Of a stretch of 40,682 nucleotides of DNA, positions 1 through 40,682 are shown piece by piece. The position numbers and the translations under genes were made by a program. The stretch is taken from positions 1 through 40,682 of the forward strand of contig CAOKNO010000019.1 in the NCBI GenBank assembly GCA_948470065.1, in the 5' to 3' direction. The notes beneath the pieces were generated by a model, which saw only the letters and a program-made list of their open reading frames with translations, was not told the origin of the DNA and ran no database searches. This stretch comes from an uncultured Eubacterium sp. Its GTDB lineage: Bacteria; Bacillota; Clostridia; Lachnospirales; Lachnospiraceae. The number at the start of each line of letters is the position of its first letter. The first letter of the stretch is position 1.

Positions 1-1796
1 CCTGGCGGCGAACCAATCATTTTCGATACGCTGTGCTTTTCCATATATTCTGACATATCGACGCGTATCATGGCGTCCTCGCTTCCAAACATAGCCTCTG
101 CAAGCGCTTTCGAAATCTCTGTTTTCCCAACGCCAGTAGGCCCTAAGAATAAGAATGAGCCGATGGGGCGGTTTGGATCTTTCAGGCCTACCCTGCCGCG
201 GCGCACGGCCTTTGCCACAGCAGATACTGCTTCCTCCTGGCCAATCACCCGTTTATGGAGCACAGATTCTAGCTTCCTAAGCCTTGCAGATTCCTCTTCC
301 GCCAGCTTCTTTACTGGGATTTTCGTCCACTGTGACACAACCTCCGCAATCTCATTTTCCCCAACCTCCGCTTTCTTGCGCTTTATGGATTTCTTGGCCT
401 TTTTCTGCATTTTCTCATACTCTGCCTGCAATTCTTCTTTTTCTTTGCGCAACACAGAAGCAGCCTTCATATCTGCGTTTTGGACAGCCTCTTCCATTTC
501 CTCCGCCAGGCGGTTGATTTCAATCCGGATGTCTTGTAAGGCAGAGGATGCTTTTACGCCCTCTAAACGTACCTTTGCAGAGGCCTCGTCTAACAGATCA
601 ATTGCTTTGTCCGGCAGGAACCGATCCGACACATAGCGGGCCGACAATTTTGCAGCCGCTTCTAAGCCTTCCTCCGTAATCACGACCTGATGATGCTTCT
701 CATAAAGCCTTTGCAGCCCTTTTAAAATCTCCACCGTATCCTCTATGGTAGGCTCTTCCACCATAACGGGCTGGAAACGCCGTTCCAGCGCTGCATCCCG
801 CTCAATATACTTCCGGTATTCTTCGATTGTCGTCGCCCCAATCATCTGAAATTCCCCGCGGGCAAGGTAAGGCTTTAAAATATTCGAAGCATCCATCGCC
901 CCTTCCGCGCCGCCTGCCCCGATCATCGTGTGCAGTTCATCCATAAACAGCAGGATATTCCTCGCCCTGATTACCTCCTGGATCACCTTTTTAATCCGCT
1001 CTTCAAATTCCCCACGGTACTTCGAGCCCGCAATCATGCTGGAGAGATCTAGCGTAATCACCCGCTTCCCCGCTACGGATTCTGGAACGATCCCGAGGGC
1101 AATCTGTTGCGCCAGGCCTTCTGCAATCGCCGTCTTCCCTACCCCTGGCTCCCCAACCAGGCAGGGGTTGTTCTTCCCTCTGCGGCTCAAAATCTGGATG
1201 ACACGGCGGATTTCCTCTTCCCTTCCAATCACAGGATCCAGGCGCCCTTCCAAGGCAAGCTTCGTTAAGTCCCTAGAATACTGGTCAAGCACGGGCGTTG
1301 CTTCCAAATTACGCCTTCTGGCCTTTGCAGACTTCAATTCTTCCTTAGAAAAGCTGCTTTCTTCTCCCATCGCTACCAAAAGATCAATGTAGAGCTTCTG
1401 TAAGTTCGCCCCCATAGTATTCAGCAAACGTATGGCCGCAGACTCGCTTTCCTTCAGGATTCCAAGCAAGATATGCTCCGTGCCGATTTTCGGGCTGCCG
1501 AAATGCTCCGCCTCTTTTTCAGCCGTATCCAACGCCCGCTGGGTCTTTGGCGTATAACCGTCCGCCTCTTCCACGATAACGCCTTCCCCAGGCGCAATCA
1601 ATGCTTCAATCAATTCCAGAAGCTTCTTTTCATCCATATGGCTTTCCGATAAGACCTGGGCTGCTACCCCATGCCCTTCCTGTATCAGCCCTGCTAATAT
1701 ATGCTCCGTCCCGATATAACTATGATGTAGTTTTTTGGATAATTTCGCTGCCAACCCAAGGACTTTTTCTGCTTGCGCCGTGTATTGTTTCTGCAT
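1..1796 (-). CDS. clpC: ATP-dependent Clp protease ATP-binding subunit ClpC (3' end off window)
   Basis: AAA+ unfoldase that feeds substrates to the ClpP peptidase in the cytoplasm. About 598 codons are present of roughly 810 usual for the family; the reading frame runs off base 1 in the second ATPase domain. Two Clp_N repeats occupy residues 1-140 (IGTEHIL occurs twice, near 28 and 104). The first ATPase domain has Walker A GEPGVGKT near residue 215, followed by a Walker B ending LLFMDE. A charged coiled middle segment lies at about 400-480, and the second Walker A, GPTGVGKT, is near 555. The middle segment is short, as in ClpC rather than ClpB. The ATG at 1796 is preceded by AGGAGGG seven bases upstream. 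It lies 43 bp downstream of the surface-protein gene and may be co-transcribed with it. No ctsR, mcsA or mcsB is in view. Confidence 0.95.
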
Positions 1797-1839
1797 TCTG
1801 CCCTCCTGCTATTCCTTATTTCCATTGCTGTTTTCGCTT

Positions 1840-3336
1840 TTATAAATCTTCCAAGTCAATGACTTCAAATCCATCTTGTTCTTCTTGTTTTGGAGAACCC
1901 TGCTTGTGTCCCTTGAAACCGTCGTCTTCCCATCCGTCTTCCACATATCCCTGGCTCTTCCGTTCCCAGTCTTCCTCAGACACATCCATTCCATCCTGAT
2001 CCCAGTCATCCTCCCGGGAGTTACGCTTCCCGTGTTTTAATTCTGTACCGTCGCTGGAATCGTTCGATTTCCAGTTTTGCCCTTCTGTTATCTCTACCTC
2101 ATCCAAAGGATGATATCCGTAATCCCATTCTTCCTCCATCTCACGCCTTTGCCGTAAGATTAAATTTACAATTACAACCACCAAAACGACAATCAAAAAC
2201 AGCATTATCGCCGTTATCTTCCGAGAAGTATCTTTCGCTTGGTTGTACTGCTCTTCCAAATCCTTATATGCTTTCTGTAGCCCTTGCATCTCTACGCTGG
2301 CCTCCCCTTGCTGGCTCCCAGGCTCTTCGGATCCCTTAAGATCAGCGTCATCTGCTACCGGCGTATCCTTTTCCTTTTGGTAACGCTGGTAAGTCCCGTC
2401 CTCCGCATCGTACTGATACCACCCCAGATTCCCGGAACTGCTGGCTGCATACACCAAAGAAAAGCCTTCTCCTAAGCTGCCTCCCGTAAACATCGGCACA
2501 TCCTCATACCCATCCACGGCTGTAGCCGCCTGGCTGAACGCTTCCGAAAGCCCTGTATCTGCCGGGGGATCCAACAAAATAAGATACCGCTCCCCCAATG
2601 CCACCATGCGGAAGGAAGACAACCGCCCGCTTGCTTCATCATAGACTGCAAGGGTATTTTTGACATCCTTACTTGGCGTGGTAAGGTAAACCAGCTTCAG
2701 CGACGGCTGTTTGTCAAACTGGAGCCCTTCCACCTGCTGTCCCTTGCAGGTTATGGATACCACAGAGAAATCCTGTGGGATACGGTCTGCAGGCACAGCG
2801 GCAGCCAGATTGAACGGATGCCCGCCCAGGTTAATCCCATCTGGATCCCCTTGCTGCTCCTGACCTTCCCCAGAAGGCTGCGCAGGCTGCCCTTCCTCAG
2901 ACGGCTGGCTATCCGGCGCGTCGGCTGGCGCCCCGGCGCCTTCTCCTTTCGTCACTTCGATTTTATACGTAACAGGCGTGCCGTTCTCTGCCTTTACCAG
3001 GATGCTAATCGTATTCTGCCCCTCCTGCAAATCTGTATTCCCTGTAATAGATACAATTTCCGCCGCCTCATGGGACGTCTTAGCGTCTACTTCGATACTT
3101 GAAACATCCGCCCCTACAGAAGCTGTATAATTGGTAACGGAATATTGAAATGCGGGGGATAAGGCGCCTGGGGAAATCGACAATGCAGAAAGGCTGTTAT
3201 CCCCAGACTTTACCTCCTGCCCCTCTGCCTGATCCTGCCCTTCCGCTTCCGTTGCCTGTATTGGGACAGGCATGACACATCCAATCAGCAGCATAAGCGC
3301 TACCATTATTCCTGTAAACTGTTTTGTTTTTTTCAT
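1840..3336 (-). CDS. Membrane-anchored surface protein with cadherin-like beta-sandwich domain
   Basis: About 498 aa counted from the ATG at 3336. A signal peptide fills residues 1-28 (KKTK, then a hydrophobic run ending LLIGC; the LIGC could be a lipobox). Residues 48-130 match the cadherin-like beta-sandwich (Cadherin_like / PF12733) pattern: LSALSISPGALSPAF opening, YTASVG centre, TYKIEVTK close. A P/Q/E-rich linker (131-175) and an unassigned extracellular domain (176-320) follow. A short coiled region comes next, then one strong transmembrane helix near 383-405, and a cytoplasmic tail of about 90 residues rich in Asp, Glu and Trp. The likely topology is outside-in with an acidic cytosolic tail. 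The start is uncertain: ATG codons at 3378, 3348 and 3336 are all in frame; AGGAG lies about 12 bases before the 3336 ATG, which begins the obvious signal peptide. Function unknown; cell-wall or sugar binding is only an inference. Confidence 0.75.
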   Translation of the reverse strand: MKKTKQFTGIMVALMLLIGCVMPVPIQATEAEGQDQAEGQEVKSGDNSLSALSISPGALSPAFQYSVTNYTASVGADVSSIEVDAKTSHEAAEIVSITGNTDLQEGQNTISILVKAENGTPVTYKIEVTKGEGAGAPADAPDSQPSEEGQPAQPSGEGQEQQGDPDGINLGGHPFNLAAAVPADRIPQDFSVVSITCKGQQVEGLQFDKQPSLKLVYLTTPSKDVKNTLAVYDEASGRLSSFRMVALGERYLILLDPPADTGLSEAFSQAATAVDGYEDVPMFTGGSLGEGFSLVYAASSSGNLGWYQYDAEDGTYQRYQKEKDTPVADDADLKGSEEPGSQQGEASVEMQGLQKAYKDLEEQYNQAKDTSRKITAIMLFLIVVLVVVIVNLILRQRREMEEEWDYGYHPLDEVEITEGQNWKSNDSSDGTELKHGKRNSREDDWDQDGMDVSEEDWERKSQGYVEDGWEDDGFKGHKQGSPKQEEQDGFEVIDLEDL

Positions 3337-3461
3337 GTCCTCTTTCATCTCCTGTTTCTTACAAAGGCCGCTGCCCATTCTACTGCCATCAGCACACGGT
3401 TTTTATCTGCTGCTGAATAGTTCCATTATAATTTTCCCACTCCCTGATTGTCAAGTGTAAC

Positions 3462-3660
3462 CTACGCCCTCCGTTTTTCTATAACCCCTAAACGCCGCGG
3501 CGCGAGCTCCCGCAGAGCGTTTTGTTCCATAGGATGCGCTTCCCTAATAAAGTCAAATATACAGCAGCAAGCTACGGGGCATGACCTAGCTTGTTCTTTC
3601 TGCCCCAAGGGGCGGGGTATTTGCACCCCTAGTGGTACATTGCTCGCGAGAATAATGAAC
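3462..3660. repeat. Structured intergenic element rich in inverted repeats
   Basis: This lies in the 529-bp gap between the surface-protein gene and the plus-strand insert. Read on the minus strand it holds several hairpins in a row: CTCGCGAG; GGGGT/ACCCC around TGCAAA; GCCCC/GGGGC with a 2-base loop; CAAGCTA/TAGCTTG with a 12-base loop; and AAACGC/GCGTTT enclosing GC-rich sequence. GGGGCA can alternatively pair with the TGCCCC inside the CAAGCTA loop, so two exclusive folds are possible. The 24-base stretch 3520-3543 is nearly repeated at 27080-27104. Open frames across this stretch are short and lack ribosome binding sites, so I do not call a gene. It could be a dispersed palindromic repeat or a leader of the surface-protein mRNA. 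Confidence 0.5.
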
Positions 3661-3734
3661 AATTGAAACGTGAATTGGTTACGCAAAATACAGAAAGTAT
3701 AAATAAATTTTATCATAATTTTTTACATTTAATG

Positions 3735-3763
3735 TTGACATTTTTAATGTCCTGATGTATTCT
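3735..3763 (+). promoter_or_regulatory. Sigma-70 type promoter for the 3866 gene
   Basis: TTGACA (3735-3740), a 17-bp spacer and TATTCT (3758-3763). The sequence around it is much more AT-rich than either flank. It would give a 5' untranslated region of roughly 95 bases before the ATG at 3866. Confidence 0.6.
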
Positions 3764-3865
3764 GAATTTGAGAATAGTCATATATGAGGGGAAGGGGGGT
3801 AGTAAGTTAGTTATTTGAAAGACTGTATCTTTTAGTTTATAGTGTAAACAAATTGGGGTGATAAC

Positions 3866-4240
3866 ATGAAGAAAATGAAATTTTTATTAGGTGTTCTTTT
3901 GTGTGTTGGTATTTGTGGAATATTGGTTTATAGTAGCCCACAGAAACAACTTGATGTGCCTTCTGTCGAACAGGTTATAAAATATGGGTATCCCATTAAT
4001 GAAAATGGGTTAACATATGGACCGGATATTAAAGACAATACCGATATTAATAGTATGCCAGATTTACTTTTAGCTGAATCAGATAAGGGTGAACTAGGAT
4101 ATGTATATGCTAAAGATATGTCCGATAATGATATATTGACTATAGAGCAAGCCCTTGAAAAGACAAGAGAAAAAAAGCATAAGACTATTCCAATATATTT
4201 TCAGGATGGAAAAACCATAAAGGGTTATATTACTTTTTGA
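3866..4240 (+). CDS. Small secreted or membrane-anchored protein, AT-rich insert
   Basis: 124 aa. Residues 1-24 form an N-terminal signal anchor (basic MKKMK, then a hydrophobic run), and the rest is soluble and extracellular. I recognise no named domain; the pattern YGP near residue 50, PDLLLAE, GELGYVYAKD and a C-terminal IPIYFQDGKTI resembles small secreted proteins of unknown function in Bacilli and Clostridia, from memory only. Start chosen at the ATG after GGGGTGATAAC. Codon use is AT-rich (many ata, aaa, gat) and unlike the GC-richer neighbours. It is on the opposite strand from both flanking operons and has its own TTGACA promoter, all of which suggests an acquired gene. A possible second gene start follows at 4310. 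Confidence 0.7.
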   Translation: MKKMKFLLGVLLCVGICGILVYSSPQKQLDVPSVEQVIKYGYPINENGLTYGPDIKDNTDINSMPDLLLAESDKGELGYVYAKDMSDNDILTIEQALEKTREKKHKTIPIYFQDGKTIKGYITF

Positions 4241-4309
4241 AATACGCTTAGAATAACCTGGTTAGTATTATTCCAATTTGTTAGAGATGGTGAAATGAAA
4301 GGAGTTCTT

Positions 4310-4468
4310 ATGAAAAAAATGGAAGAAGATTCATATCTGGAATTATGGAAAGACAGGCCTTGCAGGGAATCCCTGCAAGGCCTGTCTTTCTATCATATCA
4401 CCGGGCTACCGCGCATTTTAATGCATCAGGAAGAAATATCCCAGCAGCGCAATCCCTCCCAATACTAG
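4310..4468 (+). pseudogene. Possible truncated ORF after the AT-rich secreted protein
   Basis: A good ribosome binding site (AAAGGAG, 5 bases before ATG) opens a frame of 52 codons starting MKKMEEDSYLELWKD. After about 13 codons it runs into the perfect palindrome at 4348-4390, and its 3' part overlaps the end of the opposite-strand gene at 4418. The coding signal therefore probably ends at the palindrome. It looks like the 5' stub of a gene whose body was lost when the insert was joined to the opp operon end, but it could also be chance. Confidence 0.25.
4348..4390. terminator. Perfect 21-bp-arm palindrome, bidirectional terminator
   Basis: Two 21-base arms are perfectly complementary and separated by one base. 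Each arm begins GAAAGACAGG, so transcripts in both directions end in a strong GC-rich hairpin followed by CTGTCTTTC. It lies between convergent genes: the plus-strand insert and the minus-strand opp operon whose last stop codon is at 4418. Termination of both is the natural reading; the T tract is short. Confidence 0.8.
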
Positions 4469-4639
4469 TACTGCGGCTGGCAAAAACACCAAAAACGCCG
4501 ATATAACCATCGCCAGGAAATCGCCTCTTTCCAATGGCAGGCGTTCCTCCTGGGACTTTCCTTCTCTCTCTCTCTTTGCTGCATCACTCTCTTCATGGAG
4601 TTTTTTGAACGCACGGTCTACTTTTTTCTGAAACAGCAT
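4418..4639 (-). CDS. Small membrane protein at the end of the opp operon
   Basis: 73 aa. Residues 1-38 are charged and predicted cytosolic (FQKKVDRAFKKLHEESDAAK), and residues 42-70 are strongly hydrophobic, enough for one long or two short membrane helices. AGGAGG sits 5 bases before the ATG, and only 7 bp separate it from the oppF stop, so it is co-transcribed with the transporter. No known family is recognised. Position suggests an accessory subunit or assembly factor of the Opp transporter, which is inference only. Confidence 0.75.
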   Translation of the reverse strand: MLFQKKVDRAFKKLHEESDAAKREREGKSQEERLPLERGDFLAMVISAFLVFLPAAVLVLGGIALLGYFFLMH

Positions 4640-4646
4640 ATTCCTC

Positions 4647-6194
4647 CTATTTAGGGACGTTTAATTTGTGATGGCACGCTACAAAATGCCCAGGCGTCAC
4701 TTCTTCAAACTTCGGTTCCACCTCTTTGCAGATTTCGGTGCAATGCTGGCACCTGGTGTTGAATTTGCATCCTCTGGGCGGCTTGATCGGGCTTGGGATA
4801 TCGCCTTCCAGCACAATCGCCTCTTTCTTATGATCCATATCTGTCGTCGGGATCGCCGAAAGCAGCGCCTCTGTATAAGGATGGTACGGGCGTTCAAACA
4901 GCTCCGCCGTTTCGCACAGTTCCACCATATTCCCCAAATACATAACGCCAATGCGGTCGCTGATGTATTTAATCACGCTTAAGTCGTGGGAAATAAACAG
5001 ATACGTCAGGTGATTCTGTTCCTTCAAATCCAGCAGCAGGTTAATGATCTGGGACTGGATGGAAACATCCAGCGCAGACACCGCCTCATCACAGACCACA
5101 AATTTCGGGTTTACGGCAAGCGAACGCGCAATGCCGATACGCTGTCTTTGCCCGCCGGAAAACTGATGGGGGTAGCGGTGGATAAAATAAGAAGCAAGGC
5201 CGCATTTTTCCATGACTTCCATAATATAATCCTGCATCTTCCCATCGCCCTTTTTAAACAAATGGTGCGCCAAAAGCCCTTCCCCGATAATCTGCCCTAC
5301 CGTCATCCTGGGATTGAGGGAAGAGTACGGATCTTGGAAAATCAACTGTAGATCGCGCCTTAAAAAACGCATCTCCACATCTGTCAGGTTCGCTAAATTG
5401 ATGCCGCTATCCATATAAGACTCATACAGCCCAAAGTCTTTCTTCGCTTTATTCTGTTTCTTAAATTCCTGGATCCTCGCAGCTTCCGCCTGCATCTGCT
5501 TCTCTTCCTGCGCAACCTGGGACTGAAGCTGTTTTATCTTATCCTCCGTCGCCTGTACGGCACGCTGGATTTCGCTTTCGCCCTTCCCCTTTTCTTTCAT
5601 TGCAGATCGTTTGTTGGATACCTCTGCACGCAACGTCGTAATCTGATCGTTGTATTTCCTCCGGTTCAGGGTAGCATTGTACTCCTTGACATAGACCTGG
5701 GAAATCTCCTTTAGATCATCCGCAACATACAGGCCGCCAATCAAGGCCGTAATGTCCAAAAGTTCGTTCCTTGCAAGCGTTTCCGCCTCATTTAATTTCT
5801 GAAGCTCTATATTCTTAGCTGTCCCTTCCGGCATTTTCTCCCATTCGGCACGCAGCTTCGCCGCCCGTTCCCGGGCTTCCTCACATTTGCGCTTTTTCTC
5901 CGGCAGGTTGTTGAAAATATCAGACACGTATTTCGGGGCAAGTTCCTCCACACTACGTCCATAGTAAATGGAACGGCCTGCCGTTTGGCGGTAAAGCTGT
6001 AGCAAGGTACGCCCGAACGTGGATTTGCCGCAACCGCTCTCCCCTACCAGCCCAAATGTTTCCCCTTCGTAAATATCCAGGGAGATACCATCATTGGCTT
6101 TTACAAATAACTGCTCTTTACCAATCTGCTTTTTTCCAACCGGGAAATACTGTTTTAAATCTGTTATGTGTAGTAAAACCTTTTTCTCACTCAT
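4647..6194 (-). CDS. oppF: Oligopeptide ABC transporter ATP-binding protein OppF with coiled-coil insertion
   Basis: 515 aa against about 310-330 usual for the family. Walker A GESGCGKST is at 51-59, Q-loop Q287 in LIFQDPYSSLNP, signature FSGGQRQR at 345-352, Walker B FVVCDE at 365-370 and H-loop H403. The C-terminal oligopeptide-type extension has C476, C482, C485 and C489; such cysteines bind an iron-sulfur cluster in some Opp/Dpp ATPases. Between Walker A and the Q-loop, residues about 85-270 are an extra charged, helical, coiled-coil segment rich in E, K, Q and A, which the family lacks. All ATPase motifs are intact, so the protein is probably functional, and the insertion would protrude from the nucleotide-binding domain. 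It starts 2 bp after the oppD stop. It should pair with OppD to power peptide uptake. Confidence 0.93.
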   Translation of the reverse strand: MSEKKVLLHITDLKQYFPVGKKQIGKEQLFVKANDGISLDIYEGETFGLVGESGCGKSTFGRTLLQLYRQTAGRSIYYGRSVEELAPKYVSDIFNNLPEKKRKCEEARERAAKLRAEWEKMPEGTAKNIELQKLNEAETLARNELLDITALIGGLYVADDLKEISQVYVKEYNATLNRRKYNDQITTLRAEVSNKRSAMKEKGKGESEIQRAVQATEDKIKQLQSQVAQEEKQMQAEAARIQEFKKQNKAKKDFGLYESYMDSGINLANLTDVEMRFLRRDLQLIFQDPYSSLNPRMTVGQIIGEGLLAHHLFKKGDGKMQDYIMEVMEKCGLASYFIHRYPHQFSGGQRQRIGIARSLAVNPKFVVCDEAVSALDVSIQSQIINLLLDLKEQNHLTYLFISHDLSVIKYISDRIGVMYLGNMVELCETAELFERPYHPYTEALLSAIPTTDMDHKKEAIVLEGDIPSPIKPPRGCKFNTRCQHCTEICKEVEPKFEEVTPGHFVACHHKLNVPK

Positions 6195-6196
6195 GA

Positions 6197-7177
6197 TTAC
6201 CGTTCCCCTTTCTTTGGATAAAAGCAGCGTACCCTATGCCCCGGTTCCACCTGAGCAAGTTCCGGTTCCTGTTCCCGGCACTTATCCGTAGCATATTTAC
6301 ACCTGGGCGCAAACTTACAGCCCTTTGGCAGATCCAAAGGATGCGGCACCGCGCCTGGGATTGCCTCTAACCGGATCCCGGCTGGCGTATCCAGCCTTGG
6401 GATCGAGAACAGAAGGCCTTCTGTGTAAGGATGCAGGAACTGGTTCTCACCAAATATCTGCCTGACTGGAGCCATCTCGACTACCTGCCCGCAGTACATG
6501 ACAGCCACGTCGTCCGCCATTTCATTGATAACCCCAAGGTCATGGGTAATAAACAAAATCGCCGTCCCCTTTTCCTTCTTCAATTCGTTCATCAGCTTCA
6601 GGATCTGCGCCTGGATCGTTACGTCAAGCGCCGTCGTCGGCTCGTCCGCAATCAGAAGCTTTGGCTGGCATGCAAGCGCCATCGCAATCATTACACGCTG
6701 GCGCATCCCGCCGGACAACTGGTGCGGATACTGCTTTGCTACTGCCTCGGGATTGGGGATACGGACATCCTTAAGCATCTCCACCACCTTTTGGGCAGCT
6801 TCCTTCTTACTCATATTCTGATGGATTAAAAACGGCTCGCTTACCTGTCGTTCAATCGTAAAAATCGGGTTCAGGCTCGTCATCGGTTCCTGGAAAATCA
6901 CAGAGATCTCATTCCCGCGGATCTTACACATATCCTTAATGGACACATCCGCAAGGTTCTTTCCATCGAAGATAATCTCACCGCTGTCAATATATCCGTT
7001 CCCATCCAATAATTTTAAGATACTCATGGCAGACACGGACTTCCCGCTCCCGCTTTCCCCGACAACCCCAAGGGTCTTCCCTGGCTCCACAGAATAGGAA
7101 ACACCGTTCACTGCCTTTACCGTACCTCGTTTCGTCTTAAAAAAGGTATGCAGATCATTTATCTCTAACAAAGCCAT
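6197..7177 (-). CDS. oppD: Oligopeptide ABC transporter ATP-binding protein OppD
   Basis: 326 aa, normal length. Walker A GESGSGKS is at 40-47, Q96 in VIFQEPMTSLNP, signature LSGGMRQR at 154-161, Walker B LLIADEP at 174-180 and H-loop H212. The C-terminal domain has C287, C293, C300 and C318, the cysteine pattern of the oligopeptide ATPase family. AGGAGG lies 8 bases before the ATG and overlaps the end of oppC, so translation is coupled. It forms a heterodimer with OppF on the cytosolic face of the OppB/OppC channel. Unlike OppF it has no insertion. Confidence 0.96.
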   Translation of the reverse strand: MALLEINDLHTFFKTKRGTVKAVNGVSYSVEPGKTLGVVGESGSGKSVSAMSILKLLDGNGYIDSGEIIFDGKNLADVSIKDMCKIRGNEISVIFQEPMTSLNPIFTIERQVSEPFLIHQNMSKKEAAQKVVEMLKDVRIPNPEAVAKQYPHQLSGGMRQRVMIAMALACQPKLLIADEPTTALDVTIQAQILKLMNELKKEKGTAILFITHDLGVINEMADDVAVMYCGQVVEMAPVRQIFGENQFLHPYTEGLLFSIPRLDTPAGIRLEAIPGAVPHPLDLPKGCKFAPRCKYATDKCREQEPELAQVEPGHRVRCFYPKKGER

Positions 7178-7189
7178 TGTGTTTTCCTC

Positions 7190-9007
7190 CTAGCGTTCAT
7201 TTGATTTCGGGTCAATGGCGTCGCGCAGGCCATCGCCAACCATATTGATACAGATTACGCAGATACTCAGCATAACTGCCGGGAATACCCATCTCCACCA
7301 ATAATTCCTAATCACGACGGAATTAACGCATCCGTTCAGCATATTTCCCCACGTTGGGCGGGGCAGCTTCACGCCAAACCCTAAGAAGGACAAGCTGGAC
7401 TCTGTCAGCATACAGGATGCAAAATCCAGGGTAGCCGAAACTATGATAACGGAAATCACGTTCGGGATAATATGTTTAAATACTATTGCAGACCGTTTCA
7501 CACCCATTGCATTGGCGGCCGTTACAAATTCCTTCTCACGTTCCGCAAGCACCTGGGCACGTACCAGACGCGCCAGCGACGGCCAGCTTAGTACGCCGAG
7601 CACCATCATGATCAGTGCAATCCTGGCGTTTTCTGACAAGCTATTCCCAATAATTGACGTTAAAATCATCGCCATTGGCAAAAACGGAAGCGAAGATACA
7701 ATTTCTGTGATACGTTGCAGTACGATATCCACCCAGCCGCCGAAGAAACCAGAAATCCCGCCGATGATAATCCCAATAATGGTAGAGATCACGACAGAAA
7801 TCGCGCCAATCGTCATGGTCATGCGCCCGCCGTTCAAAAGCCTTGCAAATACATCCCTGCCCAGCTCGTCGCTGCCCAGCCAATAGCCCTTCAGCCCCCA
7901 GGTCACGGTCTTGCCCGATCCAGTAATTGCATAATTCTGGTAAGAACCGCTGTAAAGCGCCTTGACGTCCTTGGCGTCTGACGGCACATCGATCTGATGC
8001 TTTCCATTCTCACCCCAGGCATAGACTGTCCCCTTATCTGTCAATACGGTAAAATAATTCCTGCCAGCAGCAATAGAAGCGACATTCCCATCAATCTTTG
8101 GCACATCCATCACTTTCCCACGCTTGCCCCAGACGCGCAGGGAACCGTCCTCTAACAGCACAAGGGCATTGTCTGATGTCGTCGCCATATCCACAACCGT
8201 GCCAAGATCCTGCGGGATCGCATCAATATCCGATAACTGCCCGCCCATATGGACTGCCTCGCCGCTTTTTGTCACCGCCATAAGCGTCGTATTCGCCACA
8301 GAGATCTTGTCGATCTTGCCGTTGCCTTTCTTCCTGGTCACACGGATATCGTTCAGGTTCTCATTGCCCCAATATAGGATTTCCCCGCCTTCCGTCAAAG
8401 CATATGATACCTGGTAGCCCGCTGCTATCTGCTTGATTTTCTTACGCTTCATGCCGCTTGGGACCTTTGTCTGGCTCATACGGTTGCTGCCCCAGCAGAT
8501 AATCTCCCCGTCCGCATTTAACGCCATCACATGGTCAAATCCAGCTGAAACGGCGACGACTTCCCCCAATTCCTTCTTGGAAGGGATATCCTTTTTGATA
8601 TCAATCTTATTGCTGATCTTCGTATGCCCCCATACATAGACTTTCCCATTGTTATCTACGCCTACGCTGAACGTAGAGCCTGCGGAAATCATCCTTACAT
8701 TCCCTTCTAGCCCCTTTGGGATTTTCATCATATCCATACCCGGCGCAACATTGATCTGCGTTTCTTCTTTTTCACTCAATTGGATCGGATAAAAGAGGGG
8801 CCCTATCAGAACCACCAAAAATATCACGAGGAAGACAATAAGACCGCCGATAGACAGCTTATTCCCTACAAAATTCTTTACAATCGTGCGTAAGGGGCTT
8901 TGGATCGCCTCTTCCTGCATTACATCCAATTCTTCCTTCCTGCTGCCAAACAGACGTTTCATAAGAGAAAAAGAAGGTTTCTTTCCATTATTTTTTTCTT
9001 TCTGCAT
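7190..9007 (-). CDS. oppC: Oligopeptide ABC transporter permease OppC with a seven-repeat RCC1-like beta-propeller insertion
   Basis: 605 aa, about twice the usual 300. Residues 1-50 are a cytosolic N-terminus and 51-75 form TM1. Residues about 102-373 are seven consecutive RCC1-type repeats. Their cores are ISAGSTFSVGVDNNGKVYVWG, VSAGFDHVMALNADGEIICWG, IAAGYQVSYALTEGGEILYWG, ISVANTTLMAV-KSGEAVHMGG, MATTSDNALVLLEDGSLRVWG, IAAGRNYFTVLTDKGTVYAWG and LYSGSYQNYAITGSGKTVTWG. The normal permease then resumes with WLGSDELGRDVF, TM2-TM6 and the EAA coupling loop (AANAMGVKRSAIVFKHIIPN, about 497-516). The insertion is therefore in the first extracytoplasmic loop, exactly where a classical OppC has only a short segment. 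Seven repeats make a closed propeller. Frame and motifs are intact on both sides. AGGAGG precedes the ATG by 8 bases. A role in docking OppA or choosing substrates is inference. Confidence 0.94.
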   Translation of the reverse strand: MQKEKNNGKKPSFSLMKRLFGSRKEELDVMQEEAIQSPLRTIVKNFVGNKLSIGGLIVFLVIFLVVLIGPLFYPIQLSEKEETQINVAPGMDMMKIPKGLEGNVRMISAGSTFSVGVDNNGKVYVWGHTKISNKIDIKKDIPSKKELGEVVAVSAGFDHVMALNADGEIICWGSNRMSQTKVPSGMKRKKIKQIAAGYQVSYALTEGGEILYWGNENLNDIRVTRKKGNGKIDKISVANTTLMAVTKSGEAVHMGGQLSDIDAIPQDLGTVVDMATTSDNALVLLEDGSLRVWGKRGKVMDVPKIDGNVASIAAGRNYFTVLTDKGTVYAWGENGKHQIDVPSDAKDVKALYSGSYQNYAITGSGKTVTWGLKGYWLGSDELGRDVFARLLNGGRMTMTIGAISVVISTIIGIIIGGISGFFGGWVDIVLQRITEIVSSLPFLPMAMILTSIIGNSLSENARIALIMMVLGVLSWPSLARLVRAQVLAEREKEFVTAANAMGVKRSAIVFKHIIPNVISVIIVSATLDFASCMLTESSLSFLGFGVKLPRPTWGNMLNGCVNSVVIRNYWWRWVFPAVMLSICVICINMVGDGLRDAIDPKSNER

Positions 9008-9019
9008 TGTCTTTTCCTC

Positions 9020-10006
9020 CTATTTATCAATACGTACCCGCGGGTCTACAATTCCGTAGCTTAAATCTGTAACCAGGTTGCTGATTAACGTTATGACGCA
9101 GTAAAGCATTTGGATAGCCAAAGCCACGTCATAATCCTGATTCATCAACCCCTTATAGTACATCTGCCCGATCCCGTTCAGTAGGAAAATCTGCTCAATA
9201 ATAATGGAACCCATAAATACGCTCATAAACCAGCTAATAATCAAAGTTACAACAGACAGCAGGGCGTTCCTCCAGGCATGGGAGTAAATCACAACCTTTT
9301 CCCTCAGCCCCTTTGCCCTTGCCGTCCGGATATAATCCATGCGCAGCGCATCGATCATAGCCGCACGCACATACCGCGTCATCCCACCCAGCGACGCCAC
9401 AGTCATAACGATAACTGGAAGCGCCAGATAGTACATACGGTCTACGAACGCAGCTATCCCAGTCCCCTGGAAGTTCGGGGAATTCATGCCGTTGATTGGG
9501 AACCAGCCCAACTGCACGGAAAAGAAATAAATCAACGCCAGGCCGATAATATAAATCGGTATGCTATACCCAACGATCGTCAATACCTGGACCACATTAT
9601 CAAACTTGGAAAATTTCTTTACCGCACAGAAAATCCCCAATGGTATGGTAATCGCCAGCGCCACTACCGTGGCGAACAGATTGATGATCATCGTATTTTT
9701 CAATGGCTCGCCAACGACGTCAATCACATCTTTCTTATAAAATGTAGAATACCCCAGATCGCCCTGTAATAAATTCCCCATCCATTTCACATAACGCACA
9801 GGGATCGGATCGTCAAGCCCCAGCTTGTCCCTTGCCGCCTGGTAGCGGATCTGGAACTGCTCATCGGAAACCTTCCCCCTCAGATTCTGCACCTGGTTCA
9901 GAGCACGGTCGCCAGGCGTATTATTAAATAAGATAAACATGATAATTGATACCACAAAGAAAACCCCTACCATGTATACTAGTCTTTTTCCCACATACTT
10001 TAACAT
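9020..10006 (-). CDS. oppB: Oligopeptide ABC transporter permease OppB
   Basis: 328 aa, usual length. TM1 at 9-28 is followed by the OppB-type extracellular segment (PGDRA, LGLDDPIPVRYVKW, GDLGYS), then five more helices. The EAA coupling motif DYIRTARAKGLREKVVIYSH is at about 224-243. The C-terminus YGIVDPRVR is typical of this permease subfamily. The ribosome binding site is weak (GGTTGGACA before ATG), in contrast with the strong sites of its neighbours. oppC follows 12 bp after its stop. It forms the membrane channel with OppC. A 302-bp gap separates it from oppA. Confidence 0.95.
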   Translation of the reverse strand: MLKYVGKRLVYMVGVFFVVSIIMFILFNNTPGDRALNQVQNLRGKVSDEQFQIRYQAARDKLGLDDPIPVRYVKWMGNLLQGDLGYSTFYKKDVIDVVGEPLKNTMIINLFATVVALAITIPLGIFCAVKKFSKFDNVVQVLTIVGYSIPIYIIGLALIYFFSVQLGWFPINGMNSPNFQGTGIAAFVDRMYYLALPVIVMTVASLGGMTRYVRAAMIDALRMDYIRTARAKGLREKVVIYSHAWRNALLSVVTLIISWFMSVFMGSIIIEQIFLLNGIGQMYYKGLMNQDYDVALAIQMLYCVITLISNLVTDLSYGIVDPRVRIDK

Positions 10007-10201
10007 TGTCCAACCAACTTTCCCGTATTTTTATTCCTTTCTTTGGACACAGGATCTGATCCATCCAGAAGGCAGCATACCCTAAAACGCCGCCGCAGCT
10101 TTCCATATCCCCAACGCACAAGCTTTTGGACGGCGTCCCTGGCGCGCCCTTCCCCTATGCCCAAAGAAAGGACAGCAAATCTCATTCTCTATACAAAGAA
10201 C

Positions 10202-10234
10202 AGGATATGAGATGCTGACGCAAGTACATATCCT
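10202..10234 (-). other. Stem-loop in the oppA-oppB intergenic region
   Basis: AGGATATG and CATATCCT form an 8-bp perfect stem with a 17-base loop, within the 302-bp gap between oppA and oppB (10007-10308). On the minus strand it is followed by GTTCTTTG. Such hairpins after a binding-protein gene often stabilise or partly terminate the message so that the binding protein is made in excess, which fits here but is inference. I see no gene in the rest of the gap; its open frames lack ribosome binding sites. Confidence 0.45.
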
Positions 10235-10308
10235 ATCCTCTGCTGTGCCCTTTGCCTTCCCCAGGCCCTATGCAATCTGCAACGGCCCAGGGTTAGCTTT
10301 ACATCTTT

Positions 10309-12270
10309 TTATTCAATGTTTGCATAAAGGATAGCAACAGAAACTTCCCAGTTATACCCATCTTCTTCGTAGTCATGGAGCCTTGTCGTATAGAAGTCAT
10401 GGTAATCATTGGAATACAGTGGGATTTCTGGCATTAAGTCATTCCATTTCTGCATGAATTTTACCCAGTTTGCGCCGTATGCCTCGTCGTCGCCTTCTTC
10501 CGTCTGGTTCATGGCAACGCACAAATCATAAAGTTCTGTGCCTTCTGGGTCTTTCAGGCAGTTGATGTTAGAATCAGAGCCTGGCTCGTACATATATGCA
10601 ACATCATAAGGATTGCCGAAGCCTGTTGCTAAGTTGAACATCTGGTACGGGTTTTCTTCACTTGGGTCATAGTAGTACTGTAACAATTCCGTAAAGGTAA
10701 CTACGTTCTGGTTGATCTGCATCCCTGCAGCCGTAAGATCCGGGTTCTGCTGTAAGGAAGTAACCAAAAGGTCAGATACGGAGTTTTCTTCGGAAGAACA
10801 CCATTCAATCACCAGCGGCATCATGCTGCCATCTTCCAGCTTCTTGTAACGGATCCCTTCCCCAGAGTAATCGGAACCGTCTTCATTGTATACCCAGCCG
10901 CCTTCTTCAAGAACCTGTACGGCTGTTTCCGGGCTGTAAGCATAAGAATTTAATGCATCCACTTCGTCAGCATGTTCATTTACCATCCACTGGGACGCGC
11001 CATAAGGCCCGTTTACTACGATACCATGCCCGCCGGTAAAGGTCTGTGCAAATGCATTCCGGTCAAGCAGGTAAGCGATTGCCTGGCGCACTTCCTTGAA
11101 CTGGGTTGGGCCCTGGTTACATTTGAAGTTCAGCATACCATATCCGGCACGTGGGAAGTTACAGTAATCGTATCCGCCTTCGTCTACTAAATCAAGCCCT
11201 GCTTCGATATCCTTGCCGTCTGCGCACTGCAGCAGAAGATCGATAGAACCTGTCTTAAGCTGATCCATCATCGTATCCTGCGGCACATATTTGTAGATAA
11301 TCGTTTCAATGTTTGCCGTCTGGCCTTCAAAGTTGCCGACAAACTCTGTGTTTTTCTTTATCGTATAAGAATATGCGTTCGTATCATAAGATTCAAATAC
11401 GTACGGGCCGCTGCATACCGACGGGTTGTAACGGAACTCATTTACCTTATCGCTGATATATTCAGGAGTAAAGTTATCTGATAATTTTGCACCGTTCTCT
11501 GTTTCTTCAACCGTAACGTCTTCCGGCACCCAGCCCTTGATATATTCCGGCGTTGAGGATACCAAAGCCAGTCCATAATAATACGGCAGGTACTGCTTAT
11601 CAATGGTTACGGAGAACGTCATATCATCAATCAGGTGTACGCCTTCAAACGTAGCGCTTTCCCCAGCGGAATATGCATCATAGCCTTTTGCATACCTGCA
11701 GACGCTTGCAGATGCTTCAGACGCCTCTAAATCTACCAGCATTGTCTTGCTGCCCCAGAACAGGTACGGGAATACATAATCCTTAGCCGTAACGGCTTCG
11801 CCGTTACTGAACTTTAATCCATCCTTAATCTTGATAGTATACGTCTTGCTTCCATCTTCATTTTCTGCTTCATCAAGGGTATCTACAACGGTTTCATTTA
11901 CCCCCCATTTCCCGTCCTGGTCTACGTATACGGTTTCCAGGCCAGTAATCATTTTATAAACATAATAGTCAGAAGCGGAGTTTGTCCAAAACGGAGTTAC
12001 ATCGCCGCTCGTTTCACTTTGGTCGCCAATGATGACCTGCTTGTTGCCATAGGTAACGTCCTCACCGTCGCCGTCTCCCTCGCTGCCATCCTCTTCGCCG
12101 CTGCCTTCATTTTCTTCATTCCCTGTTGCTTCTTCCTCGCTGCTATCATCCGATTGTTCCGTATTGTTGTTGGAAGAACCGTCTGTGTCGTCCCCTGTTT
12201 TGCCGCAGCCAGCAAGCATGCTGATAGACAACACGCTAACAAGGAACAATGAGAGTAATTTCTTTTTCAT
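10309..12270 (-). CDS. oppA: Oligopeptide ABC transporter substrate-binding lipoprotein OppA
   Basis: 653 aa, longer than the roughly 540 of enteric OppA. A lipoprotein signal peptide ends in lipobox LAGC, with the lipidated cysteine at residue 22. Residues 24-72 are a low-complexity acidic spacer (S, N, E, D, G repeats). The rest is a family 5 solute-binding protein: GLKFSNGEAVTAKDY near 150 and an oligopeptide-binding core with VRQAIAYLLDRNAFAQTF near 400. The strong site AAAGGAGGAG precedes ATG. It is the first gene of the operon, with its own promoter, and delivers peptides to OppB/OppC. The acidic tether may matter because OppC carries a large extracellular propeller. Confidence 0.94.
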   Translation of the reverse strand: MKKKLLSLFLVSVLSISMLAGCGKTGDDTDGSSNNNTEQSDDSSEEEATGNEENEGSGEEDGSEGDGDGEDVTYGNKQVIIGDQSETSGDVTPFWTNSASDYYVYKMITGLETVYVDQDGKWGVNETVVDTLDEAENEDGSKTYTIKIKDGLKFSNGEAVTAKDYVFPYLFWGSKTMLVDLEASEASASVCRYAKGYDAYSAGESATFEGVHLIDDMTFSVTIDKQYLPYYYGLALVSSTPEYIKGWVPEDVTVEETENGAKLSDNFTPEYISDKVNEFRYNPSVCSGPYVFESYDTNAYSYTIKKNTEFVGNFEGQTANIETIIYKYVPQDTMMDQLKTGSIDLLLQCADGKDIEAGLDLVDEGGYDYCNFPRAGYGMLNFKCNQGPTQFKEVRQAIAYLLDRNAFAQTFTGGHGIVVNGPYGASQWMVNEHADEVDALNSYAYSPETAVQVLEEGGWVYNEDGSDYSGEGIRYKKLEDGSMMPLVIEWCSSEENSVSDLLVTSLQQNPDLTAAGMQINQNVVTFTELLQYYYDPSEENPYQMFNLATGFGNPYDVAYMYEPGSDSNINCLKDPEGTELYDLCVAMNQTEEGDDEAYGANWVKFMQKWNDLMPEIPLYSNDYHDFYTTRLHDYEEDGYNWEVSVAILYANIE

Positions 12271-12388
12271 ATTATCTCCTCCTTTAATAATTTTTATTTA
12301 TTATAAAGGCCTCGTTGGCCCATTATAATCCTAAGGATTGCCAATTATTATTTCATAGTTTTTTAACATGATTTGGCTCATTATATTA

Positions 12389-12408
12389 TATGGAAGGTAT
12401 CTTCCATA
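12389..12408 (-). promoter_or_regulatory. Hairpin/dyad in the oppA leader
   Basis: TATGGAAG, a 4-base loop and CTTCCATA form a perfect 8-bp arm dyad in the untranslated leader between the -10 at 12466 and the oppA ATG. Nearby are smaller dyads (AATCCTTAGGATT and GGCC-n5-GGCC near 12311-12337). It could be an operator for a nutrient regulator or an RNA hairpin. I could not match it to a known CodY or riboswitch consensus. Confidence 0.35.
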
Positions 12409-12465
12409 ATAAATATCAGGGAAACGTCTTCTCCCGATACATTATACCCTACAAAATCCGGCAGT

Positions 12466-12494
12466 ATTATAGCATAAACGCGATCTTAACACAA
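12466..12494 (-). promoter_or_regulatory. Promoter of the opp operon
   Basis: On the minus strand, TTGTGT (12489-12494), a 17-bp spacer and TATAAT (12466-12471) with an extended -10 (TATGCTATAAT). It lies 195 bp upstream of the oppA ATG, in the 439-bp divergent gap shared with the phosphofructokinase gene. A second TATAAT at 12441-12446 has no clear -35. The rest of the gap is AT-rich, with dyads at 12509-12526 (ACTTTA/TAAAGT) and 12543-12556 (AACGGA/TCCGTT). Confidence 0.55.
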
Positions 12495-12632
12495 GCCACT
12501 TCTCTGCCACTTTAATTTACTAAAGTTATTCATCCCTTATAGAACGGACATCCGTTTGCCTGGTACATACACATCTCGCAGTAGAGTATACCACAATTTA
12601 TTTCAAGATACCACATTTTTCTTTAAATTCAA

Positions 12633-12661
12633 TTGCCTTTTTTCCAGTAATATTATAAAAT
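12633..12661 (+). promoter_or_regulatory. Candidate promoter of the phosphofructokinase gene
   Basis: TTGCCT (12633-12638), 17 bp, TAAAAT (12656-12661), 48 bp before the ATG at 12710. Only a moderate match; TATTAT at 12651 overlaps it at a poorer spacing. Confidence 0.3.
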
Positions 12662-12709
12662 CCAGATAGGTAACTTTATCAACCGCAGAATATGAAAGGA
12701 ATAGAGAAA

Positions 12710-13936
12710 ATGAAAAATTGTATCGTTGCACAGTCTGGCGGTCCTACCGCCGCCATCAACGCCAGCCTTGCAGGCGTTATCTACGGCGCACTGCAGCGCC
12801 CAGAGTTTGATCGCGTCTATGGCTCCCTTAACGGGATTACTGGGATTTTAGAGGAACGCTTCCTGGATTTAACGGAAACGTTCCAGAAACAGGAAAACTT
12901 AGATTTATTAAAGGTAAGCCCCGCCATGTACCTGGGCTCCTGCCGTTATAAGCTGCCAAAGCTAGAAGACGATCAAACGCCTTATGCGCAGATCTTCAAA
13001 TTGTTTGAAAAGCTGGAGATTGGAGCGTTTTTCTATATTGGCGGCAATGATTCCATGGACACCGTAGATAAGCTTTCTGCATATGCAGCTTCGATTGACA
13101 GCCCAGTCCGTGTGATCGGCGTGCCAAAGACCATCGACAACGATCTTGTGGTTACAGACCATACGCCAGGCTTTGGCTCCGCTGCCAAGTATGTAGCTTC
13201 TTCCCTGCGTGAAGTATACCATGATACCGTTATCTATACTCCAAAGAGCGTAACCATCGTTGAGGTCATGGGACGTGACGCTGGATGGCTCACGGCTGCT
13301 TCCGTGCTTGCCAAAAACAGCTACTGTGCAGCGCCGCATCTTATCTACCTGCCAGAAGCTGCATTTGACACAGAAGAATTTATCGCGGACGTCAAAACTC
13401 TTTTGGAAAGCTGCAACAACGTCATTGTAGCCGTATCGGAAGGAATCCGTGACAAAGACGGGAAATACATCAGCGCTTCTACTGGCAAGGTCGACAACTT
13501 TGGGCACAGCCAGTTAAGCGGCGCGGGCAAGACATTGGAATACCTGGTGCAGGAGCGCCTGGATGTAAAGGTGCGTTCCATTGAGCTGAATATCCTACAG
13601 CGCTGCGCTTCCCATATTGCATCCAAGACAGATTTGGAAGAATCTTTCCAAGAAGGGCAGCATGGCGTAACGCTCGCAGCAGAAGGGAAAACAGGCCTTA
13701 TGGTTACGATTACACGTACCAGCAGCGACCCTTACACCGTAGAATACGGTTCCGCCCCAGTATGCGATATTGCAAACGGCGTCAAAGCTGTCCCGGCTGA
13801 ATGGATCAATGATCGTGGGAACGGCGTAACCGAAGAGATGGCGGCTTATATCCGTCCTCTGATCCAGGGAGAGCCAGAGATTACGTTTGTAGACGGGATC
13901 CCAAGCTACCTGCCAGTCCCACATCTGGTTTCTTAA
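12710..13936 (+). CDS. pfp: Diphosphate--fructose-6-phosphate 1-phosphotransferase (PPi-dependent PFK)
   Basis: 408 aa from the ATG at 12710, which has AAAGGA nine bases upstream; an in-frame ATG at 12692 has no such site. It phosphorylates fructose 6-phosphate to fructose 1,6-bisphosphate in glycolysis, reversibly when PPi is the donor. Residues showing this: the phosphate-binding motif reads GGNDS (111-115), with Asp114 where ATP-dependent enzymes have Gly, and PKTIDND has Lys140 where they have Gly. Both are the classical markers of PPi use. The sugar-binding motif MGRDAGW follows near 188. It has its own divergent promoter and no operon partner. ATP use cannot be fully excluded from sequence. 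Confidence 0.9.
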   Translation: MKNCIVAQSGGPTAAINASLAGVIYGALQRPEFDRVYGSLNGITGILEERFLDLTETFQKQENLDLLKVSPAMYLGSCRYKLPKLEDDQTPYAQIFKLFEKLEIGAFFYIGGNDSMDTVDKLSAYAASIDSPVRVIGVPKTIDNDLVVTDHTPGFGSAAKYVASSLREVYHDTVIYTPKSVTIVEVMGRDAGWLTAASVLAKNSYCAAPHLIYLPEAAFDTEEFIADVKTLLESCNNVIVAVSEGIRDKDGKYISASTGKVDNFGHSQLSGAGKTLEYLVQERLDVKVRSIELNILQRCASHIASKTDLEESFQEGQHGVTLAAEGKTGLMVTITRTSSDPYTVEYGSAPVCDIANGVKAVPAEWINDRGNGVTEEMAAYIRPLIQGEPEITFVDGIPSYLPVPHLVS

Positions 13937-13968
13937 ACCAATCCGGCTTACCTTTGGCTCCTTAGATG

Positions 13969-14745
13969 TTATCCCAGGGCTACATCTAAGATCATCATTA
14001 GCAGGAAGCCTGCCATAACGCCAATTGTCCCGGCATTGGAAGCTTCGTCTGGCTGCGCCTGTGGGATCAATTCATCTGCTACAACGTAAACCATCGCTCC
14101 GGCTGCAAAGGATAACAGCCATGGCATGAGCGGCACAGCGGCGGACGCCGCCAAAAAGGCAAGAAGCCCGGCTACTGGTTCCACCACGCCGGACATGGTT
14201 CCTGTGAGAAAGGATTTCCACGCGCTCTTGCCCGACTGGCGGACAGGCAGGGAAATGGCGGCTCCCTCTGGGAAATTCTGGATCCCGATGCCAAGGGCAA
14301 GGCCGATGGCGGACGCCAGGTAAACAGGGCTTTGGGGATGCTGCCCTGCCAGGACAAAGGCCAGGCCTACCGCCATCCCTTCCGGGATATTGTGTACCGT
14401 AACAGCCAGCACCAGAAGATTTGCCGTGGCGCGCTCCCCTTGGTAATCTGCATGGAACCAGGGCAATGTTTTATCTACAAGGTATAAAAATACACCGCCG
14501 AGGGCAAACCCTGCCGCTGGGGGAAGCCATGGGGTCATCCCCAATTCCTGGCTCTGGCTAATCGCCGGGATTAACAGCGACCAGACGGAAGCCGCCATCA
14601 TAACGCCGGATGCAAACCCCAGGAACGCCCGGTTCATCTTCTCGTGGATCCTTCCACGGAAGAAAAATACAAGGGCTGCCCCCAGTGCAGTCATAAAAAA
14701 CGTAAATCCAGTACCACCTAGTACTTGGAACAAAGTGTCTATCAT
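13969..14745 (-). CDS. ZIP family divalent metal transporter (GufA/ZupT-like)
   Basis: 258 aa from the ATG at 14745, which has GGAGGG six bases upstream; a longer frame begins at 14778 without a site. It is a multi-helix membrane protein. The metal-site helices are visible: VHNIPEGMAVG (117-127) and IQNFPEGAAISLP (155-167), the paired HNxPEG/QNxPEG motifs of ZIP transporters of the GufA branch. Uptake of zinc, iron or manganese into the cytoplasm is the family function; which metal cannot be read here. It is convergent with pfp and divergent from a small membrane protein, with which it shares a 145-bp control region. Confidence 0.9.
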   Translation of the reverse strand: MIDTLFQVLGGTGFTFFMTALGAALVFFFRGRIHEKMNRAFLGFASGVMMAASVWSLLIPAISQSQELGMTPWLPPAAGFALGGVFLYLVDKTLPWFHADYQGERATANLLVLAVTVHNIPEGMAVGLAFVLAGQHPQSPVYLASAIGLALGIGIQNFPEGAAISLPVRQSGKSAWKSFLTGTMSGVVEPVAGLLAFLAASAAVPLMPWLLSFAAGAMVYVVADELIPQAQPDEASNAGTIGVMAGFLLMMILDVALG

Positions 14746-14821
14746 GGAAATCCCTCCATTGCAACTGTAAACAATCACTTTGCAATTACTCTATGCATGG
14801 AAGGGATTTTTGGTGTTTGCA

Positions 14822-14836
14822 GTATCTGTGAGATAC
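14822..14836. promoter_or_regulatory. Dyad between the ZIP gene and the small membrane protein
   Basis: GTATCT, 3 bases, AGATAC: a perfect 6-3-6 inverted repeat in the divergent control region between the genes starting at 14745 (-) and 14890 (+). Size and position fit an operator shared by both genes. No metalloregulator consensus is matched, so this is tentative. Confidence 0.3.
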
Positions 14837-14889
14837 CATCAACAACGGTACAAAAGTACATCGAGAGCCAAACAGAAAGGATTTTATTT

Positions 14890-15090
14890 ATGAAGAAAAT
14901 ACAACGTATCCTTGCCATTGCAGGGATTGTCCTGCTCCTTGGGATGTATCTGGCAACCTTGGCGTTCGCCATGTTAGGCAAAGATTTTTTCCCGCTTTTT
15001 ATGGCGTCGCTATTTTGCACCTTTGCAGTACCAGTGATGATCTGGTTCTATGGCATGGTATATAAATGGCTGAAAAAAAACACGGACTAA
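14890..15090 (+). CDS. Small two-helix membrane protein
   Basis: 66 aa. Hydrophobic helices span residues 6-28 (ILAIAGIVLLLGMYLATLAF) and 34-56, with a short polar link (GKDF) and a basic/polar C-terminus (KWLKKNTD). AAAGGA lies about 8 bases before the ATG at 14890; a longer frame upstream lacks a site and overlaps the control region. Small proteins of this design are common in Firmicutes, with unknown function. It is divergent from the ZIP transporter, so co-regulation is possible. The inverted-repeat element 15 bp downstream may serve as its terminator. Confidence 0.6.
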   Translation: MKKIQRILAIAGIVLLLGMYLATLAFAMLGKDFFPLFMASLFCTFAVPVMIWFYGMVYKWLKKNTD

Positions 15091-15104
15091 CATCTCTAGA
15101 AATG

Positions 15105-15209
15105 AAAAGGGCTGCTGCAAAATAACTGCTTCCAAACGATATATCGTATCGGCGTCCTACTATCCGCTACATATATGGTTCGGTTGCCTTACTTTGCAAC
15201 AGCCCTTTT
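15105..15209. repeat. 105-bp element with 20-bp terminal inverted repeats (MITE-like or large terminator)
   Basis: The ends are AAAAGGGCTGCTGCAAA on the left and TTTGCAACAGCCCTTTT on the right; the inverted arms match over 20 bases with 2 mismatches. The interior has a palindrome ACGATATATCGT and no coding sequence. GGGCTGTTGCA-type ends occur on some insertion sequences, so it could be a miniature transposable element. No clear target duplication is visible. Its stem plus T run (CCCTTTTG) could also terminate the gene ending at 15090. Confidence 0.5.
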
Positions 15210-15450
15210 GCATCCATGAAAGGTTTCCCTTTCAGAAACAATCCTGCTATTTCTTTTTCTTGCGCTTGGATTTTCCGCCAACCCATAAATCAATGAAGCA
15301 AATATGTGTTCTTCCAATCTTCCTTTTGATAGAAATGATATTACTATAATTCCGAAAGGAAGACAATCCCAAAAAATGTAAGCCCAAATTAGTTCTATGT
15401 TTTATTACACCTAACATCAAAACATTATTTCTACATTAACCATCCTATGT

Positions 15451-15467
15451 ATTAGATATCATCTAAT
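15451..15467. promoter_or_regulatory. Operator-like palindrome 1 upstream of the MFS/ArsR pair
   Basis: ATTAGAT, 3 bases, ATCTAAT: perfect 7-bp arms. First of three related palindromes, followed 13 bp later by a half-site AAATCTAAC. Confidence 0.55.
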
Positions 15468-15525
15468 ATTTATCATTTTACTAAATCTAACATCCAAACA
15501 TTACTTCTACTTAACCACCCTTCAC

Positions 15526-15543
15526 ATTAGATATATGTCTAAT
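15526..15543. promoter_or_regulatory. Operator-like palindrome 2 upstream of the MFS/ArsR pair
   Basis: An 18-bp palindrome ATTAGATATATGTCTAAT with one mismatched pair, starting 75 bp after the first copy and lying just upstream of the -35 box. The half-site ATATCTAAC follows it. Confidence 0.6.
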
Positions 15544-15552
15544 ATTTATCAC

Positions 15553-15581
15553 TTGACATATATCTAACTTTCTTATATATT
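15553..15581 (+). promoter_or_regulatory. Promoter of the MFS/ArsR operon
   Basis: TTGACA (15553-15558), 17 bp, TATATT (15576-15581). A perfect operator-like palindrome overlaps the -10, so binding there would block transcription. The leader to the ATG at 15720 is about 130 bases. The remainder of the 629-bp gap 15091-15719 holds the inverted-repeat element at 15105 and the operator copies; I see no gene in it. Confidence 0.7.
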
Positions 15582-15596
15582 AGATATATATCTAAT
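15579..15596. promoter_or_regulatory. Operator-like palindrome 3, overlapping the -10 box
   Basis: ATTAGATATATATCTAAT, a perfect 18-bp palindrome starting within the -10 hexamer. A half-site AAATCTAAC follows near 15613. The size and 12-2-12-like shape fit an ArsR/SmtB dimer, and such a regulator is encoded in this operon at 17014. Confidence 0.65.
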
Positions 15597-15719
15597 ATTA
15601 AATGCTTGATATAAATCTAACTACAATTTATCTTAAGTATCATTTAAGGCTCAAATAAGATGATACTTACGATCAGGCATTTACTGAAACAATAATCACA
15701 TTTCAGATAGGAGGACAGT

Positions 15720-16991
15720 ATGGGACGCAAAACATCTACAGCAAAGGGAAGCACAGGAACCGTCGGATACAAAGATATTTTCAGACAGAAGGAATACGTT
15801 AAAGTTATTTGCGCAAGCATCGTCAATCGTTTTGGGGATTCTATTGATGAAATTGCATTTACCTGGCTGGTATATGTTATTACCGGGAGCGCTGCATGGT
15901 CTGCCGTTGTCTTTGGCGTTAACCAGCTCCCTTCGGTATTCTTACAGCCATTCGCTGGGGCTTTGGTAGAAGGGCTGCCCAAAAAGAAGCTTCTCGTTGC
16001 CACGGATCTGATACGTGGAGTAACGACGGCAGGGACTGCCTGCTTATACCTTATGGGTTCCTTAAACCCTTGGATCCTGCTTGCATTCACATTTCTAAAC
16101 TCTTCAGCCGAAGCCTTCCGTCTCCCTGCTGGGATCAGTGTTGTGCCGCAGCTCCTGGAACGGAAATATTATGAATACGGGACGTCCTTACATGCCTCGT
16201 TATGCTCTGTCGTGGAACTGATCGGCTTGGGCGCGTCAGGCATGATTATCAGTTTCTTTGGAATTGGGGCTGCAATTGCCCTGGACGGCATTTCATTCTT
16301 CGCTTCCGCAGCAATCTTAAGCCGCCTGGATTTCCAAGAACATGGGCTTATCGGAAAACGTTTGCCATTCCAAGAATATCTCCATACCTTAAAGGGTGGG
16401 TTTGCCTATTTGAGGAAGCAGCCCATCATCCGGAATTTATGCTTAATTTCCGTACTGCTTGACGCAAGTATCGTACCGCTTAACGCCTTACAAAGCCCAT
16501 TAATCCAAGACGTCCTTGGGCAGGGAAGTATGCTGCTAGGCGTATTTTCCTTCGCAATCACCGCCGGGATGGGGGTTGGCTCCTTTGCTTATCCATTCCT
16601 GAGCAAGCATTGTTCCATCCGCACCCAGTATGTCGGGAGCGGCATCCTGATTGGAGCAGGGATGTATGCCTATCCCTTGGGCGCAAGCTTCCGGGAACAC
16701 GTTGCAGCCGTCTATGCCCTGACTGCCGTTAATTCTTTCATTCTTGGTATTTCATGCAGTATCCTGATGGCGGCGTTACATGTCCAGTTTATGAAGACCG
16801 TGGAACAAGAATATATGGCGCGTGTCGGGTCAATCTTTAACGCTGGCGCAAGCGCGGCAAATCCTGTGGCTTCCTTCCTGATCAGTTCCGCCACATCTTT
16901 TTGCCCTGTTTCCCAAATTTTTCAGCTTTCTGCCTTATTCTGTGTTATACTATTCCTAGCCTTAGCATTGTTAAAAGTAAAGTTGGAATAA
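15720..16991 (+). CDS. MFS transporter, probable drug or metabolite exporter
   Basis: 423 aa with about 12 membrane helices. The N-terminal cytosolic stretch is followed by FGDSIDEIAFTWLVYVITGS, the TM1 pattern of the EntS/macrolide-exporter-like MFS branch (MFS_3). The loop 2-3 region LVEGLPKKKLLVATDLIRG is the MFS signature loop. GGAGG lies 5 bases before the ATG. It ends 22 bp before an ArsR-type regulator gene, both being behind the three palindromic operators. This resembles an inducible efflux pair: regulator senses a compound, exporter removes it. The substrate cannot be read from the sequence. Confidence 0.88.
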   Translation: MGRKTSTAKGSTGTVGYKDIFRQKEYVKVICASIVNRFGDSIDEIAFTWLVYVITGSAAWSAVVFGVNQLPSVFLQPFAGALVEGLPKKKLLVATDLIRGVTTAGTACLYLMGSLNPWILLAFTFLNSSAEAFRLPAGISVVPQLLERKYYEYGTSLHASLCSVVELIGLGASGMIISFFGIGAAIALDGISFFASAAILSRLDFQEHGLIGKRLPFQEYLHTLKGGFAYLRKQPIIRNLCLISVLLDASIVPLNALQSPLIQDVLGQGSMLLGVFSFAITAGMGVGSFAYPFLSKHCSIRTQYVGSGILIGAGMYAYPLGASFREHVAAVYALTAVNSFILGISCSILMAALHVQFMKTVEQEYMARVGSIFNAGASAANPVASFLISSATSFCPVSQIFQLSALFCVILFLALALLKVKLE

Positions 16992-17013
16992 CCCCCTAGA
17001 AAAGAGGAGCGCC

Positions 17014-18162
17014 ATGATTCGAAACATCAGCAACGAAATCAATTTCACTGCAGAAAGCTTTGCCTTGCTGCAGCATTTATGTACTGGGAAAACTTATGCC
17101 GATTTAAAAGAAAGCCTGAATAAAAAATACGCCCATCCTTTCCAGGAACAGGAGGGGCTTAAGAAATTTGAACAGTTAGAACGCATCGAAGCTTACGCGC
17201 AAACGATGTTTGCACAAGATATGGAGGAAATCCAGTATTATTTCACCCCTTACCAGGAAGAAGGGACGGGCTGCGCTGCAAAAGCTGCGCTGCTTTGGGA
17301 TGAATATAAACTATCCTACCAGACAAGCCTTCCTACATTAAGAAATTCCCTTTCCGATCTTCCAGAAACAACATACTGTAGGCGGTTCGGCGAACGCCTT
17401 CAGGAAATAGCCTGTAACACGCTCCAGGATGATTCGCACCTGGTAAAGACAGAAACACCCATCGACGTTATCTCCTGCCTGATGGAACTCGATCTGGACG
17501 AATCTGAAAAATGGAAGCTTCAAAAAATATTCTTCTCCCCAAAGGAACATCAAGAAAAACTGCTGTTGCTCCTTACACGGGCAAACGGCTGCCTGGAAAA
17601 ATTCCAAAAGCCGCTAGAAGAACTGGCAGAAGCGTTCCAAGCCTATTGGACGAAAACATTAGAAGGGCGCAGCCCCATAACCTACCTGCCCTCCATCAAG
17701 CTTGAAGAAAACCCGGCAGGATTTTGTTTGTCCCCTTCTATCCTGAAACCAAATATGGCCTCCTTTTATATCCATGAGCCAGACGACGGGACTTCGAAAG
17801 ATCCAGATGTCTTCCGGTTCGGGATTCTCTTTGGCGAGGATTTCGCACTCCGGACAGCCCGGGCGTCGGAAGAAGACGGCTATGCAGCTTATGCCATCCA
17901 AGCGTTAAAATTGCTGGGCGATAAAAGCAAGTTTGAAATCCTTTCTTATCTTAGGGATAAGGAAGCCTATGGCAGCGAACTTGCAAAGCGTCTAAAGCTG
18001 ACCACGGCAACCATATCCCATCATATGAACACACTTCTTGAAACAGGGCTTATCGAAGTGAAACGCATAGAAAACCGGCTCTATTATAGCGCCAATAAAG
18101 AAACGCTTAGGGAAATCCTAGATTACAGCAAAAGAATCTTACTTGGGGAAGACGGCTCCTGA
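17014..18162 (+). CDS. ArsR-family transcriptional regulator with large N-terminal sensing domain
   Basis: 382 aa. The C-terminal winged helix-turn-helix (about 295-372) is ArsR-like: ALKLLGDKSKFEILSYL, SELAKRLKLT, recognition helix TATISHHMNTLLETGLI, wing VKRIENRLYYSA. Residues 1-290 form a helical domain of unknown ligand, as in the long ArsR regulators (DUF5937-like arrangement). No metal-binding cysteine cluster of classic ArsR/SmtB is evident, so the ligand may be organic. GAGGAG precedes ATG. It is transcribed with the MFS exporter and probably binds the TTAGATAT-type palindromes upstream. It converges with the HAD gene, with 16 bp between stop codons. Confidence 0.85.
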   Translation: MIRNISNEINFTAESFALLQHLCTGKTYADLKESLNKKYAHPFQEQEGLKKFEQLERIEAYAQTMFAQDMEEIQYYFTPYQEEGTGCAAKAALLWDEYKLSYQTSLPTLRNSLSDLPETTYCRRFGERLQEIACNTLQDDSHLVKTETPIDVISCLMELDLDESEKWKLQKIFFSPKEHQEKLLLLLTRANGCLEKFQKPLEELAEAFQAYWTKTLEGRSPITYLPSIKLEENPAGFCLSPSILKPNMASFYIHEPDDGTSKDPDVFRFGILFGEDFALRTARASEEDGYAAYAIQALKLLGDKSKFEILSYLRDKEAYGSELAKRLKLTTATISHHMNTLLETGLIEVKRIENRLYYSANKETLREILDYSKRILLGEDGS

Positions 18163-18178
18163 CCAGACGCCGTTTGGA

Positions 18179-18781
18179 TCACCCGACGCCCAGCCCTTTT
18201 AATTCTTCGTCTGCCTGGGATTTCGTATGGAAGTGGATGGTGGCCATCCCCAGTTCGTTTGCCGCAACAATATTGGAACGGTTGTCGTCAATAAACACGC
18301 ACTCCGTAGGATTGAGATCGTACTTTGCAAACAGTTCCTTGTAGATCTCTGGCTCCGGCTTAATGGACTGCACCTCATAAGAGAAAACCGCCCCATCCAC
18401 AATTTCTACGAATGCAAGCTGCTCAATGCTCTGGAAATAAAGCCTTCTGGGATAATTGGACAATAAATATACACGAAACCCCTTTTCCTGAAGGCTTTTT
18501 ATCCACGAAAACGTATAGTCATACCTGCGTATGCTGTTCCCAAGGTTATTCCAGAACCGCATAATTTCCCTTTCGCATTCTGGGCAGTTCTCCAAAAATC
18601 CTTTTAAAATCTCTTCATCTGGCATCTTGCTCCGGTCAAATTCTTCCCATAGCCCGGAGCGGACTGTCGCGTCCGCTACCTTCTCATACGTTTCTGCGGA
18701 AAACCCCAGCATATCGAAATACCAAGGCCAGTCGAACTCCACCAGCACCTTCCCTACGTCAAATACTATATTCTTTATCAT
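18179..18781 (-). CDS. HAD-family hydrolase (YihX-like phosphatase)
   Basis: 200 aa from the ATG at 18781, preceded by AAGGA; longer frames reach into purA. Motif I is VFDVGKVLVEFDW (6-18), with the nucleophile Asp8 and Gly10 in place of the usual second Asp, as in the YihX/glucose-1-phosphatase-like HAD branch. Motif II is LLSN, motif III has Lys in IKPEPEIY, motif IV is FIDD. A helical cap sits between motifs I and II. Cytosolic phosphatase on a small phosphorylated metabolite is likely; the substrate is unknown. It begins 11 bp after the purA stop, so it is probably co-transcribed. Confidence 0.85.
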   Translation of the reverse strand: MIKNIVFDVGKVLVEFDWPWYFDMLGFSAETYEKVADATVRSGLWEEFDRSKMPDEEILKGFLENCPECEREIMRFWNNLGNSIRRYDYTFSWIKSLQEKGFRVYLLSNYPRRLYFQSIEQLAFVEIVDGAVFSYEVQSIKPEPEIYKELFAKYDLNPTECVFIDDNRSNIVAANELGMATIHFHTKSQADEELKGLGVG

Positions 18782-18791
18782 ATTCCCTTCC

Positions 18792-20075
18792 TTATCTCCC
18801 ATTGCGGTAAATAATATCGTCCCGTCCTGGACCATTGGAAACCATTGTAATTGGGAAGCCTATCTTCTCTTCAATAAACTCAATATATTTCCTACAGTTC
18901 TCCGGCAATTCTTCGTATTTACGTATGCCGCGGATATCGCATTTCCATCCCGGGAGCGTTTCTAGGACTGGCTTTGCACGTTCGAGCTTCACCGTCGGCG
19001 GAAATTCGTCCGTTACTTCCCCGTCAATCTGGTAAGCGGTACACACTGGGATTTCATCCAGGTAACCCAGCACATCCAGCACGGTAAACGCCACATCCGT
19101 CGTTCCCTGGATACGGCATCCATACTTGCTCGCCACAACGTCAAACCATCCCATACGCCTTGGCCTTCCCGTCGTAGCCCCGTATTCGCCGCCGTCGCCG
19201 CCGCGCCTGCGCAGCTCATCCGCCTCTTCTCCAAACACCTCGCTGACAAAAGCGCCTGCCCCGACTGCCGAAGAATACGCCTTGCACACAGTAATGATCT
19301 TTTGGATCGCATACGGCGGGAGCCCCGCGCCAATCGCCCCATACGCTGCCAACGTAGAGGAAGATGTCACCATCGGATAAATCCCGTGATCCGGATCCTT
19401 CAAAGACCCAAGCTGGCCTTCCAGCAAGATATTCTTTCCTGCCTGCACGGCTTCCCACAGATAGGAAGAAGTATCGCAGACATACGGTGCGACCATCTCT
19501 TTGTATTCCATCAGTTCCTTCCTCAAATCCTCCGGACGCAGCAGCGGCTTATGGTAAAGATGCTCCAACAAGATATTTTTCGTTTCGCAGATCCGCTCTG
19601 TCTTTTCTTTCAATGCTTCCTCGTCAAATAACTCACTGACTTGGAACCCAATCTTTGCATATTTATCAGAATAAAATGGCGCAATCCCTGACTTGGTTGA
19701 GCCAAAAGACTTCCCGCCCAGACGCTCTTCCTCATACTGGTCAAACAAAATATGGTACGACATCACAATCTGCGCACGGTCAGACACCAAAAGCTTCGGC
19801 TTTGGCACCCCCCGATCCACAATGGACTGCATTTCAGCAAACAAGACCGGGATATTCAACGCCACGCCGTTCCCAATCACGCTTGTGGTATGGCCATAGA
19901 ACACACCGCTTGGCAAAGTATGGAGCGCAAATTTGCCATAGCCGTTCACAATGGTATGGCCTGCGTTCGCCCCTCCCTGGAACCGCACGATAATATCAGC
20001 TTCCTTCGCCATCATATCGGTTATCTTACCCTTACCCTCATCGCCCCAGTTTGCACCAACAATTGCATTTACCAT
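18792..20075 (-). CDS. purA: Adenylosuccinate synthetase PurA
   Basis: 427 aa from the ATG at 20075. It makes adenylosuccinate from IMP, aspartate and GTP, the first committed step to AMP. The P-loop-like GDEGKGK is at 11-17, and GGANAGHT at 34-41 contains the catalytic His40. LGGKSFGSTKSGIAP, VTSSS and the C-terminal STATGxxRR-type loop (seen as GATTGRPRRMGWFD) are also present. The second of two close ATGs is chosen because GGAGG is 8 bases from it and only 2 from the first. A promoter is visible upstream. The HAD hydrolase follows. It is apart from the purEMND group at 36505-39979. Confidence 0.96.
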   Translation of the reverse strand: MVNAIVGANWGDEGKGKITDMMAKEADIIVRFQGGANAGHTIVNGYGKFALHTLPSGVFYGHTTSVIGNGVALNIPVLFAEMQSIVDRGVPKPKLLVSDRAQIVMSYHILFDQYEEERLGGKSFGSTKSGIAPFYSDKYAKIGFQVSELFDEEALKEKTERICETKNILLEHLYHKPLLRPEDLRKELMEYKEMVAPYVCDTSSYLWEAVQAGKNILLEGQLGSLKDPDHGIYPMVTSSSTLAAYGAIGAGLPPYAIQKIITVCKAYSSAVGAGAFVSEVFGEEADELRRRGGDGGEYGATTGRPRRMGWFDVVASKYGCRIQGTTDVAFTVLDVLGYLDEIPVCTAYQIDGEVTDEFPPTVKLERAKPVLETLPGWKCDIRGIRKYEELPENCRKYIEFIEEKIGFPITMVSNGPGRDDIIYRNGR

Positions 20076-20159
20076 TTTCATATCCTCCTTCAAATCACTG
20101 GTTTCCCGAAGTTCCTGCAAAGACCAGACCTTCCCTTAGCCATTGCATATTCCTTATCC

Positions 20160-20187
20160 AGTATAGCGGAAGTCACTACATAAGTAA
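20160..20187 (-). promoter_or_regulatory. Candidate purA promoter
   Basis: On the minus strand TTACTT (20182-20187), 16 bp, TATACT (20160-20165), 85 bp before the purA start at 20075. Confidence 0.4.
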
Positions 20188-20221
20188 AATCAATGTTTAT
20201 TATATTTGTTATAATTATTGA

Positions 20222-20806
20222 TTATGCCTTTTTGTTGAATGTCGAGAGATGCTCCTGATCCTGCATATTGAAAAAACGGCGCCTGTCATTATGTGGGAAT
20301 AACAGTTCCATATAAAGGCTGCCCAGCAAGTTCTTCACCTCATCCACATCCACATCCCCGATTGGAAGCCCCTCTTGTTCCATCCGCTTTAAATTCGACA
20401 ACGCCGCCGCAATCTCGCCATGCTCCGGCAAATCCTGGCTGGCCTGTCCTTTCTGTGCAGCCGCATCCGGTACGTCCTGCTCTTGATCCTTCGGGCGTTT
20501 TCCTTCTTCTGGCTGCATACCTGAAAACTGCGCCCCATGTTTGTCCGTATCTTGCGCCTGCCGCCCTATCTCCTCCTGCAGCGCTTCTCCGACCTGGCCG
20601 CGTTCCCCTTCGGGCTGTTCCATTCCACTTCCTTGCTTCGGCTGGAAAATTTCCTTTGCCACTGGCACATTGTACACCACATTCTTACATGTCTTTTCAA
20701 AGCATTCCGGATCGTATTTTGACAAGTAATTCAAATCTTCGATTGTAAGGTTCCGTTTGTTATGGATCTTAATATAAATATTCACAAGACGTGTATCTTT
20801 TCCCAT
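20222..20806 (-). CDS. Conserved-looking hypothetical protein with disordered middle
   Basis: 194 aa. Residues 1-55 look folded (VNIYIKIHNKRNLTIEDLNYL, YDPECFEKTCKNVVYNVP). Residues 56-128 are low-complexity, rich in Q, E, G and D. Residues 129-185 look helical and folded again (EIAAALSNLKRMEQEG, DEVKNLLGSLYMELL). No signal peptide or membrane segment is seen. AAGGGGG precedes ATG by 6 bases. I do not recognise the family. It lies between purA and a stretch of terminator-like repeats and is probably a single-gene transcript. Confidence 0.7.
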   Translation of the reverse strand: MGKDTRLVNIYIKIHNKRNLTIEDLNYLSKYDPECFEKTCKNVVYNVPVAKEIFQPKQGSGMEQPEGERGQVGEALQEEIGRQAQDTDKHGAQFSGMQPEEGKRPKDQEQDVPDAAAQKGQASQDLPEHGEIAAALSNLKRMEQEGLPIGDVDVDEVKNLLGSLYMELLFPHNDRRRFFNMQDQEHLSTFNKKA

Positions 20807-20848
20807 AATTTGCCCCCTTATCTATCATCAATCCTTTTGTAGGATATT

Positions 20849-20936
20849 AAAAAGAATCCTGCTTTGCAGGATTCCCCGCCTGCGGCGGATCGCTTTAGCG
20901 ATATATTTCCTCTCCGCCGCAGTGCGATCCTGCCCG
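20849..20936 (-). repeat. Structured repeat copy 1, ending in a terminator hairpin
   Basis: On the minus strand it contains a 9-bp stem CTGCGGCGG/CCGCCGCAG capped by ATCGC/GCGAT with a 4-base loop. This is followed by a perfect 9-bp hairpin GAATCCTGC-aaa-GCAGGATTC and TTTTT, a textbook intrinsic terminator. Copy 2 at 20987-21064 has the same architecture with compensatory changes in all three stems. A GCCC-n3-GGGC hairpin with TTTTT also faces the plus direction near 20931-20946. Confidence 0.7.
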
Positions 20937-20949
20937 GAGGGCTTTTTAT

Positions 20950-20981
20950 GATATAGGAAATCCGGAGGAATTTCCTATATC
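20950..20981. repeat. Perfect hairpin between the two structured repeats
   Basis: GATATAGGAAAT and ATTTCCTATATC form a perfect 12-bp stem with an 8-base loop (CCGGAGGA). It sits exactly between the two larger repeats. The loop could mask or display an AGGA-type sequence on the plus strand, but no start codon follows at a useful distance. Confidence 0.5.
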
Positions 20982-20986
20982 AAAAT

Positions 20987-21064
20987 AAAAAGAATCTCGC
21001 GTTGCGAGATTCTCTGCCTGCAGCGGGTTGCTTTTGCAACATGGCTCCTTACCGCTGTGGGCAG
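20987..21064 (-). repeat. Structured repeat copy 2, ending in a terminator hairpin
   Basis: On the minus strand: an outer stem CTGCC/GGCAG and CAGCGG/CCGCTG, an inner hairpin GTTGC/GCAAC with a 4-base loop, then a perfect 9-bp hairpin GAATCTCGC-aac-GCGAGATTC followed by TTTTTATTTT. It starts 34 bp after the stop codon of the gene at 21098 and so should terminate it. The structure, not the sequence, is shared with copy 1. Confidence 0.7.
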
Positions 21065-21097
21065 GATCCGAAGCGCCTAGGATACATCCATAGCCGC

Positions 21098-22399
21098 CTA
21101 TCCTCTGGCCATCCAATACCGCTTCTCCTGGTAACGCTCTTCCTGTGCAAGCTTTATCAACCGCTCCAGCCGTGGGGCTGCCTCCCGGATCCGCTCGATA
21201 CTTCCCTGCCAGAACATATCAGACGCGGAAAACGCACAGATCCGGTCGACCAGATAGCTACATGTGCGGTAAGACCGCTGGCTATAACACGTAGCGGCCG
21301 ACTCAAACAACAGGAATACTTGGTTCCCATAGCACGCCAATTCCTCAGACATGGGCGGGAACTTACGGATCCCATAGCAATAATAGAGATCCCGCCCCGT
21401 ATTCCGATCGTTTTGTATCTGGTAAAAATAAATCTTTGAGTGGAAGTAGCGCCCCTTCGAGGTCGAAACCGCCAAATAGACCTTGCCTCCCAATTCTGTA
21501 AAAGCCGCTCCATTCGCATATTCCGGTATCACAAGCTCATCCTGCAGATCCAGGCGGTACTCTGGCCTGCCGTCAACAGCTTCCGTGGCAATCCGGTAAC
21601 TCCGAAGGCTGCCAGTCCTGTCCTTCGCATTCCGGTAAGTCCCTACCCAAAGCTTCCCGTCAAAATACGTTACAAAAGAAGCGATTGCACCGCAAGGCAC
21701 ATCCTGGTCATATTCCGACAGTTCATAGCTGCCCGTTTTGGCATTTACCGCCTCCTCAATGACATCATAAGAAATCATACTGCACGTACGGTCTGTGCTT
21801 TTTGCAATCCATACGTTCTGGCCATCGAACGCTATGCCGCCTACATGGTTTGCGTCTGGCAGCACGATGGTGGCTAGTAACGTCCGGTTCCTGGGATCAC
21901 GGTTTGACAGCACATATACAACCGATCGGTTTGGCTGATAGCCAGGCCTGCGCTTTCTATCTACCATTTTTTTAGAATTATCGTATGCCGTTACCAGCAT
22001 ATAGTCCCCTGCAACGCAGAGCCCCTGGGGAACCATCTGGCCGCAGCGGCTTCCCAAGACATTGGTAGATTCAAGCCCTGGTACTGCCGTAGAATATTCT
22101 GGCTGGTACAGCGAAGCGAAATAACGGTAACGGCTTAAGGTATCCTGGAACTTATCCTCATAGCGGTATCCCGTACTGGTAACAATTTCCGTCCCATCCA
22201 TGCCCTGTTCTAGATAGCTGGCAGGAACTTCCCCCATCTCCGGTTCCCACCCAGCGCCTTCCATCCATTCTTGTAATACAGAAGCAACCGCATAAAGCCC
22301 CTTGCCCCCAGGCAGGATATACCATATAGCCGCCAACATACCACATAACACGCCTATCTTCAGAACCATTGCCTTCCTATGGTTTTCTTGCCATTTCAT
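21098..22399 (-). CDS. Secreted or membrane-anchored protein, probable beta-propeller
   Basis: 433 aa. A signal anchor spans about 12-30 (VLKIGVLCGMLAAIWYIL) after a basic N-terminus; the remainder is extracellular. Repeated blade-like motifs occur: GGIAFDGQNVWIAKS, FVTYFDGKLWVGTYRN, FTELGGKVYLAVSTS and ELACYGNQVFLLFES, each a hydrophobic strand, Gly turn and aromatic/aliphatic strand, which suggests a beta-propeller. Four cysteines in the C-terminal third could pair. No catalytic motif is recognised. GAGGG lies 9 bases before ATG. It stands alone between coaBC and the structured repeats. Function unknown. Confidence 0.7.
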   Translation of the reverse strand: MKWQENHRKAMVLKIGVLCGMLAAIWYILPGGKGLYAVASVLQEWMEGAGWEPEMGEVPASYLEQGMDGTEIVTSTGYRYEDKFQDTLSRYRYFASLYQPEYSTAVPGLESTNVLGSRCGQMVPQGLCVAGDYMLVTAYDNSKKMVDRKRRPGYQPNRSVVYVLSNRDPRNRTLLATIVLPDANHVGGIAFDGQNVWIAKSTDRTCSMISYDVIEEAVNAKTGSYELSEYDQDVPCGAIASFVTYFDGKLWVGTYRNAKDRTGSLRSYRIATEAVDGRPEYRLDLQDELVIPEYANGAAFTELGGKVYLAVSTSKGRYFHSKIYFYQIQNDRNTGRDLYYCYGIRKFPPMSEELACYGNQVFLLFESAATCYSQRSYRTCSYLVDRICAFSASDMFWQGSIERIREAAPRLERLIKLAQEERYQEKRYWMARG

Positions 22400-22581
22400 A
22401 AATTTTGCCCTCTGCCCTTATTGATTCTGGATTCATCCCGTAATTGGCTGCGAAACGCACAGAAGACACGCAATAATAGGACGTACTTTCCTTCTGTCTG
22501 TAACAGTCCCGCTCGCCGCTTTACGATCTTTACTTTTAGTATAACCAGGTATTTTATAGACAGCATTAACAAAAAATGTAC

Positions 22582-22597
22582 AAATTGTTAACAATTT
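22582..22597. promoter_or_regulatory. Perfect 16-bp palindrome in the 240-bp gap after coaBC
   Basis: AAATTGTTAACAATTT is a perfect palindrome, 183 bp upstream of the secreted-protein ATG and 43 bp downstream of the coaBC stop. It has no GC stem and no T run on either strand beyond AT richness, so an operator is more likely than a terminator. No convincing promoter hexamers were found with it. Confidence 0.35.
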
Positions 22598-22639
22598 TTA
22601 TTGGATTTTTCCAACATTTGGCAAAATTATTCCTTCAGA

Positions 22640-23848
22640 TTAGACATTTTGCATCTGTTTGTATATCGCATCCAGTATTACATTGGCGACCGCTTCCTTG
22701 CTCATCTGATCAAACCTCTGTACGCCATCTGCAGAAATCAGCATAATCACATTTGTATCTGAACCAAATCCGGCGCCTTTCACCTTCAGATTATTGGCTA
22801 CGATCATATCCAGGTTTTTCTTGATCAGCTTCTCCCAGGAATTTTCTTCCAAATCCCTGGTTTCCATCGAAAACCCGCATAGATATGCATGGATGTCCCC
22901 TGCCAGCTTCTGGCGCCCCAATGCTCCCAGGATATCCCGCGTCCGTTCCAGTACAAGCTCTGTCCGCCCTTCGGATTTCTTGATCTTATCAAGCGCGGTC
23001 TGCGCTGGACGGTAATCCGCCACAGCAGCAGCTTTGACAATCAAATCCATATCCGTAGCATTGCCGATCACAGCCTCATACATCTCCTCGGCAGAGCTCA
23101 CAGGTATGGTATTTACAAACATCGGCGGCTCCTGCGTAGAAGCCCCAGTTACCAGCGTAACCTCCGCGCCTCTTAGCATCGCCATCTTTGCTACTGCATA
23201 CCCCATTTTCCCTGTGGAATGGTTCGTGATAAACCGCACGGGGTCAATCGCCTCTCTGGTGGCGCCTGCGGTCACCAGCACCTTTTTCCCTAGGAAATCT
23301 TTTGGGAACGCCAACTCCCGCAGCACGTATTCCACCAACACTTCCTCGGATGGAAGCTTCCCATCCCCAATGTCGCCGTTTGCCAGCATACCCGTATCGG
23401 GCGGGATAATGCCATACCCAAACCATTCTAGCTTACGCTCATTTCCCACCACGATGGGATTGTGGTACATGTTGTGGTTCATGGCTGGGGCAACCAGGAT
23501 TTTACAGGTACACGCCATTACCGTAGTCGTCACCATATCATCTGCAATCCCATTTGCAATCTTGCCAATGACATTTGCAGTCGCCGGGGCAACCAGGACC
23601 AAATCGGCCTGTTTTGCTAACGCTACATGCTCCACCGAAAATTCAAACCCACGGTCAAACGTATCAATCAGGCATTTGTTCCCCGTAAGGGTTTCAAACG
23701 TAGTAGCCGTAATAAAGTTCGTAGCGTTCTGCGTCATCAAAACATGCACATTACAGTGCAGTTTTTTCAGCATCCTTGCCACATTCGGCATTTTATATGC
23801 AGCAATCCCCCCAGTAACGGCAAGCAGCACGGTTTTCCCCTGAAGCAT
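22640..23848 (-). CDS. coaBC: Bifunctional phosphopantothenoylcysteine decarboxylase/synthetase CoaBC
   Basis: 402 aa from the ATG at 23848 (AGGAGG upstream). It joins 4'-phosphopantothenate to cysteine with CTP (CoaB) and decarboxylates the product (CoaC). The N-terminal FMN domain has TGGIAAYK (12-19), catalytic His74 in SVEHVALAKQADL and PAMNHNM (121-127). The substrate clamp reads MLANGDIGDGK, so residue 157 is Asn where the CoaC family normally has the catalytic Cys in an ACGD-type motif; the codon is AAC. The CoaB domain has VTAGATREAIDPVRF and NHSTGKMG, with the usual Lys pair in LDKIKKSE. It is last in the pan operon, 36 bp after panD. Whether the decarboxylase is fully active is open. 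Confidence 0.93.
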   Translation of the reverse strand: MLQGKTVLLAVTGGIAAYKMPNVARMLKKLHCNVHVLMTQNATNFITATTFETLTGNKCLIDTFDRGFEFSVEHVALAKQADLVLVAPATANVIGKIANGIADDMVTTTVMACTCKILVAPAMNHNMYHNPIVVGNERKLEWFGYGIIPPDTGMLANGDIGDGKLPSEEVLVEYVLRELAFPKDFLGKKVLVTAGATREAIDPVRFITNHSTGKMGYAVAKMAMLRGAEVTLVTGASTQEPPMFVNTIPVSSAEEMYEAVIGNATDMDLIVKAAAVADYRPAQTALDKIKKSEGRTELVLERTRDILGALGRQKLAGDIHAYLCGFSMETRDLEENSWEKLIKKNLDMIVANNLKVKGAGFGSDTNVIMLISADGVQRFDQMSKEAVANVILDAIYKQMQNV

Positions 23849-23884
23849 CTTATTTCCTCCTTCTCTTGGCAGGCCCAACAATGC

Positions 23885-24271
23885 TTATGCTGAGATCTGC
23901 CCATGTTTTTCGTAAGACGTCACGCTTGAAATCTTATTTTCTCCATCGACGAATACAACCTTCGGACGGAAATCCTGCGCTTCCTCCGGCGTCATCTGGG
24001 CATAAGCCATAATAATGATATGATCCCCCGCAAGCACCTGCCTGGCAGCCGCGCCGTTTAGGCAGATCATGCCGCTGCCCGGCTCCCCGGCAATGGTATA
24101 CGTTTCAAAACGGTTCCCATTCTCAATATCTACGATCTGCACATTTTCATACTCCAAAATCCCAGCGGCAGCCATCAGTTCTGGATCCACCGTAATACTC
24201 CCAACATAGTTCAACTCTGCCTGCTTTACCACGGCACGGTGGATCTTTCCTTTTAACATCTTCAGATACAT
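23885..24271 (-). CDS. panD: Aspartate 1-decarboxylase PanD
   Basis: 128 aa from the ATG at 24271, which has AGGAGG six bases upstream; the ATG two codons earlier abuts the site. It makes beta-alanine from aspartate for pantothenate. The self-cleavage site Gly24-Ser25 in YVGSITVD would yield the pyruvoyl group on Ser25, in the same register as E. coli. Lys9 (MLKGKIHRA) and the C-terminal fold with [19 protein letters not shown] are typical. It lies 13 bp after panC. Confidence 0.96.
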
Positions 24272-24284
24272 GTCCATCCTCCTG

Positions 24285-25127
24285 TTAATTGCTTACAAAA
24301 TTATCAATCAGCCTGGTCTTTCCAATGTAAACGGCAGTAGCTGCCAGGATTTGCCCCTTGATGGTATCCACTGGTTCTAACGTTTCTACATCTACAAGCT
24401 CCACATAGTCAATCTTTGCCAACGGCTCCGTGCCCATTTTCGTTACAATGGCGTCTTTGACCTTTGCGGCGTCCGTTTCCCCTTCCTGTATCATGCGTTC
24501 TCCCAGTTCCAGCGATTTGTGGAGAATCAAGGCTGCTTTGCGTTCCTCTGCGCTTAGGTACGTATTCCTAGAGCTCATAGCCAGCCCGTCTGCCTCCCGC
24601 ACAATCGGGCAGCCGACAATCTCAATGCCAAAATCCAAATCCCGCACCATCCTGCGGATCACTGCAAGCTGCTGGGCGTCCTTCTGCCCAAAATATGCAC
24701 GGTCTGGCGTTACGATATGGAACAGCTTCGACACAACGGTGCAGACGCCCCTAAAATGCGTCGGCCTGGTCTTTCCACAAAGATCTTTCGTCAGGCGGTC
24801 CATATCTACAAACGTACTGCTATCCGGGTAATACATCTCCTCTGGTTCTGGATGGAATACCACGTCGGCCCCGGCTTCCTCACAGATTGCGGCATCCCGC
24901 ACAATATCCCTTGGATAGCTGGATAAATCCTCGTTCGCGCCAAATTGGGTGGGGTTTACAAAATCACTGACTACGACTTTATCATTTTCACTGACGGCCT
25001 TTACAATCAGGCTCTTATGCCCGTCATGAAGATACCCCATCGTCGGAACCAAGCCCAGGGAGTGCCCTTCCTTACGCCACCCTTTTACGATCTGACGCAG
25101 TTCATCTATTGTCTTTATAATCTGCAT
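24285..25127 (-). CDS. panC: Pantothenate synthetase PanC
   Basis: 280 aa from the ATG at 25127, with AAGGAGGG four bases upstream. It condenses pantoate and beta-alanine using ATP. The HIGH-type motif [14 protein letters not shown] is present near 28-41, [41 protein letters not shown] and the KMSKS-like MSSRNTYLS follow in the standard order. The gap to panB is 10 bp, so the genes are one transcript. Confidence 0.97.
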
Positions 25128-25137
25128 AGATCCCTCC

Positions 25138-25965
25138 TTAATATAATTTCCCAATAATATCGTCATCTATTTTAAAGGTGTGTTCCTCTGCTGGGAACGT
25201 CCCTGCTTTCACTTCATCCATATAAGCCTGGAAGGCTTCTTTCATGCAAGCGCCTACGTCTGCAAAGCATTTTACGAATTTCGGCTTAAACCCGCCGAAC
25301 ATGGCAAGCATATCCTGATATACCAACACCTGGCCGTCGCATCCTGCCCCGGCGCCGATTCCAATGGTCGGGATACGGAGTTTCTTCGAAACCAATTCCG
25401 CCAGCTTCGCGGGGACGCATTCTAACACAACGGCTACCGCCCCGGCTTCTTCTATTATTTTGGCATCCTCCAAAAGCTTCCTGGCTGCTTCCTCCGACTT
25501 GCCCTGAACCTTAAACCCGCCAAACGCATGTAGCGACTGCGGCGTCAGCCCAAGATGGGCGACTACCGGGATGGAAGCTTCCGTAATCGCACGGATATGC
25601 CCTGCAAACTCCCTGCCGCCTTCTAATTTGACTGCTTCTGCCCTGCCCTCTTTTACCAGGCGCCCTGCATTGCATACCGCATCGTAAACAGAGGCCTGGT
25701 AAGACATAAACGGCATGTCCGCTACGACAAACGCCTGCTTCGCGCCTCTTGAAACTGCCCTTGTATGATGGATCATATCTTCCATCGTTACAGATAAGGT
25801 ATCCTCATACCCTAACATCACCATGCCCAGGGAATCCCCTACTAGGATCATTTCTATCCCTGCTTCGTCCATTAATTTTGCCATGGAATAATCATAGGCA
25901 GTAAGCATCGTGACTTTTTCCTTGTTTTCCTTGGCATTTTGTATGGTCACAACTGTATGTTTCAT
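25138..25965 (-). CDS. panB: 3-methyl-2-oxobutanoate hydroxymethyltransferase PanB
   Basis: 275 aa from the ATG at 25965 (GGAGGG upstream). It transfers a hydroxymethyl group from methylenetetrahydrofolate to ketoisovalerate, making ketopantoate. Motifs: [32 protein letters not shown] (metal site), [26 protein letters not shown] and [15 protein letters not shown]. Its start codon overlaps the panG stop in an ATGA, showing translational coupling. Confidence 0.97.
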
Positions 25966-26846
25966 TCTTTCCCTCCTGCACTGGCTTTCAAGCAATCCTC
26001 AATCTCCGTATAATCACGTCCAGGGTTTTTCTGCGCTGCAAGCTGCACCGCCAAATTTCCGGCTGCACGGTAAGCCTGTTCCCACTCTGGGCGCCTGATC
26101 TGCCCTAAATGCTTCTTTACCGTCTGCAAATCCCCGCGCTCAATCGGCCCTGTCAATGCCTGGGCGCATCCCTGGCATCCCGCCCCTTCTTGCGGCGCAA
26201 AGATTGCCTTTACATTATTGCAGACCAAAGGCTCTAATAACTGGTACGCAGATTCCTCTGGGATCCCGGCTTCCTTAAGCATACCGATCGCCATAGAAAC
26301 TAAGCCTACCACCTGGTTGCTTGCAACGCTTAAGGCGGCATGGTACAATTCCTTTTGCATCGTCGGGATCTCTAGGATCCGGTTTGGCAGACGCCCAAAC
26401 AATCCCTGCATCTTCGCAAGGGCGTCTTTGCTGCCTTCCACCGTAAATACGGCTTCGGATAAATTTTGATAAGCTGTGAATTTATTACTGAACGCGTAAA
26501 TCGGATGGATCGAACAGACGTATGCGCCTGTTTTCTCCCAATTTGAAAAAACCTCACTTGATAAAGAGCCACTGAAGTGGCAGACTGCCTTCCCTGCCAA
26601 ATCCTTTGCTGCAATACAATCCCATACATGTGCAATCTCACTGTCCGTCACTGTGAGAAACAGGGTATCGCTTGCTTCAAGCAATGGATCTAATGTTTCA
26701 AAATACGATGTGCCTGTAAACTGCGCCGCTTCCTTCGCACGCTCCTTGGTGCGGCTGTAATACCCGGCAATACTCCCTCCATGGACGATAATATATTTGC
26801 CCAGGGACGTCCCTACCTTCCCTGCGCCGACAATCCCTATCTGCAT
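25962..26846 (-). CDS. panG: Rossmann-fold/DUF2520 protein, probable ketopantoate reductase PanG
   Basis: 294 aa from the ATG at 26846, which has GGAGG five bases upstream; a longer frame to 26942 lacks a site. The N-terminal Rossmann motif is GIVGAGKVG (4-12), followed by a domain with [22 protein letters not shown] and [14 protein letters not shown], the Rossmann-like plus DUF2520 arrangement. Proteins of this type (PanG, described in Francisella and present in some Clostridia and Enterococci) reduce ketopantoate to pantoate and replace PanE. No panE is in the window, and the gene is first in a panG-panB-panC-panD-coaBC operon, exactly the missing step. Function is therefore well supported by context but not proven. 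Confidence 0.85.
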
Positions 26847-26942
26847 AACTTCCTCCATTCTTCCCTTATATGTTTCAAATGGAAAAGCCTTCTGCTTGCC
26901 TATCAAATGATACAGTTTCTTTCCGGAATACCGTTCGTTCAT

Positions 26943-26971
26943 AATTTAACACATATGGGCGGGATTTACAA
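26943..26971 (-). promoter_or_regulatory. Candidate promoter of the pan/coa operon
   Basis: On the minus strand TTGTAA (26966-26971), 17 bp, TAAATT (26943-26948), 97 bp before the panG start codon. Moderate match only. Confidence 0.4.
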
Positions 26972-27049
26972 TAAAAATATAGAAAAAATTATGGATTGGC
27001 AAGCCCGTCATTACGATTCATTCCGTGGCCAATTACACCGCAAACAGGC

Positions 27050-27104
27050 AACCCTCCGCCGTGCGATCTGGCGGAGGGTTTTTGTTCTATAGGACGCGCT
27101 TTCC
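27050..27104. terminator. GC-rich terminator hairpin with a conserved flank, downstream of serS
   Basis: CCCTCCGCC and GGCGGAGGG (27052-27078) make a perfect 9-bp stem with a 9-base loop. In the plus direction a TTTTT run follows; in the minus direction, the direction of serS, it is followed by TTGCCTGTTTG. Bases 27080-27104 next to it are almost the same as 3520-3543 (two transitions and one indel over 24 bases), and that copy is also next to a GC-rich hairpin. Termination of serS is likely. Confidence 0.6.
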
Positions 27105-27121
27105 ACAGAACGCCATAGCTT

Positions 27122-28414
27122 TTATTTCCCTGCCGGCGGGACAATGGTTTCCTGCCCCCCCATATAAGGACGCAAAGCTTCTGGGATCCGTACGCTGCCG
27201 TCCTCGCACAGGTTGTTCTCCAAGAATGCAATCAGCATACGTGGAGGCGCTACAACCGTGTTGTTCAGCGTATGTGCAAAGTACTTCCCATCCTTGCCAT
27301 TGACGCGGATTTTCAACCGGCGCGCCTGGGCGTCCCCTAAGTTTGAGCAGCTTCCTACTTCAAAGTACTTCTGCTGCCTGGGCGACCAAGCTTCTACGTC
27401 CACAGATTTCACTTTTAAATCCGCCAAATCACCAGAACAGCATTCTAACGTGCGCACCGGGATATCCATGGAACAAAAAAGGTCTACGGTGTTCTGCCAC
27501 AGCTTGTCAAACCAAGCCTGGGATTCTTCTGGCTTGCAGACTACGATCATCTCCTGCTTCTCAAACTGATGGATACGGTATACGCCGCGCTCTTCAATCC
27601 CATGCGCCCCCTTCTCCTTGCGGAAGCAGGGAGAATAACTGGTCAGGGTCTGGGGAAGCTGTTCCTCGCTTAAAATCGTATCAATAAATTTCCCAATCAT
27701 AGAATGCTCGCTTGTCCCAATCAGATACAGATCCTCTCCTTCGATCTTATACATCATGGATTCCATTTCGGCAAAGCTCATAACGCCCGTTACGACGCTG
27801 CTTCGGATCATAAACGGCGGGACGCAGTACGTAAAGCCCCTGCCAATCATAAAATCCCTGGCATAAGAAATTACTGCTGAATGAAGCCTTGCAATATCCC
27901 CCATCAGATAATAGAAGCCATTGCCTGCCACCTTCCTCGCGCTGTCCAAATCAAGCCCGCCAAACCGTTCCATAATCTCTGCATGGTACGGGATTTCAAA
28001 CGCCGGGGTAATGGGCTCGCCGTACCGCTGCACTTCTACGTTCTCACTGTCATCCTTCCCAATCGGGACAGATGGATCAATGATATTTGGGATTACCATC
28101 ATAATCTTCGTAACTTTTTCCTGCAATTCTGCCTCTAGCTTTTCCAATTCCGCCAGGCGTTCGGCGTTAGCATTGACCTGCGCCTTTACGGCATCCGCCT
28201 CATCCCTCTTGCCCTGCCCCATCAAAGCGCCGATCTGTTTCGACAGCTTCTTCCTATCTGCACGGAGGGAGTCCGCCTCCTGCTGGGTTTTCCTGGCCTT
28301 TGCGTCCAGTTCAATCACTTCGTCCACGAAAGGCAGCTTGCTATCCTGAAACTTATTCTTAATATTCTGCTTTACAAGTTCTGGGTTTTCTCTTAAAAAT
28401 TTCAAATCAATCAT
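27122..28414 (-). CDS. serS: Seryl-tRNA synthetase SerS
   Basis: 430 aa. Class II synthetase charging tRNA-Ser. Residues 1-110 are the long coiled-coil arm (MIDLKFLRENPELVKQN, then heptads). Motif 2 is the region CFRKEKGAHGIEERGVYRIHQF, and motif 3 is NNTVVAPPRMLIAFLEN, a clostridial variant of the common ATxR form. GSCSNLGDAQARRL is the usual serine-site segment. No T-box leader fits in the short upstream space; a good promoter overlaps the end of the preceding gene. A GC-rich terminator follows. Confidence 0.97.
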   Translation of the reverse strand: MIDLKFLRENPELVKQNIKNKFQDSKLPFVDEVIELDAKARKTQQEADSLRADRKKLSKQIGALMGQGKRDEADAVKAQVNANAERLAELEKLEAELQEKVTKIMMVIPNIIDPSVPIGKDDSENVEVQRYGEPITPAFEIPYHAEIMERFGGLDLDSARKVAGNGFYYLMGDIARLHSAVISYARDFMIGRGFTYCVPPFMIRSSVVTGVMSFAEMESMMYKIEGEDLYLIGTSEHSMIGKFIDTILSEEQLPQTLTSYSPCFRKEKGAHGIEERGVYRIHQFEKQEMIVVCKPEESQAWFDKLWQNTVDLFCSMDIPVRTLECCSGDLADLKVKSVDVEAWSPRQQKYFEVGSCSNLGDAQARRLKIRVNGKDGKYFAHTLNNTVVAPPRMLIAFLENNLCEDGSVRIPEALRPYMGGQETIVPPAGK

Positions 28415-28479
28415 ATGTCTTTCCTCTGTTTTATATTCTTTCTATAGGCCTTATTGGGATAGAATCAGCCCTTGTGCCC

Positions 28480-28508
28480 ATTATACCTTCCCTTTCCTCC
28501 GGTTGCAA
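28480..28508 (-). promoter_or_regulatory. serS promoter inside the end of the vanZ-like gene
   Basis: On the minus strand TTGCAA (28503-28508), exactly 17 bp, TATAAT (28480-28485). It overlaps the last codons of the VanZ-family gene and gives serS its own transcript. Confidence 0.65.
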
Positions 28509-29032
28509 GGGATTTTTAACACCTTGTAGACCAAGTATGCAACGAATACCCCTAAGGTATTGTGGAACATATCGTCCCATTCAAACAGCCCACGCTTCAA
28601 TACTAACTGTAGAAATTCAATCGTAAACGACGCCAAAAAACCTGTCCCAACCACATACCATGCCCCAGGCTTCCCAGTTGCGACAGGCAGGCAAACGCCC
28701 AGCGGCATCAGCATCAATACATTTAACAAGTTCTCTTGCAGCACGACGCGCAGCCCATACAGATCCTTGCCCCAGCGGTACGTCCAAAACAGGGATAATT
28801 CATATGAATAATCTGGGCGCACCGGACGGGTAAATACGGTAGACTCAAATACCAAGAGCAGGTAAGCCGTAAGCCCTACCGCCGCAAGCTCCTGGTACTT
28901 CTTCCACCCGGCGTCTTTTGCATAACGATGTAGGGCTGCGCAAAGGATAAGAAGCGCCGCTGCAAATACCAGGAAAGAGTTTACGGTCCATTTCGGCCAA
29001 TAGATGGAATATAAGCCTTCCAAATACTCCAT
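28481..29032 (-). CDS. VanZ-family membrane protein
   Basis: 183 aa with about five membrane helices. VanZ family motifs are present: ENLLNVLMLMPLGVCLP near 100-116 and FTIEFLQLVLKRGLFEWDD near 135-153, followed by NTLGVFVAYLVYK. Some VanZ proteins confer low-level teicoplanin or lipoglycopeptide resistance; most are of unknown function. It starts 3 bp after the nucleotidyltransferase stop, so it is the last gene of the operon starting with the SDR gene. Its 3' end contains the serS promoter. Confidence 0.88.
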   Translation of the reverse strand: MEYLEGLYSIYWPKWTVNSFLVFAAALLILCAALHRYAKDAGWKKYQELAAVGLTAYLLLVFESTVFTRPVRPDYSYELSLFWTYRWGKDLYGLRVVLQENLLNVLMLMPLGVCLPVATGKPGAWYVVGTGFLASFTIEFLQLVLKRGLFEWDDMFHNTLGVFVAYLVYKVLKIPCNRRKGKV

Positions 29033-29035
29033 ATC

Positions 29036-30241
29036 TTACGGTTCCTTTTCTGCTTTCTTCACAGCCCTAAATTCATCCTTGATGAACTCCCGCCGGAACA
29101 AAATCCCACGTACCATCCTGCCCGCTAGGAAAAACGGGATCAGTATTTTATGCCTTGCCAAAAACGGATAACAGTTTTGGAACCATTCCATTTCCGGGAA
29201 CAGGCGCTTTTTCAGATATTTCCACCGGCTTGCCCTTGTAAATCCTGCGCCTTCCGGCTGAAGCTCCTGCAGCCTGTTCTGCACACGTTTTTTCATTGTC
29301 CCATACGTCCCGGATTCTGCAAAATACAAAAACATTTCCTTTTCTTCTTCGGTAAGGGAAGGCACAGATTCTAAGGCATGCTCTGAAAACAGCTTCATTG
29401 CAAGTTCCCTTGCCTGTTTTTCGAATGCAAGAATCCCAAGCGCCTGTAACTCCGCCTCAATATAATCCCAATCCAAGGTTTTTTCTTTGGCCGTAAGGAA
29501 CACATAGGCATCCATTAAAAAACGAAGCCCTACGCCGCTGAACATATAGTGCTTCTGTGTATGTGCCGTAAGATAAACATAGAAATCTTCATCTGAAAAA
29601 GAATAGCCGTATTGCCCTTGGCCGTCTTTTCTCAGCTTATCCTTGATCGTTTTATAATGTTCAAAATAGATCGGGCATTCCCCTTTGCTGAACAGCACTT
29701 TGTGCATTTCAAAATTATAGACGGGCGGCTTTTTAAAAACATCGTCGTGCACGCCGACATTCGTATATACAGAATAGCCCCGTTCCTTCATATAGCGGAT
29801 CAAATCTTTCTGCTGGCTGACATCGTAGAGTATATCGTTGTCCGACATCTGGCGCATCCCATATTTAGGGTAAAGCTCCTGCAGGATAATCCCTTTTAAC
29901 GGCACATACCAAATGCCCATCTGCTCCATTCCGGCAAAAATCTGGGCACGTTCAGCATCCAGCAGCATATTCTTACGTACGGCCTTTGCCTTCTCTTCCT
30001 TCCATGCTTGTTCCAAGCCTGGCTTGCCCGCCTGGGCAAACGCGTCTGCATCTTCCAGCGCCATGCATACAATAGACGCCATGCCATGGAACCTGCTCAA
30101 TCGGTATATCTTATCCAATGCCATCTTGGATACCCTGGCAGGCACAGGCTTTGCCTGATGTAGCGCGCATACGGACAAATAGAGCATATCCCATAAGCTT
30201 TGATATGATATCTTATCTTCCATTTCCTGGTTTGGCTCCAT
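29036..30241 (-). CDS. Nucleotidyltransferase family protein (NTP_transf_5 type)
   Basis: 401 aa from the ATG at 30241 (AAAGGAG nine bases upstream; GTG two codons earlier is closer than ideal). The active-site pattern is YVPLKGIILQELYP, then GMRQMSDNDILYD, with the two metal-binding acids in SDNDIL. This matches the uncharacterised nucleotidyltransferases found beside lasso-peptide and related peptide-tailoring genes. The C-terminus is basic with a hydrophobic stretch (ILIPFFLAGRMVRGILF) that may touch the membrane. It begins 14 bp after the ABC exporter gene. In lasso clusters such a protein is the N gene; its substrate here is unknown. Confidence 0.85.
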   Translation of the reverse strand: MEPNQEMEDKISYQSLWDMLYLSVCALHQAKPVPARVSKMALDKIYRLSRFHGMASIVCMALEDADAFAQAGKPGLEQAWKEEKAKAVRKNMLLDAERAQIFAGMEQMGIWYVPLKGIILQELYPKYGMRQMSDNDILYDVSQQKDLIRYMKERGYSVYTNVGVHDDVFKKPPVYNFEMHKVLFSKGECPIYFEHYKTIKDKLRKDGQGQYGYSFSDEDFYVYLTAHTQKHYMFSGVGLRFLMDAYVFLTAKEKTLDWDYIEAELQALGILAFEKQARELAMKLFSEHALESVPSLTEEEKEMFLYFAESGTYGTMKKRVQNRLQELQPEGAGFTRASRWKYLKKRLFPEMEWFQNCYPFLARHKILIPFFLAGRMVRGILFRREFIKDEFRAVKKAEKEP

Positions 30242-30255
30242 CTTCACACGCTCCT

Positions 30256-31974
30256 TTAACTGAACGTAATATTTTTATCACAAATCGACAGTACTGCCGG
30301 CCGATGCGTAACGATCACAACAGTCTTATCCGTCATAGCACGCAGGTTCGCCAAAACCTGCTTCTCCGTCCCTTCATCCAGAGAACTCGTCGCTTCGTCC
30401 AAAAGAAGGATTGGCCTGCCGGAAAAAATGGCCCGCGCAATCGCAATGCGCTGCATCTGGCCTTCGGAAATCCCCGTCCCACGTTCTCCAAGCAGCGTAT
30501 CCAAGCCCTGTTCCAAGCCTCCCACAAAGCCATCGGCACATGCAATCCGAAGCGCCTCTTTCAGCGCATCCTCACGTTCCATATCTTCTGCGTCACCAAA
30601 AGCAATGATTTCCCGGATCGTGCCAGACATAAGCTGGTTGCCCTGCGGGACATATGCAAATAAGCTGCGCCAGCAGGCGCAAAATGCTTGCCGCCCACTG
30701 TCAGATTTCATATAATAAGCCCCGCCGTCCAAAGGGTAGAAACACATCAAAAGCTTTAAAACGGTACTCTTGCCACAACCGGAAGGTCCTGTAAACGCTA
30801 CGTATTCCCCTTTGTTGACTTCTAAGCAGAACTTTTCGAGGACAACAGGCATCGCGCTTTCTTCCCCATCCCCAGCAACGGGCGGCTGGTAGGTAAACGA
30901 TGCGTCTTCCATCCCGATCCCCAAAAAGCGTTCTCTGTAAAACTTCTGGCATTCTTCCTTGGCGATACTGCCCGCATCGTCTTCTCCAAACCCTTCCGCT
31001 TCCATCAGACGCTCTGCGCTGGCAACCATAGCGTAATATCTCGGCAGGTATCCCGTGATATTCGCAAACGGATTCTGTACCTGCCCAATCAACTGAAGGA
31101 TTGCCATCAAGTTCCCATAACTCATTGTCCCGGCTAAAATCCCATAGCCGCAGAACACAGCCCCTAGCACATAAGCGCCGTTCATAGCCGCTCCAAACCC
31201 AATATTGCAGAGATTAGAAAAATGGTTCCGCTTCATCCGCGCCGCCTGATGGCCATCCATAAGCTGTACTGCCTGCCCTGACGCCGTATCCTCCTGTGCA
31301 AATGCACGGACAATCATCAAAGACCCCAGACGTTCCTGTAGGAACACCCGCAGCCTTCCATCCGACTCCTGGATTTTCTTATGAAGGCGTTTCAATATCT
31401 TGCGGAAGCCATACGTAAAAAAAGCCATGACGACGCCGCCAGGAACCAGGATATAGACAAACGATGGCTTCAAATATAAGATTGCCGCCAGGGCGCCAAC
31501 GAGCCGCACCGCCATCCCTGACGCGCCAGGCAGGATCTGTACCATCCCGTCCGCCGCTACTACGGTATCCGAGGTCAGGCGGTTCATCCATTCCCCGGAA
31601 TTTACCTGGGTTACAGCCGCATAATCCCGGGTCAAAAGCGCCGAAAAAAGCCGTTCCTTAAAGCGGTTCTCAATGGAAGAACGGGAGTATTCTTCGACAA
31701 AACGCCCCACAGCCCGCAACGCCACCTGCAAGGCCGCGACTCCGGCAAACCAGAAGGCTGACTGGGCAAAAAGCGCCTTCCTGCCGTCTACTGCCGCATT
31801 GACAAGTTCACGCAAAAGCATTGCATTAGCTACCCCGCTAAGCCCCAAGATTGCCTGGATTGCAAGCAGCGCGCCAATATATAATTTTGCTTTCCCCGCC
31901 ACGCCGCACATCCACACAAGCGCAGGCCTGGTATCTGGGCCTTTCCTTTGCCCCACCTTTGAACGCTCCATCAT
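30256..31974 (-). CDS. ABC exporter (fused membrane and ATPase domains)
   Basis: 572 aa. Six membrane helices span about 25-315, followed by an ATPase domain with Walker A GPSGCGKST (396-404), Q-loop Q444, signature ISEGQMQR (502-509; Glu replaces the middle Gly of LSGGQ), Walker B PILLLDEATSSLD (521-533) and switch His557. There is no C39 peptidase domain at the N-terminus, so it does not process a leader itself. Its start overlaps the S26-type protease stop in an ATGA. As in lasso-peptide clusters (D gene), export of a small modified peptide is the likely role, but a lipid or glycan substrate is possible. Confidence 0.93.
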   Translation of the reverse strand: MMERSKVGQRKGPDTRPALVWMCGVAGKAKLYIGALLAIQAILGLSGVANAMLLRELVNAAVDGRKALFAQSAFWFAGVAALQVALRAVGRFVEEYSRSSIENRFKERLFSALLTRDYAAVTQVNSGEWMNRLTSDTVVAADGMVQILPGASGMAVRLVGALAAILYLKPSFVYILVPGGVVMAFFTYGFRKILKRLHKKIQESDGRLRVFLQERLGSLMIVRAFAQEDTASGQAVQLMDGHQAARMKRNHFSNLCNIGFGAAMNGAYVLGAVFCGYGILAGTMSYGNLMAILQLIGQVQNPFANITGYLPRYYAMVASAERLMEAEGFGEDDAGSIAKEECQKFYRERFLGIGMEDASFTYQPPVAGDGEESAMPVVLEKFCLEVNKGEYVAFTGPSGCGKSTVLKLLMCFYPLDGGAYYMKSDSGRQAFCACWRSLFAYVPQGNQLMSGTIREIIAFGDAEDMEREDALKEALRIACADGFVGGLEQGLDTLLGERGTGISEGQMQRIAIARAIFSGRPILLLDEATSSLDEGTEKQVLANLRAMTDKTVVIVTHRPAVLSICDKNITFS

Positions 31975-32426
31975 CCTCTATCCGACAGCCTTCCCTTAAG
32001 CTTCCTTCCCAGCCAGGACGGAACCGCCCTCAGACAGTAACCCGCCAAGCGGATCCAGAAAATCCTATGCCACAAGCGGGAATATACCTGGTACTTCCAA
32101 TCTCCCACTGGTATCGTCTTCCCATCCCGCACCACCGCGGACAAAACCCCGATTACCTGCCTGTCTGTTATGCCATATTCTTTGCGCAGGCAATTGTCCC
32201 CACGGATCACATAATCATCTGCACGTACTTCCAAAACCCGGTGCAGGATATAGCGGCCATTTTTTTTGTACAGCGCAACGTCGTATTTCTTACACCGTCC
32301 CTTCGGCTTTTCCACAATGACCAGATCCCTGTGCTGGCGGATCAGCGGCAACATGCTAACGCCCACGTTCGTATAGACCAGCCTTCCGTTTTGCTGGATC
32401 TCCTCTTCAAAGGTACGCTTAGCCAT
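31971..32426 (-). CDS. S24/S26-type (signal peptidase-like) serine protease
   Basis: About 151 aa from the ATG at 32426; a GTG (32435) or TTG (32438) just upstream, better placed behind AAAAGG, is also possible. Counted from the TTG, the catalytic serine is Ser28 in VGVSMLPLI, His66 in YILHRV replaces the bacterial general-base Lys, and Asp81 lies in VIRGDN. This Ser-His-Asp set is typical of the ER/SipW-type S26B peptidases. It lacks the N-terminal membrane anchor of signal peptidases; the C-terminal 35 residues are basic and amphipathic. It overlaps the PqqD-like gene by 8 bp and the exporter by 4 bp. Cleaving a leader from a small peptide is the natural guess. Confidence 0.82.
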   Translation of the reverse strand: MAKRTFEEEIQQNGRLVYTNVGVSMLPLIRQHRDLVIVEKPKGRCKKYDVALYKKNGRYILHRVLEVRADDYVIRGDNCLRKEYGITDRQVIGVLSAVVRDGKTIPVGDWKYQVYSRLWHRIFWIRLAGYCLRAVPSWLGRKLKGRLSDRG

Positions 32427-32679
32427 CAATCGCACCAATACCTTTTAGCTTCTCGATAATCTTCGCTACGTCGCTGGCAATGACGTCCCGCGGGGCGTCG
32501 TATTCCGCCGCCATACGATCTACAATCTGTTCCACTGTCGTTTCTGACTTCAGGCAATTGACAATAAACGCTGCCGTGCCATTGCTTCGTACCAAACCAG
32601 AAAAATGGCTGGTATCCGTAGATACCATGACTTGCTCCCCATTGCTCTCATGTGTGATAAATTCCTGTTTTAGCTTCAT
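32419..32679 (-). CDS. PqqD-family peptide-chaperone (RRE) protein
   Basis: 86 aa, the size of a free-standing PqqD/lasso B1 protein. The pattern fits PF05402: a beta-rich start (MKLKQEFITHESNGEQVMVS), FSGLVRSNGTAAFIVNCLKSETTVEQIVDRM and a helical end with DVIASDVAKIIEKLKGIGAI. Such proteins bind the leader of a ribosomal peptide precursor and hand it to modifying enzymes. GGAGG lies 10 bases before ATG. No precursor peptide, radical SAM, cyclase or B2 gene is beside it, so what it binds is unknown. Confidence 0.9.
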   Translation of the reverse strand: MKLKQEFITHESNGEQVMVSTDTSHFSGLVRSNGTAAFIVNCLKSETTVEQIVDRMAAEYDAPRDVIASDVAKIIEKLKGIGAIDG

Positions 32680-32705
32680 CTTTACACAACCTCCGCATGT
32701 TCCAT

Positions 32706-33458
32706 CTATTCGTAATGCAACGATTGCATCCCTTGGTATGCAACCTCCGCCGCTTCCGGCTCCATATTACAGCCCAGCCTATACAGGCCCACCTCTGACG
32801 CCAGGATATCCAGCAGCTCCATGGACTTAGCCAATTTCCCAGGATCCGCCGAACGGTAACTCTGCTGCATCAGCATCGGCCATGCGTCACGCGGCGTTAC
32901 CTGCCGGATCTGGTTCTTCTGGCTGCGCTCTAAGATACAGATTGCCTGTAGGGGGACTGCGATATTATTGCTTAAACGGTGCTTGCCATCCCAGGGCGTG
33001 CCATAAGCCGTCACGCCATCCCTTGTTATTTTCAAAAGCGGCTTATCATCGTTTACCATAACCGCACGTTCCCCGAACCGCTCGCGCCAAAGGCGCGTGT
33101 GGGTGCTCTTTCCAGTGCCGCTTTTCGCAGCAAACAGATATGCCGCATTGTCTACCGCAATGACCGATCCGTGGAACAGGATCACGTCGTAATCCAGGAA
33201 TGCTTCCACAATCTTGCGGTATACCGCCAACGTTTCTAGGTAGTAATCCGGGTACTGGCGTACCGGCAACGCTTCATAAACGTCCTCCCTGGCAGATTTC
33301 TCACGTTCAAACGCAATATCCTCCGGGCTTATCTCAATGGATAAGGCAGGCGCATCCTCCGTCAGGTAGGCGCGGCAATATTCCTTTGTAGACGGATACA
33401 ACGCAGAAATACCGACAGGCACATCCGCCAGCCGGATAACAAAAGTAATCCTATCCAA
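32706..33458 (-). CDS. HPr-kinase-like serine kinase
   Basis: 250 aa if it starts at the TTG at 33458, which has AAAGGAG five bases upstream. An in-frame ATG at 33506 lies inside the SDR gene and has no site. Counting from that ATG, FHGSVIAVDNAAYLFAAKSG leads into Walker A KSGTGKST (128-135), followed by MVNDDKPLL (150-158), the acidic metal site of the HprK-C fold, and YGTPWDGKH. This domain occurs in HPr kinases and in the kinases of lasso-peptide clusters that phosphorylate the precursor C-terminus. It is one operon with the PqqD, protease, exporter and nucleotidyltransferase genes. No HPr-type substrate is nearby. Confidence 0.85.
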   Translation of the reverse strand: MDRITFVIRLADVPVGISALYPSTKEYCRAYLTEDAPALSIEISPEDIAFEREKSAREDVYEALPVRQYPDYYLETLAVYRKIVEAFLDYDVILFHGSVIAVDNAAYLFAAKSGTGKSTHTRLWRERFGERAVMVNDDKPLLKITRDGVTAYGTPWDGKHRLSNNIAVPLQAICILERSQKNQIRQVTPRDAWPMLMQQSYRSADPGKLAKSMELLDILASEVGLYRLGCNMEPEAAEVAYQGMQSLHYE

Positions 33459-33489
33459 TTTCGCTCCTTTATAACCGCTATCCTTTGGT

Positions 33490-34254
33490 TTACAGATCTG
33501 CTCCATGGTCTATCACAATCACCTGCCCTGTGATCGCAGAGGACTCATCCCCGGCAAGGAACAGGATTGCATTGGCAACCTCCTCTGGCATACATACGGG
33601 AAGTGTCAGATCTGCATGCTTAGCCATCGCGCCCATCATATCGGGATCCAAGCCTTCTTTCTTCATGCCCATAGTCATAGGCGTTACCACGCTTCCTGGG
33701 CAGAGTGCGTTACAGCGCACGTTAACGCTTGCGCAGCGCATTGCGATGTTCTTAGTCATCCCAATGACCGCCGCTTTGCTTGCCACATACGCAACGCCGC
33801 CCCCTCCGGTATATCCTGCCACGCTAGAAACATTGACAATGGAGCCTGCCTTCTTCTCAATCATAACCTGAGATGCTTCCCTTGTCATATAAAGGGTTCC
33901 CTTTGCGTTAATGTCGATTAACGTGTCAATGGTATTGTCCGTCACCTTTTCGATCGCTTCAATGCCGCTGTCCACAACCCCCGCGTTATTTACCAGGATA
34001 TCAATTGTTCCAAAAGCTTCCAATGCTTTCCAAACCACCTTCTTGCATTGCTCCTGATTGGAAATATCACAAGGTACTGCAAGCGCCTCTCCGCCTGCGG
34101 AACGGATTTTCTCTGCCACGGATTCTAACTGTTCCACTCTCCGCGCTGAAATGACAACCTTAGCGCCTTCCTTTGCAAACATCTCCGCCGCGCAAGCCCC
34201 AATCCCGGAGTTCCCGCCTGTAATGATTGCTACCTTACCGTCAAGCCTTCCCAT
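33490..34254 (-). CDS. Short-chain dehydrogenase/reductase (SDR)
   Basis: 254 aa, classical SDR. Cofactor motif TGGNSGIG (12-19), NNAG (89-92), catalytic Ser143/144 in VNVSSVAGY, Tyr156 and Lys160 in YVASK. Arg38/39 after the second strand (ISARRVEQL) suggests NADP. It oxidises or reduces a small alcohol or ketone; the substrate cannot be told. AGGAGG lies before ATG, and a good promoter is 110 bp upstream. It is the first gene of the operon leading into the kinase-PqqD-protease genes. Its stop is 31 bp before the preferred kinase start, so it is co-transcribed but may not be part of the same pathway. Confidence 0.9.
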   Translation of the reverse strand: MGRLDGKVAIITGGNSGIGACAAEMFAKEGAKVVISARRVEQLESVAEKIRSAGGEALAVPCDISNQEQCKKVVWKALEAFGTIDILVNNAGVVDSGIEAIEKVTDNTIDTLIDINAKGTLYMTREASQVMIEKKAGSIVNVSSVAGYTGGGGVAYVASKAAVIGMTKNIAMRCASVNVRCNALCPGSVVTPMTMGMKKEGLDPDMMGAMAKHADLTLPVCMPEEVANAILFLAGDESSAITGQVIVIDHGADL

Positions 34255-34295
34255 TTTACTACCTCCTGATTCTTAAAAATTTCCTGGGCAAATAC

Positions 34296-34337
34296 CTGCA
34301 GGGCAGAAAAAGCCCACCGCCCGCTCTGCGCCTGCAG
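34296..34337 (-). other. Leader stem-loop before the SDR operon
   Basis: CTGCAGGGCAGA and TCTGCGCCTGCAG pair over 12 bp with a one-base bulge around a 17-base loop. It lies between the promoter at 34365 and the SDR ATG at 34254. It is not followed by a T run in the operon direction, so I call it a leader structure rather than a terminator. Confidence 0.35.
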
Positions 34338-34364
34338 ATAAACGCCGCAAACATCATGTCCTTT

Positions 34365-34393
34365 AGTATAGCATACCCAGAAAGCAAAGTCAC
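34365..34393 (-). promoter_or_regulatory. Promoter of the SDR-kinase-PqqD-protease-exporter operon
   Basis: On the minus strand GTGACT (34388-34393), 17 bp, TATACT (34365-34370) with an extended -10 (TATGCTATACT). It begins just beyond the end of the sensor-kinase gene, so the operon below is transcribed independently of the two-component system, although read-through is possible. Confidence 0.55.
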
Positions 34394-34396
34394 GAT

Positions 34397-35650
34397 TTAC
34401 TTTTCTTTCGGCAATTCCACCAAAAACGTCACCTGGTTCCCGCTGCTTTCCGCACTGATCTTCCCGCCATGGAGCGTTACGATTTCCTTTGCAATGGCAA
34501 GGCCCAGCCCGGCGCCGCCAGTATTCGACGTCCGTGCTTCATCCATCCGGTAAAACTTTTCAAAAATAGCGGACAGCTTTTCTTTGGGGATAGCCTTGCC
34601 TTGGTTCCTAACGCTGACCGCAACCATATCCGGCGCCCCTTCCTGCGTTGAAGGACGCTCGTCAATAAAAATATCAATGACAGAATCTTTTTCGCTGTAT
34701 GCAACGGCGTTGCGCAGGATATTGTTAAATACCCTTGCTAATTTCACAGGATCGCCGTACAGCGTAGCCGCTTCATCCCCATGTAACTGCGCCTTGTTCC
34801 CTTTTTCCGTAAATACAGGGTAAAATTCCTCAATCATCTGAAGCAGCATATAATAAAGATCTATTTTCTCATTCTCTAAGGTAAGCTCTTGTATGTTATA
34901 TCTTGTGATTTCAAAAAATTCCTGGATCAGCTGCTCTAAACGGTTTGCCTTTTCCAGGCCGATATGCACATACTTCTGCTTCTGTTCCTCGGGCATATCA
35001 GGAGCCTCCTCTAAAAGGCTTAAATAGCCGATGACAGAGGTTAACGGCGTCCGGATGTCATGCGCCAAATACATCACCAGGTTATTCTTCCGCTCCTCCG
35101 CCAGCTTGGCTTCTAGATCCCGCTTCTCAAGCGCCTGGCGCAGGACGTTTAATTTGCGTTCCATCGGTTCGATTTCTGGGGAAAGGGAAATCTCCCCTTC
35201 CTCTCCCTGGATTAGGATATCCAGACCATTGTCTATTTCGTTGAGGTAACGGACAAACCAGGATAAGGACATCCGAAACAGCAAAAGGAAACAGACCGTC
35301 GCCGCGCCAAAGGTAATCAGATGTGAATTTTCCCGCAGCCCATAGTTGTAAATATTCCACGCATCTTCATAATCTAAATGAAGCGCATCCTGCAAAAACA
35401 TCACGATCCAATCCCCGACGCGCCTAAACCAGAACTGGCTGTACAAAAGGAAGATGATCAAGAACGTCAGCAGCACCATCCCGAACGTGCGCATAAAAAT
35501 CTGAAACCTCAGCTTGGAATAGACGGAATTTTTCTTCTTCCTGTCCTTCCACAGGCAAAAAACTGCTTCCCCAAGCGTCCTCTTCTTAGACGGAACGCCT
35601 GCCTGCCGTGCGGCCGCCTTCTGTTTATGGAATATCCCTTTAATTTTCAA
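34397..35650 (-). CDS. VanS-like sensor histidine kinase
   Basis: 417 aa. TM1 is at about 54-73 and TM2 at 111-133, with a short extracellular loop of about 37 residues. The H-box is YLAHDIRTPLTSVIGYL with phospho-acceptor His197; the N-box contains NNILRNAVAYS and the ATP-lid GAGLGLAIAKEIVTLHGG. It pairs with the response regulator whose stop it overlaps by 11 bp. The start is probably the TTG at 35650 (ATTGAAAATTAAAGGG), as the first in-frame ATG is already at the membrane helix. Family likeness is to VanS-type sensors of cell-wall antibiotics; the signal here is unknown. Confidence 0.9.
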   Translation of the reverse strand: MKIKGIFHKQKAAARQAGVPSKKRTLGEAVFCLWKDRKKKNSVYSKLRFQIFMRTFGMVLLTFLIIFLLYSQFWFRRVGDWIVMFLQDALHLDYEDAWNIYNYGLRENSHLITFGAATVCFLLLFRMSLSWFVRYLNEIDNGLDILIQGEEGEISLSPEIEPMERKLNVLRQALEKRDLEAKLAEERKNNLVMYLAHDIRTPLTSVIGYLSLLEEAPDMPEEQKQKYVHIGLEKANRLEQLIQEFFEITRYNIQELTLENEKIDLYYMLLQMIEEFYPVFTEKGNKAQLHGDEAATLYGDPVKLARVFNNILRNAVAYSEKDSVIDIFIDERPSTQEGAPDMVAVSVRNQGKAIPKEKLSAIFEKFYRMDEARTSNTGGAGLGLAIAKEIVTLHGGKISAESSGNQVTFLVELPKEK

Positions 35651-36344
35651 TTTTATAACCCACTCCCCAGATTGTCTTAATGTATTTCGGATGTTCTACG
35701 GAATCATGCATTTTCTCCCTTAAATGGCGGATATGCACTGTAATTGTGTTATTGCTCTTGCTGTAATATTCATCCTTCCATACACTGTGGAACAATTCCT
35801 CTGAACTGACCGCTTCCCCCTTACGCTCACAAAGGATTTTTAAAATAGAAAACTCCGTAGGCGTAAGCACCAGCGGCTTTTCATCCAGTTGGCATTCATG
35901 CGTTTTAATATTCATCACCAAACCTCCATGGACCAGCAAGGACGCTTCCTTCGGCTTCTGGGAATGGGACTGGTTATACTGTTTGTAACGGCGGATCTGC
36001 GCCTTGACGCGTGCAACTAGCTCTAACGGACGGAACGGCTTCGTCATATAATCATCCGCGCCTAGCATCAAGCCGCGGATCTTGTCAATCTCCTCGTCCT
36101 TTGCCGTCAGCATAATGACGGGGTATGTATAGTCTTCCCGGATTCTCCTGCATATCTCAAACCCATTGACGCCAGGCAGCATAATGTCTAAGATCGCCAA
36201 ATCAAATACCGTCCGTCCAATCTCTGCAAGCGCCTCTTCGGCAGAATAACAAGGGATTACTTCAAAGCTTTCACTCTCTAAATAAAACGCGACTAAATCA
36301 GCGATTTCCTTTTCATCATCAACAACTAAGATTTTATCTTTCAA
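35640..36344 (-). CDS. VanR-like OmpR-family response regulator
   Basis: 234 aa. Receiver domain: Asp9-Asp10 (VVDDE), phosphorylation site Asp53 in LAILDIMLPGVNGFE, Thr80, Lys102 in DDYMTKPF. The C-terminal OmpR-type winged helix contains LTPTEFSILKILCERKGEAVS, NNTITVHIRHLREKM and IKTIWGVGYKIEN. It starts at a TTG with AAGGAG seven bases upstream; no ATG fits. It is co-transcribed with the sensor kinase. A pair of direct repeats near its own promoter suggests self-regulation. Confidence 0.94.
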   Translation of the reverse strand: MKDKILVVDDEKEIADLVAFYLESESFEVIPCYSAEEALAEIGRTVFDLAILDIMLPGVNGFEICRRIREDYTYPVIMLTAKDEEIDKIRGLMLGADDYMTKPFRPLELVARVKAQIRRYKQYNQSHSQKPKEASLLVHGGLVMNIKTHECQLDEKPLVLTPTEFSILKILCERKGEAVSSEELFHSVWKDEYYSKSNNTITVHIRHLREKMHDSVEHPKYIKTIWGVGYKIEN

Positions 36345-36405
36345 TTGTGCTCTCCTTTTTCCTGGAATATTTTGGAATACTTATGTGAACCAAATCTTCG
36401 TTCCG

Positions 36406-36458
36406 ATTATAACAGAAAATCATTACAAATTCTTGCAATAATTCTGTTAAAATCATTA
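36406..36458 (-). promoter_or_regulatory. Extended -10 promoter with two 10-bp direct repeats upstream of the response regulator
   Basis: On the minus strand TGTTATAAT gives an extended -10 (TATAAT at 36406-36411). TAATGATTTT occurs twice, at 36416-36425 and 36449-36458, 33 bp apart (three helical turns), each within a longer match preceded by AATT. OmpR-type regulators bind such direct repeats, so this could be the operator for the two-component system. The 160-bp gap holds nothing else. Confidence 0.5.
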
Positions 36459-36504
36459 AGAATTTCTAAAATTTTTCTGACAGGAAACCAGAGAGCACAA
36501 GACG

Positions 36505-37776
36505 TTATGCTTCGTCTATCGCCTTCCCGATATCGCGGCGCATATATTTGTTGCCGAAGCTTACCCATTCTGCCGCCTGGTAAGCGTTAGCGCGCGCTTC
36601 CTTCAAATCCTTACCTTTGGCAGTAACGCCAAGGACGCGGCCGCCGTTCGTTACAATCTTACCATCCTTTTGTGCCGTTCCGGCGTGGAAGCAGTAATAG
36701 CCTTCCTCTGTCCCAAAGCGTTCCAGACCTTCGATCTCAAAGCCCTTTTCATAAGAAATAGGATAACCCTCGGACGCCAGCACCACACAGACTGCGGCAT
36801 TGTCTTCAAACTGAAGGTCGATTTCAGAAAGCCTTCCTTCGACACAGGCTTCCATTACCTCGATCATATCGTTTTTCATCCTGGGCAGCACGACCTGCGC
36901 CTCTGGATCGCCAAACCTGGCGTTATACTCTAAGACCTTTGGCCCATCCTCCGTTAACATCAGCCCAAAGAAAATCACGCCTACAAAGGACCTGCCTTCG
37001 GACGCCATCGCGTCCACCGTCGCCTGGTAGATGTGCTCCTTACAGAACGCGTCGACCTCTTTCGTGTAGAATGGGCTGGGGGAGAACGTCCCCATCCCTC
37101 CAGTATTCAGGCCCTGATCCCCATCCTTCGCCCGCTTATGATCCTGGGCGGAAGACATGATCTTAATGGTTTTCCCATCCACAAAAGACAGTACGGAAAC
37201 CTCTCGGCCTGTCATAAATTCTTCGATTACCATATGGTTCCCGGCCGCGCCGAACTTCTTATCCTCCATAATCTCTTTCACGCCTGCCCTGGCTTCTTCA
37301 AGGGTATGGCAGATCAGTACGCCTTTCCCAAGTGCAAGGCCGTCTGCTTTCAGCACAATCGGCAGTTTGGCAGTTTCCAGATATGCCAGCGCCTTGGCTG
37401 GATCGTCAAAGGTTTCATACGCAGCGGTAGGGATGTTGTATTTTTTCATCAAATCCTTGGAAAACGCCTTGCTGCCTTCTAAGATAGCTGCGTTCTTCCT
37501 AGGCCCGAATACCTTAAGCCCCTCGGCTTCAAATGCGTCTACCACGCCGCCAACCAGCGGATCATCCATACCGATCACGGTAAAATCAATTTCCTTTTCC
37601 TTTGCAAACGCTACTAGCTTTTCAAATTCCATTGCGCCAATCGGCACGCATTCTGCAATCTGGGCAATCCCGGCATTCCCCGGCGCACAGTAGATCCGAT
37701 CCACCTTCGGGCTTTTTGCCGCGCTTTGGGCTATGGCATGCTCACGGCCGCCGCTCCCAACAATCAATACATTCAT
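36505..37776 (-). CDS. purD: Phosphoribosylamine--glycine ligase PurD
   Basis: 423 aa. It makes glycinamide ribonucleotide from phosphoribosylamine, glycine and ATP. ATP-grasp enzyme: GSGGREHAIAQ near 7-17, LKADGLALGKGV, LSFVDGKTI, AQDHKRAKDGDQGLNTGGMG and EYNARFGDPEAQV in usual order. It starts at the ATG at 37776, overlapping the purN stop as TGATG, with AAAGGAG nine bases upstream. It is the last gene of the purE-purM-purN-purD group. Confidence 0.97.
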   Translation of the reverse strand: MNVLIVGSGGREHAIAQSAAKSPKVDRIYCAPGNAGIAQIAECVPIGAMEFEKLVAFAKEKEIDFTVIGMDDPLVGGVVDAFEAEGLKVFGPRKNAAILEGSKAFSKDLMKKYNIPTAAYETFDDPAKALAYLETAKLPIVLKADGLALGKGVLICHTLEEARAGVKEIMEDKKFGAAGNHMVIEEFMTGREVSVLSFVDGKTIKIMSSAQDHKRAKDGDQGLNTGGMGTFSPSPFYTKEVDAFCKEHIYQATVDAMASEGRSFVGVIFFGLMLTEDGPKVLEYNARFGDPEAQVVLPRMKNDMIEVMEACVEGRLSEIDLQFEDNAAVCVVLASEGYPISYEKGFEIEGLERFGTEEGYYCFHAGTAQKDGKIVTNGGRVLGVTAKGKDLKEARANAYQAAEWVSFGNKYMRRDIGKAIDEA

Positions 37777-38414
37777 CAATCCATGCTCCTTTCCTGGATG
37801 CTTACCTTCCCATCCTCCACAAGGACGTTTCCATTGGCAATCAGATCAATTGCCTGTGGAAGTATCTTCCATTCCGCCTGTTCCATCACCCGGCGCTGCA
37901 ATGACTTCGGGGTGTCGTCTGGCTCTACCATCACAGGCTTCTGTAAGATGATAGGCCCTGTGTCCGTCCCTTCATCGACGAAATGCACCGTCGCCCCTGT
38001 TACCTTCACCCCTCGTTCCAGTACGCCTTCGTGTACCTTCAGGCCATAGTAGCCTTTCCCGCAAAAAGCTGGGATTAACGATGGATGGACATTGATAATA
38101 CGGTTCTTGTATTTCTGGATCATGGTCTTTGGCAATACCACCAAAAACCCTGCCAGCACCACCAGATCTGGCTGGAAGCTGTCTAAGGTTTCCAGAAACG
38201 CCTGGTTAAAGCTTTCACGTTCCGTATAATCCTTCGGGGAAACGCAGACGCCTTTGATCCCATGGGCTTTTGCCCGTTCCAGCGCATATACGCCCGGGTT
38301 ATTGCTGATCACCCCAGAAATCCTGGCATTTGTAATCTGCCCGTTTTCAATCCCATCGATTATAGCTTGCAGGTTGGTCCCGCCCCCGGACACACAGACT
38401 ACTAGGTTTCGCAT
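37776..38414 (-). CDS. purN: Phosphoribosylglycinamide formyltransferase PurN
   Basis: 212 aa. It transfers formyl from 10-formyltetrahydrofolate to GAR. Substrate loop [11 protein letters not shown] (8-18), catalytic Asn108 and His110 in [12 protein letters not shown], and Asp151 in EGTDTGPI match the family. Its start lies inside the end of purM (13-bp overlap) and its stop overlaps purD, so the three are translated together. Confidence 0.97.
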
Positions 38415-39433
38415 AATGTAACCCCTTTCTCTTTGTCTTCGACATGCCCGATCACATAAGCTGTTTCCCCTGCCGCTGCAATCGCTTCCATGGTTTGTCC
38501 GACGTCGGCCGCATCTACGGCAAGCGCCATGCCAATGCCCATATTATACGTATTGTACATAACCTTCTCTTCTACCTGCCCCATACGTGCCATCATACGG
38601 AAAATCGCCGGAACCTCATAGCTGTCCTTTTTGATTACCGCATGCTTCCCTTCTGGCAGCATCCGCGGGATATTCTCATAGAAGCCGCCTCCTGTGATAT
38701 GGCTGCACGCATGGATGCGGACGCCTGCTTCCTTTACCGCACGGAGCGCTTTTACATAAATTTTCGTAGGCGCAAGCAAGGCCTCCCCTAAGGTCTTCCC
38801 AAGCTCGTCATGGTAAGTATCTAGCGTTTCCCTGTCCATCTGAAATATCTTACGCACCAGGGAAAACCCGTTAGAATGGACGCCAGAGCTTGCCATGCCG
38901 ACTAGTACGTCCCCGGCCTTTACCTCGTTCCCAGTAATAATGTCCTTTTCATCGACTATGCCAACGGCAAAGCCTGCCAAATCATATTCATCCTCTGGGT
39001 AGAACCCTGGCATTTCCGCCGTTTCCCCGCCAATCAAAGCCGCGCCGCTCTGTTTGCAGCCTTCCGCCACGCCGCTCACAATCGTAGCGATTTTCTCCGG
39101 GTAATTCTTCCCACATGCAATATAATCCAGGAAGAATAACGGCTCGCCGCCCGCACACGCAATATCGTTGACACACATCGCCACACAGTCAATCCCAATG
39201 GTATCATGCTTGTCCAGCAAAAACGCCAGCTTCAGCTTCGTCCCGACCCCATCCGTACCAGATACTAAGGTAGGCTTTTCCATCTCCTTAAACGCTTCCA
39301 TGGAAAATGCACCGGAAAAACCGCCCAGGCCTGTCAGTACCTCTTTGCGCATCGTCTGCTGCACATGCTGTTTCATCAGTTCCACCGATTTGTACCCTGC
39401 TTCAATATCTACGCCTGAATGTTTGTAATCCAT
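38402..39433 (-). CDS. purM: Phosphoribosylformylglycinamidine cyclo-ligase PurM
   Basis: 343 aa. It closes the imidazole ring to AIR using ATP. Typical start [74 protein letters not shown] and [16 protein letters not shown] all appear in the right order. AGGAGG lies before ATG. It lies between purE and purN, and the pathway order GAR to FGAM to AIR to CAIR is covered only in part; purL, purC, purF and purH are not in the window. Confidence 0.97.
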
Positions 39434-39478
39434 CGTTTTCCTCCTATTTGTCCTGCCAAAACGGCTATCCGTTTCTCC

Positions 39479-39979
39479 TTAATAGTTTTTATAGCCTACT
39501 TCCTGAAGGCGCGCGTCTTTCGCTTCTACCTGCTCTTTTAACTTGCGGGAATATTCCTTAAGCCTGTAAAGCAGCTCCTCATCCGAAGTTGCCAGGATTT
39601 TTGCTGCCAAAAGCCCCGCGTTGGCGCCGCCGTTGATTGCCACAGTCGCGACCGGGATCCCGGACGGCATCTGCACGATGGAATAGAGGGAATCCCTCCC
39701 GCCCAAAGACGTTGTATGCATCGGTATGCCAATTACCGGCATCGGGAAGATCGCTGCGCACATGCCTGGGAGATGGGCTGCCATGCCTGCCCCTGCAATA
39801 ATGACCTTCCACCCCTTCTCCTCCGCAGATTTCGCGTATTCAAAGAACACATCCGGCTCCCGGTGGGCTGATATAATCGTCATTTCATAGGGGACGCCCA
39901 ATTCTTCCAAGATATCCGCCGCCTTCGCCATTACTTGCATATCTGAGTCACTACCCATTACGATTCCTACTTTTGCCAT
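39479..39979 (-). CDS. purE: N5-carboxyaminoimidazole ribonucleotide mutase PurE
   Basis: 166 aa from the ATG at 39979, which has AAGGAG eight bases upstream; the longer frame to 40111 lies over the leader hairpin and is not used. Motifs GIVMGSDSDM, ISAHREPD (His in SAHR), AGAGMAAHLPGM and MPSGIPVATVAINGGANAGL are class I PurE. First gene of the purEMND group. Confidence 0.97.
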   Translation of the reverse strand: MAKVGIVMGSDSDMQVMAKAADILEELGVPYEMTIISAHREPDVFFEYAKSAEEKGWKVIIAGAGMAAHLPGMCAAIFPMPVIGIPMHTTSLGGRDSLYSIVQMPSGIPVATVAINGGANAGLLAAKILATSDEELLYRLKEYSRKLKEQVEAKDARLQEVGYKNY

Positions 39980-40062
39980 ACTGTCTGCTCCTTTTTGTTC
40001 TTGTGTTTGCTTATGTTTCCTTATGGCAGCGCATCTGTACAGGCCATACGCCCAACATGAAA

Positions 40063-40089
40063 ACAAAGGTACGCTGCCAGTACCTTTGT
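40063..40089 (-). terminator. Hairpin with T run between the precorrin dehydrogenase gene and purE
   Basis: ACAAAGGTAC, a 7-base loop, GTACCTTTGT: a perfect 10-bp stem followed by TTTTC in the minus direction. It could terminate the gene ending at 40146 or act as an attenuator in the purE leader, because a promoter lies between that gene and the hairpin. Confidence 0.5.
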
Positions 40090-40091
40090 CT

Positions 40092-40120
40092 ATCATACTA
40101 TATTCTGGCAAAAAAATTAA
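40092..40120 (-). promoter_or_regulatory. Candidate purE promoter
   Basis: On the minus strand TTAATT (40115-40120), 17 bp, TATGAT (40092-40097). The hairpin at 40063-40089 would be at the very start of this transcript. No purine riboswitch core was found. Confidence 0.35.
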
Positions 40121-40145
40121 GCCCTCTTTTCAAATATTTATCTCC

Positions 40146-40598
40146 TCACTCCAACAGAGCCTGGATCCTCCTTCTGGTTTCCGCCGCTTTCTTATGGTCT
40201 TGGCCATTGGCGGTAATCCCAATCGTAAGATTGTCCTTTTGTACAATAGCAGGAAAATAAAAATCACATTTCGTCTTGTCCGAAGCCACGTTGGCTTTGA
40301 TATGCTTCTTTTGGCACTCCTGGTAAATCAAGCCGTTGGCTGCATCATCTTCCGTAGCGGCCAGGACGGCTTCTGGAGAACGCAATTCCCCAGGGCGATA
40401 CCTGCGGTATTCCAAAGCCAGGCTTTTGTCCGCTTCTGCCAGCAGCCGCAGTTCTTTGCAAATCTCTGGCGCAACAACCGTAACCTTCGCGCCAAAATCC
40501 AGCAGCGTCCTGACACGCCGGAGCGCAATATTGCCGCCGCCAAATACCAGGAACTCTTTGCCGCTGATATCAATAAACATTGGGAAATACCGTCCCAT
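40146..40598 (-). CDS. Precorrin-2 dehydrogenase/sirohydrochlorin ferrochelatase-like protein
   Basis: 150 aa, shorter than the roughly 200 of stand-alone CysG-N/Met8-type proteins. It oxidises precorrin-2 to sirohydrochlorin with NAD in siroheme or B12 synthesis. MFIDISGKEFLVFGGGNIALRR (7-28) is the NAD-binding fold, with GGGNIALRR. VVAPEICKEL, the acidic patch ATEDDAANGLIYQECQ (catalytic Asp expected here) and VASDKTKCDFYFPAIVQKDNLTIGI are conserved. The C-terminal helical domain is mostly absent, ending ETRRRIQALLE. AAGGAG lies before ATG, one base after the stop of the preceding gene. Confidence 0.9.
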   Translation of the reverse strand: MGRYFPMFIDISGKEFLVFGGGNIALRRVRTLLDFGAKVTVVAPEICKELRLLAEADKSLALEYRRYRPGELRSPEAVLAATEDDAANGLIYQECQKKHIKANVASDKTKCDFYFPAIVQKDNLTIGITANGQDHKKAAETRRRIQALLE

Positions 40599-40599
40599 C

Positions 40600-40682
40600 C
40601 TACGCTCCTTCCTGTATCTTAAAATACTTAGGTAATTGCGAAACCCTCTCTGGGACAGACGCGTCTGTCCAATCCATACAAA
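40600..40682 (-). CDS. 3' end of an unidentified gene upstream of the precorrin dehydrogenase
   Basis: The open frame enters from the window edge and ends at the TAG at 40600-40602, one base before the next ATG. Only about 26 C-terminal residues are visible (ending SQLPKYFKIQEGA). Too little to identify; the one-base spacing shows it is in the same operon, perhaps a tetrapyrrole gene. Confidence 0.45.
   Translation of the reverse strand, partial: CMDWTDASVPERVSQLPKYFKIQEGA

Follow-up and report, generated by a model that had tools for sequence, protein, structure and literature searches.

The opp operon of the window

The window analysed here, a stretch of 40,682 nucleotides from an uncultured Eubacterium sp., contains the gene row oppA, oppB, oppC, oppD and oppF with every gene on the minus strand. 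Judged from its parts, the operon is a peptide importer: next to oppC it has oppA, oppB, oppD and oppF, as expected of an OppC-type ABC importer. Gene oppA (10309..12270) was recognized with Pfam and encodes a peptide-binding lipoprotein (SBP_bac_5) in which an acidic linker follows the cysteine; its best solved relative is the peptide-binding OppA 9p48_A (6.8e-36). OppB (9020..10006; Pfam/NCBIfam) comprises 328 aa and is devoid of a large extracellular domain. Of the two ATPase genes, oppD (6197..7177) was identified with Pfam/NCBIfam and oppF (4647..6194) with Pfam and a structural model; OppF carries an insertion of about 150–190 aa that is modelled as long helices (residues 97–248). A 512-aa protein with a cadherin-like β-sandwich domain is encoded downstream of oppF (1840–3378, minus strand).

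Gene oppC (7190..9007) encodes a permease of 605 aa into which a propeller of the RCC1/BLIP-II type is inserted, as revealed by open reading frame analysis, Pfam, alignment, AF2 and Foldseek. Its reading frame is unbroken, the ATG at position 9007 is preceded by a GGAGGA site, and the stop codon of oppB lies immediately upstream of the oppC start. The initial annotation had described an OppC permease with inserted repeats at exactly this place, and coordinates, length and the Pfam matches (OppC_N, BPD_transp_1 and RCC1_2) all agree with that description. It had also argued that the intact frame speaks against an assembly accident. This holds, since the frame is uninterrupted and the fusion recurs in isolates, namely Acetivibrio ethanolgignens ACET-33324, Soehngenia longivitae 1933P, Gemmiger sp. 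An120 and Merdimmobilis hominis An559, which rules out an artefact of assembly or annotation.

A propeller inserted into the first extracellular loop of OppC

When the 605-aa protein was searched against Pfam, OppC_N matched at residues 37–89 (1.1e-8; 35.3 bits) and BPD_transp_1 at residues 412–601 (1.5e-31; 110 bits), both above cut-off. They flank matches to RCC1_2 (1.4e-31; 107.9 bits with a cut-off of 22) and RCC1 (38.5 bits with a cut-off of 21.7), scores so far above the Pfam cut-offs that the repeats are well beyond chance. The whole-domain model WD40_RLD stayed below its cut-off on the same protein (122.9 vs. 150). Likewise, none of the NCBIfam OppC equivalogs exceeded its curated cut-off; Opp4C came nearest (314.6 vs. 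350), and the others scored further below. By its sequence, this OppC represents a divergent, unnamed subfamily.

The insert occupies about residues 93–372, between TM1 and the conserved GSDELGRD segment. An alignment to E. coli OppC (8z21_B) stops at residue 79/80 of the latter and picks up again at residue 373 of the query, so the insertion added some 280 residues and removed little, if any, permease sequence. The piece of this alignment that precedes the insert is weak (6.5 bits), and the OppC_N match supports that side. A hydropathy scan detected six hydrophobic stretches in OppC and none within the insert, which therefore lies between TM1 and TM2, that is, in the first extracellular loop to which it had originally been assigned. 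This topology is derived from hydropathy, and the insert would be located outside the cell if the N-terminus is cytosolic. An internal N-terminus is the known topology of OppC proteins; residues 1–50 contain 11 K+R and 6 D+E. In the resulting layout, with all coordinates on the minus strand, a tether of residues 73–96 (8720..8791; defined by alignment) leads from TM1 to the propeller (residues 97–372; 7892..8719), and a second one of residues 371–380 (GLKGYWLGSD; 7868..7897; likewise defined by alignment) leads from there to the permease part (residues 373–605; 7193..7891), which contains BPD_transp_1 and was delimited with Pfam/NCBIfam, alignment and Foldseek.

A closed propeller of seven repeats had been postulated from the letters of the sequence, and a structure prediction was named as the test that could refute it. 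The AF2 model, based on an alignment of 47 sequences, predicts such a propeller with a pLDDT of about 91 over residues 101–370 (pTM 0.72 for the whole protein): a closed ring of seven blades with three strands each, in which the A strands start at residues 104, 150, 191, 232, 271, 309 and 348. The five best PDB chains found with Foldseek are all BLIP-II (1jtd_B: E 4.2e-18, TM 0.85 over the target, 2.4 Å, 276 columns), and chains of UVR8 and RCC1 rank after them; the permease half matches E. coli OppC with a TM of 0.72. BLIP-II is also the best non-permease chain by sequence (1jtd_B, 1.9e-19; 3.3e-22 for residues 93–372 alone). The span initially given for the repeats was about 102–373; the full insert extends over about residues 93–372. 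The proposed AG...DG...WG pattern proved to be degenerate in blades 4 and 5, both of which lack AG, even though all seven blades are present.

Five of the six internal connectors between blades contain a conserved proline (residues 142, 183, 265, 303 and 342; 94–100% of the 47 sequences), the connector from blade 3 to blade 4 being the one without. Pro97, which is present in 47/47 sequences, supplies the matching proline of blade 7 from the N-terminal side. This probably closes the ring and brings its points of entry and exit near each other at blade 7.

Occurrence and origin of the fusion

Among the best 80 of 129 relatives, which were kept for analysis, 58 loci contain the whole fusion, 21 match the permease only, and one (L095) is truncated where its contig ends. 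In genome samples drawn from the family, the class and the phylum, the fusion was present in 11 of 299, 17 of 391 and 14 of 398 genomes, respectively; the latter two samples overlap (in the genome of the window and G361) and together represent 13 family codes. Within the genus of the window it occurs in three of 25 genomes, the window's own included, and the operon is thus accessory. Lachnospiraceae, Oscillospiraceae and Tissierellia are among the named carriers. No sign of spread by plasmids was seen, as none of 3256 matching plasmid records has a place that covers 80% of the protein.

A propeller profile built from our own alignment sorted the OppC matches into 127 ring-bearing proteins, 39 that carry another insert and 43 plain ones (duplicates included; L088, which has masked residues, was lost at this step). 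For a tree, rows with a full OppB were required (146 distinct), and removal of near-copies of over 93% left 111 rows, 58 with a ring and 53 others. All 58 ring rows fall on one side of a branch with an SH-aLRT value of 100 and no ring-less row lies inside; the tree is the product of a quick search (LG+G4, no bootstrap), with long branches among the plain rows and in one ring row. The first searches favoured fused proteins, and the search was therefore repeated with OppB as bait. It returned 29 matches, of which the 11 best (E 1.4e-79 or better, including that of the window) all adjoin a ring OppC, which is true of none of the remaining 18. OppB frames in the RCC1 operons range from 187 to 384 aa, with mechanically assigned starts and some broken frames included. 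The collection of OppC homologues suggested in the initial annotation thus turned an apparent oddity into a conserved trait of one Opp clade. In our sample the ring fusion has a single origin, and the ring has been retained since.

Another Opp clade contains inserts in the TM1–TM2 loop of OppC that are unrelated to the ring and about 170–380 aa long (L146–L165, e.g. L148:4851-6662); in these proteins, which belong to a clade different from that of the ring OppCs, the motif that follows the loop is found at 281–485. No Pfam match over cut-off was present within the insert of the five tested, and none of the 20 scored with the propeller profile, which rules out that they are degenerate propellers. 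A further kind of insert in the same loop was found in L099. Therefore, the loop has been enlarged more than once.

RCC1_2 repeats as such, leaving cell location aside, were detected in 109 of 291 class genomes, and many of them lie in long frames. An extreme case, possibly a giant surface protein, comes from genome G345 (contig C4, about 25205–81064), where numerous RCC1_2 repeats are encoded in one open frame of 29,380 codons. The genome of the window itself harbours a second RCC1 protein (L216:3201-5132, contig C36) of 643 aa which is not fused to a transporter and has a signal-like N-terminus, canonical repeats of about 50 aa and a Gly/Ser linker. RCC1-type proteins resembling the ring (27–31% identity) are also encoded by phages MF959998.1 (Marinobacter) and MF360958.1 (Salicola).

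Constraint on ring and tethers

The tethers differ strikingly from the ring in their variability. In 84 of 86 distinct proteins the distance from residue 73 to Pro97 is 25 residues (26 and 28 in the other two), and that from Gly371 to Asp380 is 10 residues in 86/86, while the ring varies between 269 and 364 residues. Near-constant tethers on a ring of variable length indicate that the permease probably keeps the ring in one set position; the fixed tether length is the strongest structural clue that we have.

Conservation is lower in the propeller, with a mean pairwise identity of 47%, than in the permease, with 72% (1081 pairs). The propeller is under purifying selection: its dN/dS is 0.06–0.13 in four of six pairs, the other two being saturated and dS exceeding 1 in all but one pair. 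In that exception, L038/L039 (dS 0.77), dN/dS amounts to 0.111 in the propeller vs. 0.014 in the permease. Conservation of the A–B loops (weighted Jensen–Shannon scores, 47 rows) is 0.645–0.776 on the contiguous blades 6, 7, 1, 2 and 3 vs. 0.460 and 0.474 on blades 4 and 5; the loops were assigned to their face by strand order rather than coordinates. The conserved arc takes in blade 7, where the tethers attach, without being centred there. Blades 3 and 4 are opposite the tether and blade 3 is nevertheless conserved, so proximity to the membrane attachment does not by itself define the arc. Among the 86 proteins, some loop residues are kept less strictly: Asp158 in 69, Tyr198 in 64, Gln199 in 74, Arg316 in 62, Tyr356 in 60 (Phe in 24) and Tyr359 in 83. 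The histidines at positions 159 and 318 belong to the ordinary RCC1 consensus.

Companion genes of the ring

Wherever the sequence of a ring locus reaches 3.3 kb or more upstream of oppC, oppA is located upstream of oppB (80/80 loci, counting duplicates). A single cluster of flanking ORFs adjoins 23 of 57 loci, with the window among the 57 but not the 23, and with L038 and L088 left out; 22 of its 23 members contain HExxH. Four members were scanned and all exceeded NCBIfam cut-offs, one as PepF, one as M3_fam_3 and two as M3_not_pepF. Neighbours of the M3 oligopeptidase type, whose frequency was determined beside ring loci, fit peptide import.

Distance matrices of propeller and OppA yielded a partial correlation of 0.44 after removal of OppB, OppD and permease (66 loci, 0/2000 permutations; 0.42 with cubic terms), the values for the propeller with permease, OppD and OppB being 0.22, 0.12 and −0.05, respectively. 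In the 47 loci with a long OppF, however, the propeller correlates more strongly with the cytosolic OppF core (0.505; 0.426 cubic) than with OppA (0.337; 0.344 cubic). The value of 0.44 had initially suggested specific co-evolution of propeller and OppA, but with this control the signal is not specific to OppA. OppA does not possess a conserved long linker that could serve as a spacer round the ring: by a pattern-based estimate in 64 proteins, the linker measures from about 9 aa (L051) and 12 aa (L072) to about 60 aa in most of the longest, with three outliers of 95–182 aa. Owing to this variability no compensating spacer is visible, and the idea was abandoned.

The OppF insertion is common in ring operons. 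It is charged, follows Walker A and is placed between Walker A and the Q-loop; the model depicts it as four long helices (residues 97–248; pLDDT of ten-residue blocks 78–96), the remainder being a normal Opp/Dpp ATPase. An OppF of at least 440 aa occurs in 52 of 73 distinct sequences from ring operons vs. none of 30 from plain and none of 21 from other-insert operons. As an obligate partner of the ring, it was discarded because the association is only partial: a ring subclade (L063, L069, L071, L074, L080 and L081) lacks the insertion. The insertion may provide a contact for a cytosolic partner.

Discussion

The propeller and the permease of this OppC each have known relatives. The permease part aligns throughout with OppC and DppC of E. 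coli (8z21_B, 8z1v_B; E 7e-54 to E. coli OppC) and OppC of M. tuberculosis (8j5q_C), in none of which, by contrast, an insert separates TM1 from the G[TS]DxxGRD segment. The ring resembles BLIP-II (1jtd_B, 3qi0_A), an extracellular, seven-bladed propeller of short RCC1-type repeats with three strands per blade (PMC6121496). Unlike the ring, with which it shares 29% identity, BLIP-II is a free inhibitor secreted by Streptomyces and has no membrane part. UVR8 and RCC1 have the same fold, and the GWRHT motif of UVR8 (PMC4501546) aligns with a conserved A–B loop of the ring; yet these proteins are eukaryotic, have longer repeats and are not membrane transporters.

In the pneumococcal Ami system, AmiC corresponds to OppB and AmiD to OppC. 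Ami, too, is an Opp-type importer with a large extracellular domain on a permease. AmiC comprises 498 aa with extra domains at residues 31–278, which in an AlphaFold model wedge and clamp the binding protein, and the TM1–TM2 loop of AmiD is a coil of residues 64–99 that touches lobe 2 of the binding protein in the same model (PMC11192437). In the operon described here, by contrast, OppB is plain and the domain is borne by OppC and is an RCC1/BLIP-II propeller. A publication on an OppC with RCC1, or on an RCC1 repeat together with an ABC transporter permease, was not found in the literature searched, whose scope excluded most subscription journals and preprints; a description of this architecture, which the initial annotation had named as a ground for refutation, did not come to light within that scope. 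An Opp importer whose extracellular permease domain resides on a different subunit and has a different fold from the AmiC case is therefore new in this literature.

Fixed tethers, one-sided conservation and the AmiC/AmiD precedent together make docking of OppA the likeliest role of the ring. We tentatively propose, with somewhat less than even confidence, that the ring is a rigid docking or clamping platform for OppA which was inserted once into the TM1–TM2 loop of an ancestral OppC; both the identity of OppA as partner and the effect on docking are deduced rather than observed. The suggestion of the initial annotation that the ring sits where OppA docks is reasonable by analogy, given that the same loop of AmiD is modelled in contact with lobe 2 of the binding protein (PMC11192437); that the ring selects peptides, gates docking or binds a wall component, as the annotation also suggested, is more hypothetical. 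The ring would project outward from the permease at a set distance, and its conserved arc of A–B loops would hold the peptide-loaded lipoprotein OppA against the mouth formed by OppB and OppC, or steer it there. The peptide would then be handed over from OppA to the permease.

It seems unlikely that the propeller is itself a ligand-binding domain, capturing or filtering peptides, or a peptide signal, ahead of OppA or in its place and passing or gating them. Conserved aromatic and polar A–B loops (Y198, Q199, R316, Y356–Y359) could make a site near the axis, and a specificity domain would be expected to evolve faster than the permease, which the propeller does; but oppA is present in all ring loci with enough upstream sequence, and fixed tethers fit docking better than free capture. 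Moreover, RCC1 and BLIP-II, group members named in PMC9218822, are protein binders.

Similarly doubtful is the recruitment of some other partner at the surface, for example a wall polymer, a penicillin-binding protein or a peptidase that is secreted or bound to the wall, by which peptides would be freed beside the importer. BLIP-II, the nearest solved fold, is a secreted protein-binding propeller (PMC6121496 and PMC9218822) and binds a secreted enzyme with picomolar affinity (PMC6121496), and the wide occurrence of RCC1_2 repeats in the class would suit this idea as well. The loci themselves offer no such candidate: the only protein-coding flanking cluster in more than 10 of the 57 loci is that of the M3 oligopeptidases, and the next one, in 16 loci, consists of antisense frames. 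M3 peptidases of the neighbouring kind are cytosolic, which counts against a surface partner.

In view of the correlation between propeller and OppF core, it is conceivable but improbable that these operons represent a separate kind of importer whose outer and inner ends were remodelled jointly. The OppC propeller would then receive peptide or OppA, and the OppF insertion would act as a long coiled-coil lever inside, so that events at the outer receptor are coupled to a cytosolic partner or to the use of ATP. Equally improbable is that the ring is a passive spacer or shield without a specific partner: the unrelated inserts in the same loop of another clade and in L099 hint that bulk may matter, but the ring clade of the tree contains no ring-less row, 11/11 of the nearest OppB proteins adjoin a ring, and the ring itself shows purifying selection, with its conservation confined to one arc.

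The extracellular permease domain that we found described in peptide importers, that of AmiC, belongs to the OppB-type subunit; here it is the other subunit, OppC, that gained an unrelated and well understood protein-binding ring, and it did so in numerous bacteria of the gut and other anaerobes. Together with the linked OppF insertion, this sets the ring operons apart as a recognizable subtype. If the ring binds OppA, it would offer a natural handle for studying the selection and retention of a binding protein by its permease. Should its partner be a different one, peptide uptake in these bacteria would be linked to a surface partner that has not yet been sought.
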